A model generated the notes under the pieces. It had not been told where the DNA came from, did not search any database, and saw only the letters and a list, made by a program, of their open reading frames with translations. A stretch of 64,000 nt of DNA from Bacteroidia bacterium (GTDB taxonomy: Bacteria > Bacteroidota > Bacteroidia > AKYH767-A > OLB10): the NCBI GenBank assembly GCA_016788065.1, contig JAEUTI010000051.1:1-64000 (forward strand), given 5' to 3'. A program made the translations under genes and the position numbers. Position 1 is the first letter of the stretch, and each line of letters begins with the position of its first letter. Shown here piece after piece: positions 1 through 64,000 of this stretch.

Positions 1-448
1 CAACTCAAGGCGCTCAATTAAAATTGTTTTCTTCAGCTTAAGATAGGGCCTGCTTCTAAAAAATTAAATTAAATACTGGGTTTGAAAGGGGAAGTTCTGC
101 GATGATTGGCAGCTTTGAATTTTTACCGGACAGTAATGATTAAAAATTAAAAATTAAGGATTAAGAATTTTTTATTTCTTAGTAGGATGAAGTTTATACT
201 GCTCCTTTTCATCTTCTTTGTACTCTTGATCTGGTTCAAAATCCCAATCTGTCCCGTTATCATTCTGCTTCTCATTCCGATTCTATCTATTTCTCCGTGG
301 GATATTTCGGGCATTAGCACATTAGCACATCCTAACATACAAATAGTGCCTTTGCACCCCAAAATAAGATACATTCACCAAAAATGAGATAGTTCTCTTT
401 TAGGGCGAGGCTAAATTGGTTACATCACACGATAAAAACCACTTTAAA
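1..448. other. Gene-free left edge with repeat debris
   Basis: I see no convincing gene here. The two overlapping short frames are a hydrophobic 66-codon plus-strand frame at 187-387 and a minus-strand frame at 147-374. Neither has a recognisable domain, a promoter or a ribosome binding site. Positions 139-170 carry a degenerate copy of the GGATTAA/GAATTAA heptad family that recurs elsewhere in the window. Positions 311-332 carry an AGCACATT repeat of the type also seen near 43620-43655 and 48320-48420. Confidence 0.5.
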
Positions 449-709
449 ATGACAAAAAACGTTTCTATTACCGAATTTAATGAATTGAGTACTGATGAAA
501 AGGCTTGGTATCTTTGGCATGGCGCTGCTTTTTTGCATGTCTATGAAAAGGATAAATACCGGATCAATCTCTTTCATCTTAACAATTACTACATCGAATT
601 ATGGTACCATATAGAGGGAAATCAGGTGGAAACCATCCGTGCATTTACTTCAACTGAATTGCTGGCTCCTTTCCTGGAGAATATAAATATCGATTGCGTT
701 TTGCACTGA
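449..709 (+). CDS. Conserved-looking small cytosolic protein, unknown function
   Basis: An 86-residue soluble protein rich in aromatic residues (AWYLWHG, YYIELWYH), with no signal peptide or membrane segment. I do not recognise a family. The open frame extends upstream to a TTG at 416, but the ATG at 449 (MTKNVSITEF) gives a more natural N-terminus, so I start there. A textbook terminator hairpin follows 35 bases after the stop, which supports a real single-gene transcript. No Shine-Dalgarno sequence is visible, as is normal for this phylum. Confidence 0.6.
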   Translation: MTKNVSITEFNELSTDEKAWYLWHGAAFLHVYEKDKYRINLFHLNNYYIELWYHIEGNQVETIRAFTSTELLAPFLENINIDCVLH

Positions 710-744
710 AAAACATAAAATAAGTTATTCTTAAAAATTCTATG

Positions 745-766
745 AACGCTCTTCGGAGCGTTTTTT
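745..766 (+). terminator. Rho-independent terminator with UUCG loop
   Basis: A seven-base-pair stem (AACGCTC / GAGCGTT) closes a TTCG tetraloop at 752-755 and runs directly into a T-run. It ends the transcript of the small gene at 449-709. Confidence 0.85.
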
Positions 767-863
767 GTTGCTGATATTCAGCAATTTACAAGCTTTTCAG
801 ATTTTTTGGCATGAGAATTGAAAAGTGGCTTCCATCTAACTTAAAAAATGGAGGACACAAAAC

Positions 864-1544
864 ATGAAAAAGATCGTACTCATTATCGCGATTATTATGT
901 ACGCCTCCGTGCAGATCAGAGCATCGCACCTGGCGTCGGACTTTAACCTGAGATTATTTGATCAGGCATTGTTCACAGTTAACATCGACCATCAGGTTTT
1001 TAATACACCGACAAATCGTTTCCAATTAAAAGCGATTGCTCCCGGTCAACACTTTTTAAGAGTTACCCGTTTAGAGCATGGTTACTATGGCCCACATACT
1101 GTTCCAGTACTTGTATTCAGTGGTTACATCGACCTTCCTTCAGGCGCACAAATAAATGCTATGATTGATCGTCAGAACAGATTCCGGATTAACAAAATTA
1201 TTCCTTTCGTTGTAGCACCTGTTTGTGCAACTCCTTACATGCCAGAACCTGTTCAATATGGAATGAGTGATTATGAATTTGATCAGTTACGAAATACAAT
1301 CGACCGGTTGAGTTTTGACAGCAGTCGTATGCAAGTAGCAAAACAAGCCATAGCACATAACATGGTCACTACCCGTCAGGTGTATGCACTGATGAACATG
1401 ATGACTTTCGAATCGAATAAACTGGAACTTGCTAAGTTTGCTTATGCTCAAACTGTAGATAAACAAAATTACTTTGTAGTGAATGATGCATTCACATTTG
1501 AAAGCAGCATACTTAATCTGAATGATTTTATATACCGAAGTTAA
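864..1544 (+). CDS. Secreted DUF4476-domain protein
   Basis: A 226-residue exported protein. Residues 1-20 form a signal peptide (MKKIVLIIAIIMYASVQIRA). A beta-rich region follows at about 25-115. A C-terminal DUF4476-like domain at about 130-222 shows the family pattern of short repeated helices (F-x5-I-x3-F/S-F-D-S...MVTTRQVYALMNMMTFES...LAKFAYAQTVD). Function is unknown; family members are periplasmic or surface proteins of Bacteroidota. An unusually good Shine-Dalgarno sequence, GGAGG at 850-854, sits nine bases before the ATG. That is rare in this phylum and fixes the start. A terminator follows at 1570. Confidence 0.85.
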   Translation: MKKIVLIIAIIMYASVQIRASHLASDFNLRLFDQALFTVNIDHQVFNTPTNRFQLKAIAPGQHFLRVTRLEHGYYGPHTVPVLVFSGYIDLPSGAQINAMIDRQNRFRINKIIPFVVAPVCATPYMPEPVQYGMSDYEFDQLRNTIDRLSFDSSRMQVAKQAIAHNMVTTRQVYALMNMMTFESNKLELAKFAYAQTVDKQNYFVVNDAFTFESSILNLNDFIYRS

Positions 1545-1569
1545 TTGAAAAATAAGTTGTGTTAGCCCA

Positions 1570-1600
1570 GGGCGGACCCGTAAGTTCGCCCATTTTTATT
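1570..1600 (+). terminator. Terminator hairpin after the DUF4476 gene
   Basis: An eight-pair stem (GGGCGGAC at 1570-1577 with GTTCGCCC at 1584-1591, one G-T pair) and a six-base loop, followed by ATTTTTATT. It lies between two converging genes and could stop both, but the T-rich tail is on the plus strand. Confidence 0.75.
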
Positions 1601-1601
1601 T

Positions 1602-1844
1602 CTAACTGATCAGGTGACGCAACTCTCTCTTCTTTACATACAGAGCTAACCTGTTGGTATCATTCAGAAAGTCGATATCCTCAACTTCTTTACTTTTCAC
1701 TACCACTTCCACATAGCGGCCGTATAATTCGTACAACGCACATGTCTTGCCCCGCTCTTTTCGCAGTGCAAGAAAACTCCCTGCTTCCAAAAGCACTCCG
1801 GCTCTGGTTTCAAGGTCTTCCATTAAAAACCGCATCTTTTTCAT
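1602..1844 (-). CDS. Small soluble protein, unknown function
   Basis: An 80-residue charged protein (MKKMRFLMEDLETRAGVLLE...) with no membrane segment. I do not recognise the family. The open frame extends upstream to a GTG at 1910, but the ATG at 1844 has a GGAG just before it and gives the more natural protein, so the shorter form is used. It is divergent from the lipoprotein gene at 1935. Confidence 0.6.
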   Translation of the reverse strand: MKKMRFLMEDLETRAGVLLEAGSFLALRKERGKTCALYELYGRYVEVVVKSKEVEDIDFLNDTNRLALYVKKRELRHLIS

Positions 1845-1922
1845 GACTCCATTATACCATTTCTCAAGTATCGGGTTTGGGTAAAATTTGGCTAAAACAT
1901 TACATTGCACCTTACAAAACCT

Positions 1923-1930
1923 TAAATTTG
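1923..1930 (+). promoter_or_regulatory. Bacteroidota -7 box (TAAATTTG), leaderless spacing
   Basis: A perfect TAnnTTTG element with only four bases (TAAG) before the ATG at 1935. Transcription would start at or within two bases of the start codon. No clear -33 TTTG lies at the usual 17-23 base spacing, so the call rests on the -7 box alone. Confidence 0.5.
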
Positions 1931-1934
1931 TAAG

Positions 1935-2423
1935 ATGAAAGGTTTAAAAACACGGATTTTAGCACTGCTACTGTCATTCACGGCTCTATTTGCCGGGTGT
2001 GATACCAAAGACGATAATCCGGCATCACCCAACAACCCATCCTGTTCCGCTAACGGAGGCATATTTTTAAGTGCCCGTATCGATAACCTCACCTGGTGTG
2101 CCGATTCAACCCTGAATGGTGCTTTATCGGGTTCACTTGCTGTCTCAGGGGCATCATCCGGCAACAGCCGCACCATTTCAATTATGCTGGATGATCTTTC
2201 ACCCGGAACTTATTCCGCAAAATTTAGCCGAAACAAGTTTCAATATTCCGATAACGGAACCGTATACCAATCTACCAATACCAATCCCGGATCAATTACC
2301 ATAACAGAACATAATACATCACTGAATTTTGTAACGGGCACTTTTCTGGTTACCCTGACTAATAATTCTGCCGGAGACAAAACATTATCGAACGGATCAT
2401 TTAAAGTCTATTATACTGAATAA
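1935..2423 (+). CDS. Lipoprotein, DUF6252-like
   Basis: A 162-residue lipoprotein. The lipobox LFAGC places the lipidated cysteine at residue 22, followed by an Asp/Asn/Pro-rich linker. The rest is a beta-rich domain with the pattern 'F.A.IDN.TW.A', 'ISIMLDDLSPGTY' and a final 'TGTFLVTL...NGSFKVYY'. This resembles the Bacteroidota DUF6252 group of calycin-like lipoproteins; the family assignment is from memory of the pattern. Lipidated proteins of this type are expected in the outer membrane. It is followed ten bases later by another exported protein in the same direction, probably on one transcript. Confidence 0.7.
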   Translation: MKGLKTRILALLLSFTALFAGCDTKDDNPASPNNPSCSANGGIFLSARIDNLTWCADSTLNGALSGSLAVSGASSGNSRTISIMLDDLSPGTYSAKFSRNKFQYSDNGTVYQSTNTNPGSITITEHNTSLNFVTGTFLVTLTNNSAGDKTLSNGSFKVYYTE

Positions 2424-2433
2424 AACAAATTTT

Positions 2434-2970
2434 ATGAAACTGTCCAAGTCGTTTATCCTGATTTTCATCTTTATTGCAATTTTATCGATTTCAAAATCTG
2501 CTACTGCACAAGTTGCCAACAAACCACCCGATCGTATGAAAATGCTAACTGCATTTAACGGAGAATGGAAAGGTGAAATGGTTACTGTGGTGGAGAAGAA
2601 AAAAATAAAATATAAGCTGAGCCACACCTCTGAAAAAGTTGCAGGTGGCTGGGGAGTACAACTTACGGAAGTTGCTATGATTCCTGAGAAGGGCAAATAT
2701 CAGGCAGCAAGAATTTTCAGCTACAGCGCCACCGGCGATACTACTTACATGTATACAATTGACAGCAATGGTGAAACCTGGTTTTACAAAGGCATTTGGG
2801 AAACAACCAAAAAATTATTGCTGAAAGCTTCGCATCAATCGGGAGCAGCTATGATTGAAAAAACAATCAGCTATCATTTTCTGTCGCCAAAAGAATATGA
2901 ATTAAAGAGCATCACCAAAACTGAAGGTAAGCCGGATGATATTGTTGAAATTAAAATGCTGAGACAATAA
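2434..2970 (+). CDS. Secreted protein of unknown function (possible calycin-like fold)
   Basis: A 178-residue exported protein with a signal peptide of about 25 residues ending ATA-Q. The mature part opens with FNGEWKGEM and continues with alternating strands (YKLSHTSEKVAGGWGVQLTEV, YMYTIDSNGETWFYKG). This is reminiscent of DUF1579-type lipocalin-like proteins but is not a firm match. It starts 10 bases after the DUF6252-like gene and is followed 26 bases later by the Asp-box protein, so the three may form an operon of surface and periplasmic proteins. Confidence 0.65.
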   Translation: MKLSKSFILIFIFIAILSISKSATAQVANKPPDRMKMLTAFNGEWKGEMVTVVEKKKIKYKLSHTSEKVAGGWGVQLTEVAMIPEKGKYQAARIFSYSATGDTTYMYTIDSNGETWFYKGIWETTKKLLLKASHQSGAAMIEKTISYHFLSPKEYELKSITKTEGKPDDIVEIKMLRQ

Positions 2971-2996
2971 TAGCGTTCCTAAAACAAGCACACCAC

Positions 2997-4559
2997 ATGA
3001 AAAGGAAAATAACATTCTTCATTCTTGCAATAGCAACCGGAAGTTGTTCCCTGATAAACGCACAACACACCAATGTGATGATCAGCAGCAATAACTTTCC
3101 GAATGAACCATCAATTGCCATCAATCCCAAAAATACCAATGAACTGGTTGCAGGTTCTAACATCGATAACTACTACTACTCTACTGATGGAGGATTAACA
3201 TGGACAGAAGATTTACTCACGAGCACCTATGGCGTATGGGGTGATCCTGTGATTGCATGCGACACCACAGGCAGTTTTTATTTTTTCCATTTAAGTAATC
3301 CCCCATCGGGAAGTTGGATCGACCGAATAGTTTGTCAACGCACCAATTCACCCGGCGGAATTTGGACACCGGGAACCTACACCGGATTAAATGGCAACAA
3401 AGCACAGGATAAACATTGGGTGGCAATCAATAAAAACACCAATGGTATTTACATGACCTGGACAGAATTTGATGCTTATGGCAGCAATATTCCAACTGAC
3501 AGTTCCCGCATCATGTTTTCACGTTCACTCGATCAGGGGCAGACCTGGAGTAGTGCATTAAAAATAAATGAAGTGTCGGGTGATTGTATTGATGAAGACA
3601 ACACTACCGAGGGTGCTGTTCCTGCAATTGGGCCTAATGGTGAAGTATATGTTGCCTGGGCTGGTCCTGCGGGATTGGTTTTTGACCGATCAACTGATGG
3701 TGGAAATACCTGGTTAAGTCAGGATATTTTTGTGAGTGCTATTCCCGGAGGCTGGGATTTTGCTATCCCCGGAATTTACCGTGCAAATGGATTGCCTATA
3801 ACAACATGTGATTTGAGTGGTGGTCCGAATCATGGTACCATTTACATTAACTGGACCGATCAGCGCAATGGAATCACTGATACTGATGTGTGGCTCGTGA
3901 AATCGGTTGATGGTGGCAACACTTGGAGTGCTCCCATTAAAGTAAATGATGATACTTCAAACCGTCAACAGTTTTTTACATGGATGACAATAGATCAGGC
4001 AACAGGAGAACTTTGGTTTGTATTTTATGATCGCCGGAATTACAATGATACACGTACGGATGTTTATATGGCTCGTTCTGCAGATGGCGGAAATACCTTT
4101 CAGAATTTTAAGGTCAGTGATACGCCATTCATCCCCAATCCTGGAGTTTTCTTTGGTGATTACACCAATGTTACTGCTCATAACAATGTCGTGCGTCCGA
4201 TCTGGACACGACTGCACAACGGATCACTTACACTTTGGACGGCCATTATAGATCCATTGGCAACCGGCATAGAAAATAATAATGGTTTGTCAAATGATGT
4301 GCTGTTGCTGGAACAGAATTATCCGAATCCCTATAAGCAACAAACAACGTTCAGCTTTAAACTTCACCAGACTGAAGAAGTGACTCTTAAAGTTTATGAT
4401 TTTTTTGGAAGGTGCATCGCTATTCCTGTCAATAAAGAAACATTAGGTTATGGTAAGCATGTAAAAGTATTTGATGAACCACTTGCTACAGGCACTTATT
4501 TTTATGAATTAAAAGCTGGTTCCAAACTTATGCGCCGCAAGATGCTTGTGATTGATTAA
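2997..4559 (+). CDS. T9SS-secreted Asp-box (BNR) beta-propeller protein
   Basis: A 520-residue exported protein. A signal peptide ends near residue 22. Five Asp-box motifs (S-x-D-G-G-x-T-W type: STDGGLTWTED, SLDQGQTWSS, STDGGNTWLS, SVDGGNTWSAP, SADGGNTFQNF) are spread over residues 60-365. They mark a sialidase-like beta-propeller, but I see no sialidase Arg triad with confidence. The last 80 residues (LLLEQNYPNPYKQQTTFSF ... GTYFYELKAG ... KMLVID) form a type-A T9SS sorting domain, so the protein should be exported by the type IX system and anchored or released at the surface. A strong terminator follows. Confidence 0.88.
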   Translation: MKRKITFFILAIATGSCSLINAQHTNVMISSNNFPNEPSIAINPKNTNELVAGSNIDNYYYSTDGGLTWTEDLLTSTYGVWGDPVIACDTTGSFYFFHLSNPPSGSWIDRIVCQRTNSPGGIWTPGTYTGLNGNKAQDKHWVAINKNTNGIYMTWTEFDAYGSNIPTDSSRIMFSRSLDQGQTWSSALKINEVSGDCIDEDNTTEGAVPAIGPNGEVYVAWAGPAGLVFDRSTDGGNTWLSQDIFVSAIPGGWDFAIPGIYRANGLPITTCDLSGGPNHGTIYINWTDQRNGITDTDVWLVKSVDGGNTWSAPIKVNDDTSNRQQFFTWMTIDQATGELWFVFYDRRNYNDTRTDVYMARSADGGNTFQNFKVSDTPFIPNPGVFFGDYTNVTAHNNVVRPIWTRLHNGSLTLWTAIIDPLATGIENNNGLSNDVLLLEQNYPNPYKQQTTFSFKLHQTEEVTLKVYDFFGRCIAIPVNKETLGYGKHVKVFDEPLATGTYFYELKAGSKLMRRKMLVID

Positions 4560-4580
4560 GCAAATTACCAATAAATACAA

Positions 4581-4616
4581 AAGCGGGTTATGAAAAATCA
4601 TAACCCGCTTTTTTTA
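4581..4616 (+). terminator. Strong terminator after the Asp-box gene
   Basis: A perfect 13-pair stem (4581-4593 with 4598-4610), a four-A loop, then seven T residues. It lies between the Asp-box gene and the converging lysS and may stop both directions. Confidence 0.9.
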
Positions 4617-4649
4617 TTCGTTAAACTTATTTTCCGCTTCCTGCAGCGA

Positions 4650-6362
4650 TTAATTATTCATCCAGTTTTTAACATCATCAATTGCCGGCATAGGTGCTTC
4701 AATTTTAAGTTTCTTACGCATCCCGCCAAGGTCGTTGAATAGTTTATTTGGGTTCAGACTTTTCAACTGATCTTTGGTAGTGACTCCCATTTTCGTGAGT
4801 ACCTCATCCCAGGGTGAAGGAATTCCTTCAAGAGCCTGATCAACGTTTAATCCACCGGTATTTGTCTCGGGGCGCATTTGCGGGAAGAAGAGCACATCCT
4901 GAATAGAAGCAGAATTAGTCATGATCATACTCAAACGATCGATACCGATTCCAAGTCCGGCTGTTGGAGGCATACCAAATTCTATGGCTCGAAGAAAATC
5001 TTCGTCGAGTTGCATGGCTTCTTCATCACCACGTTTGCCGAGCTCCAGTTGTTCCTCAAAACGTTTGCGCTGATCGATAGGATCATTCAATTCACTGAAA
5101 GCATTGCAAATTTCCTTACCATTACAAATTGCTTCAAAGCGTTCTACCAATCCCGGTTTCGAGCGATGTTTCTTTGCGAGGGGTGACATCTCCACCGGAT
5201 AATCTGTGATAAATGTTGGCTGAATAAGTTTATGTTCACAGGTCTCACCGAAAATTTCATCGATAAGCTTGCCGCGGCCCATACTTTCGTCTGTTTTAAT
5301 ATTCAGTTTTGTTGCTACCTCTCTGATACCTTTTTCGTCCATCTCAGCGATATCGAATCCGGTGAAGTGCTGAATAGCTTCATACATGCTGAAACGTTTC
5401 CAGGGACGCTTAAAATCGATTGTATGATCACCCACTTTTACAGCGGTTGTTCCGTGCAGATCCATTGCAATTTTTTCCACCATTTCCTCTACGAGATTCA
5501 TCATCCACTGATAATCTTTGTAGGCAACATAAAGTTCCATTTGAGTGAACTCGGGATTATGAAAGCGACTCATTCCTTCATTTCTGAAATCTTTCGAGAA
5601 TTCATAGACCCCATCATAACCTCCAACAATAAGACGCTTCAGGTATAGCTCATTCGCAATACGCAGGTAAAGGGTCATATCGAGGGTATTGTGATGCGTT
5701 TTAAACGGTCTGGCAGCAGCACCTCCGTAAAGCGGTTGCAGAATAGGTGTTTCCACTTCCAGATAACCTTGTGTATTGAGATAAGATCTCATGGAGTTAG
5801 TCAGTTGGGTCCGTTTGATGAAAGTCTCACGCACATGTGGATTCACAATGAGATCGACATATCGCTGACGGTAACGTTGTTCAGGATCTGAAAAGGCATC
5901 AAACAACTGACCATCTTTTTCTTTAACAACAGGCAACGGCCGAAGTGACTTTGACAAAATTTTAAATTCAGTTACATGAATACTAATTTCACCCAACTGA
6001 GTTTTGAAAGCATATCCCTGAACGCCAATAATATCGCCAATATCGAGCAGTTTCTTAAAAACAGTATTGTACAAAGTTTTATCATCGCCGGGACAAATAT
6101 CATCTCTTCTGAAATAGAGCTGAATTCTGCCATGTGAATCCTGCAATTCCACAAAAGAAGCATTCCCCATTATACGGCGACTCATAATACGGCCGGCAAT
6201 AGAGAGATTGGTCAATGCCGATGGATCCCTTTCGAAATTATCGAGTATATACTTTGAAGTTGTATTAAATTCAAATAATTCAGCCGGGTAGGGATTAATT
6301 CCGAGGCTGTAAAGCTCATCAAGTGCCTTACGCCGAAGCTGTTCCTGATCGTTTAGTTCCAT
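4650..6362 (-). CDS. lysS: Lysyl-tRNA synthetase, class II
   Basis: Charges tRNA-Lys with lysine using ATP. The 570-residue protein has an N-terminal OB-fold anticodon-binding domain (about 50-150) and a class II catalytic core. Visible motifs are motif 1 ending in VETPIL, motif 2 [18 protein letters not shown] and motif 3 GLGIGIDRL near residue 470. After the usual end of the core (PQMRPE) there is a C-terminal extension of about 70 residues ([19 protein letters not shown]...), which I associate with Bacteroidota LysRS. The start ATG follows a perfect -7 box after four bases, suggesting a leaderless message. Confidence 0.97.
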
Positions 6363-6366
6363 GGGG

Positions 6367-6374
6367 CAAAGATA
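6367..6374 (-). promoter_or_regulatory. -7 box of lysS (TATCTTTG), leaderless spacing
   Basis: A perfect TAnnTTTG element; only CCCC separates it from the lysS ATG at 6362. The region where a -33 box would sit is occupied by a GATAGATGATAGATG-type repeat, and no TTTG is visible there. Confidence 0.55.
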
Positions 6375-6567
6375 ACAGATATCAGATGATACATGATAAA
6401 TGATAGATGATAGATGGGAAATTTGTTAAAAGTTTATAAATTAAGGGGTTTGAACCGTAAACAGGGATTAGGTAAAATAGCAATTATCGAAAAGTAAACC
6501 GAATGAAACTTCAAAATTCCACTAAGAATAAGTTGAATTAAGGAGAAAAACACATCCGGGATGGATA
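6375..6567. other. Intergenic stretch with GATAGATG repeat
   Basis: The gene-free region between lysS and the GIN-barrel gene spans 6363-6725. Positions 6381-6418 hold a degenerate tandem repeat of ATGATAGATG units; the same motif recurs at 37321-37350, 37435-37460, 37525-37552 and 43328-43358. The remainder is A/T-rich and shows no gene. Confidence 0.5.
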
Positions 6568-6599
6568 TAAAAAAAGCAGACGGGAACCACCCCGTCTGC
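6568..6599 (-). terminator. Terminator of the sigma/anti-sigma/GIN-barrel transcript
   Basis: Read on the minus strand, a nine-pair stem (GCAGACGGG / CCCGTCTGC, 6576-6584 with 6591-6599) is followed by seven T residues. It lies about 130 bases downstream of the GIN-barrel gene and separates that operon from lysS. Confidence 0.85.
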
Positions 6600-6725
6600 G
6601 ACCTCAATAAACCGGCACTTAACAAGTACTTGATTAGCAGGAACCTTTCAGTATTTAACCCTATGCTGAGTAGGAATTATTTGCTGAGGGTAATCCGGAC
6701 TAAATACCCGCCGGGAAAAATAACA

Positions 6726-8123
6726 TTACCAACCTATAACTCTTAGTCCGACAGTCACCGGATATAATTCAGGGCCTTTATTATCTTTAAACAAACCGGC
6801 CATATTATAGCTTCCAAAAACGGTGAAGTTCCGGTACCCTAACCTCACAGTTGCATCATAGCGGAATGGATTCAGATTAAAATCATCGAAAACTTTACTT
6901 TTTGATTCTTTATTACCTTCTTCCTTAACCAGTTTCAGATGCGATCCAATTCTTAGTCCACCAATTACTCCTACTGCCAGGTGAACTGTTTTGTCGGCGT
7001 TTTGAGAAGTATTAAACTCGAGCAATAACGGAACAGTGAGGTAGCTTGCAACCAATTTATTTTTTTTCAGATTCAATCCTGCTACGGTTACCGGAGTCAC
7101 CTGAGTAGTATTTTGCTCCAGGTAGGTATCTGATTTAAACCGGTAGTTGTTATAGGTAAAACCGAGTCCGGTGACTAGCATAATATTGCGACGGTACAAT
7201 TCTATTTCATAGTCAATAACATTAAAGTTTACTGCAATTGATTTTTCCTCACGCAATTCCAGGAAATTAATTCCGGGAGGTAAATCCGTTTTGTTATCGC
7301 TGGTTACATAGGTATTTATTCCTAATTCGAATCCAGCCCAATGACTTTTAACTTCGTTACATTCCCTTTCATTTATAAGATCTTTAAAGGATCCTTTAAC
7401 CTGTTTTTCGTTTCCACCGATGATCAACACTTTAGTCTTCCCAAACATAATCCGTGTAGTATCACTTTCAACTGCATCACCACTTCCAACCTTACCTACT
7501 CCCGAGATATTATTATTCAGGTTTGTTGGTTTAGTAACGTAATATACACTTCCGCTTCCACTGATATTCGTATTGAGTTCATCAGTTACATCCACCAAAC
7601 ACTTGCCACTACCACTGATATTCGCAGTACATTTTTTCACTTTAAGTTCTTCAGCATCGATTTTACCTGAACCACTGATATCGACACGCATTTCATCGGC
7701 AGTACCATCGAGATCAATTTTTCCGGCACCACTGATCATAGCCTTCACTTTTGTTGCCTGAATATCGAGTTCAATTTTTCCGGATCCGGTAACTTTAAGA
7801 TCGAGTTCTTCCACTTTGAATATACCATCTGATTCAATAGATCCGATTCCACTGATATCGATTTGTTTGATATCGGGAGCAGTCACCACTATATCCTCTC
7901 CGGAAGCGCCATTAATACTTAACCAATTATCGTCGATATTATAATTAATTCGGGTGATGGTATTACCTTCTGTGGAAACACTATGAACAGGTCCCTGGCG
8001 TAAAATTACTTCCGATGGTCCCGCGATTCTTATTCTGTTAAATGACTGATCTGATTGTGCGCTTGCAGGAAATGCAGTAACTGCAATCATTAATCCTGCG
8101 GCAATATTTCTTAGAGTTTTCAT
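6726..8123 (-). CDS. GIN-domain (DUF2807) plus outer-membrane beta-barrel protein
   Basis: A 465-residue exported fusion protein. A signal peptide (MKTLRNIAAGLMIAVTAFPASAQ) is followed by a head-GIN/DUF2807 beta-solenoid at about 25-225, with repeated ISGSGK/ISGAGK/VTGSGK turns. The region from about 260 to the end resembles a PorT-type outer-membrane beta-barrel (alternating aromatic strands, ending LRVIGW). The open frame runs 16 codons further upstream to 8171, but the ATG at 8123 directly precedes the signal peptide. It is the third gene after an ECF sigma factor and its putative anti-sigma factor, so it may be a target or sensor of that pair. Confidence 0.8.
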   Translation of the reverse strand: MKTLRNIAAGLMIAVTAFPASAQSDQSFNRIRIAGPSEVILRQGPVHSVSTEGNTITRINYNIDDNWLSINGASGEDIVVTAPDIKQIDISGIGSIESDGIFKVEELDLKVTGSGKIELDIQATKVKAMISGAGKIDLDGTADEMRVDISGSGKIDAEELKVKKCTANISGSGKCLVDVTDELNTNISGSGSVYYVTKPTNLNNNISGVGKVGSGDAVESDTTRIMFGKTKVLIIGGNEKQVKGSFKDLINERECNEVKSHWAGFELGINTYVTSDNKTDLPPGINFLELREEKSIAVNFNVIDYEIELYRRNIMLVTGLGFTYNNYRFKSDTYLEQNTTQVTPVTVAGLNLKKNKLVASYLTVPLLLEFNTSQNADKTVHLAVGVIGGLRIGSHLKLVKEEGNKESKSKVFDDFNLNPFRYDATVRLGYRNFTVFGSYNMAGLFKDNKGPELYPVTVGLRVIGW

Positions 8124-8204
8124 AATTTGATTATTTAATTTTCCGTTCTTATAAATGTGACGGAATGGCATTCGTATTTGTTACAGGTGGTTATAAAAAA
8201 TAAA

Positions 8205-9365
8205 TTAATTTTTTTCAATTCTTAGTTTACCGATAGAAAAGCGGTAAGAATTTCGTTCTGCAGTTTCATTATAACCGGCATCCAGTTTAACTTTATCATT
8301 CGAAATTTTCTCAATGCCCTTTTCAACAACATCAATCATTTTCACTTTTGAATTTTCGGAGTCATCGACTAAAGCAAGCTCATCAGATGGAGCACCTGCA
8401 ATTTTCCGGATACCTTCATCACCGGCTTTGCGCATAGCTTCCCAAACAGAAAGATAATTACCGGAAGCTGCTGCGTTTGAATTGGAAGCCAGTGACTCGA
8501 TTGGCTGAGGCTTTCCTGCTATTTCCATTGCTAATCCGGCGTTGTTTAAATTTGGTGCAACAGCAGGAACGGTTGCTAACGGTTCAGCATATATGTTTTT
8601 ATCGGTGGAAACCGGAGTATTTGCTTTTGCCGGGTTCTGTGTTACGGAAGCAAACGGTTGTGCTGGATTTGATTTTCTCTGCTTCGGAGCGGAAGTCGTA
8701 TTATTTGCATTCTGATCAGCAGTATTATTCACTTGTTCAGGTTGCTGATTGCTTTCGGGAGTTGTGGTGTTCGTTGCGAAATTTCTTTCGGAATTTAAAG
8801 AATTTTCATTGGAAGCAGCACTATCGACCGGCTGATCTTCTGCCAACACAGGTGCTTCCGGTTTCGATGATTTTGTAAATAAAATATATCCGCCACCAAT
8901 AACCATTAACAGGAGCACGGCTGCAATGGCAAATCGCATAATTGAATTCGTATTAAATGCAAAAGGAACAGGCTGGCGAAGGTTTCCTTTATTTGGAAAC
9001 TTCACTGACAAATCGGGAGCCACAATAGTAGCTTTAAATAAATCATGCTCCTTTACAAATGCAGGATTTTCTTTAAGGAACATCTGCAATTGTTCTTGTT
9101 CACTTTTGGTAAGATTATTTTCAATATCAGCAATCAGGAAGTAATCGATATTTTCGGAATTTACGGCACCTCTTTTAAGAGCTTCCTTATTATCAAAAAC
9201 CTCATCAAATCCGGGAATGGGTTCACCTGAAAAACTCTCGAATTCTTCCTTCAGATCAGGATTTTTTTCGAGGAACAGGAAAAGCTCAGCAACTTTTTCA
9301 GCAGCAAGATTTCCATCGAAATAATCGATAAAAACCTCTTCGTAATTGCTTCTGTTAATATTCAT
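8205..9365 (-). CDS. Putative membrane anti-sigma factor
   Basis: A 386-residue protein with a single membrane segment near residues 141-163 (FAIAAVLLLMVIGGGYILF). The cytoplasmic N-terminal part carries two similar helical segments: residues 9-46, YEEVFIDYFDGNL...NPDLKEEFESF, and residues 73-112, DYFLIADIENNL...NPAFVKEHDLF. The same acidic pattern occurs at the N-terminus of many Bacteroidota anti-sigma factors. The periplasmic part is a low-complexity Asn/Pro/Ala/Gln-rich region followed by a short C-terminal domain. It starts 8 bases after the ECF sigma gene, which is the main reason for the assignment. No zinc-finger HxxxCxxC motif is present. Confidence 0.7.
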   Translation of the reverse strand: MNINRSNYEEVFIDYFDGNLAAEKVAELFLFLEKNPDLKEEFESFSGEPIPGFDEVFDNKEALKRGAVNSENIDYFLIADIENNLTKSEQEQLQMFLKENPAFVKEHDLFKATIVAPDLSVKFPNKGNLRQPVPFAFNTNSIMRFAIAAVLLLMVIGGGYILFTKSSKPEAPVLAEDQPVDSAASNENSLNSERNFATNTTTPESNQQPEQVNNTADQNANNTTSAPKQRKSNPAQPFASVTQNPAKANTPVSTDKNIYAEPLATVPAVAPNLNNAGLAMEIAGKPQPIESLASNSNAAASGNYLSVWEAMRKAGDEGIRKIAGAPSDELALVDDSENSKVKMIDVVEKGIEKISNDKVKLDAGYNETAERNSYRFSIGKLRIEKN

Positions 9366-9373
9366 TGCTGTGC

Positions 9374-9859
9374 TTATAAAACATTGTGAACACTTCCGAT
9401 ATAATTCTTCAGGGTTGTCCGTGCCCGATAAATATAAACTTTAACCTGCGATTCATTCAATCCGGTAATCTCACCAATTTCTTCATAAGAATAACCTTCA
9501 TAATCGCGCAACATAATAACCGACTGTTGAATTTCAGGTAATCGGGATACGGCATCCCTTACAATCTGTTTAACGTCGCTGAATTTGTGATCTGTCTTCA
9601 TGGTTTCGAGATGTTCATCTTCCATGCGGGTCATCTTTTTTCCTCTTCTTATTTTATCTACCATAGTTCTGTATGCGGTAGTAAAAATGTAAGATTTTGA
9701 TTTCTCAAAATTCACATTGGTATGAGTCAGCCACAATTTCTCGAAGGTATCCTGAACCACATCCTGAGCTTCTTCCTTGTCCTTAATATTGTGCAGGATA
9801 AAGCGATAAACCCCATCGGAGAATTGATCTACGCATTTATTGTATTCCTGTACGGTCAT
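9374..9859 (-). CDS. ECF RNA polymerase sigma factor
   Basis: A 161-residue sigma-70-family factor with only regions 2 and 4. Region 2 is at about 8-75 (FSDGVYRFILHNIKDKEEAQDVVQDTFEKLW), with the DNA-melting part near SKSYIFTTAYRTMVDKIRR. Region 4 is at about 100-155 (LPEIQQSVIMLRDYEGYSYEEIGEITGLNESQVKVYIYRAR). It is the first gene of a three-gene operon with a membrane anti-sigma and a GIN-barrel protein. The inferred role is transcription in response to an envelope signal. Confidence 0.93.
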   Translation of the reverse strand: MTVQEYNKCVDQFSDGVYRFILHNIKDKEEAQDVVQDTFEKLWLTHTNVNFEKSKSYIFTTAYRTMVDKIRRGKKMTRMEDEHLETMKTDHKFSDVKQIVRDAVSRLPEIQQSVIMLRDYEGYSYEEIGEITGLNESQVKVYIYRARTTLKNYIGSVHNVL

Positions 9860-9894
9860 TTGGTTCAGAGGTCACCGGTGTGGTTATAAATGAG

Positions 9895-9929
9895 ACGGAC
9901 ACCTGTAAGCCGTTGTTACAGGTGTCCGT
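9895..9929 (-). terminator. Long stem-loop between infB and the sigma operon
   Basis: A perfect 14-pair inverted repeat (9895-9908 with 9916-9929) and a seven-base loop, 42 bases after the infB stop. On the minus strand it is followed by CTCATTTAT rather than a clean T-run, so it may be a weak terminator, a processing site or a 5' element of the sigma gene, whose ATG is 36 bases further on. Confidence 0.5.
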
Positions 9930-9970
9930 TAAATTATTTTGGAAAATTTACAATATACTGATATTCAGTA

Positions 9971-12900
9971 TTATGCGAGTGTTCTTTTGACTGCAACTTG
10001 TTCATATCCTTCAATAATATCGCCAATCTGGACATCATTATAATTATGGATACTTAAACCGCATTCGTAGCCGGAAGCCACTTCTTTCACATCATCTTTG
10101 AAACGTTTGAGTGAAGAGAGTTCACCGGAGAAGGTAACGATACCATCTCTGACAACACGAATTTTGGTATTTCTATTGACTTTACCATCGAGCACCATAC
10201 AACCTGCGATTGTACCTGCTTTCGGAATTTTGAATGTTTCGCGAACTTCGATATTACACACAATTTTCTCTTCGAATTCAGGTGCAAGCATACCTTCCAT
10301 GGCATCTTTCACTTCATTTATAGCATCGTAGATAATAGAGTAAAGGCGAATATCAATTTGTTCCTGTTCGGCAAGTTTACGTGCATTGAGTGAAGGGCGA
10401 ACCTGGAATCCGATGATAATTGCATTCGATGCAGAAGCAAGGAGTACATCAGATTCGGTGATGGCACCAACAGATTTATGAATTACGTTCACCTGAATTT
10501 CTGCTGTAGAAAGTTTCAGTAATGAATCGGCAAGTGCTTCCACAGAACCATCCACGTCACCTTTAACAATTACGTTCAGCTCTTTAAAGTTACCGATTGC
10601 GAGACGGCGACCGATTTCATCGAGTGTAATATGTTTGTGTGTACGAATACCTTGTTCACGTTGTAACTGGAGACGTTTGTTGGCAATTTCACGTGCTTCG
10701 CGTTCATCGTCCATTACATTAAACTGATCACCGGCTTGTACGGCACCCGGCATACCGAGCATGATTACAGGTTGTGCAGGGCCGGCTTTTTCCATTTTGC
10801 CACCACGTTCATTGTGCAAAGCTTTCACGCGACCGGCATAGCAACCTGCAAGTACGATATCTCCTACTTTAAGATTTCCGCTATGAACCAGAACAGTAGT
10901 AATGTAACCGCGTCCTTTATCGAGTGACGATTCGATTACGGTACCAACTGCATTTTTATTTGGGTTTGCTTTAAGATCAAGCATTTCTGCTTCGAGCAAT
11001 ACTTTATCTAGCAAAGAATCAATATTCAATCCTTGCTTTGCAGAAATTTCCTGGCACTGATATTTACCACCCCATTCTTCAACGAGAATATTCATTTTAG
11101 ATAACTGTTCCTTGATTCGATCGGGGGCAGCACCAGGTTTATCGATTTTATTTATAGCAAAAACGATAGGAACATTAGCGGCCTGTGCGTGGTTGATTGC
11201 TTCAATAGTTTGCGGCATCACGCTATCATCGGCAGCAATTACAATAATTGCAACGTCGGTAACTTTAGCACCCCTTGCACGCATAGCGGTAAACGCTTCG
11301 TGACCGGGAGTATCGAGGAAAGTAATTTTTCGGCCATCATCGAGAGTCACTTCGTAAGCACCGATATGCTGGGTGATACCACCTGCTTCACCTGCGATTA
11401 CGTTCGCTTTCCGGATATAATCCAGTAATGATGTTTTACCATGATCTACGTGACCCATTACCGTAACGATAGGTGCACGAGGTTTCAGATCTTCCGGATC
11501 ATCCGGTTTTTCCTGAATAGCCTCCTGAACATCAACGGAAACGAATTCCACTTTATAACCAAATTCTTCAGCAACAACAGTAAGTGTTTCGGCATCGAGA
11601 CGCTGATTGATGGAAACGATAATTCCAAGGCTCATACACGTTGCGATGATACTTGTTACCGGAACACCAATCAGTTTCGCGAGTTCGTTTGCGGAAACGA
11701 ATTCTGTTACCTGAATTACTTTTGATTGATTTGCTTCTTCAGCTGCAGTTTCCTCAGCTTGTTTATAGGCATCGCGTTTTTCTTTACGATACTTAGATGC
11801 TTTCGATTTACCACCACCGCCACTTAAACGTGCCAGTGTTGCTTTAATCTGATCCTGAATTTCTTTTTCGGTAGGTTCAACTTTTGCGACAGGTGGGCGT
11901 TCGAAACGTTTACCACCTTTTTGACCACCACCGGTATTGTTTCCACCACCGGGACCTTTTTTCCAGGGTTCACCACCTTTATTATCAGATGGGGGACGAG
12001 GAGTACCGGATTCATTAACATTTACTTTCTTCTCGGTACGTTTACGTTTCTTTTTGCGCTTATCATCATCTAAGGTAGAGGTAGATGCAACAGGTTTTTT
12101 CTTTGGAGGGTCAACCGGAAGTACAATTTTACCAAGGATATTTGGTCCTTTAAGCTTATCGCGATCCATCCGGAACGGAACATCTTTGCCGGCAACTTCA
12201 GCAGGAGGCACATCGCCACCTGAAGCAGAAGAATCAGCAGTCGGAGCAATTGTTTCCGGAGTTTCGGGAGCAGGAGTTTCAGCAACGGGAGCAATTTTTT
12301 CAGGAGTTGCTTGAACTACTTCGGCTGGTTTTTCAGCAACCGGAGCTGTTTCTGTTTTCTTCTCCTTCTCAACAGACTTCTCTTTTACTTTTTCAACCTC
12401 TTTTTCCTTTTCTTTCTCCTTCTCTTTTTCCTTTTCCTTTTCTTTAGCCTTCGGCTTCTCAGCTTTAGCTTTTGCTTCTTCAGCTTGTTGTGCTACTTCA
12501 AGTGCAGCATCAGCAGCTTTCTTCTTAGCAATTTTTTTCTTTGGAGTTTCAAGAGCATCGAGATCGATCTTGTCGATGATTTTCGGAGCAGATTTATCAA
12601 CTTTAGCTTTAATAACTTCAGCTTCGGCAGCTTCGGCATCCTCTTCTTTTTTCGTTTTCTTTTTTACCAGAGTTGGCTTATCCTTTTCAGCAGCATCCTG
12701 CTTAATCTGGATCAGATCTCTTGCCAGTTCATCATCATTTTCAACTTCCTTTTCCTTAACTACTTCAGCAGAAACCTTAGCTTCGATAACAACGTTATCT
12801 TTTTTCAGTTTCTGATTCGTAATTTCTTCAGCAGTTTTTTTAATCTGCTTATCGGTTTGAAATTCCCTTTGTAAAAGCTCATAAGCCTCCACTGTAATTT

Positions 12901-13021
12901 TCGCATTCGGGTTCTTATCCACCTTGAATCCCTTTTTCTCAAGGAAATCAAGAGCATGATCAATCCCGATGCTAAATTCCTTCAGCACTTTACTGAGTCT
13001 TATGGTTGACGTTTCTGACAT
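9971..13021 (-). CDS. infB: Translation initiation factor IF-2
   Basis: GTPase that places initiator tRNA on the small ribosomal subunit. The 1016-residue protein has an IF2N domain at 3-55 ([24 protein letters not shown]). A long low-complexity linker follows, including a Lys-Glu alternating run around residues 190-220 and a Gly-rich patch. A second IF2N domain precedes the G domain near residue 520 ([24 protein letters not shown]), followed by domains II-IV. It is the last gene of rimP-nusA-infB, with a 62-base gap to nusA. The linker is responsible for the extra length relative to Proteobacteria. Confidence 0.97.
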
Positions 13022-13083
13022 TCTTTAATATTTTCTTTCTACTACTTAACTGCTAATGATTCCGTGCATTTCACACGGGTAAA

Positions 13084-14319
13084 TTATTCAAATTCAGAGC
13101 GCAGAATTCGCATCACTTCGCGAATTGTCTCTTCTTCAAGATCTGTTCTTTTCACCAGATCTTCAACACCAAGATCAAGTACACTCTTTGCGGTATCGCA
13201 ACCGATTCCTTTCAGTTCATCAATAATCCAGCTATCGATTTCATCTGTAAATTCGTCGAGATCCACATCTTCTTCAACCTCATCAGAATCGCGATACACA
13301 TCGATTTCATAACCGGTAAGTTTTCCGGCAAGGCGAATGTTGTGACCACCTTTACCAATGGCAAGTGACACCTGATCGGGTTTCATGTAAACTGCAGCAC
13401 GCTTGGTATCATCATCCAGTTTAATGGAAGAAATTTTAGCAGGTGACAGTGCACGGGTAATATACAGTGACAGGTTGTTTGTATAATTGATTACGTCAAT
13501 ATTTTCATTCTTCAATTCACGAACGATACCATGAATACGGGAACCTTTCATACCAACACAGGCACCAACAGGATCAATTCGATCGTCGTATGATTCCACA
13601 GCAACCTTAGCTCTTTCACCGGGTTCGCGAACTATGTTTTTAATGGTGATCAAACCATCGAATACTTCAGGTACTTCCTGTTCAAAGAGTCTTTCGAGGA
13701 ACACCGGAGATGTTCTGGAAAGAATAATCTTAGGTGTACCGTTTACCATTTCAACACGAAGTACTACTGCTCTTACTGAATCTCCTTTACGGAAAAAGTC
13801 TGAAGGAATTTGTTCAACTTTAGGAAGAATCAATTCATTTCCTTCATCATCGAGTACTAAAGCTTCTTTTTTCCAAACCTGATAAACCTCACCGGTAATA
13901 ATTTCACCTGCGCGGTCTTTATATTTTTTATAGATGCCATCTTTTTCAAGCTCCATGATACGGGCTTGCAAATTCTGACGGGCAGCAAGTACAGCTCTTC
14001 TTCCGAATGCTTCCAGTTGAACGGGCTCTGTCACTTCTTCGCCGATTTCAAAATCGGGTTCAATTTTAACCGCTTCCGAATAAGGAATCTGAAGATTTGG
14101 ATCTTCAACAGCACCATCTTCAACGATCGTACGATTTCTCCAGACTTCAAGGTCACCCTTGTCGATGTTAATGATTACGTCGAGGTTATCGGCGGTACCA
14201 TACTTTTTACGCAACATATTTTTGAATACATCCTCCAGGATGCTCATCATTGTTGCACGGTCAATACTCTTAAATTCTTTGAACTCCGAGAAGGATTCAA
14301 TCAATACTGAGTGATCCAT
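13084..14319 (-). CDS. nusA: Transcription termination/antitermination factor NusA
   Basis: Binds RNA polymerase and modulates pausing, termination and antitermination. The 411-residue protein has an N-terminal polymerase-binding domain (1-105), an S1 domain (about 130-200), KH1 (about 235-280, VGMKGSRIHGIVREL) and KH2 (about 305-345, AIGKGGHNIRLAGKL). It ends in one helix-hairpin-helix-like segment and lacks the two acidic repeats of the E. coli protein. It starts six bases after rimP, so the two are probably translationally coupled. Confidence 0.96.
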   Translation of the reverse strand: MDHSVLIESFSEFKEFKSIDRATMMSILEDVFKNMLRKKYGTADNLDVIINIDKGDLEVWRNRTIVEDGAVEDPNLQIPYSEAVKIEPDFEIGEEVTEPVQLEAFGRRAVLAARQNLQARIMELEKDGIYKKYKDRAGEIITGEVYQVWKKEALVLDDEGNELILPKVEQIPSDFFRKGDSVRAVVLRVEMVNGTPKIILSRTSPVFLERLFEQEVPEVFDGLITIKNIVREPGERAKVAVESYDDRIDPVGACVGMKGSRIHGIVRELKNENIDVINYTNNLSLYITRALSPAKISSIKLDDDTKRAAVYMKPDQVSLAIGKGGHNIRLAGKLTGYEIDVYRDSDEVEEDVDLDEFTDEIDSWIIDELKGIGCDTAKSVLDLGVEDLVKRTDLEEETIREVMRILRSEFE

Positions 14320-14325
14320 TACTGT

Positions 14326-14793
14326 TTAAATTTTAAATGATAGTATTAATTTTGTTTCTTTAATTTTTTCGTAGCTAAGCTGATGCTGCACTTCAGAAAT
14401 TATTTTCTTTTTATTTTCTTTTCGGGAAGTAGTTTCTTTCAACTCTATTCCTGATTCGTCTGCAGCTTCCAGTATTCCTTTAATTTCTCTTCCTTCTGTG
14501 GTGATCACTTTTACTTCGCGACCAATGCGGCGCATGTATTGCTGATGTACCTTCAGTGGCTGATCCATTCCCGGGGAAGAAACCTCCAGCTCATTAGTCT
14601 CCCAAACATTCTCAGGATCCAGTAAGGCTGTCAGGTGCCGGTTTAACCGAATACACTCATCCAGTGAAACTCCGGTTGGCTTGTCGATGAACACAGTGAT
14701 TTTACCTGGCGGGGTTTTAACCTCAACCAGGAAGCAATCTGTGTCTTTAATCCATTCATTAACAATGGATTGTATTCTTTCTTTGTTCACCAT
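14326..14793 (-). CDS. rimP: Ribosome maturation factor RimP
   Basis: A 155-residue protein needed for maturation of the 30S subunit. The N-terminal alpha/beta domain contains the family pattern VFIDKPTGVSLDECIRLNRHL and LEVSSPGMDQPL. The C-terminal SH3-like domain begins near GREVKVITTEGREIKG. The frame opens seven codons further upstream at a TTG, but that lies inside a hairpin, and the ATG at 14793 gives the standard start MVNKERIQ. First gene of the rimP-nusA-infB operon, with a terminator-like hairpin immediately before it. Confidence 0.93.
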   Translation of the reverse strand: MVNKERIQSIVNEWIKDTDCFLVEVKTPPGKITVFIDKPTGVSLDECIRLNRHLTALLDPENVWETNELEVSSPGMDQPLKVHQQYMRRIGREVKVITTEGREIKGILEAADESGIELKETTSRKENKKKIISEVQHQLSYEKIKETKLILSFKI

Positions 14794-14800
14794 TCGGAAT

Positions 14801-14823
14801 AAAAAAGGGGACAATGTCCCCTT
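14801..14823 (-). promoter_or_regulatory. Terminator-like hairpin in the rimP leader
   Basis: On the minus strand a stem of about nine pairs (AAAGGGGAC / GTCCCCTTT, three-base loop) runs into six T residues ending seven bases before the rimP ATG. A perfect -7 box lies just upstream (14843-14850), which places the hairpin inside the 5' leader. It could therefore act as an attenuator for rimP-nusA-infB. The alternative is that it simply terminates the upstream RidA-family gene. Confidence 0.6.
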
Positions 14824-14842
14824 TCTCTAATCAATTACAATG

Positions 14843-14850
14843 CAAAAGTA
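14843..14850 (-). promoter_or_regulatory. -7 box upstream of rimP (TACTTTTG)
   Basis: A perfect TAnnTTTG element, 49 bases before the rimP ATG and upstream of the leader hairpin. No clear -33 TTTG is seen. Confidence 0.5.
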
Positions 14851-14976
14851 AGCATATTTTCTTAAAAATGTGCTTCTTAACTTAAAGAATTTGTTATTTT
14901 TTTGCTTTAGATGGTTTACGTTCAGGTGATTGCAACTTGAAAAAATTGCAATTAATTGAAATTCAATCGCTTTGAC

Positions 14977-15387
14977 TCAAATGGTGGCAATCACTTTTAA
15001 CTCAATAGCAATTGGTGTGGGAAGGCAATTAATTTCGACGGTAGTACGGCAGGGATTTGCAGATTTAAAATACTCTGCATAAAGGCGATTGTAGGTTGCG
15101 AAATCATCTTTCATATTCGTGAGAAAAACGGTTACATCAATCATGTTCTCCCATTTCGAACCGGCCTCTTCGAGAATATGTTTTACATTTTTAAAAACCG
15201 AATGGCATTGTGTTTCTATATCGTAAGACTTAATTGTACCATCTTCATTTAGTTCAACACCGGGAATTTTTTTAGTACCGCGTTCGCGGGGACCAACACC
15301 AGATAGGAAAAGTAAATTTCCATGTCGGCGTGCATGAGGATAAGCACCTACAGGTTCAGGAGCACGGGAAGAATTAATTGCATCCAT
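14977..15387 (-). CDS. RidA/YjgF-family protein, possibly 2-aminomuconate deaminase type
   Basis: A 136-residue single-domain RidA-family enzyme, expected to form trimers that hydrolyse reactive imines. The family core is visible: GNLLFLSGVGPRERG, QCHSVFKNVKHILEEAGS, MIDVTVFLTNMKDDFATYN and the terminal PCRTTVEI with its conserved arginine, then IELKVIATI. The extended ELNEDGTIKSYDIETQ segment recalls 2-aminomuconate deaminase members, but no kynurenine-pathway genes are nearby, so the substrate is open. It lies upstream of rimP on the same strand. Confidence 0.85.
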   Translation of the reverse strand: MDAINSSRAPEPVGAYPHARRHGNLLFLSGVGPRERGTKKIPGVELNEDGTIKSYDIETQCHSVFKNVKHILEEAGSKWENMIDVTVFLTNMKDDFATYNRLYAEYFKSANPCRTTVEINCLPTPIAIELKVIATI

Positions 15388-15495
15388 AAGAATGATTTTC
15401 TGTGAATAGATTTGAAATGTTAAATATCTGAATTTATCTCTAAATTATCTACTAAATTGACTATAATAAATTAGCTGAGCCGAATGCGATCCTCC

Positions 15496-15596
15496 TAATT
15501 AACCACCTAATTAACTACTTAATTAACTACCTAATTAACCACTTAATTAACTACCTAATTAACCACTTAATTAACTACTTAATTAACCACTTAACC
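15496..15596. repeat. Eight-copy 12-bp tandem repeat overlapping a gene end
   Basis: Eight head-to-tail copies of TAATTAAC[C/T]AC[C/T] (15496-15591) plus a partial ninth. Each copy contains TTAATTAA when joined to its neighbour. The unit is four codons long, and on the minus strand each copy reads Lys/Arg-(Trp or stop)-Leu-Ile in the frame of the neighbouring lipoprotein gene. One copy supplies that gene's TAG stop at 15575-15577. Confidence 0.95.
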
Positions 15597-17179
15597 TCCG
15601 TTTCAACATCCCAATTCGCCCGAACAGTAATTATTTCGGTGTGGTAATAAATTTTTTCGGGAGTAATTCTGCGTAACACATCACCACCATCCCATAATTT
15701 ATTTCCATTGCGATCGAATACAATCCTTATACGGTAAATTCCCGGTTCAACCTCCGAAAAGATTCCAGTATAGTCTGATTTACCATCATGCTGACGAACA
15801 ATTTCATCTTTTTCATTCACTAGTTGCAAAATAAAATTTTCATTGATAGTACCACTAAGTTTGTATGTAATACTACCTCTTCCTTTATCGCCGGCAGCAT
15901 TAAAACTCCATGAAATAGTATCATGAGATCTTCCGTGGACATCGGTTAAAGCACCGGGTAAAATCTGAATAGTGTATATACCGGATTTCCATTCGCCGGA
16001 GAACACCATTTTTGTTTGAAGAGAATCGGTGAATGCAATTCCGGGGTGAATAGTAACGGAGTCGCGGGTAACTAAAATTTTAGTGGTGTCAATTGACGCT
16101 GTAGGTATGGTCCAGTTAACAGCGGGATTAGAACCACCGGGAAGCGGATTGCCTTTTTGCGGAAATGGGAAGCCGGAGAAATACACTTTATTCGGAGTAG
16201 CTGATCCTCGTTGTTTACGATAACCAACGGTGTCGATGACAACCTCACCATCGTACCATATTACTTTTGCAGAATCAGACATTTCGGGAGTGGTGTACAA
16301 AACAATAGTATCCTTCAAAACATTTTTTTGGATAATAAATTTACCTGTATAGCCATCTGCAAAAATCGGTTTCGGATTTTCTGTTGGTCGCGAAAAAACC
16401 GTAGTCAGTTTTCCCGGTTCTTCAATAATTGAACTTTTCACCGACTGTCGTGAAAGTGGTTGACGTGCTACTACCAGTTCCTTTATTGTGGAATCGGTTG
16501 CATTAACTATATCACTGAAAAAACCGGCACGTTCATCGGCGGCATCAAGGATAAAATTACCATTTTTATCTTCGAGTGTATACAATGCATAATTGCCTGC
16601 AGCAACATTGGTGATAGTAAATTTTCCGGTGGCATCCGTCTTAGCAAAATAATCGGGGGCTTTTTTGAGAGGAACCGAATCGGCAACGGGACTACGATAA
16701 AGGAGAGCAAGCACACCTTCGGTGGATTTTCCTGTGGAAGCATCAGCAATTGTACCGGAGATCAGGAGAGAATCGAGATAATCGCCTGTAGAAAAAACAT
16801 ACCGGTATGCGGTTAGTGTATTCCCTTCATTATTATCGGTAATAGCATTTCCGAAACTAATTGTATAAGTTGTTGCAGGAAGAAGTGTGCTGTTAAACTT
16901 TATAATCACACTTTTTTTACGAACTAAAAATTCCGGGGCGGGATTCAGCAGTGGTGAAATAATAATTTGTTTGGTCACTTCCTTCAACTGCACGTATTCG
17001 TCGAACGTTAGTACTACTTCGGAAGCATTAAAATTCACTGAATTTTCAGCCGGAACAGCGCTTAATAAAACAGGTGGTTTAACATCGCGATCGCCACCTT
17101 GCGGTGCTACTTTATTAGCGCAGGAGATGCATAATGCAACTATAAAAAACCCTAAAAGGGCATTCAGCTTTTTATTCAC
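15575..17179 (-). CDS. Lipoprotein with bacterial Ig-like (Big_5) domain
   Basis: A 534-residue lipoprotein with a lipobox at ALCISC (Cys20). A Big_5-type Ig-like domain at about 33-130 shows the typical PPVLLSAVPAENSVNFNASE and TYTISFGNAITDNNEGN segments. A carboxypeptidase-regulatory-like segment follows (ISGTIADASTGKSTEGVLALL ... GKFTITNVAAGNYALYTLED). The remainder is beta-rich. The start is GTG at 17179, overlapping the upstream gene's stop as GTGA, so translation is coupled. The last codons and the stop lie inside a 12-bp repeat array, so the C-terminus could vary with copy number. Confidence 0.85.
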   Translation of the reverse strand: MNKKLNALLGFFIVALCISCANKVAPQGGDRDVKPPVLLSAVPAENSVNFNASEVVLTFDEYVQLKEVTKQIIISPLLNPAPEFLVRKKSVIIKFNSTLLPATTYTISFGNAITDNNEGNTLTAYRYVFSTGDYLDSLLISGTIADASTGKSTEGVLALLYRSPVADSVPLKKAPDYFAKTDATGKFTITNVAAGNYALYTLEDKNGNFILDAADERAGFFSDIVNATDSTIKELVVARQPLSRQSVKSSIIEEPGKLTTVFSRPTENPKPIFADGYTGKFIIQKNVLKDTIVLYTTPEMSDSAKVIWYDGEVVIDTVGYRKQRGSATPNKVYFSGFPFPQKGNPLPGGSNPAVNWTIPTASIDTTKILVTRDSVTIHPGIAFTDSLQTKMVFSGEWKSGIYTIQILPGALTDVHGRSHDTISWSFNAAGDKGRGSITYKLSGTINENFILQLVNEKDEIVRQHDGKSDYTGIFSEVEPGIYRIRIVFDRNGNKLWDGGDVLRRITPEKIYYHTEIITVRANWDVETEVKWLIK

Positions 17180-17658
17180 AGCGATTCGATAATTTTAATA
17201 ACCTCTCCGAGATATTTTTGATCTGTTTCATCGAAAGCTGCCAATTTTTCACTGTCGACATCGAGCACCAGCCAGACTTTATTATTTTTAAATGCGGGAA
17301 GAACAATTTCACTTTTTGAAAGGGAGCTACATGCGATATGTCCGGGAAATGCATCCACATCTTCCACAATCAATACTTTTTGTTCTTTCCAGGAAGAGCC
17401 GCAAACACCTTTCCCAAAACCAATTCTGGTACAAGCTACAGGTCCCTGAAAAGGCCCGAGGACCAGAGAATCGTTCTCAACAAAGTAAACGCCAACCCAA
17501 AAAAAGTCCATAGACTGCTTAAGGGCCGCCATTAAATTAGCCAGATTGGCGACAACATTAGATTCGCCGGTCACCAATGCCTTTAATTGAGGCAATAGCG
17601 ACTCGTAACGGTCTGTTTTTGAAGAAGTTGAATCTAGTACGGTTAAATTTTCTGCCAT
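17176..17658 (-). CDS. msrC: Free methionine-R-sulfoxide reductase (fRMsr, GAF domain)
   Basis: Reduces free L-methionine-R-sulfoxide in the cytosol. The 160-residue GAF-domain protein has three cysteines at residues 76, 86 and 110 (ACTRIGFGKGVCGSSW ... PGHIACSSLSKSEIVLP). Their spacing of 10 and 24 residues is the same as in the E. coli enzyme. The gene has its own -7 box at 17677-17684 in the 31-base gap behind comF and overlaps the following lipoprotein gene by four bases. Confidence 0.93.
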   Translation of the reverse strand: MAENLTVLDSTSSKTDRYESLLPQLKALVTGESNVVANLANLMAALKQSMDFFWVGVYFVENDSLVLGPFQGPVACTRIGFGKGVCGSSWKEQKVLIVEDVDAFPGHIACSSLSKSEIVLPAFKNNKVWLVLDVDSEKLAAFDETDQKYLGEVIKIIESL

Positions 17659-17676
17659 AATGGACTAATAATATGG

Positions 17677-17684
17677 CAAAAATA
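17677..17684 (-). promoter_or_regulatory. -7 box of the fRMsr gene (TATTTTTG)
   Basis: A perfect TAnnTTTG element 18 bases before the ATG at 17658 and six bases after the comF stop, so the promoter is squeezed into the short gap or starts inside comF. Confidence 0.5.
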
Positions 17685-17689
17685 CGTTT

Positions 17690-18382
17690 TTAGAGTCTTG
17701 CGTACGCAATGGTAGCAAGACTAACGCGGGAATCGGGAGTCAGCAACAGCGTTTCTGCACAGGAAGCGAGGGTTGAACCGGTAGTGATAACATCATCGAC
17801 AAGCAAAAAATGTGGCTTTTGGGTTTCATATTTTTCATTGAGGACAAACATGCGGTTCATATTTTCGAATCTGGAATAACGGGCTTTTCGGGTTTGGGAA
17901 CTTGTTGCCTGCTGGCGGATCAGAAAATCCGGGATGAATGGAATTCTCATCGATTCGGCTATGCCTTCACCAAAAAAATCACTTTGGTTATAACCCCGCA
18001 GCCGCTTTTTGCTTTCGTGTAAAGGCACCGGAATTACGTGCGTAACATCCTGATATCGAGTCGATTTTAGCAACTCTAAGCCCAAATATCGTCCGGTAAA
18101 AGAACCAACTTCCTTATCTCCCTGATACTTCAAACGGTGAATTAAGTGTTGTACCCGCTGACCTTTATTGAAGTAATAAAGAGCTGTAGCAGCAAACACC
18201 GGAACCTTTCCCCAGAACTGTTTTTCAACGGGATTACCTTCCTGGAGGTGAAAGTTAGTTTTGGGAAGGTGGTATAAACAGTGTGTACAAATGACGGATT
18301 CACCCTGAAACAGACCATTACCGCAGGCAGCACAAACGAGTGGATAGCATAAATTGAGGAGATCGGAAATGAAATTTGCCAT
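17690..18382 (-). CDS. comF: ComF-family phosphoribosyltransferase-like protein
   Basis: A 230-residue ComF homologue. The N-terminal four-cysteine zinc site is visible (CAAC ... CTHC near 18-36). The C-terminal type I phosphoribosyltransferase fold has the PRPP loop LLVDDVITTGSTL near residue 195 and the KRLRGYNQSDFF segment near 128. In competent bacteria ComF helps move single-stranded DNA in from the uptake channel; nothing else for competence is in this window. A -7 box lies at 18425-18432. Confidence 0.92.
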   Translation of the reverse strand: MANFISDLLNLCYPLVCAACGNGLFQGESVICTHCLYHLPKTNFHLQEGNPVEKQFWGKVPVFAATALYYFNKGQRVQHLIHRLKYQGDKEVGSFTGRYLGLELLKSTRYQDVTHVIPVPLHESKKRLRGYNQSDFFGEGIAESMRIPFIPDFLIRQQATSSQTRKARYSRFENMNRMFVLNEKYETQKPHFLLVDDVITTGSTLASCAETLLLTPDSRVSLATIAYARL

Positions 18383-18424
18383 AAAAAGTGATGAAAAATG
18401 ATGAAAAAGGGGTTAAAAGCACTA

Positions 18425-18432
18425 CAAAAATA
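18425..18432 (-). promoter_or_regulatory. -7 box of comF (TATTTTTG)
   Basis: A perfect TAnnTTTG element, 42 bases before the comF ATG at 18382. Confidence 0.45.
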
Positions 18433-18471
18433 AGACTTTTGGGATTAAAATGGCAGTAACGCAAATAAGAA

Positions 18472-18502
18472 TTGACTGGCATTTATTATTATCTTAACTT
18501 CG
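18472..18502 (+). promoter_or_regulatory. Candidate promoter, -33 TTG and -7 TAACTTCG
   Basis: TTG at 18472-18474 is followed after 20 bases by TAACTTCG (one mismatch to TAnnTTTG). The predicted transcription start lies about 50 bases before the ATG at 18556. The open frame formally begins at this same TTG, which argues that the TTG is promoter, not start codon. Confidence 0.4.
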
Positions 18503-18555
18503 TACCCTGTTTTGTAAACTATAAACCTACCACAACCAGTACAGTTTCCTGCCCC

Positions 18556-19491
18556 ATGGAAGATAACAATATGCAGCATAACGAATTCGACAAGAAAGAA
18601 CAAGACTCCAAGAAGGTCATTGTAATTGTAGTAATTTCCATCCTATTAGGCGTTAACGGCTTATTGCTATGGCAGTTTTTCGATAAGAAGACACACCTCG
18701 AAGAAGTGAACATGACTCTGGAGAGCACCTTATCTGAAAAGGAATCGCTATCGGCTGAATTGCAACGCATGAAAGTGGAGTATGAAAAAATTAATCAGGA
18801 GAATGCGAGTTTACAAAACCAGCTGACTGCAAAAGACGAAGAAATTAAGTCTAAGATGGCCGAAATTCAACGACTGATAAATTCCGGTGATGCAGCACAA
18901 TTACGCAGAGCAAAGCAGGAACTGGCTTCTTTAAAAACACTTAACCAAACATACATAGCTGACCTGGATTCATTAAAGTTAGCGAATGAAGAACTGAATG
19001 CACAGAACAGCAATTTGAATAGTAGTTTATTATCAGAGCGTGGAAAGGTTCAGAACCTGACTCAGGAAAACACCATGCTTGCCAATAAGGTTGCGATGGG
19101 TTCCGTATTAAAAACCATTAACATCAAAGCTTCCGGAGTAAAATATCGTTCCAGCGGTAAAGAGTCAGAATCAAACCGTGCTTCTTCCGTTGATAAAATT
19201 CGTACCTGCTTTACGGTTCTTGAAAATCTTGTTGTTGATCGTGGAACCAAAGATGCATACCTCCGGGTATTGAGTCCGGATGGTGCTGTTATGTCGACCA
19301 GTTCCGAAACATTTATTTACAACAATCAGGCGACTCTGTATACTGCCAAAGAATCTTTTGAATACGATAACAAACAAACTGATTTGTGTTTGTACTGGAC
19401 AAAAGGTTCTATCTACACCAAAGGCAAATATATTATTGAGATTTATGTAGATGGCAATTTAATTGGCTCTACCAATCTCACTTTAAAATAA
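18556..19491 (+). CDS. Membrane-anchored coiled-coil protein, unknown function
   Basis: A 311-residue protein. One membrane segment lies at about 20-42 (KKVIVIVVISILLGVNGLLLW). A long coiled coil follows at about 45-190 (heptad-rich Leu/Glu/Lys/Gln). A C-terminal beta-rich domain (about 195-311) contains two patterns, LRVLSPDGAVM and GKYIIEIYVDGNLIGSTNLTL. The topology is an inner-membrane anchor with a periplasmic rod and head. No family name is certain. The ATG at 18556 is chosen over the TTG at 18472, which lies in the promoter. It converges with the large outer-membrane gene two bases away. Confidence 0.75.
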   Translation: MEDNNMQHNEFDKKEQDSKKVIVIVVISILLGVNGLLLWQFFDKKTHLEEVNMTLESTLSEKESLSAELQRMKVEYEKINQENASLQNQLTAKDEEIKSKMAEIQRLINSGDAAQLRRAKQELASLKTLNQTYIADLDSLKLANEELNAQNSNLNSSLLSERGKVQNLTQENTMLANKVAMGSVLKTINIKASGVKYRSSGKESESNRASSVDKIRTCFTVLENLVVDRGTKDAYLRVLSPDGAVMSTSSETFIYNNQATLYTAKESFEYDNKQTDLCLYWTKGSIYTKGKYIIEIYVDGNLIGSTNLTLK

Positions 19492-19492
19492 T

Positions 19493-22400
19493 CTAGAAAA
19501 AGGCTCTTGCCTGCACGCCACCGGTGTGAATAATATTGGTTCCCTGAGGTTTTCTACCTTCATAATTCAGGTTGAGCTGAATACTATTCGATAAATTTCT
19601 TTGCAGACTCAGACCCCATGTATAGTTGGTGCCTTTTTTGAGACCTTCCAATATTTCATAAGCGATAGGCGTATTTTCCGGAGCATTGTAATCGATTATG
19701 ATCACATTAAACTTTGCGGTTGCTACTCCCTTTTTAACAGAACTGAATTTTAGTTCAATTCCGCCATCGTGCTGATCAGACTTTTCTGTTGCATTGGGTG
19801 CAACATTTTGTTTGTTTTTAAATTCGTAGGTTAATGAAGTTCGGAATGAGAGGCCGGGTTGAATACTGAACTTAGGTTCGAGAGAATAAAACTCAATTTC
19901 ATAATCGCGGTTTGAAAAGAATTCAGAGGCGCTTTTACGTGTTCCATTTTCGGTGGTAGCCTGCAGGCTGAAGATGCGATTTATATTCCATCTGAAATTA
20001 TTCACCAGACTTTGAAGTACCCGTGATTCAAAACCATTGGTCAGAAACGATTTTGAGGTATTCGATTGAAGCGTGGCATCGAGACCAAACACTGTACTGT
20101 TTCTGTTAAATGAAAGCGTATTTCTGAAAGCAGCATTGGAAGTGACCAACAAGCTATCGTCAATATTTGCATCGAATGGATTAAGTGCTTTCAACACATC
20201 TTTTTCGAGTGTTTTATTATCGATACGATAAGATACCTGATTCGAGAAACGTGCAACAAAAGCGCGCCAACCTTTCGTTTCAATAAACCAGGCTGCAGGA
20301 TTAATGGTGAGTACCTGATTAAACTGGTTGGTTCTGGTCTTCACATATTCATTGGTAGGAAGAAACACCTTTATAAAATTAGCCTGATCGGCGAATGCAG
20401 CTATTTCAAATTCATCAAGATCTTTCACTCCATTACCATTATAATCGCCAGCATAAGTATAAACTCCGGTACCCGGGGTTACTTCTACATAAGCATACTC
20501 TTTCTTCAATTCCTGACCAGTACCTGCTTCAAAAAAAGTTGTAGAAGTAATTAAACCTTTCCAGATTGTGGCATTATATTCCATACGATTCAGGAATGAT
20601 TCTTCGGGAGGAATAGTGGTAAGTTGGGAATCCCGAACAGCCAGATTTCTGTATGAAGTAGAAATAGATAATCTGCTTTTCGGATTTCCCAGAAAGTCGA
20701 TGCGTGCAGATGCTTCATCGGCGACAGTAGATTTTTTCAGGTAATTTCCGGCAACAGCATAATCATACCTTCGTGAGAAATCGATTCGGAAAAAAGTTTT
20801 AGAAGTATCGTTAGAAGTGAAATAAATTTTCCGCTGGTCGTATAAAAAACTATTCAGTCTGATAGAATCGCTTGCAACATCGGTGAGCACATTGTGTTCC
20901 TGTTCCAATCGGACACCTGCGATAAAACGCCAAACGGGCCTGGAGATATCTAAAACTGAGCGAAGGAAACGAGTATCCGTTAAAGGCGATTTACTTATGA
21001 GGTAACTGCTGTTAGTTATAAGGTTAAATTTTAAAAAATTCACATTAGAAGAAAGCACATTCATCAAACCCTGATAATCGTCGCCTTTGAGAAATGTTTT
21101 CAACTGATAATTTAAAAGTTGTTTTGGTTTCTCAAATTGCAATGAAAGATCGGCAGCATTTTCATCCCCGACAAGGGCGGCGGTACCTAAATTCCAATCA
21201 CGTGAAAACTCTACGGCACGGAAATTTTCGATTGGTCTAAAATATTTATTGACATGCTCCAGTTTGATTGCGGATCGAAGTTTCCAACCATTTACCGAAT
21301 CATTTGAAAGTTTGGAAAGCATAGAAGCACCTCCACGGAAAGCAAATCCGGTATCATCGGCTTTATCTTTTGAAGAAAACAAGTTCACATTATTATTCGA
21401 CCAGGCAGACTCCACAAACACGGAACTGTTTGATGTAATATTATAGCCTGCTCCAACCGTAATGAGTTGTTGCTGTTTGGGAGCTACTAAAAGTACTACC
21501 GGCTCATAAGATCCTTGCGGGATATTATTCACGGGAAACACAAATTGAAATACACGACCATTGGCACTTGCAGCAATTGGAATATAGTTACCCTTATTAG
21601 CTCCAACAACACTAAAACGAAGCCTGTAAAAAGCTTCGGTAGAATCGGTAGAATATTCATAATAGGTAAATCCGGAGCTATCGCGTTGTGCGTATAAAAC
21701 TTCCGTAGAATTAAATGCAACACTATCGACACCCGGATAAAATGCCTGTTGAATACTATCGCCTGCAGCTGCCAGCAATAATTTAGCTTCTTCATCAAGA
21801 TCCTGCAGTAGTGGTTGATTTTTTGCGTCCTGTTCTGAAAAAATATTTGCTTTCACCGACCATTTCTTATCCTGGTATTCCTGATTTGCAAACAGCATGG
21901 TACGGGAATAATTTTTATCGGAATATTGAAATTCCACAACGATCCTTTTATCCTTGGTTATGGGACGTCGTGTAGTGAAGGTTACTTCAGCGGTATTGTA
22001 ATCGATCACATAATCGTACTGCTCACCTCTCACCATTTCGACGCCATCAACAAACACTTTTTCTGTTCCGGAAAGCACAATAATAAACGTTTCATTTTCG
22101 GCACCGTTCAAGCGATAAGGTCCCTGGTTTGCCTCTACCCCATTAATAATATTTCTTGCATATTTTCCTTTGGAGATGGCACCACTAACGGTAGTGCGCA
22201 TATACTTTGTAGTATCGGGAAATGGATTGTAGACCGAACTAAAAACGGCACCTTGTCCTTTTTTATAAAAATTCATAAAATAGCTATCGGGGCGCTTCAG
22301 TTCAAAATCGCCGGCTATTAATTTACTCCGATTCTTAGACAATTGAATAAAAACCTTGTCGAAATCCTGAATTTGTTGTGTATTTCCTTCGGGTTGAACG

Positions 22401-22969
22401 GGAATATTATTATCGGTGATAGCGGCAAGAATTTCTACATCATCATTCAGCTTGCCGGATAATTGCAGGTTAAAACTTGAGTTGACAACCAGATCCTGAT
22501 TATTTCCGAAGCTAACTCCACGGGAGATATTTCCATTTCGCTGTAATCCTTCGAGTTTAAAAAATCCCGGTTCACCGGTTGTTTCGCCATACGAAAAGGG
22601 ATTGTACATTCCGGCGTAATTCTTTTCGATTACCGATCGATCGCGGTTGCGGAATGGTTTATTGAGTAAAAGAGGAAACGTCCGGTAAACCAAAAGTATG
22701 GAATCGGGCAACTGATGGTTTTTAGAGAAAGCTATTACCGGATTCGGCTCTTTGTATTTATACAGTGAATCGGGGACTTTGCTGCCATCACGGAAATAGA
22801 CGGCAAGCGAGCCGGGAACAACCGATAGCGAATCGAAGGTAACAGAATCGGAATTTGTGGCAATATATTTTTGCTTCACATTGGAAAGAGGTTGCGCTAA
22901 AACCGGCGTTGATCCGGATATCATCCAAATCATCAACAAAAAGAAGCAACCATTCTTCAGCACAACCAT
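19493..22969 (-). CDS. Large outer-membrane beta-barrel-type surface protein
   Basis: A 1158-residue exported protein. A signal peptide (MVVLKNGCFFLLMIW...VLAQ) precedes a region of about 140-260 with a characteristic motif: GNISRGVSFGNNQDLVVNS, then LSGKLNDDVEILAAITDNN, then QPEGNTQQIQDFDKVFIQL. The remainder is a long series of alternating strands that ends in ...GGVQARAFF, typical of outer-membrane barrels. The motif recalls part of the T9SS translocon protein SprA, but this protein is less than half the length of SprA, so I do not call it SprA. The frame opens at a GTG at 22993; the ATG at 22969 fits the signal peptide better. Confidence 0.75.
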   Translation of the reverse strand: MVVLKNGCFFLLMIWMISGSTPVLAQPLSNVKQKYIATNSDSVTFDSLSVVPGSLAVYFRDGSKVPDSLYKYKEPNPVIAFSKNHQLPDSILLVYRTFPLLLNKPFRNRDRSVIEKNYAGMYNPFSYGETTGEPGFFKLEGLQRNGNISRGVSFGNNQDLVVNSSFNLQLSGKLNDDVEILAAITDNNIPVQPEGNTQQIQDFDKVFIQLSKNRSKLIAGDFELKRPDSYFMNFYKKGQGAVFSSVYNPFPDTTKYMRTTVSGAISKGKYARNIINGVEANQGPYRLNGAENETFIIVLSGTEKVFVDGVEMVRGEQYDYVIDYNTAEVTFTTRRPITKDKRIVVEFQYSDKNYSRTMLFANQEYQDKKWSVKANIFSEQDAKNQPLLQDLDEEAKLLLAAAGDSIQQAFYPGVDSVAFNSTEVLYAQRDSSGFTYYEYSTDSTEAFYRLRFSVVGANKGNYIPIAASANGRVFQFVFPVNNIPQGSYEPVVLLVAPKQQQLITVGAGYNITSNSSVFVESAWSNNNVNLFSSKDKADDTGFAFRGGASMLSKLSNDSVNGWKLRSAIKLEHVNKYFRPIENFRAVEFSRDWNLGTAALVGDENAADLSLQFEKPKQLLNYQLKTFLKGDDYQGLMNVLSSNVNFLKFNLITNSSYLISKSPLTDTRFLRSVLDISRPVWRFIAGVRLEQEHNVLTDVASDSIRLNSFLYDQRKIYFTSNDTSKTFFRIDFSRRYDYAVAGNYLKKSTVADEASARIDFLGNPKSRLSISTSYRNLAVRDSQLTTIPPEESFLNRMEYNATIWKGLITSTTFFEAGTGQELKKEYAYVEVTPGTGVYTYAGDYNGNGVKDLDEFEIAAFADQANFIKVFLPTNEYVKTRTNQFNQVLTINPAAWFIETKGWRAFVARFSNQVSYRIDNKTLEKDVLKALNPFDANIDDSLLVTSNAAFRNTLSFNRNSTVFGLDATLQSNTSKSFLTNGFESRVLQSLVNNFRWNINRIFSLQATTENGTRKSASEFFSNRDYEIEFYSLEPKFSIQPGLSFRTSLTYEFKNKQNVAPNATEKSDQHDGGIELKFSSVKKGVATAKFNVIIIDYNAPENTPIAYEILEGLKKGTNYTWGLSLQRNLSNSIQLNLNYEGRKPQGTNIIHTGGVQARAFF

Positions 22970-23088
22970 TAAACGGGGGACTAGATGAAACACTCAGGAA
23001 TAACAACTGAGTGGCACAGAAATTATATCCGGCGGTGAAAATTACTAAAAAAGAGAGTGTTGATCGTTACTCAACTGATGATCTGCAG

Positions 23089-23811
23089 TTAATTCGGTAA
23101 TTGAGAGGCGACATACTTCACCAGAGACCGTCTGGCAATTGGTAAAAGTGTTTCTTCGAGGGGTATATCCAATTCCGATTCAATCACATAAGTTGCGGGA
23201 TTGGGCATGTGGCGGAACTGGCGGATCAGGTCCAATTTTATATTTTCGAAGGTATTAGAGACTGATTTTTCCCAAACGCCGACAAAATTAGTCGCAATAC
23301 CTCTGTATTTTTCGTCGGGATTTTCGAATATGGTGAGATGAAAGCGGTAAACCAGCGTTTCCTGACCGGGACCAAATTTGAGCATCAAATACCCTTCATC
23401 CGCATTAAGCGGCATAATACCAACCGGGAAAATATGGAGGCGGGATTCAATAAAATCATATACCGTTTTACCTTCCTTCAGATATTGCTCAAAGAGTGGA
23501 ACAGCATAGGAAATGATGCTTTCTATTTCCTGCATCAGGTGATCATCCTGCAATATCTTTTCATAGGTAAGATGCGTCCCTGATGTATCGGTTCCAGTGA
23601 GGCGTTCCGGAAAGCTGTTGAAGAGGTTCTTTTTATTGTCGCGTATTGCAACCACATTCCGGTAATGCGTAATCAGTTCACTGAGTGATGGATATAGACG
23701 GGAACCGGTAAAATTATCGGAAACCTCTTTTAGGTAACCTAAGAGTACATACCTTTTGTACTCAAAATCAATATGTTTCTCTGTAATCCAATTGGTGCTG
23801 AGTGAGGCCAT
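23089..23811 (-). CDS. Conserved-looking cytosolic protein, unknown function
   Basis: A 240-residue soluble protein (MASLSTNWITEKHIDFEYKRYVLLGYLKEVSD...). The pattern alternates amphipathic helices with a beta-rich middle (IESRLHIFPVGIMPLNADEGYLMLKFG, YRFHLTIFENPDEKYRG). I do not recognise a family. There is no signal peptide or membrane segment. It stands alone between the large outer-membrane gene and the MBOAT gene. Confidence 0.75.
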   Translation of the reverse strand: MASLSTNWITEKHIDFEYKRYVLLGYLKEVSDNFTGSRLYPSLSELITHYRNVVAIRDNKKNLFNSFPERLTGTDTSGTHLTYEKILQDDHLMQEIESIISYAVPLFEQYLKEGKTVYDFIESRLHIFPVGIMPLNADEGYLMLKFGPGQETLVYRFHLTIFENPDEKYRGIATNFVGVWEKSVSNTFENIKLDLIRQFRHMPNPATYVIESELDIPLEETLLPIARRSLVKYVASQLPN

Positions 23812-23943
23812 AGTTCTGAATCATATTAACCTATTCTAATTAAACGCAAAAAAGACAGAAATCGTTTCTAAAACATAAAAATACGAAAATTCTAAGAATT
23901 CCTTTATTCCATTGCTGTAGCGGGGACATTACAGCATTCTGAA

Positions 23944-25380
23944 TCAGAATTGGAAATAAATAAAATTATTACCGCCAAATACACCCAGATTAACAATAAT
24001 TAAAACTACGATGAGGTAGAAAGCATATCGGACAGCTGTTGGTTTGTCAGAAATAATTGTCGGGTATACATGGTAAATCCATTCAACAAAAAGGAGCATT
24101 GGAATAAGTACAAGTCCCAGTATGAATTCCCAATAATTTTCAGTGAGCATTGTTAATGAAAGTTGTGAGATATCAATGATTGTTGCATTCCGGATCAGGG
24201 AAATTGCTACATCCAGAGAATCGGCCCGGAAAAAAATCCATGCAAAAGTTACCAGTGCAAAAACGGTGAGTGATTGGACGAGATGAGTCACGGTTTTATT
24301 CAATTGTGTTCCGGTGGAGTTGAATAGTTTATTTCTAAAATCGGCTGTCAACAGAGCGAACACCAAATAAAATCCATGTAAAGCACCCCAGATAATAAAA
24401 GTCCAGTTAGCACCATGCCAGAGGCCGCTGATCATAAAAGTAATCATCAGATTATAGTACCATTTCCATTTCCCAACCCTGTTACCACCGAGTGGGACAT
24501 ACAGATAATCTTTGAACCAGGTAGAGAGCGAGATGTGCCACCTTTTCCAGAATTCCGAAATTGATTTCGCAAAGTATGGACTATTGAAATTGGTCATCAG
24601 ATGAAATCCCATTACCCGGGCAGCACCAATTGCCATGTCGGAATACCCGGAGAAATCGCAATAAATCTGAAATGCAAAAAATACGACGCCCAGGATTACA
24701 GCAAAACCATAGTGGTCATCAGGATTATTAAAAACGGAATCAGCCATTAGTGCAAGGCGATCGGCAATGACAGCCTTCTTGAACAATCCCCAGGTCATGA
24801 GTTTGAGTCCGCTGACAACCCTGCCATATTCGAAAACATGTTTAGCTCTAAACTGATGCAACAAATTTTGTGGCCTTTCAATGGGACCGGCAACCAGTTG
24901 AGGATAAAACATCACATACAAAGAATAAATTCCAAAATGCCGTTCAGCTGGTTGGTGACCACGATAAACTTCAATAGTGTAGCTCATAGCCTGAAAAGTG
25001 TGAAATGACAATCCAATTGGAAGAATAATATCCAGGTAAGGAATTGGATTCTCCCGGTCGATCCAAAAGCATAGTTCAGAAATATTATCGTTTAAAAAAT
25101 TATAATATTTAAAAATGGCCAGCACGCCAATATTGGCGATAAGGCTCAGCAACAGGTACCTTTTTCGTTTTTTGCCTTGAGCGTTTTCGATAAGAATACC
25201 GGCAAAATAATCGATTATGATTGTTACAAAAAGGATTAAAATATATTCCGGAATAAAGAACATATAAAAAATGCAGCTTGAAGTGAGCAGAAGAGCCCAA
25301 CGAAAGCGATGCTGAATAATAAAGTACAGGGAAGTTACTGTAACAAAGAAAATCAGGAACTCGAAAGAATTGAACAGCAT
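23944..25380 (-). CDS. MBOAT-family membrane O-acyltransferase (AlgI/DltB-like)
   Basis: A 478-residue multi-pass membrane enzyme that transfers acyl (usually acetyl) groups to a polysaccharide or other extracytoplasmic acceptor. The family signature is present: SISEFWKRWHISLSTWFKDYLYVPLGGNR, followed by the catalytic histidine region GLWHGANWTFIIWGALHG. About ten hydrophobic segments are visible. The ATG at 25380 (MLFNSFEFLIFF) is chosen over the upstream codon at 25404. The SGNH/AlgX-like partner often found next to such genes is absent here, so the acceptor is unknown. Confidence 0.92.
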   Translation of the reverse strand: MLFNSFEFLIFFVTVTSLYFIIQHRFRWALLLTSSCIFYMFFIPEYILILFVTIIIDYFAGILIENAQGKKRKRYLLLSLIANIGVLAIFKYYNFLNDNISELCFWIDRENPIPYLDIILPIGLSFHTFQAMSYTIEVYRGHQPAERHFGIYSLYVMFYPQLVAGPIERPQNLLHQFRAKHVFEYGRVVSGLKLMTWGLFKKAVIADRLALMADSVFNNPDDHYGFAVILGVVFFAFQIYCDFSGYSDMAIGAARVMGFHLMTNFNSPYFAKSISEFWKRWHISLSTWFKDYLYVPLGGNRVGKWKWYYNLMITFMISGLWHGANWTFIIWGALHGFYLVFALLTADFRNKLFNSTGTQLNKTVTHLVQSLTVFALVTFAWIFFRADSLDVAISLIRNATIIDISQLSLTMLTENYWEFILGLVLIPMLLFVEWIYHVYPTIISDKPTAVRYAFYLIVVLIIVNLGVFGGNNFIYFQF

Positions 25381-25579
25381 AGGTTGATGAAATAAGAAAC
25401 ACACTCTTTTGAAGAGTATGGGTCAGAAATTCAGGTCTAAATTTATTAAATACCTGCCAATACCTTCCATTATTGCTAAAGTTTTCGCAATTTTGCAGAA
25501 CTATTTCATATACATTCAATTGTAAAGCATTCATTTTAATGATTATGCTCTTAAGAATCAACCAACAAATCGTTCTCAT

Positions 25580-26560
25580 ATGAAAATTTCAAAATTATCA
25601 TTGATGGCTGTAATTTCAGTCAGTTTAGTGGTTACTTCCTGTGTTCCATCAAGGATGTTTGATGACCTGAAGGTTGCCAAACTCAAATGTGATGAGGAAA
25701 ATGCCAAATTAAAAGCCGGTCAATTGGATAACACCACTAAAATCGAAGAGCTTGAGAAAACAGTTCAGGCTCAAAATCGTGATTTAGGGATGTTAAAGAA
25801 CGACACGTTATCGTTGGGTACCGCAAATCGCAGACTCACAACCTTATATAATGAGCTCTCCAATTCATATGAAAAGCTGGTAGCAAACAATGATAAGCTT
25901 TTGGCTTCCAATCAGGGAGAGACCAAAAAAATTATTCAGCAGTTGCAAATGACACAAGAGGAATTGTTGCGGAAAGAGGATTCATTGAAAGTTCGCGAGA
26001 AAAACCTAAATGAAATAAGTGATAAACTTCGCTGGAGAGAAGCTAAAGTTGCAGAACTTCAAAAAATACTTGATAGCAAAGACAGTGTGGTAAAGGCATT
26101 GAAGGATAATGTGACCAAAGCATTGTTAGGTTTCAACAATAACGGACTTACCATAGAACAGAAAAATGGTAAAGTTTATGTTTCGCTGGAAGAGCGGTTA
26201 TTGTTTGCTTCGGGAAGCACTGTAGTAGATCCTAAAGGTGAAGAAGCTTTAAAGCAACTTGCTGTAGTCCTTGAAAAAAATACCGACATCAATGTATTGA
26301 TTGAAGGTCACACTGATAATGTTCCAATCAAAGGTGGCGCTATAAAAGATAATTGGGATTTGAGCGTATTGCGGGCTACATCGGTTGTTAGAATCCTGAC
26401 AAAAAATGCGAATGTTAATCCCATCAGATTAACTCCTGCGGGGCGCGGTGAATATTCACCTAATGATACTGCTAACACTGCAGAAGCAAGAAAAAAGAAT
26501 CGTCGGATTGAAGTAATTCTGACACCGAAGCTGGATGAAATATTCCAGATTCTGGAATAA
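25580..26560 (+). CDS. OmpA-family lipoprotein with coiled coil
   Basis: A 326-residue lipoprotein: lipobox VVTSC (Cys21), a coiled coil at about 35-190, and a C-terminal OmpA/MotB peptidoglycan-binding domain at about 205-320. The binding loop residues are visible (LIEGHTDNVPIKGG ... NWDLSVLRATSVVRIL ... RIEVILTP). It should tether the outer membrane to the cell wall. A strong bidirectional terminator follows. Confidence 0.9.
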   Translation: MKISKLSLMAVISVSLVVTSCVPSRMFDDLKVAKLKCDEENAKLKAGQLDNTTKIEELEKTVQAQNRDLGMLKNDTLSLGTANRRLTTLYNELSNSYEKLVANNDKLLASNQGETKKIIQQLQMTQEELLRKEDSLKVREKNLNEISDKLRWREAKVAELQKILDSKDSVVKALKDNVTKALLGFNNNGLTIEQKNGKVYVSLEERLLFASGSTVVDPKGEEALKQLAVVLEKNTDINVLIEGHTDNVPIKGGAIKDNWDLSVLRATSVVRILTKNANVNPIRLTPAGRGEYSPNDTANTAEARKKNRRIEVILTPKLDEIFQILE

Positions 26561-26572
26561 GCATCCATCAAC

Positions 26573-26611
26573 AAAAAAAGGCGTTTCCTGATTGGGAAAC
26601 GCCTTATTTTA
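26573..26611. terminator. Bidirectional terminator
   Basis: An 11-pair stem (26578-26588 with 26595-26605) is flanked by an A-run on the left and ATTTTA on the right. It serves the OmpA-type gene on the plus strand. On the minus strand, where it is followed by seven T residues, it serves the GIN gene whose stop is at 26724. Confidence 0.88.
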
Positions 26612-26640
26612 AAGGATTAAGGATTAAGGATTAAAAATTA
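26612..26640. repeat. GGATTAA heptad repeat
   Basis: Three to four head-to-tail copies of a GGATTAA heptad immediately after the terminator. The same heptad recurs at 30221-30256, 37260-37290, 37371-37400, 37471-37494 and, inverted, at 48532-48579. Confidence 0.85.
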
Positions 26641-26723
26641 GGGGCCATAAAGCATGACTTAAAGGAGTCGATCTTCTGGTGTGAAACACCGATCATCAGG
26701 CTCAAGATTTATTTTCAATAATT

Positions 26724-27440
26724 TTAGTTCATTCTGGCAACTTTGCCGGAACCGGAAATGGATTGATTCACTTTTGGATCGCCTTTGTAGCGAACCACTC
26801 CGGCGCCTGATACAGAAACATCGAGCGTTCCTGCAACCCACACTTCAGCATTACCAACTCCTGAAATATTCACTTCATAAGAGTCAGATGCCAATTCGGA
26901 AGCATTGTATTTGCCGGCACCTGATATGTCGAGTTCAACTTTACCGGCAGTACCTTTAAGAGTTGTATTTCCGGAACCGCTGATACTTACTTCAAGAGAT
27001 CCTGTTGTTATATCGAGTTCTGTTTTTGCAGCGCCACTAGTTCCAAGTTCAAACTTATTCAACTTCACTGGTGCAGTAGTTGTAAGATTCACAGATCCGG
27101 AGCAATCGACTTCATCTATTTCAATGAAAGTGATATCGACGCGAACGGCTGCTTTTGAATTCCACTCACCTTTCGATTTAATTTTTAATGTGCCACTTTC
27201 TACAACAGTTACAATTTTGCTTAAAATATCGGCATCACCACTTACAGTAACACTTTCGGTTTTTCCCTGAGTAAGCGTAACAGTATATGCTCCGCCAACA
27301 TCAATTTTTCGGAATCCGGATACCTGTCGGGTTTCGCTGCTTTGCGCATTTGCTGTTGAAAGAATAGCAGTAATTAATAAAGTAAAAATTGCAGCGGATG
27401 TCGCTAGTACAATTTTATTGGGGAATTTGAATGTTTTCAT
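26724..27440 (-). CDS. Secreted GIN-domain (DUF2807) protein
   Basis: A 238-residue exported protein. A signal peptide (about 1-32, ending ANAQ) is followed by a single head-GIN/DUF2807 beta-solenoid. Key patterns are VSGFRKIDVGGAYTVTLTQG at the start of the domain and repeated SGSGN, SGAGK, SGVGN, SGAGV turns. Function is unknown; family members are surface or periplasmic. It is the second DUF2807 protein in the window; unlike the one at 6726-8123 it has no barrel and no adjacent sigma factor. Confidence 0.88.
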   Translation of the reverse strand: MKTFKFPNKIVLATSAAIFTLLITAILSTANAQSSETRQVSGFRKIDVGGAYTVTLTQGKTESVTVSGDADILSKIVTVVESGTLKIKSKGEWNSKAAVRVDITFIEIDEVDCSGSVNLTTTAPVKLNKFELGTSGAAKTELDITTGSLEVSISGSGNTTLKGTAGKVELDISGAGKYNASELASDSYEVNISGVGNAEVWVAGTLDVSVSGAGVVRYKGDPKVNQSISGSGKVARMN

Positions 27441-27564
27441 GACATACAGATTTTAGGGTTACATGAATAAGATGGGAAAGCGGTCCGGAAAGTTACAGAG
27501 GGAGTTCAAAAAAACCTACATTTTCATGTAGTCGACTAAAAATCAGTAATTTAAGTCATTTTTT

Positions 27565-27572
27565 TACATTTG
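27565..27572 (+). promoter_or_regulatory. -7 box of the DUF5916 gene (TACATTTG)
   Basis: A perfect TAnnTTTG element 22 bases before the ATG at 27595. No convincing -33 TTTG is visible. Confidence 0.45.
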
Positions 27573-27594
27573 TCAGGTATTAACCCGAACATCC

Positions 27595-30057
27595 ATGTCC
27601 CGAATTGTCTTTTTACTGCCCTTTTTTCTTTTCACAATTTCAGCATCTGCGCAAGACAGCTTAAAAGTGCACCGTGCAACACGTGTCAGTGCATCTCCAA
27701 AAATCGATGGTGATTTGAGTGATGAGGTATGGCAACAAGCAACGCCAATCACTGACTATTTTCAGTTTCAGCCGGTAGAAGGTTCTGTTCCGGATCAAAA
27801 AACATCTGTTAGAATTATATATGACAATTCAGCCATATATATTGGCTGCATCATGTATGATACTGCACCAGATTCCATCTTAAAAGAAATGGGGGCACGT
27901 GATGAAGAAGATATCAATGCCGATTATATGCGTATCGGGTTTGATCCATACAATAAAAGGCAAGACGCTTATTTCTTTGGTGTGTATGCATCAGGAGTAC
28001 AGTTTGATAACAAGGTTTCAGATGAATCATTTGATGCAGTGTGGGAAAGTGAAGTTAAGATCACAGCTGAAGGCTGGATAGCAGAAATAAAAATTCCTTA
28101 TTCTGCAATTCGCTTCCCTAAAGAACCGATTCAAAAGTGGGCTTTCCAATTAAATCGGTATGTGAGAAGAACGAGAGAGCTTACACAATGGTCGAAGACA
28201 CCGAGTCAGGCCAACAACTCGAAATTGTATTGGGGAACACTGGAAGGAATTACAGATGTAGATGCACCATTGCGATTATCATTTACCCCTTACCTTTCCT
28301 CCTATCTCGAAAACACTCCCGTAATAAACAGCGATGGAAACACTTCCTATTCCAATTCTTTTTCCTATAATGTTGGTGCCGATGTAAAATATGGAATTGA
28401 TGAACGTTTTACATTAGACATGACCTTATTCCCGGATTTTGGCCAGGTGCAATCGGATAATAAAATAAAGAACCTTAGCTACCGGGAAGTCACTTATGAT
28501 GAGAACCGACCCTTTTTTAAAGAAAGCGTTGAGTTATTCGATAAGAACTCGTTGTTTTATTCGAGACGAATTGGAAAAATACCTTCGGGATTCTTCTCAA
28601 TCGAAGGAGAATTGAAGGAAGGCGAATCGATTACTGATAATCCATCGAAAGTAAAACTATTGCATGCGTTGAAGCTGTCAGGAAGAACAGATGATGGAAT
28701 GGGTATTGGTTTATTCAATGCCATTACCGATAACACCTATGCAACCATTGAGGATGAGAAAGGAAATAAGCGCAGGGTATTGACAGAGCCATTGACCAAT
28801 TTCAGTGTAATGGTTTTTGATCAGCAATTAAAAAACAATTCAAGGGTATACTTGATCAACACCAACGTTACACGTGACAAAAAGTATTCAGATTCCAATG
28901 TAACAGGAAGTGGATTCAGTTTAAGTAACAAAAAAAATACTTTTGAAGTGGGTGCAGAAGGTGCGGTTAGTCAGCGATTCTTCAAAATTGATGGAGAGCC
29001 GACACGTAATTACAACAATATAGTAGGATATAAATACACTCTTTTTGCTAAAAAGGTAGGTGGCTTGTTTGAATATGCAGCATACCGGACAACATACGAT
29101 AATAATTATTACACCAGTGATCTGGGATTTCAGGCGATCAATAACAGAACCATTTATGAATTCCAAATCCAACATAATGTTCATAAACCCTGGAGAAAAA
29201 TTCGCAACTCCTACAACAACATTGGGTACACTTATGCAACCCATTTTGTAACAGGCAAACCGGTTATTAACGAATACTACTCGAACTTTTTCATTACGTT
29301 TCTCGATTACAACAGTATCTTCTTTGGTGGCGGATCAACTCCCGGAACATCATATGATTACTTTGAACCACGAGTGGATGGCCGATTTAACAAATCGATA
29401 AAGTATTACTATGCTTATGCGGGATTAAGCACAGATTACCGTAAAAAGCTTGCTGTAGACGTGAATTTAAATATCAGTAATTTCATTGGCCAGTTTGTGT
29501 CGGAAGGATTTAATGCGAATTTGACTGTTCGTTACAGAGTAAATGATAAACTTTCTTTCCGTGCAATTTCCTTCTTCAATACTGATCCATACAATCTGGG
29601 ATTTGCTGATATCGATGCTGCCGACAATATTATTTACGGTCTAAGAAAAGTGCATACTTATGAAAATAGTCTGTCGGTGAAATACAATTTTAAAAACGAC
29701 ATGTTTATCACTTTGAATGCCCGTCACTACTGGTCGACTGCACTCTACCGCAAATATCTGACTTTACTGCAGAATGGAGAGTATGAACCCAATTATGAAT
29801 ATGATGGCAACAACAACTTCAACTACAATGCCTTTAACATCGACTTCATTTATTCATGGCAATTTTCACCTGGAAGTAATTTATCGGTTGCCTATAAAAA
29901 TGCTATAGAAGCTGATGAACCCGGCATTTTAAAGCGTCCAACCTATCAGAAAAATCTGAGTGAGGTTTTAAGTGATCCGCAAACTAATAGTATTTCTATC
30001 AAAGTGTTGTATTATCTGGATTATTTGTGGATAAGGAAAAATCTGAGAATGAAATGA
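27595..30057 (+). CDS. CBM9-like plus DUF5916 outer-membrane protein
   Basis: An 820-residue exported protein. A signal peptide ends ASAQ near residue 20. A carbohydrate-binding-family-9-like domain occupies about 25-215 (PKIDGDLSDEVWQQATPITDYFQ ... GWIAEIKIPYSAIRFP). The DUF5916 domain fills the rest, with its marker DMTLFPDFGQVQSDNKIKNL and ENRPFFKESVELF, followed by many beta-strands consistent with a barrel. Its substrate is unknown. It is divergent from the GIN gene. Confidence 0.9.
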   Translation: MSRIVFLLPFFLFTISASAQDSLKVHRATRVSASPKIDGDLSDEVWQQATPITDYFQFQPVEGSVPDQKTSVRIIYDNSAIYIGCIMYDTAPDSILKEMGARDEEDINADYMRIGFDPYNKRQDAYFFGVYASGVQFDNKVSDESFDAVWESEVKITAEGWIAEIKIPYSAIRFPKEPIQKWAFQLNRYVRRTRELTQWSKTPSQANNSKLYWGTLEGITDVDAPLRLSFTPYLSSYLENTPVINSDGNTSYSNSFSYNVGADVKYGIDERFTLDMTLFPDFGQVQSDNKIKNLSYREVTYDENRPFFKESVELFDKNSLFYSRRIGKIPSGFFSIEGELKEGESITDNPSKVKLLHALKLSGRTDDGMGIGLFNAITDNTYATIEDEKGNKRRVLTEPLTNFSVMVFDQQLKNNSRVYLINTNVTRDKKYSDSNVTGSGFSLSNKKNTFEVGAEGAVSQRFFKIDGEPTRNYNNIVGYKYTLFAKKVGGLFEYAAYRTTYDNNYYTSDLGFQAINNRTIYEFQIQHNVHKPWRKIRNSYNNIGYTYATHFVTGKPVINEYYSNFFITFLDYNSIFFGGGSTPGTSYDYFEPRVDGRFNKSIKYYYAYAGLSTDYRKKLAVDVNLNISNFIGQFVSEGFNANLTVRYRVNDKLSFRAISFFNTDPYNLGFADIDAADNIIYGLRKVHTYENSLSVKYNFKNDMFITLNARHYWSTALYRKYLTLLQNGEYEPNYEYDGNNNFNYNAFNIDFIYSWQFSPGSNLSVAYKNAIEADEPGILKRPTYQKNLSEVLSDPQTNSISIKVLYYLDYLWIRKNLRMK

Positions 30058-30084
30058 TACATGTTAGATTGGCTACTGCTAAAA

Positions 30085-30115
30085 CCCCGCATCAAAGCTA
30101 AAGCTTCTTGCGGGG
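30085..30115. terminator. Hairpin after the DUF5916 gene
   Basis: A seven-pair outer stem (CCCCGCA / TGCGGGG) with a second inner stem (AAGCT / AGCTT), 28 bases after the stop. The plus-strand side lacks a T-run; on the minus strand four T residues follow. Terminator function is therefore only likely. Confidence 0.45.
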
Positions 30116-30220
30116 ACCTGGGTTAAGTGCACGAATAATATATTTCTGCTCAATAAGAAATTTCGTTGGAATGATAAATTGAATAGTTCGTGATCAACTA
30201 ACATGTCATTATTCAATAGG

Positions 30221-30280
30221 ATTAAGGATTAAGAATTAGGGATTAAGGATTAAGGATTTTTTGATTCTGCTAAGAATCAA
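30221..30280. repeat. GGATTAA heptads next to a small hairpin
   Basis: About five heptads of GGATTAA/GAATTAG type, followed by a GATTCT-GCTA-AGAATC hairpin at 30263-30278. This is the same heptad-then-hairpin order seen at 37261-37410 and, inverted, at 48510-48579. The flanking gene-free stretch 30058-30628 otherwise holds only the 49-bp array at 30391. Confidence 0.75.
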
Positions 30281-30390
30281 AATTTGTTGAAATGTAAGAT
30301 ATTCAATATAACATTCTAATGTATAACTTTCAATGTAAAACGCAGAATGCCCAATGTTTTGTCAGCGTTATTGAACAATGAAAGACCATT

Positions 30391-30561
30391 GACGCAGCTA
30401 TGCTGCAAATGACCTAATGACTGCGGCCCTACCGCCAATGACGCAGCTATGCTGCAAATGACCTAATGACTGTGGTCATACCGCTAATGACGCAGCTATG
30501 CTGCAAATGACCTAACGACTGCGGCCATGCCGCCAATGACGCAGCTTTAGCTGCAAATGAC
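30391..30561. repeat. 49-bp tandem repeat of two small hairpins, 3.5 copies
   Basis: Copies begin at 30391, 30440 and 30489, with a half copy at 30538. Each holds a GCAGC-TAT-GCTGC hairpin and a second G/C-rich hairpin, each followed or preceded by ATGAC. The second hairpin varies between copies in a way that mostly keeps pairing: GCGGC-CAT-GCCGC in copy 3, GTGGT-CAT-ACCGC (one G-T pair) in copy 2, and GCGGC-CCT-ACCGC with one mismatch in copy 1. The half copy keeps GCAGC/GCTGC with a longer loop. Confidence 0.92.
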
Positions 30562-30628
30562 TTTTCTGGTGGAGAATTCCAAATATCTATTCATCGACAA
30601 ACAACCCTTATTACCTATGGCCTATGAC

Positions 30629-31336
30629 TTACCCTTCCACTCTAACAACTTGTTCTTTGGGGATAACAGGAAAACCTTTCATTCGAAGGTAGACATTAGC
30701 GAGAGCATGGACATCTTTTTCACAGTAGGTGACAATGCGATTGAGATCTTTTTCGTGCCAGTATACAGACCATACCTGACTTCCATCGATATCATCTTTT
30801 GGTGAAGGGATACCAAGGACATGAGCCAGTAAATTTAGTGGCGTATAACTTTTAAAGTCGCCAAATTTCCACATTTCCATAGTATCGAGATGATTCACTT
30901 CCCAAGGTTTCTTACCTGCGATGTCGAGTAAGACCGGTAATTTAATTTTATTAATCACCATTCTGCGGGCTATGTAGGGGAAGTCAAATTCTTTCCCATT
31001 GTGAGCGCAGAGTTTGGAATCGTTCTTATAAAAATAACGATTCAGCAAGCGTGCAAATTCTTCCAGCAAAGCAGCTTCATCATCACCAAAATAAGACTTA
31101 ATACGCAAAACAGGCTCACCGTTTTCAGTGGTCAGAATACCTGTAGAAATGCAGATGATACGTCCAAATTCGGCATAAATACCGGCTCGGTTGTAAACAT
31201 CAGATGCGGTTTCACCTTCTGTTTTACGCAGGTTTTCAGCTTTGCGCGACCACAGATGCTGCAATGGTTCCGGGCAATCCTCAAAAGAAGGGAACTGAGG
31301 AATAGTTTCAATGTCGAGGAAAAGTATGTTATTCAT
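30629..31336 (-). CDS. Predicted 3'-5' exonuclease (PolB exonuclease-like, DEDD)
   Basis: A 235-residue DnaQ-like exonuclease of the 'DNA polymerase B exonuclease-related' group. Acidic catalytic motifs are visible: Exo I FLDIETIPQF near residue 7, Exo II HNGKEFDFP near 113, and Exo III YCEKDVHAL near 208. It probably trims DNA 3' ends in repair. A perfect -7 box (31356-31363) precedes it. Confidence 0.88.
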   Translation of the reverse strand: MNNILFLDIETIPQFPSFEDCPEPLQHLWSRKAENLRKTEGETASDVYNRAGIYAEFGRIICISTGILTTENGEPVLRIKSYFGDDEAALLEEFARLLNRYFYKNDSKLCAHNGKEFDFPYIARRMVINKIKLPVLLDIAGKKPWEVNHLDTMEMWKFGDFKSYTPLNLLAHVLGIPSPKDDIDGSQVWSVYWHEKDLNRIVTYCEKDVHALANVYLRMKGFPVIPKEQVVRVEG

Positions 31337-31355
31337 AGAAAAAAGTTTAGACTAC

Positions 31356-31363
31356 AAATATAT
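31356..31363 (-). promoter_or_regulatory. -7 box of the exonuclease gene (TATATTTG)
   Basis: A perfect TAnnTTTG element 19 bases before the ATG at 31336, in the 45-base gap behind the preceding gene. Confidence 0.5.
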
Positions 31364-31381
31364 AAAAAAGAACCAAAAACA

Positions 31382-31798
31382 TCAACGAATCATCACACCC
31401 GTTTTATTGATGACCGGAATATGTGAGAAATTATCTTCCAAAATACTTTCAGGCAGGAAGATATACTTTTTATCGTAGATTGTTTTTTCGATGTAAAAAC
31501 TGACCCAATACTCATTATTTAATCCAAATACTTCCCTATCGATTGGTTCCACAACGGCTGCAGACATAGGTTCCAATTCTTCAATAAAGTGGCGCAATAC
31601 AGAAGTCTCCACTTCCTTACCTTCCAGAGAACCATAACCTTTGGAGCTAACAAGAACACCATGAATTCGTTGTTTTTTCAGATTAATTAAAAACACATCC
31701 CAAACTGTAAATTCATCCGGTTTTTCACCATCTGCAACATCAGGCACTACAGCAAGTGCAATATCTTCAACTTTTAATTCTGGAATATCTCTCAGCAT
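31382..31798 (-). CDS. Conserved cytosolic protein, unknown function
   Basis: A 138-residue soluble protein (MLRDIPELKVEDIALAVVPD...WDVFLINLKKQRIHGVLVSSKGYG...SVLRHFIEEL...NNEYWVSFYIEKTIYDKKYIFLPESI). I recall this as a compact family widespread in Bacteroidota, sometimes mislabelled as a phenylalanyl-tRNA synthetase fragment. It has no aminoacyl-tRNA synthetase motif, and I assign no function. Confidence 0.75.
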   Translation of the reverse strand: MLRDIPELKVEDIALAVVPDVADGEKPDEFTVWDVFLINLKKQRIHGVLVSSKGYGSLEGKEVETSVLRHFIEELEPMSAAVVEPIDREVFGLNNEYWVSFYIEKTIYDKKYIFLPESILEDNFSHIPVINKTGVMIR

Positions 31799-31851
31799 AT
31801 TGGAATATCTTAATATTAGAATACGAAATTAACTTAAAAAAGTTTCACGAA

Positions 31852-33006
31852 TTATAAATTTTCTCCATACAATTTCATTACTTCACTAAGGTAAACAGGA
31901 ACGTCTAATAGTTCACCATTTGCATCCTTTTCACCTCGCTCATGTCCTAATCTTACAAAAATCAATTGCTTAGAAGGCAACACGAAAATATACTGTCCTA
32001 AAATTCCACGGGCATAAAAAACAGGAGTTCCCTTATAATCTGTGAGCCACCATTGATAGCCATAAATAGTATTGGGGGCATCACCATCTGAAATTGGAGC
32101 AGGTGAAATAGCAGCATTCACATAGGCTTCCGAAATGACCTGCTTCCCATTCCACATACCTTTGTTAAGAAACAGTTTTCCGATACGTGCAAAATCGCGT
32201 GCATTGGAATAGAAACAGCAATATGCTTTTTCGGTTCCGTCTTTGTGATCTAGACTCCATTTGGCATCATGTTCAGCGCCTATGGGTTGCCATAATTTTT
32301 CAGCAGCGTATTCACTGATAGATTTACCGGTTGCTTTCTCGAGAATAAATCCCAGCAACTGCGTATTTGCGCTCATATAATTAAATGAAACGCCGGGCTT
32401 TGTAACTACCCTCAGTTCCATCATTTGCTTGCGCAGATCCGTATCGTAATAGGAGCGAGTTACCGGGCTTGTGAGGCTTGCATAACCTTCATCATAATTG
32501 AGTCCGGAACTCATCATCAATAATTGACGAATGGTTACAACCTTATTTTCGGGACTACAAAAATCGGGTAGATATTCACATGCAGTTTGATCGAGACTTT
32601 TAATTTTTCCTTCATCATGAGCTATTCCAATGAGAATACTGATGATACTTTTTGCCATTGAAAAAGAATTAGACAAAGAGGACGCATCATAATTATCCCA
32701 GTATTCTTCATAAAGGATGGAATCATTTTGCACTACCAGAAAAGCTACAGTTCTATATTGTTCAAGCGCTTTACGGAGTTCCGGAGTAAGTTCTTTCTTA
32801 TTGTAATCGGATGCAATATTCCAGGGTTGTGGTTTACCTGCCTCCACGGTTCTGACATGAAACAGATTGAGATCATCGATATTTACATAATTGTAGGCAA
32901 GTGCTTTGATGTAATAAAGTCTTCCTGAAAACCACAGCACTGCAATAGTAACCATCAATACACCAACAAGCACTTTCCACCAGGAGCGTTTCATAGAAGC
33001 CATCAT
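31852..33006 (-). CDS. Membrane-anchored serine hydrolase (class C beta-lactamase/PBP-like)
   Basis: A 384-residue protein with an N-terminal membrane segment (about 8-26) and a periplasmic serine hydrolase domain. The nucleophile motif S-M-A-K is at 116-119, and the Tyr motif is in FNYMSANTQ near residue 210. Family members act on D-amino-acid peptides, esters or lactams; the substrate cannot be read here. Its ATG overlaps the lipB stop as ATGA, so it is translationally coupled to lipB. Confidence 0.88.
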   Translation of the reverse strand: MMASMKRSWWKVLVGVLMVTIAVLWFSGRLYYIKALAYNYVNIDDLNLFHVRTVEAGKPQPWNIASDYNKKELTPELRKALEQYRTVAFLVVQNDSILYEEYWDNYDASSLSNSFSMAKSIISILIGIAHDEGKIKSLDQTACEYLPDFCSPENKVVTIRQLLMMSSGLNYDEGYASLTSPVTRSYYDTDLRKQMMELRVVTKPGVSFNYMSANTQLLGFILEKATGKSISEYAAEKLWQPIGAEHDAKWSLDHKDGTEKAYCCFYSNARDFARIGKLFLNKGMWNGKQVISEAYVNAAISPAPISDGDAPNTIYGYQWWLTDYKGTPVFYARGILGQYIFVLPSKQLIFVRLGHERGEKDANGELLDVPVYLSEVMKLYGENL

Positions 33007-33731
33007 CCGATCAGTTGAGGAACTGATCCGGGGATGAGTTCCATGTTAAACAAATTACATAAATGTTTTTGCAATTTCATTTTTACTTCTTCTATATCCA
33101 TAGTCATTCCTGTTTCATGGCTGAGAGAAGTAACAGCCTTATCGGTTATCCCGCAAGGAATAATATTATTGAAATAAGAAAGATCGGTATTCACATTGAA
33201 AGCGAAGCCATGCATAGTAACCCAACGGCTGCATCTCACTCCAAAGGCACAAATCTTACGTGCTTTGGCAGGATCTTCAGCATCAATCCATACCCCGGTA
33301 AGTTTATCGATCCGGGACGCGGCAATATTGTATTCGGCTAAAGTAAGGATGACAGCTTCCTCGAGATATCGAAGATAAAGATGAATATCGTTGAAGAAAA
33401 AGTCGAGGTTAAGAATAGGATACCCAACTATTTGTCCGGGTCCATGATAGGTGATATCTCCTCCCCTGTTGATTTTATAAAAAACAGCTTGATTATCATG
33501 TAATTGCTGATCATTTAGCAGCAAGTGGTCCTCCTTGCCACTTTTCCCAAGGGTATAAACATGAGGGTGTTCACAAAACAGCAAGTAATGTTTAGGAGGG
33601 AATTGATCGGCTGGCGGCAGGTTTCTGTTGGCCATTTTCTCATTCACAATAGCCGCAAGCAGTTGCTCCTGGTAATCCCATGCCAATTTATAGTCGATTT
33701 GCCCCAGATCCTGAAAAAACACTTTTTGCAT
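33003..33731 (-). CDS. lipB: Octanoyl-[acyl carrier protein]:protein transferase LipB
   Basis: First step of lipoic acid synthesis: it moves the octanoyl group from ACP to lipoyl domains. In the 242-residue protein the signature RGGDITYHGPGQIVGYPIL is at about 89-106. The catalytic Lys159 is in ARKICAFGVR and the acyl-accepting Cys193 in NIIPCGI. No lipA is nearby. The gene has a perfect -7 box four bases before its ATG and is the first cistron of a pair with the serine hydrolase. Confidence 0.96.
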   Translation of the reverse strand: MQKVFFQDLGQIDYKLAWDYQEQLLAAIVNEKMANRNLPPADQFPPKHYLLFCEHPHVYTLGKSGKEDHLLLNDQQLHDNQAVFYKINRGGDITYHGPGQIVGYPILNLDFFFNDIHLYLRYLEEAVILTLAEYNIAASRIDKLTGVWIDAEDPAKARKICAFGVRCSRWVTMHGFAFNVNTDLSYFNNIIPCGITDKAVTSLSHETGMTMDIEEVKMKLQKHLCNLFNMELIPGSVPQLIG

Positions 33732-33735
33732 AAGG

Positions 33736-33743
33736 CAAAAGTA
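33736..33743 (-). promoter_or_regulatory. -7 box of lipB (TACTTTTG), leaderless spacing
   Basis: A perfect TAnnTTTG element; only CCTT lies between it and the lipB ATG, so the transcript is predicted to begin at the start codon. Confidence 0.55.
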
Positions 33744-33770
33744 ATAAAAACAGATAGGGAATCAAATAAT

Positions 33771-34754
33771 CTAAAACTCCGGCAGAACAGGTTTATTGTC
33801 TAAGACTGCATCGATAGCGTCCATCACATCCGGTGTTAAAAGTGCAACTACATCAAGTGCTTCAAAATTTTCAGTGAGCTGGGATGTTTTTGAGGCACCA
33901 AGAATTACGGTGCTAACATTTGGATTTTTGAGACACCATGCCAGTGACAATTTTACCATAGACACATTCAACTGATCTGCAATTTTCTTTATTTTTCTTG
34001 CTTTCTCAATCCGATCATTAGCCAGTGCACGATTTTTTAGCCAATCGAGTCCTTCCATACCAAGACGGGTATTTTCCGGGAAGCCATCGAGATACTTACC
34101 TGATAATACTCCGGAGGCAAGAGGTGACCAGATCGTAGTTCCCAATCCGTGATGTTTGAACAGATGTAAAAAATCTTTCTCCAGTTTTTCTCTGCGGAAC
34201 ATGTTGTATTCAGGTTGTTCCATAACCGGACCAATCAGGTGATTTTGTTTTGCAATGAGATGAGCTTCCATTATTTCAGATGCATCCCATTCTGATGTTC
34301 CCCAGTATAAAATCTTGCCCTGTTGAATCAGGTTGTGCATGGTCCAGACAGTCTCTTCAATTGGAGTGGCTTTATCGGGGCGGTGACAAAAGAATAAATC
34401 GATATAATCAACCTGTAACCTGTTTAAGGCTGCATGACAGCCTTCCACAACATGTTTGCGACTCAGGCCACGTTGATTAGGGCCGGCATTACCCAGTCCG
34501 AAAAAAACTTTACTAGAAACAAGATAAGAGGACCGATCCCAATTTAAATTTTTCAGGATCCTCCCCATTACAATTTCAGATTGTCCGCGGGCATAAATTT
34601 CAGCATTATCGAAAAAATTGACGCCATTTTCGTAGGCGGTAATCATTAATTCTTCTGCCACTTCATCGGTAATTTGCTTACCAAACGTTAGCCAACTGCC
34701 TAAAGAGAACGCACTTACCTGAACTCCTGAAGATCCTAATTTTCTGTATTCCAT
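33771..34754 (-). CDS. Aldo/keto reductase, Kv-beta-like subfamily
   Basis: An NADPH-dependent oxidoreductase of 327 residues with a TIM-barrel fold. The catalytic tetrad is intact: Asp49, Tyr54 ([11 protein letters not shown]), Lys82 (SSKVFF) and His124 (FFCHRPD). The sequence is closest in style to the YghZ/voltage-gated potassium channel beta-subunit group. The physiological substrate is unknown. It is a single gene with its own promoter. Confidence 0.92.
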
Positions 34755-34776
34755 AACTATTGAGTTAAACCTGATG

Positions 34777-34784
34777 CAAATATA
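34777..34784 (-). promoter_or_regulatory. -7 box of the aldo/keto reductase gene (TATATTTG)
   Basis: A perfect TAnnTTTG element 22 bases before the ATG at 34754. Confidence 0.5.
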
Positions 34785-34850
34785 AGGAACAACTCAGGAT
34801 TAAAATAGTTTAAATGAAATCACTCTTCATAAACTTAATCTTCCGGTATC

Positions 34851-37202
34851 TTAAAACTCAATTTTGTAGCTAAGGATGGGGATCAATGAAGTTTGATAGT
34901 ACGTTTTGATCTTTCCTGACTCACTGTCATAAAACTTGCCATAAATATTTTTCCGGTTAGTAACATTTTGAATATCGAGTGCCAAAGTTTGCGTAGAAGA
35001 TTTCCTGTTTCGTTTCAGACTTATTCTGACATCGGCCCTGAAGTAATCGGGATACTGAATAGAAAATGCTTCGTTATCGATGTAAACTGCTCCTTGTCCG
35101 GGTAATGCCTGTGAAGCCTGAAGATCAACCGGTGTACCTCGAAATCCGCCACGATAAATAGTTTTAAGGTTAAACCCAAGTACCCTGTTTTTCCATTTTG
35201 CTCCGGTGATTATTTCCTTGCCACCTGTTAACGTAATACCGTAATTTCCATTGAAACGTGTATTGCGTTCCACCTTATCGGAGCCTTTGTATTTTGAATC
35301 ATACAGCGAAGTAGCCAATAAAAAATAAAAGTCGCGTTTTAAAAATTGCTCGACAGTAACTTCCAAACCATAATTTGTTCCGGTTCCATCATTCTTAAGT
35401 GGATCGGTAATGTAGTCTTCGCTAACATTAACCATCGAAAAAGAATTGAGAGTATCGCTGCTGACAGGGATGTTAAAAAGTGACTGATAATAAACTTCGG
35501 CTTTCAGTCGTAAATTTTCGGCAAGCATTCGGTCATAGCCTAATACTACATGGTGTGATTGACTCATTTCAAGATCACTGTTAGGCTTTACAGAAAAATC
35601 ATTTTTTGCAAAATACACACCCAAAGGTTGCATTTGACTATGCAAACCATACCCTAAAGTAAGAGATTGCAAAGTATTTATTTCATACTTAAGAGATAAC
35701 CGGGGCTCAATACTATATGAATTATTTAAATTCAGCAGAAAATAATGCACTCCGCTGTTCAAAATAAATTTTTCTGATAAGTGATAATTTGATTGCGCAA
35801 ACAATTGAACAGAAGAAGTATTTCCACTTTCATTGATAGTCTGTTGTACTGCATTTAAATCCTGTTCATAAACATTATAATCGACATCAAAAGCCAGGCT
35901 ATTAAAAATAAATCCCGTTCTGATATTATGTCTTGAATTGATTTTATGATTTAATGAAGAAGTGAAGGTGAACTTATAGTTTCCTGCAAATTGGCGGTTT
36001 CTTTCTTCTGCGATATAAGCATTGTTCAGTCGGGATTCTTTAAATCCAATTTCGTTGCCAGAAAAAGCAGCAGCAGACTTCAGCCAGGTGTTTTTCCCAA
36101 GAATTATAGAATGCGTTAATCCGGCTACTCCGGTATTTGAAGTGAATTTTGAATCATATCTTTGGTAAGATTCTTCCCATTTCGCAGAATCGCGTTCTGC
36201 TTCAAATAGCGAAGTACTTAATCCGCCGAAACCAAACAAAGTAAAATTACCTGCCTTTTTTGTTGGAAGAAAAACATTATAACTCAGATCCTGAAAATCA
36301 TTCGTTCCATCTCCAACCTGAACACCGAGCTTATCGAGGATTGAAAGCGTTGAATATCTGTAGTTCACCAGATAGGAACCCTGGTAACCTTTAGCTAAAG
36401 GTCCTTCCGCAGCTGCATCAATTCCAAGAAATCCTGCCTGCAAAGTATATTCAGCTTTTTCGTTATTACCTTTTCTTAACCTGATATCAAAAATGCCACT
36501 CAACGCATTACCATATTCAGCAGCAAATGCACCAGTCATAAAATCTGAATTCGCCATTGTTTGAGAGCTGAGAATAGAAATACCACCCCCGGAAGCACCC
36601 GGTGCAGCAAAATGATTTGGATTTGGAATTTCGATGCCTTCCATTTTCCATTGCAGACCAGCGGGAGAATTACCTCTTATTGTTATGGTATTATTACCAT
36701 CATCAGAACTGCTGACACCTGCAAAGGAAGAAGCCATTCGTGCGGGATCATTTACTGCCGCAGCAAACTTCTGAGTCTCCTCAACCGAAAAAGTCCGGGT
36801 ACTTACAGTTGCCATTTCATTCAATGTCCGGGCTTTATTTCCTTCTGCGGAGATTACCACTTCTTTATTTAAAACCACATTCTCTTCCAATTCGATTGTA
36901 ATAACAAGCTCTTTACCGGAATTAACCACCACATTAGGTATAATCCGCTCTTTGTAACCCAAATAAGTAATTCGTAGCGAATGCTTCCCAACAGGTACTT
37001 TTGAAATTCTGAATTCACCGTTTATGTCGGATGCAGCACCGGCAAGCGGATTCGAATCGATGATAATAATATTGGCTCCAAAAAGTGGAGTGTGGGTAAT
37101 TTTGTCGATTACCGTACCGCGAATTGTTTGGGATAATGATTGAGAATAAGATTTACTAATGAAAGAAGTCACTAATAAACAAGTAATTACTAAACGAATC
37201 AT
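34851..37202 (-). CDS. TonB-dependent receptor with carboxypeptidase-like N-domain
   Basis: A 783-residue outer-membrane receptor. A signal peptide (about 1-20) is followed by a carboxypeptidase-D-regulatory-like domain (22-110, TIRGTVIDKITHTPLFGANI). The plug follows at about 125-230 (ITIRGNSPAGLQWKMEGIEIPNPNHFAA ... FMTGAFAAEYGNALSGIFDI). The barrel ends in ILSYKIEF. No SusD partner is adjacent, so it is not a SUS pair. An array of repeats, not a promoter I can identify, lies upstream; the STN gene of the FecR unit is 435 bases further up on the same strand. Confidence 0.92.
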   Translation of the reverse strand: MIRLVITCLLVTSFISKSYSQSLSQTIRGTVIDKITHTPLFGANIIIIDSNPLAGAASDINGEFRISKVPVGKHSLRITYLGYKERIIPNVVVNSGKELVITIELEENVVLNKEVVISAEGNKARTLNEMATVSTRTFSVEETQKFAAAVNDPARMASSFAGVSSSDDGNNTITIRGNSPAGLQWKMEGIEIPNPNHFAAPGASGGGISILSSQTMANSDFMTGAFAAEYGNALSGIFDIRLRKGNNEKAEYTLQAGFLGIDAAAEGPLAKGYQGSYLVNYRYSTLSILDKLGVQVGDGTNDFQDLSYNVFLPTKKAGNFTLFGFGGLSTSLFEAERDSAKWEESYQRYDSKFTSNTGVAGLTHSIILGKNTWLKSAAAFSGNEIGFKESRLNNAYIAEERNRQFAGNYKFTFTSSLNHKINSRHNIRTGFIFNSLAFDVDYNVYEQDLNAVQQTINESGNTSSVQLFAQSNYHLSEKFILNSGVHYFLLNLNNSYSIEPRLSLKYEINTLQSLTLGYGLHSQMQPLGVYFAKNDFSVKPNSDLEMSQSHHVVLGYDRMLAENLRLKAEVYYQSLFNIPVSSDTLNSFSMVNVSEDYITDPLKNDGTGTNYGLEVTVEQFLKRDFYFLLATSLYDSKYKGSDKVERNTRFNGNYGITLTGGKEIITGAKWKNRVLGFNLKTIYRGGFRGTPVDLQASQALPGQGAVYIDNEAFSIQYPDYFRADVRISLKRNRKSSTQTLALDIQNVTNRKNIYGKFYDSESGKIKTYYQTSLIPILSYKIEF

Positions 37203-37260
37203 AGCTATTGAATATTTTTCTTTTCATAGATGACACGCAACATCAATTGAACCCCTAGTG

Positions 37261-37552
37261 GGATTAAGGATTAAGAATTAAAGATTAAGGATTTCTGCGC
37301 AGAAGGAAATTGCGTTATTATGATAAATTATAAATGATAGATGATAGATGGGTGGAGCAGAGGGAATAAGAATTAAGGATTAAGGATTAAGGATTAAGGA
37401 TTTCTGCGCAGAAGGAAATTGCGTTATTATGATAAATTATAAATTATAGATGATAGATGGGTGGAGCAGAGGGATTAAGAATTAAGGATTAAGAATTTCT
37501 GCGCAGAAGGAAATTGCGTTATTATGATAAATTATAAATGATAGATGATAAA
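37261..37552. repeat. Composite repeat: heptads, perfect palindrome, GATAGATG block (3 copies)
   Basis: Three copies of one module fill the gap between the TonB receptor and the STN gene (37203-37636). Each has GGATTAA heptads, the perfect 12-bp palindrome TTCTGCGCAGAA (starting at 37293, 37402 and 37497), a GGAAATTGCG segment, and a GATAAATTATA/GATAGATG block. The palindromes are 109 and 95 bases apart; the 14-base difference equals two heptads, as expected from slippage in the heptad part. Confidence 0.93.
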
Positions 37553-37636
37553 TGGGTTGCTGTAAACTGATTAGATGAAAGTCAGGTTAAATTACTCGTC
37601 GGAGTTGAGATTGTACGGCAGCTGCAATGAATCTAC

Positions 37637-39436
37637 CTAAAAAAACCTAATTCCTGCTTTAAATCCACACCAGAATTTTAGGTCAAGATCGGAGGCGGGA
37701 TACGTTGTAGTATTGAAAACATCGGGTTTGGTCCACGTAAAAATGTTAGGATAATTTTCGTAATTGCTATTTGTTAATTGTGCATTAAAAGTAAATGCAA
37801 GTGCAAATGATACCTTCTTTGAAAGTGAGAAATCGGCTCCTAGTGCAGCGCGATTTACTAGATTAATTTTATCGAAATTATTGCCTTTTACCATCTGCGA
37901 AGAAGTGATATCGAAATCGATTGCAGTCCTTGGAGTTATTTTATAGGTAGTACCGAAACCATATCCAAAATTCCATAAAAGTGTATCGCCGGTTCCAGGA
38001 TTAATTCCGGCACTCAAAATATTATGAAATGCATTTACACCAGTTCGCAGGGAAATGTTTAAAGGGAGAAGTTCATCGGTACCAATTTCAATTTTATGAT
38101 ATCCACTATTTACAAAACTCAGGAATCCAACCGGAATTCCCTCTGAAGAATCGGTGAAATTCAAAAATCCAATTTGTGTGCCTTTGACAGTTTTAGCATA
38201 ATTCAGAAAACCAATTTGTGTGCCTTTCAAATGACCACGAGCAACATTCACAAAACCGGAAAGTTGGGTACCTTTCATGTTGCCACCGACAAAATTACAG
38301 AAACCAGCCGCCTGAAATCCCTTCATGCTATCAAGAGTACAATTCACGAATCCAGCAAATTGAGCACCATCAACTTTACCTTTCACCACATTTACATAGC
38401 CGGCAAACTGTGCTCCTTTAAAATTGCTCCAGGTAGTATTTACAAATCCGGCAGCCTGCACTCCATTCACATCTCCACGTACCAAATTGACAAAACCGGC
38501 AGCCTGAACACCTTTGACTTTGCCTCCTGTCATGTTTAAAAACCCAGCCAGCTGAACATCACTTACATCGCCCCGATTCAAATTAAAAAAACCGGCTAAC
38601 TCAAAAGCTTGCGTACCCAATGAATATCCACCAAACAAATTGAAGGAATACTTATTGATAACATTCCCACATAGTTCTCCATTAGTTCCTACAAACGGAA
38701 TTATGGATGCCTGAAATTTTCTGTAAATGGTATCACTGATATTTTGATGATTAGGCTCCTTTTCATAAGCTCTGAAAAATGATCGGGTTGCCTCCTCTGC
38801 CTTCCTTGCTAATGAATCAATGTTCACAGGCGGTATAACCGGAGTTGGCTTAGGCATATCTCTCAGAACTATAGTATTAAATGTGGATCTTGATATCTTC
38901 AAAGGTAATATGGTATCGACAAAATGTTGCTTACTGAAAATAAGATTGACCGGTAATTGCCGTGTATGGAATTCCATAGAAAAATAACCATAATCGTTGG
39001 AGACTGTGGAAGCCAGGGACACTTTATCGTAAATACTTACCCAGGAAAGTGGTTCACCATTGCTATCTTTCACATATCCGCTAATAGTTAAGAGCTCTTT
39101 CGCTTCATTTTTTACTTTCCTGACTTTTGCTTTTTTAAGGATAATATACTTATCGCGTTCTTTGTAATCATAATCATCAGATAACAACTGTTGCAAAATT
39201 TCCCGAACCGGTTTTTGATTCACTTTTATAGAAACCAACTTTGAAAAATCTCCAATAGCAGGATTATACGAAAAACTAAACCCACCTGCCTGACCAATTT
39301 TGGCCAATACAACAGCTAATTCCTGATTTTCGGCAACCACTGATATCTTCTTTTCTAAAAAAGGAATATGTGTTTGACCCAGAACATCTGCAAACAAGAT
39401 TAAAACGAAATAAAATAAAAAAACCAAACGAATCAT
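37637..39436 (-). CDS. STN-domain surface protein with 16-residue solenoid-like repeats
   Basis: A 599-residue exported protein. It has a signal peptide (1-20) and an STN domain at about 28-100 (VLAKIGQAGGFSFSYNP ... REILQQLLSDDYDY), the signalling fold of TonB receptors. A carboxypeptidase-regulatory-like domain follows at about 115-190. Ten tandem repeats of pattern QxAGFxNxxxGxxxG run through about 270-430 (eight of 16 residues, then two of 14). A beta-rich end of about 150 residues terminates in GIRFF, like an outer-membrane barrel. No plug or TonB receptor barrel is recognisable. It starts three bases after fecR, so it is the third gene of the sigma/FecR operon. The repeat resembles Leptospira LA_2272-type surface repeats. 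Confidence 0.8.
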   Translation of the reverse strand: MIRLVFLFYFVLILFADVLGQTHIPFLEKKISVVAENQELAVVLAKIGQAGGFSFSYNPAIGDFSKLVSIKVNQKPVREILQQLLSDDYDYKERDKYIILKKAKVRKVKNEAKELLTISGYVKDSNGEPLSWVSIYDKVSLASTVSNDYGYFSMEFHTRQLPVNLIFSKQHFVDTILPLKISRSTFNTIVLRDMPKPTPVIPPVNIDSLARKAEEATRSFFRAYEKEPNHQNISDTIYRKFQASIIPFVGTNGELCGNVINKYSFNLFGGYSLGTQAFELAGFFNLNRGDVSDVQLAGFLNMTGGKVKGVQAAGFVNLVRGDVNGVQAAGFVNTTWSNFKGAQFAGYVNVVKGKVDGAQFAGFVNCTLDSMKGFQAAGFCNFVGGNMKGTQLSGFVNVARGHLKGTQIGFLNYAKTVKGTQIGFLNFTDSSEGIPVGFLSFVNSGYHKIEIGTDELLPLNISLRTGVNAFHNILSAGINPGTGDTLLWNFGYGFGTTYKITPRTAIDFDITSSQMVKGNNFDKINLVNRAALGADFSLSKKVSFALAFTFNAQLTNSNYENYPNIFTWTKPDVFNTTTYPASDLDLKFWCGFKAGIRFF

Positions 39437-39439
39437 ATA

Positions 39440-40462
39440 TCAATCTTCTTTTCGGTTACAACCTGAGCCTTCTAAAACAATTTTATTTTCCAATTTCGAA
39501 ACTTTAAGATTTAAAGTTTCCGCTATTACTTCCAGAATTGCATCAATCTCTTCATTACGGAAAGTTGAAGTGAGGTGGCAATTAATTAATGAATCACTGA
39601 TAGTGATATTGACACCATATACTTCATTCAGTTTTGCAGCAATCACTTCAAGAGGAGCATTTTCAAAGACAAATATTTTTGTTTTATAGCTTACAAGATT
39701 GGTATCTGCATGCAATTCCTTTGAAAGCAAGTCGGATGAACGCATAAAAATTCCTGTTTCACCTTTTAATAAATTCATTTCTTTCCCTGTTGATGAAGTA
39801 ATTTTCACTTCTCCCGACTCAACATAAACAACAACAGAATCGCTGTTAACCGGAGCATTCACATTGAAAGCAGTTCCAATATCTACTATGGTAAGATTAC
39901 CAACTTCAAGGATGAACTGCCGGTTTGCATCAGGAGCAATATCAAAGAAAGCTTCACCTTGGAGAGCTACTTTTCTTTGATCTTTAGTAAATACATACTC
40001 CAGTTCTGAATTTCTGTTTACCACAATATGTGTACTATCAGGGAGTGAGGTGTGTAAGATCTTTTCGGAGGAAGCAATAGTAACTGGTTTTACAACTTCT
40101 TCTTTAAGTATCATATATGCAGCAAAAGAAAATCCAGCCACAATTAAAATGGCAGCTGCAACTTTTAACCAAGAGAAGGATTGGGAAACTGGTTTATGTT
40201 CCTTGGCAGGAAGGGCACAAACAAAAACCGGTTGTGGCTTAACCTTATTCCAGGCTTCATCTACATTATACGTATAGTTTTCCTTTGCAATTGAAGATTC
40301 TTCAAAAATTTGCTTTAATATATTAAAATAACTTTCATTTTCCGGATTGGTTTGTCGCCAGGTTTTCAATGAAGCAATTTCAGATTCGTTTGCTTCACCA
40401 GCAAGCACTTTAGCAATCAAAGTTTCGATTGCATCATCGTTCAGGTATTGATTTGTATCCAT
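39440..40462 (-). CDS. FecR-family anti-sigma/sigma-regulator
   Basis: A 340-residue inner-membrane protein. A cytoplasmic N-terminal segment precedes one membrane helix near 97-115 (WLKVAAAILIVAGFSFAAYMI). The periplasmic FecR domain is at about 135-235 (TSLPDSTHIVVNRNSELEY ... VALQGEAFFDIAP ... GTAFNVNA). A DUF4974-like domain closes the protein (FENAPLEVIAAKLNEVYGVNITI). It should hold the adjacent ECF sigma factor until an outer-membrane partner signals. The partner here is probably the STN protein encoded next. Confidence 0.93.
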   Translation of the reverse strand: MDTNQYLNDDAIETLIAKVLAGEANESEIASLKTWRQTNPENESYFNILKQIFEESSIAKENYTYNVDEAWNKVKPQPVFVCALPAKEHKPVSQSFSWLKVAAAILIVAGFSFAAYMILKEEVVKPVTIASSEKILHTSLPDSTHIVVNRNSELEYVFTKDQRKVALQGEAFFDIAPDANRQFILEVGNLTIVDIGTAFNVNAPVNSDSVVVYVESGEVKITSSTGKEMNLLKGETGIFMRSSDLLSKELHADTNLVSYKTKIFVFENAPLEVIAAKLNEVYGVNITISDSLINCHLTSTFRNEEIDAILEVIAETLNLKVSKLENKIVLEGSGCNRKED

Positions 40463-40468
40463 GCGTGC

Positions 40469-41053
40469 CTACGAGAATAAATTAATTAACCATAATAAAC
40501 AAAGCGGGAGATAATCCTTGAGACTTATCCGCATTAATCGAAGTGCTTTGCCCATGTGATTTTCTACTGTTTTCACTGAGATTCCCAAATGATTTGCTAT
40601 TTCCAAATATTTTAAATTTTCAAATCGTGATAACTGGAAAACTGTCCGGCATTGATCAGGGAGTTGATTAATTGCCTCCGCAATTTTTGCCTGCATTTCC
40701 TGCTGCATAATTTTGGTTGATGCTGCTTCACTCGCCAGCGCACCTAAATTCTGCACATCTTTTGAATATTCCTGACGGACTTTATCGTGACGGATTTTAT
40801 TCAATGCCTGATTATGAACGGCACGGTAGAGATACAACTTCACTGAAGTTGTAATCTCAATCGTTTCGCGTTTTTCCCAGAATGTGATCATCGTTTGTTG
40901 TACTATATCTTCAGCTTCATCTTTATCGGAAACAATTCCCGCTGCATAATTACACAGTGGCACATAACAACTTCGAAACAATTGTTCGAACACTTGTTTG
41001 TCGCTGTTTTTCAAGCCTGCCAGTATCTCTGTATTTTCCAAATTCACAACCAA
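40469..41053 (-). CDS. ECF sigma factor, Bacteroidetes FecR-associated type
   Basis: A 194-residue sigma factor with regions 2 (DKQVFEQLFRSCYVPLCNYAAGIVSDKDEAEDIVQQTMITFWEK) and 4 (LPDQCRTVFQLSRFENLKYLEIANHLGISVKTVENHMGKALRLMR). It belongs with the sigma factors paired to FecR in Bacteroidota. No ATG is available: the frame opens at TTG 41053, and GTG at 41047 is equally possible, giving two residues fewer. It is first in a tight three-gene operon (gaps of six and three bases). Confidence 0.92.
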   Translation of the reverse strand: MVVNLENTEILAGLKNSDKQVFEQLFRSCYVPLCNYAAGIVSDKDEAEDIVQQTMITFWEKRETIEITTSVKLYLYRAVHNQALNKIRHDKVRQEYSKDVQNLGALASEAASTKIMQQEMQAKIAEAINQLPDQCRTVFQLSRFENLKYLEIANHLGISVKTVENHMGKALRLMRISLKDYLPLCLLWLINLFS

Positions 41054-41253
41054 AAAACTAATCAGGCTGTTAAATTAGAAATTTTAGTCTGCACCATTTC
41101 CATTTAAACGAAGACACCTGTAGGTAAACAGACCCCTACCTCCTAAGAAAATAAATCAAAAACTTCTATATTTTATTGATTATTAATAATTTAACTAAAT
41201 CTTTTAAAATTTCTGCTATAAACTCTTTTTAACTATTTCTTGTCAATAAGACT

Positions 41254-41284
41254 TTCCTCAGGGGACTATTCGTGTTTAACTTTG
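41254..41284 (+). promoter_or_regulatory. Promoter of the PorE-like gene
   Basis: A perfect -7 box TAACTTTG (41277-41284), with TTTC 19 bases upstream as an imperfect -33 element. The ATG is 30 bases downstream of the -7 box. The open frame formally extends into this promoter, which supports the later start at 41314. Confidence 0.5.
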
Positions 41285-41313
41285 CAGTAATTTCAGGACC
41301 GGAACATCAGATT

Positions 41314-43290
41314 ATGAAATCAGCTACGAGATATATTTATACCTTCCTTATCATTTTACTGGCGGCTACATCATTACAAGGTCAGGATATACCATTCTCA
41401 GATAAATTTTTCCCATCCCGCATTAGCGAATTAAAATTAGCCTTGATTGATTTGCAGCAAGGTGATGAATATTTTATGAGTGGAAAACCTGCCTTGTATA
41501 AATATGCTATTCCGCATTATGAGCGGGCAATGAAATTCAATGATTCAAATGCAGATTTAAATTTCAAACTGGGAACCTGTTACTTTTCAATCCGAAAAAA
41601 CCAGCAGGCGCTTGAATTATTAAACAAAGCTATTGATCTGAATCCGGAAGTAAATCCGGATGCATATTACTTTAAAGGTCGCACATTGCAAGTACTTTTA
41701 AAATGGGATGAAGCCATTGCAGCATACATGCAATATGGTGAATTTCTTGGCAAAGAAGAACCAATAGATGACATCACTCGACGAGTTGCCGAATGTAAAA
41801 ATGGTCAGGAATTAATAAAAAATCCGATTAAAGTTAAGATTGAAAATTTAGGATTAGCAATTAATACTAAAAATCCCGAGTATAATCCGCTTATCACTGC
41901 TGATGAGGCTGAATTATTTTTTACTTCACGCCGCCCCGGAAGTACGGGAAACCAAACAGACCCTGAAGATCTTGAATATTTCGAAGATATTTACACCAGC
42001 CAAAGAGTGAATGGCAAGTGGACTCAGGCAAAAAATCTGGGAACCATTGTGAACACAACTACTCATGATGCGGCGGCGGGACTGTCACCTGACGGACACA
42101 TCTTGTTTGTCTTCAAAGGCGACCGAAACAATGGTGATATTTTGATGTCATACATTGATAACGGTGAATGGACAAAACCGGTTGATCCCGGAAAAAACAT
42201 CAACACCAAATATCATGAATCATCGGCATGTTTATCGCCCGATGGTAACATGTTATATTTTTCAAGTGACCGTCCGGGTGGATATGGTGGAAGAGATTTG
42301 TATAAGAGTCCCTGGGACCCTATTAAGAAAACCTGGGGGCCGGCCATTAACATGGGAGGAGTAATAAACACAAGATATGATGAAGAAGGTGTGTTTATGC
42401 ATCCTGGCGGTTCGACACTTTACTTTTCATCGAAGGGGCACAATAGCATGGGAGGTTATGATGTATTTTATTCCGTATACGAAAATGAATTCTGGAAGAA
42501 GCCAACCAATATTGGTTATCCGGTTAACTCTCCTGATGATGATGTGTATTTTGTTGTGGCAGCAAACGGAAGCAATGCCTATTATGCATCAGTGACTGAA
42601 GATGGTTTTGGTGAAAAAGATCTCTACATGGTAACATTTCTTTCAGAAGCTGATAAACCGATTAGTAAAATGTCGGTGTTAAGCGGATATATTACCGATG
42701 CTGTAGATAAAGCACCTGTATCAGCATACATTGAACTCATCGACCTCAACAAACAGGAGCGTATAGGAAGCTATATCACCGATAGTAAAACAGGAAAATA
42801 CCTGATCTCACTTCCTTCGGGAAGAAAATATGGCGCTTTCGTATATGCAGATGGTTATATGTTTGAATCGAATTATTTCGATATTTCCGACTCGTCAACC
42901 TTTCGGGAAATTACCCTTGATGTAGAAATGAAATCGCTTGAAGCAGGAAATAATATTGTGTTGAACAATATCTTTTTTGATACCGATAAAACCATGTTGA
43001 AGCCGGAATCACAGATGACTCTGCAACAAATCATCAAGTTGATGAACGATTACCCTACACTGAATGTTGAAATATCGGGGCACACCGATACCGATGGACG
43101 GGATGACTACAATCAGAAACTAAGTGAAAGCAGGGCTAAAAGTGTTGTTGATTATCTGATCTCAAAAGGAATCGCCAAAACAAGACTCACCTATAAAGGA
43201 TATGGTGAAACCAAGCCTATTCATCCGAATACAACAGCTGAAGGGAAAGCGAAAAACAGGAGAATTGAATTCAGAATTAACTCTAAATAA
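41314..43290 (+). CDS. porE: PorE-type T9SS protein (TPR, PD40 propeller, OmpA)
   Basis: A 658-residue exported protein with the domain order of PorE, a periplasmic component that links the type IX secretion system to peptidoglycan. After the signal peptide come TPR repeats (about 40-150), a PD40/WD40-like beta-propeller (about 175-440; DGHILFVFKGDRNNGDI, DGNMLYFSSDRPGGYGGRDLY, GSTLYFSSKGHNSMGGYDV) and a carboxypeptidase-regulatory-like domain (about 455-530). A C-terminal OmpA domain follows (about 545-658; NIFFDTDKTMLKPES, ISGHTDTDGRDDYN, KNRRIEF). Paralogues with this architecture exist, so the symbol is given on domain order only. Start chosen at ATG 41314, which begins the signal peptide. 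Confidence 0.82.
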   Translation: MKSATRYIYTFLIILLAATSLQGQDIPFSDKFFPSRISELKLALIDLQQGDEYFMSGKPALYKYAIPHYERAMKFNDSNADLNFKLGTCYFSIRKNQQALELLNKAIDLNPEVNPDAYYFKGRTLQVLLKWDEAIAAYMQYGEFLGKEEPIDDITRRVAECKNGQELIKNPIKVKIENLGLAINTKNPEYNPLITADEAELFFTSRRPGSTGNQTDPEDLEYFEDIYTSQRVNGKWTQAKNLGTIVNTTTHDAAAGLSPDGHILFVFKGDRNNGDILMSYIDNGEWTKPVDPGKNINTKYHESSACLSPDGNMLYFSSDRPGGYGGRDLYKSPWDPIKKTWGPAINMGGVINTRYDEEGVFMHPGGSTLYFSSKGHNSMGGYDVFYSVYENEFWKKPTNIGYPVNSPDDDVYFVVAANGSNAYYASVTEDGFGEKDLYMVTFLSEADKPISKMSVLSGYITDAVDKAPVSAYIELIDLNKQERIGSYITDSKTGKYLISLPSGRKYGAFVYADGYMFESNYFDISDSSTFREITLDVEMKSLEAGNNIVLNNIFFDTDKTMLKPESQMTLQQIIKLMNDYPTLNVEISGHTDTDGRDDYNQKLSESRAKSVVDYLISKGIAKTRLTYKGYGETKPIHPNTTAEGKAKNRRIEFRINSK

Positions 43291-43327
43291 TCAGCTTTAC
43301 GCGTGGCGTAAAGCTGATTATTTAGAG
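43281..43327. terminator. 22-bp perfect inverted repeat across the PorE-like stop codon
   Basis: Positions 43281-43302 pair perfectly with 43306-43327 around a three-base loop; the TAA stop (43288-43290) lies within the left arm. There is no T-run after it. It probably acts as a transcript end or as protection of the 3' end. Confidence 0.6.
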
Positions 43328-43649
43328 AATGATAAATTATAGATGATAAATTATAGATGTTTTTTTCAGTACTCAATTGGTAATAACGTTTATTCTTATG
43401 TAAGAAGTATAGTATAGAAATACCAAATATATACATAGATTATATCCACCAATAACGGCGGCTTTGCCCCTATAAATGATAGGTGGAATGTTGACCTAGC
43501 CTGACAAGACCGTTCGACAGCGGATATCCGCAGCACTTGGCAAGAATCATCAAATCATGTGCAATCACATTTTTCCAATATGAAATGAAAAATCGGCACT
43601 CCTCTGCTCCGCTCAGGTCAGCACATTAACACATCAGCACATCAGCACA
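43328..43649. repeat. Gene-free stretch with two minor repeats
   Basis: Positions 43328-43358 carry the GATAAATTATAGATG repeat shared with 6381-6418 and 37321-37552. Positions 43620-43655 carry four copies of an AGCACATC/AGCACATT octamer, the reverse complement of the array at 48320-48420. Nothing gene-like is seen between them. Confidence 0.65.
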
Positions 43650-44633
43650 TCATATCTTCGACAATTCTCCTTTAAGAAAATCGATAACTTTAACTTCAGT
43701 AGCGTCAATGTTTCTGATTTCAGAAATATACCAGGATACCCAGTCTCCGAAATGAATAAGATAGAGTGAACGCTGAAGTTGTGTAGCACCTTTTGAATAA
43801 ACTTCAAAAATATAGGGTGTATATTTTTTTACAATTTCCTTGGTGAGTTCCATTCTGGTTTTAGTACGATCGTAATCGGTTTCATTTCTGAAAAACACTA
43901 CTGCCAGTTTATCGTTAGGAATTGTCCAACCAACCAATTCATTGTGGTTCATCTCCGGAAGGGCATGATGCCAGCAAAGCATTTTTGAATTTTCATTAAT
44001 TTGCTGACGGAAGCGAATGCACACGGCTTCAAAATTTGCCTGACTGTAAATCACCGGAATTTTCTTGTGTAATTTTTCTGCGAGATAATATGCTTCAGAA
44101 CAAATGTGTTCTTCTTCATGGTCGAGCAAATGAATGCTGGTCTCGAAGTCTGCTTTAAAAGAGTTGCTGATTAATCCGAAGCCATGCAACACATAAAAAA
44201 GTTGTGTGAATGAATAAGCCAGACAAGCTCTTGGTGGCATTCCACCTGGAATAATAATATGATCGAAGCCATTAGCTTTGGCAATTTCCAGAACCTTTCC
44301 ACCGGAAGTCACGCAAACCATTTTGGCACCACGGCTCATTGCAATTTCCATTGCTCCCAGTGTTTCTTCGGTGTTTCCGGAATAAGATGAAACAATAACC
44401 AAAGTCTCAGGACCCACAAATGCAGGAATGAAATAATCTTTATTAACAGTAATAGGGACTTTAATTTCGTGTTCTACAATCTGATTAATAATACTTCCAC
44501 CAATCCCTGATCCACCTAAACCGGTGATCAGAACATTACGAATTGGATTTTTTGAAGGGGTGAAAGTTGCTTTTTCACCGATTTCAACCGCCTGGCGGAG
44601 TTGTGCTGTAAAGGATGCTACTAATTCTTTCAT
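43650..44633 (-). CDS. Bifunctional phosphoglucose/phosphomannose isomerase
   Basis: A 327-residue SIS-domain sugar isomerase that interconverts fructose-6-phosphate with glucose-6-phosphate or mannose-6-phosphate. Visible are the phosphosugar-binding loop ITGLGGSGIGGSIINQ, SSYSGNTEETLGA, and the C-terminal bifunctional PGI/PMI signature ALPEMNHNELVGW. The frame opens 19 codons earlier at 44690, but a perfect -7 box at 44656-44663 lies inside that extension. The ATG at 44633 (MKELVASFTAQL) is therefore the likely start. Confidence 0.9.
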   Translation of the reverse strand: MKELVASFTAQLRQAVEIGEKATFTPSKNPIRNVLITGLGGSGIGGSIINQIVEHEIKVPITVNKDYFIPAFVGPETLVIVSSYSGNTEETLGAMEIAMSRGAKMVCVTSGGKVLEIAKANGFDHIIIPGGMPPRACLAYSFTQLFYVLHGFGLISNSFKADFETSIHLLDHEEEHICSEAYYLAEKLHKKIPVIYSQANFEAVCIRFRQQINENSKMLCWHHALPEMNHNELVGWTIPNDKLAVVFFRNETDYDRTKTRMELTKEIVKKYTPYIFEVYSKGATQLQRSLYLIHFGDWVSWYISEIRNIDATEVKVIDFLKGELSKI

Positions 44634-44655
44634 TTCAGATTGCGTTGGTTGCGCA

Positions 44656-44663
44656 CAAAAATA
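44656..44663 (-). promoter_or_regulatory. -7 box of the PGI/PMI gene (TATTTTTG)
   Basis: A perfect TAnnTTTG element on the minus strand, 22 bases before the ATG at 44633. It excludes the longer reading of the gene if active. Confidence 0.5.
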
Positions 44664-44689
44664 TAAAATTATAGCATCCATCAACACCA

Positions 44690-44697
44690 TAATTTTG
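44690..44697 (+). promoter_or_regulatory. -7 box upstream of the M48 protease gene (TAATTTTG)
   Basis: A perfect TAnnTTTG element on the plus strand, 38 bases before the ATG at 44736. A second near-match, GATATTTG at 44724-44731, sits four bases before the same ATG. Confidence 0.45.
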
Positions 44698-44735
44698 TTT
44701 ACTTATTTAATGTTTTCCATACCGATATTTGCAAC

Positions 44736-45539
44736 ATGAAAAAGATCCTGCCACTCGTTTTTGCCCTGGTCACCTTTGCATCCTGCCAAAGCAGAGATGG
44801 CGACTTTACCATATTTTCGCCTGAAGAAGACCTGACACTTGGAAAACAAATGGCTGCTGCCATTGATGCTGACCCCGAGAATTATCCGATTCTGGAGCCG
44901 GCAAAACATCCAGAACTTTATAAACATCTGGAAGGCATCCGGGATAAAATACTTGCTTCAGATGACCTTTTTCATCGGGATGATTTTAGCTGGCAACTTC
45001 GGGTAATTGAAAACGATACCATTTACAATGCCTTCTGCACCCCCGGTGGGTACATATATGTGTATACAGGACTAATCCGATATGTGGAATCAGAAGATGA
45101 ACTGGCGGGAATAATTGGACATGAAATCGCGCATGGTGATCTGAGGCATGGTACTGATCAAATGACCAAAACGTACGGATTGAAAGTAGTGATGGGCTTA
45201 CTCACTGGAACCGATGGCGAGCTTCTCACAACATTGGGAATCAATTTATTGGGATTGAAATTCAGTCGCGCTGATGAGGAAGAAGCAGATGAATATGCGG
45301 TTAAATACCTCAGCGACACCGATTATAATCCGAAGGCATTTGCCGGATTTTTTGAACGAATGGAAAAGGAAGGCGGAAGCATGGGGCCTTTGCAATTTTT
45401 AAGTACCCATCCAAATCCGGAAAACCGGGTTAAGAAAATAAATGATTTCTGGGTTTTAGAAGGGTCGAAGGAAGGGGCTGATCACCAAAAAAGTTTCAAA
45501 CAACTGGTTAGCTTACTACCCGATAACACTACTTTTTAG
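44736..45539 (+). CDS. M48-family metalloprotease lipoprotein
   Basis: A 267-residue zinc peptidase anchored as a lipoprotein (lipobox FASC, Cys17). The HEIAH motif is at 129-133 (GIIGHEIAHGDLRH), and the third ligand is in DEEEADEYAVKYL near residue 186. It resembles BepA/LoiP-type periplasmic proteases that handle misfolded outer-membrane proteins. Its 3' end overlaps the convergent DAHP synthase gene by 11 bases. Confidence 0.92.
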   Translation: MKKILPLVFALVTFASCQSRDGDFTIFSPEEDLTLGKQMAAAIDADPENYPILEPAKHPELYKHLEGIRDKILASDDLFHRDDFSWQLRVIENDTIYNAFCTPGGYIYVYTGLIRYVESEDELAGIIGHEIAHGDLRHGTDQMTKTYGLKVVMGLLTGTDGELLTTLGINLLGLKFSRADEEEADEYAVKYLSDTDYNPKAFAGFFERMEKEGGSMGPLQFLSTHPNPENRVKKINDFWVLEGSKEGADHQKSFKQLVSLLPDNTTF

Positions 45540-46626
45540 GAACGCCGTTATCGGATTCATTCCAAATTTTCGATTGCAGTCGGATTGCTTCATCATGAAC
45601 CTGAATAAGCACATTCCGGATAAACTCACTATTCAGTCCTTTTTCGGCAGCAAGCACCATACAATTATCGATCACTTGTTTCCAGCGTTCCAATTGCAGA
45701 ATACTCACGTTGTATTCTTTCTTCAATTCGCCAATGGTAGCTGCTAACTCCATCCTGCGATTGAGTGCTTCGAGTAACTTTTTATCGACCTCATCAATCT
45801 CCTTCCTGATTTCCAGAATCTGGTTCATGACCGGAGTATCTTCAAATGAAGGCAGGCGTTTTACCAATGAAGTGAGCAATTCATTCAGTGCTTCAGGTGT
45901 AACCTGCTGTGCGGCATCGCTTAGCGCGGATGTTGGATCACAGTGGGTTTCAACCATCAGTCCTTCCAGATTCAAGTCATATGCCTGTTGGGCAATCATG
46001 GGTAAAAACTCTCGATGACCGGCAATATGACTGATATCGCAAATAACAGGCAATTCGGGGTAACGCGATTTCAGGGCATGTACCAATTGCCACCGGGGCA
46101 CATTGCGATAACCGGAATTTTCGAATGCATGAAATCCGCGGTGAATAGCAGCTAATTTGGTAATTCCGGCTTTATAAAATCGTTCTAGTCCGCCAATCCA
46201 CAATTGCAAATCAGGGTGAATGGGATTCTTCACAAAAACGGGGATATCGACGCCTTTCAGGGAATCGGCCAGCTCCTGGACCAGGAACGGATTGACAGTA
46301 GTTCGGGCACCGATCCAAATCATATCGACACCATTTTTTAGTGCCAAATCGATATGTTTCACAGACGCCGTTTCAATGGCAACCCGTAATCCGGTTACTT
46401 TCTTAGCTTCAGTCAACCATGGAAGTGCCTGTTCTCCAACACCTTCAAACATTCCTGGACGAGTACGGGGCTTCCAGATTCCGGCTCTTAAAATTGCATT
46501 CGGGTAATAAGCAGCAATTCCGATAGCTGTTTCCAACACCTGTTCGCGTGATTCAGCACTACATGGACCGGCCATAAGCACTTTATCACCATTTGCAATT
46601 AACCAATCCGATTCCAGTTTATCCAT
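45529..46626 (-). CDS. Bifunctional DAHP synthase / chorismate mutase (type II)
   Basis: First and a branch step of aromatic amino-acid synthesis fused in one 365-residue protein. Residues 1-265 are a KDO8PS-like DAHP synthase (VLMAGPCSAES, RAGIWKPRTRPGMFEG, ICDISHIAGHREF, EGLMVETHCDP). Residues 275-360 are an AroQ-type chorismate mutase (ILEIRKEIDEVDKKLLEALNRRMELAATIGELKK). This fusion order is usual in Bacteroidota. The start at ATG 46626 (MDKLESDWL) is preferred over the frame opening at 46659. Confidence 0.95.
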   Translation of the reverse strand: MDKLESDWLIANGDKVLMAGPCSAESREQVLETAIGIAAYYPNAILRAGIWKPRTRPGMFEGVGEQALPWLTEAKKVTGLRVAIETASVKHIDLALKNGVDMIWIGARTTVNPFLVQELADSLKGVDIPVFVKNPIHPDLQLWIGGLERFYKAGITKLAAIHRGFHAFENSGYRNVPRWQLVHALKSRYPELPVICDISHIAGHREFLPMIAQQAYDLNLEGLMVETHCDPTSALSDAAQQVTPEALNELLTSLVKRLPSFEDTPVMNQILEIRKEIDEVDKKLLEALNRRMELAATIGELKKEYNVSILQLERWKQVIDNCMVLAAEKGLNSEFIRNVLIQVHDEAIRLQSKIWNESDNGVPKK

Positions 46627-46780
46627 AAAATAAGCAGTATGCCGCCAGATTTTCAACAAAAATAGTGCTTTGATGTTTCATGTGGAGCAATCTTTATACT
46701 GTTATCGACTCTTCCTTTCAGAAATCCCTCTTTTTTCAGTTTCTTTGTTCCTTCATTTCAACTTAATTGATCCCTTTCCG

Positions 46781-48322
46781 ATGAATGATAAGCTTTCTAA
46801 TTTAGATGCTAAAATTGCTGCTGCCCAACTGGGTGGCGGACAAAAACGAATTGACGCTCAACACAAAAAAGGTAAGCTGACTGCTCGTGAGCGCCTTCAC
46901 TTCTTACTGGATGAGGGTTCTTTTGAAGAAATTGGCATGTTGGTAACACACCGCTCCCGGGAATTTGGTCTGGAAAAAGAAATTTATCCTGGTGATGGCG
47001 TTGTAACAGGTTATGGAACTATTGCCGGTCGCCTGGTGTATGTTTTTTCACAGGATTTTACAGTCTTTGGAGGTTCGCTTTCCGAAACACATGCAGAAAA
47101 AATCTGTAAAGTGATGGATCTGGCCATGCAAAATGGTGCTCCGGTGATTGGACTCAATGATTCCGGTGGAGCGCGCATTCAGGAAGGTGTTGTTTCATTG
47201 GGTGGCTATGCCGATATTTTTTATCGCAATACACTTGCATCCGGAGTTATTCCGCAAATAAGTGCCATCATGGGACCATGTGCAGGAGGTGCCGTTTACT
47301 CTCCGGCAATCACCGATTTTATTATGATGGTGGAGAATACCAGCTACATGTTTGTAACGGGACCAAATGTGGTGAAGACTGTAACTCATGAAGAAGTTAC
47401 ATCAGAAGAACTCGGAGGTGCATCAACACACTCTACGAAATCGGGCGTAACACATTTCTCCTGTGCGAATGAAGTGGAGTGCATCAATAATATTAAAAAA
47501 TTATTCAGCTATATTCCCTCAAATTGTGAAGAAGATGCCCCTGCACTTCCCTATTCCGGTGGTGATGAAAAAAGAATTTCGCTGAATGATATTATTCCTG
47601 CAAATCCGAATCAGCCTTATGATATTCGTGATGTGATCAGTGGTGTGATTGATGAGGATAGTTTCTTTGAAGTGCATAAAAATTTCGCAGAGAATATTGT
47701 TGTTGGCTTTGCGCGCATTGGTGGAAGAAGTATTGGCATAGTAGCGAATCAGCCTGCGTTTCTTGCAGGTGTACTCGATAACCATGCTTCTACCAAAGCA
47801 GCACGCTTTGTACGGTTCTGTGATTCCTTCAATGTTCCATTATTGGTATTCGAAGATGTTCCTGGATTTCTTCCGGGTACTGATCAGGAATGGAATGCCA
47901 TTATCACCAATGGAGCAAAATTGCTGTATGCATTTTGTGAAGCAACAGTTCCAAGAATTACAGTCATAACCCGAAAAGCATATGGTGGAGCTTATGATGT
48001 GATGAATTCCAAACATATTGGTGCCGACATGAACTATGCATGGCCTACTGCTGAAATTGCAGTAATGGGAGCAAAAGGAGCTGCTGAAATTATTTTTAAG
48101 AAAGAAATTTCTGAAGCAAAAGATCCTGAAGCAAAATTGAAAGAAAAAGAAAAAGAATATACCGACTTATTTGCAAACCCATATAAAGCAGCAGAGCGAG
48201 GCTATATTGATGAAGTAATAAGACCGGAAGATACCAGATCGAAATTGATGAAAGCATTTAAGATGCTTGAAAACAAAGTGGCCGTGTTGCCGAAGAAAAA
48301 ACATGGAAACATTCCATTATGA
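46781..48322 (+). CDS. Acyl-CoA carboxylase beta subunit (propionyl-CoA type)
   Basis: A 513-residue carboxyltransferase subunit that transfers CO2 from carboxybiotin to acyl-CoA, most likely propionyl-CoA. Crotonase-fold signatures are visible: [24 protein letters not shown], the oxyanion loop [13 protein letters not shown], and [19 protein letters not shown] near 380. The frame opens 37 codons earlier, but the ATG at 46781 ([12 protein letters not shown]) gives the standard length. The biotin-carrying subunit is not in the window. Confidence 0.94.
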
Positions 48323-48422
48323 TGTGCTGATGTGCTAATGTGCTGATGTGCTAATGTGCTGATGTGCTAATGTGCTAATGTGCTAATGTGCTGATGTGCT
48401 AATGTGCTGATGTGCTGATGCA
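48320..48422. repeat. ATGTGCTR octamer tandem array
   Basis: About twelve head-to-tail copies of ATGTGCT followed by A or G, starting at the stop codon region of the carboxylase gene. The inverted form of the octamer occurs at 43620-43655 and a short one at 311-332. Confidence 0.9.
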
Positions 48423-48509
48423 CGGCCAAGAGCGAAGTCGAGTGGTGCTGCCTTTAGTCCACCAGTTGATGGATAGTGAGACGCTGAAACGGAGGTATCA
48501 GTTCTTTAA

Positions 48510-48580
48510 TTCTGCTAACACAGAAACAACCCAATCCTTAATCCTTAATTCTTAATTCTTAATCCTTAATTCTTAATCCT
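48510..48580. repeat. Inverted heptad array abutting the purD start
   Basis: A TTCTG-CTAACA-CAGAA hairpin (48510-48525) is followed by seven TTAATCC/TTAATTC heptads running to within one base of the purD start codon. It is the mirror image of the heptad-plus-palindrome modules at 37261-37552. Confidence 0.88.
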
Positions 48581-48581
48581 A

Positions 48582-49859
48582 TTGAATATTTTATTACTTG
48601 GTTCCGGTGGTCGTGAGCATGCTTTAGCCTGGAAGATTTCTCAGAGCAAGCATTGCAGTCAATTATATATTGCTCCGGGTAATGCAGGCACTTCGCAGCA
48701 TGGAACAAATGTGTCTATAGGTGTAAATGATTTCGAAGCTATTGCTGCTTTTTCTACTGCGAACAAAATCGATATGGTGGTAGTTGGTCCGGAAGATCCT
48801 TTGGTTAATGGGATACGTGATTATTTTGAATCACATGATGCATTGAAAAATATTCCTGTGATTGGTCCCGATAAAAATGGGGCTCAACTGGAAGGGAGTA
48901 AAGATTTTTCAAAGCAATTTATGCATCGTCATAAAATTCCAACTGCAGGATATGCCAGTTTTCAGCGAGATAATCTGGGAGCTGGTTATCTGTTTTTAGA
49001 AACTTTGCAGGCTCCTTATGTGCTTAAAGCAGATGGATTAGCAGCTGGCAAAGGTGTTCTCATTCTGAATAATCTGGATGAAGCAAAGCATGAATTAAAA
49101 TCGATGCTTGAGGATTCTAAATTTGGTAAAGCCGGAAATACGGTGGTGATTGAAGAATTTCTTGCAGGCATTGAAGTAAGTGTATTCGTTCTCACAGACG
49201 GGAAAAGTTATGTTGTGCTTCCGGAAGCAAAAGATTATAAACGCATTGGTGAAGGCGACAAAGGATTAAATACCGGAGGGATGGGTGCTGTTTCACCAGT
49301 TCCATTTTATGATGAGGCCTTTCGCAAAAAAGTTGAGGATCGCATAATCCGGCCAACGGTAAAAGGATTGCATGAAGAAAAAATTGAATACAAAGGATTC
49401 ATATTTATCGGCCTCATGAATGTTGGGGGTGATCCATATGTGATTGAATACAATGCAAGAATGGGTGATCCTGAAACGGAAGTCGTAATTCCCAGAATAA
49501 AAAATGATTTAGTTGAGTTATTTGATGCGGTTGCAAAAGGAAATCTTCATAACCATCAAATTGAAACCGATGAACGAACAGCATTAACAGTTATGCTGGT
49601 ATCGGAAGGTTATCCCGGCGATTATACCAAAGGGAAAATCATGAGTGGATTCCAAAACTGCGAAGGGAGTATTTTATTTCATGCTGGAACTTCGGGAAAA
49701 GATAACGATGTGCTGACAAACGGCGGGCGTGTGCTTGCTATTACATCGATTGCAAATTCCATTGGTGCAGCGAAAGAAATTTCGATGCAAAATGCCGAAA
49801 AAATAAAATATGATGGGAAGTATTACCGAAAGGATATCGGCAATGATTTAATGAAGTAA
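48582..49859 (+). CDS. purD: Phosphoribosylamine-glycine ligase PurD
   Basis: Second step of de novo purine synthesis (GAR synthetase, ATP-grasp). The 425-residue protein shows MNILLLGSGGREHALAWKI at the N-terminus, VVGPEDPLVNGI, the ATP-grasp loop LKADGLAAGKGVLI, and EYNARMGDPETEVVIPRI. The start codon is TTG (48582), because the conserved N-terminus begins exactly there and no ATG is nearby. Heptad repeats occupy the place of a normal leader and promoter. purQ follows 1.4 kb downstream. Confidence 0.96.
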   Translation: MNILLLGSGGREHALAWKISQSKHCSQLYIAPGNAGTSQHGTNVSIGVNDFEAIAAFSTANKIDMVVVGPEDPLVNGIRDYFESHDALKNIPVIGPDKNGAQLEGSKDFSKQFMHRHKIPTAGYASFQRDNLGAGYLFLETLQAPYVLKADGLAAGKGVLILNNLDEAKHELKSMLEDSKFGKAGNTVVIEEFLAGIEVSVFVLTDGKSYVVLPEAKDYKRIGEGDKGLNTGGMGAVSPVPFYDEAFRKKVEDRIIRPTVKGLHEEKIEYKGFIFIGLMNVGGDPYVIEYNARMGDPETEVVIPRIKNDLVELFDAVAKGNLHNHQIETDERTALTVMLVSEGYPGDYTKGKIMSGFQNCEGSILFHAGTSGKDNDVLTNGGRVLAITSIANSIGAAKEISMQNAEKIKYDGKYYRKDIGNDLMK

Positions 49860-49878
49860 AAATTGAAGTGAAAGGTGC

Positions 49879-50070
49879 TTACTTCTTGTCTGCGTTATCA
49901 GCCAGAAAGTTATCTCCGCCTTTGCGAACTGATTCACCATACCACAACCAAAATCCGGTGCCGATAAATCCTACAGCAATAAAGAAAACATTAGCCATTG
50001 GGCCAATTGGTTTTGCTGCTGCAAATACCCATTCAAAAGCTGCTGCGATACCATGCCATACTGCGTCCAT
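49879..50070 (-). CDS. Small membrane protein next to purD (DUF6341-like position)
   Basis: A 63-residue protein with one hydrophobic segment (ANVFFIAVGFIGTGFWLWYG) and a charged tail. In Bacteroidota a small membrane protein of this kind (DUF6341) lies beside purD and the DUF6427 gene; this one fits by position and topology, though I cannot confirm the family. A perfect -7 box at 50090-50097 supports the ATG at 50070 over the longer frame at 50103. It runs opposite to its neighbours. Confidence 0.7.
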   Translation of the reverse strand: MDAVWHGIAAAFEWVFAAAKPIGPMANVFFIAVGFIGTGFWLWYGESVRKGGDNFLADNADKK

Positions 50071-50089
50071 AATCTGATTTGTTTTGTCA

Positions 50090-50097
50090 CAAAAATA
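50090..50097 (-). promoter_or_regulatory. -7 box of the small membrane protein gene (TATTTTTG)
   Basis: A perfect TAnnTTTG element 19 bases before the ATG at 50070. Confidence 0.5.
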
Positions 50098-50168
50098 ATG
50101 CATTTTTCAAAACGCCGCAATTTTTTCACCTTTGAAGAACCGGTAAATCGTAAAAGATTTGTAAGTCA

Positions 50169-51158
50169 ATGATAATCAACGTATTTAAAAATTCTCAACC
50201 TGCCTCTCTGGTCATTATTCCGGTGTTTATGGTGGCAATGTGGCTGTTGGGGTGGCAAACCGGGGGTGGTTTGATCGTCCAAAATCCGATGCCGTTGTAC
50301 AATCTGGTGTTATGGATGATGTCGGGTGCACCGGCCTGGTTTCCGGGATTAATTGGGTTTTTGCTGACCACGGCACAAGTTTTTTACCTGAACCATATCA
50401 TCATAAAACATGAAGTGTTGTTTAAGAACTCTTACTTACCGGCACTTTTTTACATGTTATTCCTCACATTCATTCCACAGTTTTTATCGTTCAATCCGGT
50501 AATCATAACCAATACCTTTTTGTTACTGGCACTCGATAAAATATTTCGTCTATATAAAAGCACAAATCCATTGCCACTGGTATTCGACACCTGCTTTTTG
50601 ATTGGTGTTGCAACACTGTTTTATCTTCCGGCAATCTCATTTTTTCTATTGTTTGCAATCAGTATTCTCATTCTTAAAACGTTCTCCTGGCGCGATTGGA
50701 TGGTTGGAATTGTAGGATTGTTACTACCTTTCTTCTTTGCATTCGTTTATTATTTTTGGTATGATGGTTTGGATGAGTTGAAAGAGAAATTTTTCCTGAA
50801 TAACATTCGACAGTTGATAGATACCGGAGGACTTGCTTTGCAGGGATACCGGATTACTTTGGTTGTGATTACGCTGATCACTATACTTGCAATAATCAGG
50901 ATCAGGCAAAACTTTTACAAGAATGCCACGCGCATCCGCAATTACCAACAGGTTATCTTCATGTTCATGCTTGTTGCGTTATTATCACTTGCTTTTGCAG
51001 GCTCGGTAGCGGTGTACAGATTTTCAATTGTGACCATTCCATTGGGGACGATGATCTCCTATTATTTTCTGGCAGCCAAAAAAGCCTGGATATCTGAAGT
51101 CATTTTTTGGTTACTGATAGCAACTATGGCGGTCAATTACGTGAGCGTATACAGCTGA
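50169..51158 (+). CDS. DUF6427-type multi-pass membrane protein
   Basis: A 329-residue integral membrane protein with about nine hydrophobic segments and few charged loops. The N-terminus MIINVFKNSQPASLVIIPVF matches the pattern I associate with DUF6427, a family of unknown function in Bacteroidota. It is found near purD and a small membrane protein, as here. It starts about 100 bases from the divergent small gene. Confidence 0.75.
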   Translation: MIINVFKNSQPASLVIIPVFMVAMWLLGWQTGGGLIVQNPMPLYNLVLWMMSGAPAWFPGLIGFLLTTAQVFYLNHIIIKHEVLFKNSYLPALFYMLFLTFIPQFLSFNPVIITNTFLLLALDKIFRLYKSTNPLPLVFDTCFLIGVATLFYLPAISFFLLFAISILILKTFSWRDWMVGIVGLLLPFFFAFVYYFWYDGLDELKEKFFLNNIRQLIDTGGLALQGYRITLVVITLITILAIIRIRQNFYKNATRIRNYQQVIFMFMLVALLSLAFAGSVAVYRFSIVTIPLGTMISYYFLAAKKAWISEVIFWLLIATMAVNYVSVYS

Positions 51159-51200
51159 TATTAAATATATTATCCTTTTAATTGACAATCCTGATTTCCA

Positions 51201-51231
51201 TTGCAACTTCAGGCGGGAATGTCTATTTTTG
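51201..51231 (+). promoter_or_regulatory. Promoter of purQ (-33 TTG, 20 bp, TATTTTTG)
   Basis: TTG at 51201-51203 and a perfect -7 box at 51224-51231 with a 20-base spacer. The transcription start is expected about ten bases before the ATG at 51250. Confidence 0.65.
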
Positions 51232-51249
51232 CAGTCTAAATAAATCGAC

Positions 51250-51942
51250 ATGAAATTTGGAGTGGTAGTATTTCCGGGATCTAATTGTGATCGTGACATG
51301 CAGTATGTCTTGGGAACTGTAATGAAGCAGCAGGTTGAAATGTTGTGGCATAAGGAGCACAGCTTGCGCGGATGTGATTTCATAGTATTACCAGGAGGAT
51401 TTTCATACGGCGATTATTTACGTTCCGGCGCTATTGCCCGTTTTTCACCAATCATGCAGGAAGTGATGGAGTTTGCCGATAAAGGTGGCTTTGTATTAGG
51501 AATCTGCAATGGATTTCAGATCCTCACCGAAGCACATTTACTACCAGGAGTATTGATGCATAATGATAGCAGACAATTTATCTGCAAGAACATTTACATG
51601 CGTGCCGAGACAGATGAAAGTCTGGTAACTTCCAAACTGAACCTGGGACAGGTAGTGCAGGTTCCAATAGCACATGGAGAGGGCAAATTTTTTGCTGACG
51701 ATGCTACCTTACTTTCCTTACGGGAAAACAATCAGGTATTATTTCGTTACTGCGATGCAGCAGGTAATTTATCTGATGCAGCTAACCCCAATGGAGCCAC
51801 CGACCACATTGCAGGGATCTGCAACAAAGGCAGAAATGTATTTGGCATGATGCCACATCCTGAAAGAGCAGCCGATCCGGTTTTAGGCAACACTGATGGA
51901 CGACTGATACTCGATTCTATTTTGAATATGGTGGAGATGTGA
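51250..51942 (+). CDS. purQ: Phosphoribosylformylglycinamidine synthase subunit PurQ
   Basis: Glutaminase subunit that supplies ammonia to the FGAM synthase in purine synthesis. A class I glutamine amidotransferase of 230 residues: nucleophile Cys86 in GICNGFQILTE, and the His/Glu pair in FGMMPHPERAADP near 204-206. The separate PurQ implies separate PurL and PurS subunits elsewhere. The next gene starts 17 bases later. Confidence 0.95.
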   Translation: MKFGVVVFPGSNCDRDMQYVLGTVMKQQVEMLWHKEHSLRGCDFIVLPGGFSYGDYLRSGAIARFSPIMQEVMEFADKGGFVLGICNGFQILTEAHLLPGVLMHNDSRQFICKNIYMRAETDESLVTSKLNLGQVVQVPIAHGEGKFFADDATLLSLRENNQVLFRYCDAAGNLSDAANPNGATDHIAGICNKGRNVFGMMPHPERAADPVLGNTDGRLILDSILNMVEM

Positions 51943-51959
51943 AATAAAAAACATGTATT

Positions 51960-52664
51960 ATGCCAGCTAGCCTATTAAAAAAAATTTTCGTAATCGCTAT
52001 TATACTTATTGGTTCATTCAGTGAAATAGCAATTTGTCAAAATGAAACTAAATTATATCAATTTTCGCCACCCGAATTTGGTAATGGCGATAAAGCTTTT
52101 GCAACATATTTTAGTGAAAGAGTGAATTTAAGAAGCAGGGATTTTAAAATAAATGTAACTGGAACACTCCAGATAAAATTTACTCTGACAAAAAATAAAG
52201 AAGTTACAAATATTGTAATCTTAGATTCAACTAACAGCACTCACTTTAACAAGGAGATTATAGATTATTTGTGGCAAGGGAGAAATAATTGGAAGACTGC
52301 AAAAATAAATCAACAGCCAACGGATATAAATATTCTGGTATCGGCAAATTTATTGGGATTAGCTCAACTTGCTGACAGTTATATTCTTAATACCGGTTTT
52401 GCATACATAGTTGATCCGTTATTACTTAATCGATACTATAATTTAGGTGCCGATCTGGCCGGTAACGGTCAATTCAAAGAAGCTATTCCATATTTTAACT
52501 GTGTTCTTGAAAATTCACCATCAGATGTGGATGCACTTTTTAATCGTGGAATTTGCTACTTAAAAATTGATGAAAATAAAAAGGCTTGTTCCGATTGGCA
52601 AACAATCTCTAATATGGGAAAGCCTGACGCAAATAAATTGCTTTTGAAATATTGCGGTCAGTAA
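51960..52664 (+). CDS. Secreted TPR protein with TonB-C-like segment
   Basis: A 234-residue exported protein with a signal peptide of about 25 residues. The middle (GTLQIKFTLTKNKEVTNIVILDSTNS) resembles a TonB C-terminal domain. A short TPR-like pair of helices closes the protein (NGQFKEAIPYFNCVLENSPSDVDALFNRGICYLK). It starts 17 bases after purQ and probably shares its transcript, without an obvious functional link. It is A/T-richer than purQ. Confidence 0.7.
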   Translation: MPASLLKKIFVIAIILIGSFSEIAICQNETKLYQFSPPEFGNGDKAFATYFSERVNLRSRDFKINVTGTLQIKFTLTKNKEVTNIVILDSTNSTHFNKEIIDYLWQGRNNWKTAKINQQPTDINILVSANLLGLAQLADSYILNTGFAYIVDPLLLNRYYNLGADLAGNGQFKEAIPYFNCVLENSPSDVDALFNRGICYLKIDENKKACSDWQTISNMGKPDANKLLLKYCGQ

Positions 52665-52735
52665 ATTGGATTTTTAATAGTGATGAATGTATTAAATACC
52701 TAAAAAATTAAGGTACTAAATTCAGGAACTCATTC

Positions 52736-53722
52736 ACGAAACAACTTCACGACCCTGAAGGGGTCGCATCTCCTCTCACTTATTCACGAAACATCTTCAC
52801 GACCCTGAAGGGGGTCGCATCTCCTCACACTTATTCACGAATAAACTTCACGACCCTGAAGGGGTCGCATCTCTTCACATCTATTCACGAATAAACTCCA
52901 CGACCCCAAAGGGGTCGCATCTCCTCACACACATTCACGAAGCAACTCCACGACCCTGAAGGGGTCACATCTCGTCACACTCATTCACGAAACAACTTCA
53001 CGACCCTGAAGGGGTCGCATCTCGTCACACTTATTCACGAATAAACTTCACGACCCTGAAGGGGTCGCATCTCCTCACACTTATTCACGAATAAACTTCA
53101 CGACCCTGAAGGGGTCGCATCTCCTCACACTTATTCACGAAACATCTACACGACCCTGAAGGGGTCGCATCTCCTCACACACATTCAGGAAGCAACTACA
53201 CGACCCTGAAGGGGTCGCATCTCGTCACACTTATTCACGAATAAACTTCACGACCCTGAAGGGGTCGCATCTCGTCACACACATTCAGGAAGCAACTACA
53301 CGACCCTGAAGGGGTCGCATCTCGTCACACTTATTCACGAAGCAACTCCACGACCCTGAAGGGGTCGCATCTCGTCACACTCATTCAGGCAGCAACTCCA
53401 CGACCCTGAAGGGGTCGCATCTCCTCACACTTATTCACGAAACATCTTCACGACCCTGAAGGGGTCGCATCTCCTCACACACATTCAGGAAGCAACTACA
53501 CGACCCTGAAGGGGTCGCATCTCGTCACACTCATTCACGAAACATCTTCACGACTCTGAAGGGGTCGCATCTCGTCACACTCATTCACGAATAAACTCCA
53601 CGACCCTGAAGGGGTCGCATCTCGTCACACTCATTCACGAAACAACTTCACGACCCTGAAGGGGTCGCATCTCCTCACACACATTCAGGAAGCAACTCCA
53701 CGACCCTGAAGGGGTCGCATCT
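52736..53722 (+). repeat. 50-bp tandem repeat, 20 copies of a hairpin unit
   Basis: Hairpin starts fall at 52750, 52800, 52851 and then every 50 bases to 53701. The constant half is CACGACCCTGAAGGGGTCGCATCTC, a six-pair stem with a five-base loop. The other half varies but is built from a few recurring blocks (such as TTATTCACGA or ACATTCAGGA, then ATAAACTT, AACATCTT or AGCAACTA). One copy (52901) has CCCCAAAGGGG, which lengthens the stem. The array fills most of the 1.27-kb gap before the transposase; 53723-53932 is A/T-rich and shows no gene. Confidence 0.97.
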
Positions 53723-53932
53723 AAGCGCTTCCATACACGTATAATCGACTATCTTCAGATAGTAAATACTTCATTTAAAAAGATGCATTATTTTTACAAA
53801 AAATTAATTCAAACTTTTAATATTGAAACAACATCTTTTTAAAAAATATTTCTGATTCATTTGCTTCAGAACATTTAAATACTTTTTCCAATTTTTTCAG
53901 GCAATAAATAAAATTTAAAACTTTGTAGAATC

Positions 53933-54394
53933 ATGGCAGGAACTTATTCTCAAATCTACATTCACATAGTCATTGTGGTTAAATACAGAAAGTATCTTAT
54001 AAAACCAGAATGGGAAGACGAACTATACAAATACATTACCGGTATAATAAAAGGTAAGAATCAACTTTTAATTGAAATAAATGGGATGCCTGATCATACT
54101 CATATTCTTATTGGTATGAAGCCAAGTATGCGATTAGATGATCTTGTTAGAGAAATTAAAAAATCCGCTACAGCTTTTATTCAACAAAAAAGGTTTGGCA
54201 ACAAGCAATTTCGATGGCAGGGTGGCTATGGTGCATTTTCTCATAGTAAAGGCAACTTAAATACTGTGATAAATTATATTAAGAACCAAAAGAAACATCA
54301 CCAAAAAAAGACTCTCCGTCAGGAGTATATTGATATGCTTGAAGAATTTGAAATAGAATATGAAGAAAAATACTTGTTTGATTGGTTGGACTAA
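53933..54394 (+). CDS. IS200/IS605-like Y1 transposase (RAYT-like)
   Basis: A 153-residue HUH-type single-strand DNA transposase. The HUH metal site is His55-Thr-His57 in MPDHTHILI, and the catalytic tyrosine is Tyr115 in VINYIKNQ. The segment WQGGYGAFSHSKG before it is typical of Bacteroidota members. No TnpB is present. Length and solitary status, together with the flanking palindromes, suggest a domesticated REP-associated transposase rather than a complete IS200. The gene looks intact. Confidence 0.92.
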   Translation: MAGTYSQIYIHIVIVVKYRKYLIKPEWEDELYKYITGIIKGKNQLLIEINGMPDHTHILIGMKPSMRLDDLVREIKKSATAFIQQKRFGNKQFRWQGGYGAFSHSKGNLNTVINYIKNQKKHHQKKTLRQEYIDMLEEFEIEYEEKYLFDWLD

Positions 54395-54409
54395 AGGTAT
54401 ATAGGGATA

Positions 54410-54578
54410 TGCGACCCCTTCAGGGTCGGGGGAAACAACGTAAGTTTAAATAGGTATATGCGACCCCTTCAGGGTCGAAGTTATGTAGTGCATGACTCGG
54501 AGATAGGATATGCGACCCCTTCAGGGTCGGTTGAAAAAACTTAAGTTTAAATAGGGATATGCGACCCCTTCAGGGTCG
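54410..54578 (-). repeat. Four inverted copies of the palindrome downstream of the transposase
   Basis: Copies of CGACCCCTTCAGGGTCG start at 54412, 54461, 54513 and 54562, each preceded by ATATG. This is the reverse complement of the upstream unit. The spacers include two copies of a TTAAGTTTAAATAGG-like block and differ from the upstream spacers. The rest of the gap up to 54758 has only a TCAAAAG-GAT-CTTTTGA inverted repeat at 54610-54626. Confidence 0.95.
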
Positions 54579-54758
54579 GTTGAATTAACGCAAGTTACGT
54601 GGTGATTCTTCAAAAGGATCTTTTGATCAACCTATGTCAACCATAAATTTCGGCTTGGGTATTGCATTAAAATTTTAGATAAGAGCTGAAAGTGCTAAGT
54701 AAAGATAAACGCCTCTAACAAGCAGGTGTTTAACTCCATTTCATTAATATTATGAAAT

Positions 54759-56228
54759 TTACTTTTCCAACTTCCTGATCATATCTTTTACAAAAGGGTT
54801 ATCACTATTCAATCTGAGACTTTCCTTAAAGTATTTAAGTGCTAATTCCTTTTTTCCGGTTTCCATATAACCTTCTGCCAACCCTTGAATGGCTTTTGGT
54901 GATTGTGGATATGCAAAAACGTTCATTTCAAATATTTCAAGTGCAAGTTTTGGGTTCCCATTATCAAGCTGATTAAATCCTTCCTGTCTCAATACATATT
55001 CAAGCAAAGCAGGATTTCCATTTGCACCAGAACAAACTTCTCTTGCTTTAGAAAGTCCGCCCGACTTAATAGTTTCAATTATTAGTTTAGTGAATTCGCG
55101 GTTAGCACTATTATCAGTTGCTGGAATAATTGGAACATAATCAATATTAAAAATGATCCTCGACAACTCTTTGTTCAAATCATTAAACTCATCATTAGAT
55201 TTATTAGACAACCATACCAGAACAACTTTTTCTGCAGGATAGATCATTAAGTCTGCATAGAATATACGATTATATCCGCTATGTGCGTATCGGATAGTAT
55301 TTCTAGATGTTTTCGCAACATCCCAGCCATAAGCATAATAGGACTCCTCTGTTTCGCCTGCTCTTAATTTTGGAGACAATAGCCTTTTAGTAGCGTCTTC
55401 ATTGAATATCAAATTTGTCTGCAATGCCCTGCTCCATTTATGCATATCTTCTGTGGTAGATAAAATGCCTCCATTACCAAATAAATGCAAATATGGAGCG
55501 CTTCCATCCCACTCTTTTTCTGTTGGTCTTCCCCAGGCAGTATTCATTTGATCATAACCAATAGCAATTCGGTCGGGACCAAAAGCCGGTCTTGAATACC
55601 CGGTATGTTCCATCATAGCAGGCTGCCAGAGATTTTCATAAAGAAAAGATTCATACGTTTGTCCGGACACCTTCTCGATGATAAGTGCAAGTAATGTATA
55701 ACCGACATTAGAATATGAAAAATTATCACCGGGCTTAAATTTTAGTTTTGTACTGAACAATTTACTTAAGAACTCGGGGTTTTCAATTTTTTCATAATCT
55801 TTTCCAATGTTACTTATTAATCCTGACTGATGTCGAAGTAAATCATGAACAGTAATATATTTTTTATCTTCCGGAACCATATCAAAATACTTGGTAACAG
55901 GATCATTTACAGACAGTTTTCCCGCCATCTCCAACTTTATGATTGCAGCAGCAGTAAATTGCTTTGTCAGTGAACCAATGTCAAAAACAGTAGCTGCATC
56001 GTTGGGCTCATTCGATTCAAGATTTCTGAAACCACACCCGCGTGAAATGATACTACCATCAGGTAATTCAATTAATATTGAACCGGTCAATCCCACCTTT
56101 TCCATTTCAGTAAGATAATTTTCCAGTTTCAAATTCAAATTCTGATCCTGATTGGCTCCTGTTTGTGATTGAGTATATCCTGGTAAAGTCAGAAGAATTA
56201 AAACTATTAGTTGCAGTATGAATTTCAT
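54759..56228 (-). CDS. Secreted serine hydrolase (beta-lactamase class C fold) with TPR
   Basis: A 489-residue exported protein with a signal peptide of about 20 residues. The serine hydrolase domain has S-L-T-K at 86-89, Y-S-N near 171-173 and H-S-G near 312 (RYAHSGYNR), a complete catalytic set. Two TPR-like repeats follow at about 420-489 (NPKLALEIFEMNVFAYPQSPKAIQGLAEGYMETGKKELALKYF). Substrate unknown. A candidate -7 box is at 56313-56320. It is unrelated in sequence detail to the serine hydrolase at 31852-33006. Confidence 0.9.
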   Translation of the reverse strand: MKFILQLIVLILLTLPGYTQSQTGANQDQNLNLKLENYLTEMEKVGLTGSILIELPDGSIISRGCGFRNLESNEPNDAATVFDIGSLTKQFTAAAIIKLEMAGKLSVNDPVTKYFDMVPEDKKYITVHDLLRHQSGLISNIGKDYEKIENPEFLSKLFSTKLKFKPGDNFSYSNVGYTLLALIIEKVSGQTYESFLYENLWQPAMMEHTGYSRPAFGPDRIAIGYDQMNTAWGRPTEKEWDGSAPYLHLFGNGGILSTTEDMHKWSRALQTNLIFNEDATKRLLSPKLRAGETEESYYAYGWDVAKTSRNTIRYAHSGYNRIFYADLMIYPAEKVVLVWLSNKSNDEFNDLNKELSRIIFNIDYVPIIPATDNSANREFTKLIIETIKSGGLSKAREVCSGANGNPALLEYVLRQEGFNQLDNGNPKLALEIFEMNVFAYPQSPKAIQGLAEGYMETGKKELALKYFKESLRLNSDNPFVKDMIRKLEK

Positions 56229-56312
56229 GGTAATGTTAGGAGAGATAAAATTGAATAATTATTAGGATTTCATTGCTACGATTCTAATCGCTTGCTGACA
56301 AATTAACAAAAG

Positions 56313-56320
56313 CAAATGTA
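56313..56320 (-). promoter_or_regulatory. Candidate -7 box of the serine hydrolase gene (TACATTTG)
   Basis: A perfect TAnnTTTG element 84 bases before the ATG at 56228. Confidence 0.35.
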
Positions 56321-56345
56321 ATAAAATACAACCTGAAAAGTCAAA

Positions 56346-57430
56346 TTAATTATACTTCAAATCTTCAATCAGCAACTTAAGCCAGGTAAAATCACCTGAA
56401 TCAAGTTTCCAGGTGGCATTCATATCGGATGGTATACGAATTCCTTCAAACTCTTTATAACTATTAACTGTCAGCACCCATGGGAATCGCCTGGAATCCT
56501 TATCGGTATCTTTGTATCGCATAGCCACAAACTTCACAAAGTCGCCAGCCTGATTAAAATAAAAAGTGCCGCTTCCCGTAACTCCTTTATAAGTCATTGT
56601 TGCTTGTGCCGTTAAGCTGTCGATTGCCTGCCACGTAACGTAAGGGCTCGCTGCCAATGTTGGAAACCAAACCATCTCGCCAAGAAAACGTTGAATAGTT
56701 CCTTCATTCAACTTATCGCCGTGAGAATTTACAACCGGAATAAGTGCATTTGCCTTTATCATCATACTTGCTTCGCCGTTCATGTATTTATCACATCCCC
56801 GGAACCACAGCATTGAATTCAATTTCATATTTACGATCCAGATAAATGCCGGATCGTTGATGCTGGTATATTGTACTGCAGTTGCTTCATACCAATCATT
56901 CTGATCCGGTTTAAGCTTCATGAATGCGTGTTGTGTTATTCTTCCAAAACGTATATCCTGTTTCTTTAAAACACCACACTTTACAATCCACTTCCGTACA
57001 GGTTCCGGAAATGATGGAAGGCTCTGTTCCATATTTATGGTACTTGAATTTGATGCGGAGTTTTTAAGTATCGTGTCAGTATCTGCAGATACTCTTCCTT
57101 CAAATATAAATTCTCCAAATGCGCAAATTACCACACTTAATAATACCACATTCAACAACGTTCCAAAACGTGCATCTTTCCAAAAGTAAAAATCAGGAAC
57201 TGAGAAGTCAATATTGCTAAAAAGCCTATTAGCCAGGCATAACGATGATTGAAACCAAAAGCAAGAGCATACATCAAGAATAAAATTCCTGCTAATAACC
57301 AAACCAATCCCAAAGGTTTAGAAATGGGCAATGCAAGTTCTTTCAATTCTTTCAAATCAAAGGCTTTGGCAAAACCTGCAAAATGGATGAAGGCATGTAA
57401 AGTTATTAGAATAATGAAACCAACTTTCAT
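56346..57430 (-). pseudogene. Frameshifted DUF6544-type membrane protein gene
   Basis: Two adjacent frames together make one protein. The first (from ATG 57430, MKVGFIILITLHAFIHFAGF) holds the N-terminal membrane helices and ends soon after TSQFLIFTF. The second carries FYFWKDARFGTLLNVVLL and the soluble DUF6544-like domain (LPSFPEPVRKWIVKCGVLK ... DWYEATAVQYT). Adding one T to the five-T run (minus strand, near 57187-57191) joins them as ...FLIFYFWKDARFGT.... This is either a true frameshift, a phase-variable run or a sequencing error. Confidence 0.75.
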
Positions 57431-57805
57431 AAATACAAATATCCTTAAAGACAAACTGTATAAAGATGATAAATGTTAGCAATTGTAAAAAGAAAAATTC
57501 AACATCATTAACAAAAACACCTTAACTTTGATACTAGCTGGTCTGAAGAATGGGGGTAAGCATAGGTTAGAATATCCAAGCGATTCCGAGCCATATCTAA
57601 CAAGAAATACAAACCTTATATTTTGTTCAGAAAATGAAATAAAAAACCTAGTTGATGGCTTCAATCACAGCCATGAGAACTATATGCAAAAGTATTATTT
57701 CCTTTAAATGATATAATTCTTGAAACCAAAGCTAATTCAAAAAGTAGAAATATTACATACTTTTATTCACTATTTATTTGTTTTTCAACACTTTAAAATA
57801 TTTTC
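57431..57805. other. A/T-rich gap with an orphan open frame
   Basis: The gap between the broken DUF6544-type gene and the Rrf2 gene spans 57431-57861. A plus-strand frame open from about 57488 to 57711 reads ...LAGLKNGGKHRLEYPSDSEP... It has no ATG at its beginning and no family I recognise; it may be a gene remnant. Otherwise nothing is seen until the promoter at 57813. Confidence 0.4.
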
Positions 57806-57819
57806 TGACTTTTTTGTCA
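57806..57819. promoter_or_regulatory. Candidate operator TGAC-N6-GTCA over the -33 box
   Basis: A small inverted repeat of TGAC and GTCA with a six-T centre covers the -33 element of the Rrf2 promoter, a place where a repressor could act. It is not a standard Fnr box, whose half-sites are four bases apart. Confidence 0.3.
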
Positions 57820-57846
57820 TTTATTATATTCTAGTTATTATCTTTG
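57813..57846 (+). promoter_or_regulatory. Promoter of the Rrf2 gene (TTTG, 22 bp, TATCTTTG)
   Basis: Both elements are perfect: -33 TTTG at 57813-57816 and -7 TATCTTTG at 57839-57846, spacer 22. The start codon at 57862 is 15 bases downstream. This is the cleanest promoter in the window. Confidence 0.7.
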
Positions 57847-57861
57847 TGAAAAATATCCTCA

Positions 57862-58317
57862 ATGTTCTCAAAAGGTTGTGAATATGCTATTAGAGCTGCT
57901 ATATACATAGCCAGCAAGTCGGAATATGATACAAAGATAAGCTTGACTGAAATTGCATCAGAGATTGGTGCCCCTATTCCGTTCACCGCTAAAATTCTAC
58001 ATAAACTTTCAAAAGGCAGAATTGTAGAATCGATAAAAGGGCCCAATGGGGGCTTTTCGATAAATAATCAATCGATTTCAAAAGTAAATCTAACTCAAAT
58101 AGTAGAAGCCATTGATGGAAAGTCAGTATTTGAGGAGTGCAGTTTAGGATTTAAAATGTGCAATGATGTAAAGCCATGTCCGGTACACCACAAATATAAA
58201 GAAATACGTCACACTTTCAAGATAATGATGGAAACGACATCATTAGCTGAAATGTCAATTGGAATAAAATCAAACCAAACATATTTAAAACAGACAGAGT
58301 TTCTACCACCATGTTAA
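57862..58317 (+). CDS. Rrf2-family iron-sulfur transcriptional regulator
   Basis: A 151-residue winged-helix regulator of the NsrR/IscR type. The N-terminal DNA-binding part is MFSKGCEYAIRAAIYIAS ... GAPIPFTAKILHKLSKGRIVESIKGPNGGF. The three-cysteine cluster site is Cys93, Cys100 and Cys106 (ECSLGFKMCNDVKPC). With Ric and hemerythrin-like genes immediately downstream, sensing of nitric oxide or iron-sulfur status is the likely role. The gene heads the cluster; co-transcription is plausible (85-base gap). Confidence 0.92.
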   Translation: MFSKGCEYAIRAAIYIASKSEYDTKISLTEIASEIGAPIPFTAKILHKLSKGRIVESIKGPNGGFSINNQSISKVNLTQIVEAIDGKSVFEECSLGFKMCNDVKPCPVHHKYKEIRHTFKIMMETTSLAEMSIGIKSNQTYLKQTEFLPPC

Positions 58318-58402
58318 AACCTATGAGATATACTCCAAAGTACTTCCACATATTTTGATTTCTAGAATCTAAAAGCATCGTTCATATTTTAAAAAAGCTA
58401 CT

Positions 58403-59146
58403 ATGCAGATAAACAAATCAACCACAGTAGGACAAATAGTTGCCTATGAATTCCAGACAGCCAAAATATTTGAGAAATACAATATAGATTTTTGTTGCAA
58501 AGGTCATATTCATTTGGAAGATGCTTGTAAACAAAAACAAATAAATTATGAAGAACTTGTGACGCAACTACTGACTGAAATAAATTCAAAATCACCAAAA
58601 AGTGGCAATCCTATAGCATTGAATCCTATACAACTAATTGATCACATAATTTCAAAACATCACAGATATATTATAAATTCCATTCCCAGTATAACTTCAT
58701 TTCTCACCAAATTATCTTCAGTTCATGGCCATAAACATCAGGAGCTACACCAAATAAGATCGGAATTTACTCAAGCTACCAATGAACTGGCCGACCATAT
58801 GAGAAAAGAAGAATTGGTACTTTTCCCAATAATTAAAAATCTGTATAAATTAAAAAAGGATAGCTATAAGGTGTCAACTGAACTAAACAATGCCATTATA
58901 CATCCAATAAAGACTATGATGCATGAACATGAAATTGAAGTAGAAAGATTTGAGTCCATAAAGCTACTATCCAGTCAGTACACAGGTCCAGAAGATGGCT
59001 GTATAACATATCATGTCACATATAAGATGCTCAAAGATTTTCACCAAGATCTTCATGAACATATACATCTTGAGAACAATGTTTTATTCCCGATGGCTCT
59101 CAAACTTGAAATGGAAGTCAGTGGAACTAACTATTTCTACTCATAA
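58403..59146 (+). CDS. ric: Iron-sulfur cluster repair di-iron protein (Ric/YtfE/ScdA)
   Basis: A 247-residue protein that repairs iron-sulfur clusters damaged by nitric oxide or oxidants. An N-terminal DUF542 domain (Cys31-Cys32 in IDFCCKGH) is followed by a hemerythrin-like domain with histidine and glutamate ligands (SKHHRYI, DHMRKEELVLFP, MMHEHEIEVERF, HEHIHLENNVLFP). It is preceded by an Rrf2 regulator and followed by a second hemerythrin-like protein. Confidence 0.95.
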   Translation: MQINKSTTVGQIVAYEFQTAKIFEKYNIDFCCKGHIHLEDACKQKQINYEELVTQLLTEINSKSPKSGNPIALNPIQLIDHIISKHHRYIINSIPSITSFLTKLSSVHGHKHQELHQIRSEFTQATNELADHMRKEELVLFPIIKNLYKLKKDSYKVSTELNNAIIHPIKTMMHEHEIEVERFESIKLLSSQYTGPEDGCITYHVTYKMLKDFHQDLHEHIHLENNVLFPMALKLEMEVSGTNYFYS

Positions 59147-59202
59147 CCTGTATATAGTTTCAGCAGTTAAAGTGCATTCTCAGAAACAAAAGTAAAACAA
59201 AG

Positions 59203-59658
59203 ATGCCAGTTCCACTTAAACGCAGCGAATTACTATCAGTATATAGCAAAGAACATCACTTTGCTTTATTATTTATTTGGAAGTTGAAAAAAGGGCTTAA
59301 GAAAAACGTAGCACTCATACGATTACAAAATTATACCCATTGGTTTTACCAACGCTATATTACTCCACATTTTGAAAATGAAGAGCACTTTCTTTTCCCC
59401 TTAGTCGAGGATAAAGTGAGTCTGAACAGACTAATACAGGAGCACAACACGATTAGATTACTGTTTAACAGAAACAATGTTGATGAGACCACAATGGTTG
59501 AACTATGCACAATTTTGGATGATCACATAAGATATGAAGAACGCATTGTGTTTAAACATTTAGAAACTATAATTCACTTTTCAAAATCGGTTCAACAAGA
59601 TTTAAGTAATAATACTTTGAAAAGTGAAATAGAATATTGCGATACCTTCTGGCTTTAA
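59203..59658 (+). CDS. Hemerythrin HHE-domain protein
   Basis: A 151-residue four-helix protein with candidate di-iron ligands in YSKEHHFALLF, ITPHFENEEHFLFPLV, IQEHNTIRLLF and LDDHIRYEERIVF. No DUF542 domain is present. It follows ric by 56 bases and probably binds iron with oxygen or nitric oxide in the same response. Confidence 0.9.
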   Translation: MPVPLKRSELLSVYSKEHHFALLFIWKLKKGLKKNVALIRLQNYTHWFYQRYITPHFENEEHFLFPLVEDKVSLNRLIQEHNTIRLLFNRNNVDETTMVELCTILDDHIRYEERIVFKHLETIIHFSKSVQQDLSNNTLKSEIEYCDTFWL

Positions 59659-60034
59659 ATCCTTTATAATTATTGCTTCTAAAATTCAATATCTTAACAA
59701 CTTTTAAAATGTAAATTTTAAAATATTTTCATACATATTCTACCCGTTTACTATTCATTTTCATTTTATAGTACAATAAAATAAATTATTAATATTAAAA
59801 CAACTGATAGGTAAACGCCCTTCACACCATCAAAAAATGTTAGTAAAGTTGTTAAATTCTATTTCCATTCTGTGTATTTTATTCAAGAAGCCTGTGTACT
59901 TTTACTGTCATACCAGGAGTTATAATTATAACGCTTAAATTTTTAATAATTAATCTTTGGGGTGTAAATCAAAATTATTTCAATAAACATTGAACAAATT
60001 AATTCTGACATTTTATATATCAAAGTCAATCAAT
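59659..60034 (+). other. A/T-rich leader region of nrdD
   Basis: No gene is seen. The region contains two direct repeats, CTGTGTATTTTATTC at about 59871 and CTGTGTACTTTTACT at about 59902, about 30 bases apart, and short inverted repeats such as TTATAATTATAA near 59922. I find no convincing NrdR box pair, Fnr box or perfect TAnnTTTG element. Confidence 0.4.
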
Positions 60035-62149
60035 ATGGAAAATTATGTAATAAAAAGGAATGGGAAATATGAACCTTTTCTAAAATACAAAATAGAGAAT
60101 GCGATATCAAGTGCATTCAACAGCGTTAGTGAACCTGTTAACTCTTTTGTTATCGAAAATGTTATTGTAAAACTTGAAACAAAGACATCATGGACGGTAG
60201 AAGAAATCCAAGACTTAATTGAATTGACGCTGTATGAACACAAACATTTCAATCCAATGCGTTCCTTTATGCAATACAGGCATACAAGAAAGCTTTTGCG
60301 GAGCAAGGAAACTGGCTTCACTGATCAAACAACATTTATTGATTGCACTCAAACTATAGATGAGTACATCAATAACAGTGACTGGAGAATTAATGCAAAT
60401 GCCAACACATCATTTTCTAATGCTGGTTTAGTAAACAACGCTGCTGGTAAAATAATTGCCAACTATTGGTTGGATAAAGTTTATAGCAAGCAAGAAGGCC
60501 ATGCACATAGAAATGGAGACATTCACATACATGACCTCGATTGTCTAACAGGATATTGCGCGGGCTGGAGCCTGAGATCGTTGCTAAATGAAGGATTCAA
60601 TGGCGTAAGAGGAAGGGTTGAGAGCCGGCCACCATCTCATTTCAGAGAAGCACTTGGACAAATGGCAAATTTTCTTGGGATACTACAAAGTGAATGGGCG
60701 GGAGCCCAAGCTTTCAGTTCATTCGACACTTATTTGGCTCCGTATGTTTTCAAAGACCAATTAAGCTATGAAGAAGTATTGAAAGCAATTAAAAGTTTTG
60801 TCTATAACTTAAACGTACCTGCACGTTGGGGGCAATCACCATTTACAAACATTACTCTAGACTGGGTAGTTCCTGAAGACTTAAAAAACCAAATTCCTAC
60901 AAAAGAAAATAAGCACCTTTTCAGGGGAATAATAGACGATACCTTATTAAGAGCAGCAAAAGAACGGAACGTAAATAGCTTAGAGTCATTGACCTATAGT
61001 CATTTTCAAAAAGAAATTAATATAATAAATCATGCCTTTTACTCTGTAATGACTGCAGGTGATTCAAACGGCCAACCATTCACATTTCCAATACCAACTG
61101 TAAATATTACAGAAGATTTTGACTGGGATGGGGAAAATACGGATATTTTGTTTGAAAATACAGCCAAAATAGGATCCTCCTACTTCCAAAATTTTATAGG
61201 AAGCCAATACACTACCGATAAAGCAGGTAATAAAATGCCAAATGATTCGGCCTATAAACCAAATGCCGTTAGAAGTATGTGTTGCAGACTTCAATTAGAC
61301 CTTAGGGAACTTCTTAAAAGAGGTAATGGACTTTTTGGAAGTGCTGAAATGACAGGAAGCATTGGAGTTGTGACAATAAATATGGCCAGGTTGGGGTATT
61401 TATATAAAGGGAACTCAGAGCTATTATACTCAAAACTTGATGAATTACTTGATATTGCCAAATCTACTCTGGAGAAGAAAAGGGTATTCATACAAAAAAT
61501 GTATGACAGAGGACTTTATCCATATACAAAAAGGTATTTGAGGCATTTCAAAAATCACTTTTCTACAATAGGAGTAAATGGAATAAATGAAATGATCATC
61601 AATTTTACTAACAATGCAAACGATACTACAACAGGTAACGGAATTAAAATTGCATCTGACGTTTTAGATTATATACGATCTAAAATGAAGCAGTACCAAT
61701 CAGAAACGGGAAATCTATACAACCTTGAAGCTACACCTGCTGAGGGAACAACATATAGATTTGCTAAAGAAGATAAGAAGCGGTTCCCAGATATCAAGCA
61801 AGCAGGTACTGGCGAAAACATTTACTATACAAACAGTTCTCAATTACCAGTTAATTTCACAGAAGATCCATTTGAGGCATTATTATTGCAAGATGATCTA
61901 CAATGCAAATATACGGGTGGGACTGTTCTTCATTTGTATATGACCGAAAAAATATCTTCACCAAAGGCATGTAAAAACTTGGTTAAAAAGGTGATCAGCA
62001 ATTTTAAACTGCCATATATTACCATAACCCCGGTATTCAGTATTTGCCCAAAACATGGCTACTTAACCGGGGAGCATGAATATTGTCCAATATGTGATCA
62101 ACAATTAACAGAATCCAAAAAAGTACTTGAGAATGAAAACATTAACTAA
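60035..62149 (+). CDS. nrdD: Anaerobic ribonucleoside-triphosphate reductase, large part (lacks glycyl-radical motif)
   Basis: Makes deoxyribonucleotides without oxygen. The 704-residue protein has an N-terminal ATP-cone (1-90, MENYVIKRNGKYEPF ... HFNPMRSFMQYRH) and the ten-strand barrel (HRNGDIHIHDLD, WAGAQAFSSFDTYLAPY, NHAFYSVMTAGDSNG, RSMCCRLQLD, TGSIGVVTINMARLGYL). The zinc ribbon has Cys671, His674, Cys684 and Cys687 (ICPKHG ... CPICDQQ). It then stops where other NrdD proteins carry the radical RVxGY motif. That motif is on the next overlapping frame. Start chosen at ATG 60035, not the TTG at 59990. Confidence 0.93.
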   Translation: MENYVIKRNGKYEPFLKYKIENAISSAFNSVSEPVNSFVIENVIVKLETKTSWTVEEIQDLIELTLYEHKHFNPMRSFMQYRHTRKLLRSKETGFTDQTTFIDCTQTIDEYINNSDWRINANANTSFSNAGLVNNAAGKIIANYWLDKVYSKQEGHAHRNGDIHIHDLDCLTGYCAGWSLRSLLNEGFNGVRGRVESRPPSHFREALGQMANFLGILQSEWAGAQAFSSFDTYLAPYVFKDQLSYEEVLKAIKSFVYNLNVPARWGQSPFTNITLDWVVPEDLKNQIPTKENKHLFRGIIDDTLLRAAKERNVNSLESLTYSHFQKEINIINHAFYSVMTAGDSNGQPFTFPIPTVNITEDFDWDGENTDILFENTAKIGSSYFQNFIGSQYTTDKAGNKMPNDSAYKPNAVRSMCCRLQLDLRELLKRGNGLFGSAEMTGSIGVVTINMARLGYLYKGNSELLYSKLDELLDIAKSTLEKKRVFIQKMYDRGLYPYTKRYLRHFKNHFSTIGVNGINEMIINFTNNANDTTTGNGIKIASDVLDYIRSKMKQYQSETGNLYNLEATPAEGTTYRFAKEDKKRFPDIKQAGTGENIYYTNSSQLPVNFTEDPFEALLLQDDLQCKYTGGTVLHLYMTEKISSPKACKNLVKKVISNFKLPYITITPVFSICPKHGYLTGEHEYCPICDQQLTESKKVLENENIN

Positions 62150-62297
62150 ACAACAGGCATTACCAGAATTCCCAACAAGTTTAAGAACAAAATGTCTGGT
62201 TTATACGAGGGTAATGGGCTATCATAGACCCGTTGAAAGTTTCAATATTGGGAAAAAGGGAGAACATAAACAACGACTCCACTTCCGTGAATTCTAA
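62133..62297 (+). CDS. Small glycyl-radical subunit of class III RNR (split NrdD C-terminus)
   Basis: A 54-codon frame in a different register from nrdD. It begins with an ATG that overlaps the last 17 bases of nrdD and ends 11 bases inside the predicted nrdG start. Residues 20-51 read as the missing NrdD tail: TKCLVYTRVMGYHRPVES, then FNIGKKGEHKQRLHF. They align with the E. coli NrdD end (RRVCGYLG...RPFNAGKQEEVKRR), which puts the radical glycine at Gly29. The gene order nrdD / small ORF / nrdG with overlapping starts and stops indicates coupled translation. A sequencing frameshift is possible, but the small frame has its own ATG and a 19-residue lead-in before the motif. Confidence 0.85.
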   Translation: MKTLTKQQALPEFPTSLRTKCLVYTRVMGYHRPVESFNIGKKGEHKQRLHFREF

Positions 62298-62973
62298 AAA
62301 TATAATTTATGACATTACACCTTTTACTGCATTAGATTACCCTGATAAGCTAGCGTGTATTTTATGGTTTGCCGGGTGTAATATGCGCTGTTCATATTGC
62401 TATAATCCGGAAATTGTACATGGTAAAGGGAACCTTACAAATAAGCAGGTTTTAAAATTTGTTAGGTCGAGGAATCTTTTACTCGATGGGGTTGTCTTTA
62501 GTGGTGGAGAATGTACAATTCATAAAGAGTTGCCAGATATTGTGTATGAAGTAAAAAAATGTGGCTTTCTGGTGAAAATCGATACAAACGGCAGTAATCC
62601 GGATTGCCTTCAACTACTTATCGACAATCAACTGATTGACTATGTTGCTTTAGATTTTAAGGCCCTTCCTGACAAAACATACAAAATAACTCAAAGGAAT
62701 TTATTTTCCAAATTCGCCGAATCACTAGCCATATTACAAAACTCTTCAATTCCCTTTGAAGTTCGAACCACAGTCCATAGTCAATTCTTCAGTCGTCCTT
62801 ACATAAACAAAATGGTGAATTTTCTTGAAACGGCTGGATATACCGGAATATACTACTTGCAAAATTTTAGAAATGATTGCAATACCTTAGGAAATCTAAT
62901 AAATGACAACGGTAAGTATTTGATCAACAATTTCATTCAATATAATATACATATTGAAATAAGAAACCTCTAA
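62287..62973 (+). CDS. nrdG: Anaerobic RNR activating protein (radical SAM)
   Basis: Radical S-adenosylmethionine enzyme that generates the glycyl radical on the reductase. The Cys31-x3-Cys35-x2-Cys38 cluster motif (AGCNMRCSYC) and VFSGGECTIHKELPDI are present, followed by a short partial barrel. The frame opens at TTG 62233, but GTG 62287 (GTGAATTCTAA overlaps the small ORF stop) gives the usual N-terminus just before IIYDITPFTALDYPDKLACILWF. That makes a 228-residue protein. Confidence 0.9.
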   Translation: MNSKNIIYDITPFTALDYPDKLACILWFAGCNMRCSYCYNPEIVHGKGNLTNKQVLKFVRSRNLLLDGVVFSGGECTIHKELPDIVYEVKKCGFLVKIDTNGSNPDCLQLLIDNQLIDYVALDFKALPDKTYKITQRNLFSKFAESLAILQNSSIPFEVRTTVHSQFFSRPYINKMVNFLETAGYTGIYYLQNFRNDCNTLGNLINDNGKYLINNFIQYNIHIEIRNL

Positions 62974-62997
62974 TTTCTTCTCACAAATCAAAATTAT

Positions 62998-64000
62998 TTA
63001 GGGCTTACCAAACAAAGGATTTGTGAATATCGTTGTATCTGTAAGTGTATTTAGAAATGCTTTTAGATTATGTATTTCAAATGGTGTAAGGCCTAACCCA
63101 AATTCTTTTCCGGGTTTAGTCATGATGGGATCAAGCGAATTGCTCAATTTTACGTCATTATTATAATGGTTTATAACTTCATCTATTGTGGAGAATCTCC
63201 CATCATGCATAAAAGATGACCGAGTTAATACATTTCTTAAAGATGGTGTTTTGAATTTCCCTTTATCTGCAGGATTTCCCGATGAAAGGAAAAAACCCAA
63301 ATCAGATCCAACAAAAACAGAATCTAATCCAATATTATGCAACTGACCATCCGTCATTAATGGAAGAGAATGACAATGAAAACAATCACCTTTTTCTGAA
63401 TTAAAAATTGTAAATCCCATCATTTCACTTAAAGACAGATTTTCCTCATGCCTCAAAAATCTGTCAAACTTAGAGTTCCCGCTGACTATTGATCTCAGAA
63501 ACTGAGCCAGCGCCATTTCAATTCTTTCGTGGTTTATGTATGAAGAACCAAAAGCTTTAAAAAACAAAGAAGGATATACAGCAGAATTCTGTAGCTTTGA
63601 AACATCTGTTCCAAAAAACTCCCGTACTTCAAATCGCATTGCATCCTCTAACGAATTACTAATTCTTCCATTCCATAGAAATTTGGAATTATATGCTAAA
63701 TTTACATGCGGTAAAACATTAACACCTGGCGTAGAAAATCCAAATTCCTGAAAATGACAAGAAGAGCAAGATTTAAGATTCCATGGATGTAATATAGAGT
63801 CATAATATAATTTGCGTCCTAATGCTACTCCTTCGAAAGTTGGACTATTCGAGACAGGTAAAATCATTTGAGGAAAATGAGTTGGTACATCATAACTATA
63901 AGGCGTAGGACTATAATGCACAGCTAAGTTTGTTGACCCATTATCATTGCATCCATAAAATAAAATGTTAAGAGTAAACACACCTGACAAAACAAAAAAT
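62998..64000 (-). CDS. Di-haem cytochrome c peroxidase (MauG/CCP family), 5' end off window
   Basis: A periplasmic lipoprotein-type peroxidase that reduces hydrogen peroxide with electrons from cytochromes. Two haem-binding motifs, CSSCH and CFHCH, lie in the order usual for the family. A CCP-type core is also visible (KFKTPSLRNVLTRSSFMHDGRFSTIDEVINHYN). The frame is open to the window edge (…VLSGVFTLNILFYGC, a lipobox), so the start codon lies just outside. It converges with nrdG after 24 bases. Confidence 0.9.
   Translation of the reverse strand, partial: FFVLSGVFTLNILFYGCNDNGSTNLAVHYSPTPYSYDVPTHFPQMILPVSNSPTFEGVALGRKLYYDSILHPWNLKSCSSCHFQEFGFSTPGVNVLPHVNLAYNSKFLWNGRISNSLEDAMRFEVREFFGTDVSKLQNSAVYPSLFFKAFGSSYINHERIEMALAQFLRSIVSGNSKFDRFLRHEENLSLSEMMGFTIFNSEKGDCFHCHSLPLMTDGQLHNIGLDSVFVGSDLGFFLSSGNPADKGKFKTPSLRNVLTRSSFMHDGRFSTIDEVINHYNNDVKLSNSLDPIMTKPGKEFGLGLTPFEIHNLKAFLNTLTDTTIFTNPLFGKP

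Follow-up and report, generated by a model that had tools for sequence, protein, structure and literature searches.

The 64,000-nt stretch of DNA analyzed here (hereafter, the window), from a Bacteroidia bacterium, carries a locus that is probably REPtron-like and run by a Y1 (HUH) transposase of TnpA_Y1 subclass 1.2, with a unit of ~50 nt. The locus presents the layout of a REPtron, with a gene lying between inverted palindromes and copies of the palindrome dispersed between genes. Its features, with the class of the gene as predicted from its product, are the following:

52728..53722, tag on the - strand: upstream array (TRF: period 50, 19.9 copies)
53933..54394, + strand: Y1 (HUH) transposase gene, putative TnpA_Y1 subclass 1.2, 153 aa
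54401..54596, tag on the + strand: downstream array of 4 inverted units (TRF: period 49)

The repeated core, CGACCCTGAAGGGGTCGCAT, occurs in 20 copies in one direction and four in the other, flanking the Y1_Tnp gene. As a preliminary description of this DNA had it, 20 direct hairpin copies lie upstream (52750-53720, core on the + strand) and four inverted copies downstream (54409-54578, core on the - strand, with unit starts at 54409, 54458, 54510 and 54559 and a period of 49-52 bp), a count that may be inexact, the units assembled here being nearly identical. A window search with the 20-mer at up to 3 mismatches returned 23 copies, all within 52750-54578, and none in dinucleotide shuffles of the window; the 24th copy, at 52800, carries one extra G. 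The upstream unit consists of the hairpin CGACCC-TGAAG-GGGTCG with the tag GCAT/ATGC on its gene side. Read with the tag 5', a typical window copy is GATATGC or GAGATGC followed by (C)GACCC-CTTCA-GGGTC(G). The tag is turned toward the gene in 24 of the 24 window copies, as had also been described, with ACAT in place of GCAT in a single variant (52951). Folded as single-stranded DNA, the unit forms a hairpin (-6.5 kcal/mol, z -4.2), and an Rfam search of the repeat gave no match up to E 1. The upstream units are arranged head-to-tail at 50 bp and the spacers between them are themselves repeats, so that the upstream copies form a satellite-like array. The downstream and upstream spacers are unrelated, with 8-13 of 26 positions matching; the periods are nonetheless alike. 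A CRISPR-like array was considered and rejected, since the spacers are repeats and no cas-like ORF was seen adjoining.

The preliminary description had noticed no other copy of the core in the window, which was borne out, and had proposed a genome-wide count, naming a repeat that occurs only here as grounds for refutation. The count instead revealed a dispersed family, with five further copies in this genome and 14 copies of the same core in a sister species of the same genus (G001). Three places contain the five copies, with one each on contigs C1 and C70 and an array of three on C71; every copy lies between ORFs, and the C71 array has its hairpin and spacer in common with the window array at 44-45 of 50 positions. 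This low copy number away from the gene counts against the proposed explanation. Across 100 related genomes, the pattern TRTCRCYCCTWCGGRGYT produced 131 matches versus 2 for the reversed pattern, and 22 of the 23 genomes with matches carry the gene (22/70 vs 1/30, p = 0.001); in the wider phylum, the association between repeat and gene is weaker (p = 0.04). One relative (G068) presents 33 matches and a single gene. Among the copies inspected in four genomes, 44 of 46 lie outside ORFs of at least 120 aa, and a few adjoin the G068 gene. In another genome (G224, locus L247), 25 repeats are dispersed and only a decayed, stop-containing remnant of the gene is present, from which it appears that the repeats may outlive their transposase.

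Several copies in the sister species occupy sites matching those of this genome: after purQ, with 96% identity in the flank, next to the C71 gene and, as a single copy, at the site of the C1 copy. At the site of the C70 copy, the sister species has two copies versus one within the same flanks, a difference of exactly one 50-bp unit. Between the sister species, array positions are conserved and the number of units varies, and recombination between direct repeats can yield a one-unit difference without the transposase. This comparison provided no clean example of a site empty of a REP unit, the pair of copies on C10 of the sister species lying in a gap that cannot be aligned. Separately, a 234-aa ORF located between purQ and the array in the window (51960-52664) is missing there in the sister species, where the array begins directly after the purQ stop codon.

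The arrangement around the gene was then compared across relatives. Homologues were drawn from the 100 related genomes (70 of which carry one), from named genome contigs that included Planctomycetota, Verrucomicrobiia, Acidobacteria and Ignavibacteria, and from a phylum-wide search, with 138 non-redundant loci of the subclass 1.2 lineage as the comparison set. Short GC hairpins occur in these loci at 9.9 and 10.1 per kb within the 100 bp nearest the gene on either side, and drop to 1.1-1.2 per kb beyond 1.1 kb; their density beside other window genes is 0.4-1.3 per kb. The same density profile was obtained for 20 class-2 RAYT loci. Because stem length varies, the unanchored signal in flank composition was weak, and this was solved by anchoring on the loop. 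The resulting consensus of 5' tag and hairpin is roughly CTATAANNATRTC-RCYCC-TWC-GGRGY, with a stem of at least 5 bp and C-G closing around TAC or TTC. The downstream tag of the window, TAGGGATATGC, agrees with this consensus at its TA and AT positions, and the window hairpin, having a loop of 5 nt, falls outside the strict C(TNC)G count. Hairpins of the C(TNC)G type number 255 within 400 bp of the gene versus 9 at 900-1300 bp; 80 of the 138 loci have one within 400 bp, and 58 have none of that type. Considering the nearest copy on each side, the tag points inward in 96 of 117 cases and outward in 21 (p = 1e-12), and the asymmetric flank facing the transposase that had been pointed out for the window hence holds in most of the family as well. 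Both orientations alternate at three loci (L036, L125 and L144), as in REPINs or BIMEs. The class-2 sample has a C(TNC)G hairpin at 7 of 20 loci, mostly facing outward.

Of the 46 loci in which neighbouring hairpins share a direction, 38 space them at 46-55 bp, with exact values clustering at 47-53 bp. The same spacing of ~50 bp is found in loci with unrelated hairpins and spacers, and also among copies distant from the gene (G068, 52-53 bp; G042, 54-57 bp), which suggests that the length of the unit is set by the machinery. Distances between proteins and distances between their tag-hairpins correlate across 76 loci (r = 0.49, 0 of 2000 permutations), which would follow if every enzyme recognised a repeat of its own; linkage alone would give the same result.

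These observations bear on the possibility that the arrays are a plain satellite generated by slippage or recombination, next to which the Y1 gene is incidental or whose hairpins only stop transcription. Such an origin would agree with the exact 50-bp direct array and with the differences in unit number between sister species, and the hairpins downstream of the gene may be terminators. Arrays persist, moreover, in the sister species, in whose contigs, which break inside arrays, no intact window-type gene was found (best identity 27%). A satellite does not explain, however, why the same tag and hairpin appear inverted on the other side of the gene with unrelated spacers, why the ~50-bp period recurs in unrelated loci, why copies are dispersed, or why the asymmetry faces the gene in tens of loci, and we consider this origin unlikely.

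The gene between the arrays is, as had been stated, a lone Y1 transposase gene. It is intact (153 codons), and its product matches Pfam Y1_Tnp with E 2.8e-27. Motifs assigned from the sequence are DHTH (residues 54-57), WQ (95-96) and YIKNQKKHH, which contains the catalytic Tyr115. The protein thus presents the Y---Q--HH signature and the DH[IV]H and WQ motifs of subclass 1.2, and the C-terminal tail F..EY...L...YEEKYLFDW is common to both. Using held-out profiles, the one for subclass 1.2 being built from rows less than 50% identical to the window protein, it scored 199.6 bits for subclass 1.2, 70.9 for IS200 1.1 and 20.1 for class 2. Its 74 bits exceed the cut-off of 55 of the NCBIfam IS200/IS605 model, and with the RAYT model NF047646 it falls short, at 27 bits for a cut-off of 80. 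In a 103-row tree, a single branch separates each of subclass 1.2, class 2 and IS200 1.1 from the remaining rows (support 69, 99 and 88, respectively), and the AU test does not exclude a position of the window protein beside the IS200 rows. An AlphaFold2 model of the protein (pLDDT 92) aligns with the IS200, IS608 and ISDra2 transposases at Z 12-12.8 and with the E. coli RAYT-REP complex 4er8 at Z 10.8, giving a predicted IS200/RAYT fold. Firm grouping with mobile IS200 copies, the other outcome that the preliminary description had named as refuting when it put forward a tree placement, is therefore not observed, and subclass 1.2 is the best profile. Judging by motifs and profile scores, the window protein belongs to TnpA_Y1 subclass 1.2, an IS200-side lineage. 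Quentin 2018 gives Y---Q--HH as the signature of this subclass, lists REP as 'no' for it, and describes it as occurring mostly in Cyanobacteria and Bacteroidetes, at low copy number and not IS-like (PMC6006769).

An ordinary IS200/IS605 insertion sequence, with hairpins derived from its ends through local duplication, would accommodate the NCBIfam IS200 score and the result of the AU test, and its transposases (IS608, ISDra2) resemble the window protein in fold, in HUH and Y motifs and in the use of a hairpin with a 5' guide sequence, IS200/IS605 TnpA being the nearest profile after subclass 1.2. The ends of IS200-type elements are read on one strand, as established for IS608 and ISDra2. Such an element has one left-end and one right-end hairpin, both with the guide 5' on that strand, and is mobile as a whole, its copies being highly identical. 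The window instead presents 24 hairpins with inverted sides; an inward orientation of tags from both strands is not that of such a pair of ends, and agrees with REPtrons, in which the gene stays and the repeats move. Solo repeats occur between ORFs without the gene, and no tnpB was found among the neighbouring ORFs. Where a genome has several subclass 1.2 genes, identity between them is mostly 25-60%, close pairs are few, and the genes are hence not IS-like copies. Near-identical copies of a whole element were likewise not found in this genome, where the two Y1_Tnp genes over the cut-off are 25% identical to each other. An insertion sequence of this type is accordingly improbable as an explanation. 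The second of the two genes (G000:C50:1141-1572, locus L031), also of subclass 1.2, has its own array behind it, with different hairpins (AACCGA...TCGGTT), and a counterpart of its locus in the sister species (C66, 83% DNA identity). A further Y1 gene of this genome (G000:C91:51172-51624) is class-2 (RAYT-like) and scores 59 bits to NF047646, below the cut-off.

A diverged true RAYT of class 2 and the GTAG type is most improbable: the layout with inverted flanking REPs is that described for RAYTs by Nunvar 2010 (PMC2817692), but the protein fails the RAYT model, reaches only 20 bits with the class-2 profile versus 199.6 with that of subclass 1.2, lacks the NP motif, and stands apart from class 2, which occupies one side of a branch with support 99. 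The NP(L/V)(R/K)xG motif near the catalytic Tyr, which defines RAYTs (PMC2817692), is absent from the window protein, which has NQKKHH instead, and a GT[AG]G tetranucleotide 5' of the hairpin is absent in the window copies, where the tag is GATATGC or GAGATGC. The RAYT reading of the preliminary description can hence be retained for the REPtron-like layout and not for the protein sequence. Similarly, the RAYT-like asymmetry with a different motif that it proposed persists as a gene-facing flank, without the GTAG/GTGG tag.

For the preferred reading, a REPtron-like locus run by a subclass 1.2 transposase, we infer that the repeats are transposed. If the enzyme behaves as the transposase of IS608 and E. 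coli TnpA_REP do, its dimer would bind the hairpin in single-stranded form along with the 5' tag, probably while these lie on the template of the lagging strand. Tyr115 and the HUH motif of the partner subunit would nick at a site chosen via the tag, with the hairpin as a handle. In TnpA_REP and IS608, a guide or GTAG tetranucleotide lies 5' of the hairpin and cleavage takes place between C and T (PMC8266576). The unit would correspond to the ~50 nt between equivalent nicks of neighbouring copies, and would be excised, duplicated in place or pasted elsewhere between genes, while the gene would stay put as its repeats spread. This scheme assumes that TnpA is what makes the arrays grow, and not slippage or direct-repeat recombination.

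The system resembles subclass 1.2 as defined by Quentin 2018 (PMC6006769) in its Y---Q--HH signature, length of ~150 aa, conserved C-terminal tail, low copy number and occurrence in Bacteroidetes. It differs in that tagged hairpin arrays border the gene upstream and downstream, and hairpins also adjoin the gene in most of the relatives sampled, in contrast to the REP 'no' listed there. With RAYTs and REPtrons (PMC2817692, PMC8266576) it has in common a lone Y1 gene, inverted 5'-tagged hairpins, dispersed intergenic copies and divergent genes. It departs from them in the missing NP motif, in a tag that is ATRTC/ATGC-like rather than GTAG, in the common head-to-tail arrays following a ~50-bp rule, and in fewer copies per genome. 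Subclass 2.6 of Bacteroidetes (Quentin 2018) belongs to the same phylum and has non-GTAG hairpins near the gene with copies elsewhere, but its motif is YIH[QN]NP, compared to YIKNQKKHH here. The TIRYT/TIRtrons of Di Nocera 2013 (PMC3733652) appear similar in combining a Y1 gene with inverted non-GTAG repeats, some dispersed; as far as their description goes, they have long terminal inverted repeats with GGGGWSAS, instead of short tagged hairpins and ~50-bp arrays.

The recurrence of this layout across Bacteroidota and beyond suggests an unrecognised lineage of REP-spreading transposases. The broader proposition, that subclass 1.2 is a separate, phylum-crossing lineage of this kind with an enzyme-set tag-hairpin-spacer unit of ~50 nt, and that IS200-like ancestors gave rise to REP systems on two or more occasions, has in our view an even chance of being correct. 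No report of REPs for subclass 1.2 was found in the open-access literature, supplements aside, and the system would add a repeat partner to a subclass said to have none. It appears to work like a RAYT/REP system, yet is no RAYT by protein signature or tag. The pairing of domesticated Y1 transposases with REPs serves as a model of transposase retention by a host in which the short repeats of the enzyme spread, and GTAG-type REP systems are known mainly from Proteobacteria. Should subclass 1.2 indeed operate repeats of its own, marked by a different tag and constant in unit length, REP systems would extend beyond the GTAG type. The ~50-bp rule provides a testable handle on what exactly is moved in REP systems, and the family may account for a class of intergenic hairpins left unannotated in the genomes of Bacteroidota.

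The window contains other tandem arrays. A second array with a 49-bp period (30386-30561, 3.6 copies) carries palindromes GCAGC-TAT-GCTGC, has no Y1 gene beside it in the window, and is possibly another REP-like family. Two simple arrays precede a purD-like ORF at 48582, one of TGATGTGC (48320-48420, 8 bp x 12.6) in front of it and one of AATCCTT (48533-48580, 7 bp x 6.9) directly before it.
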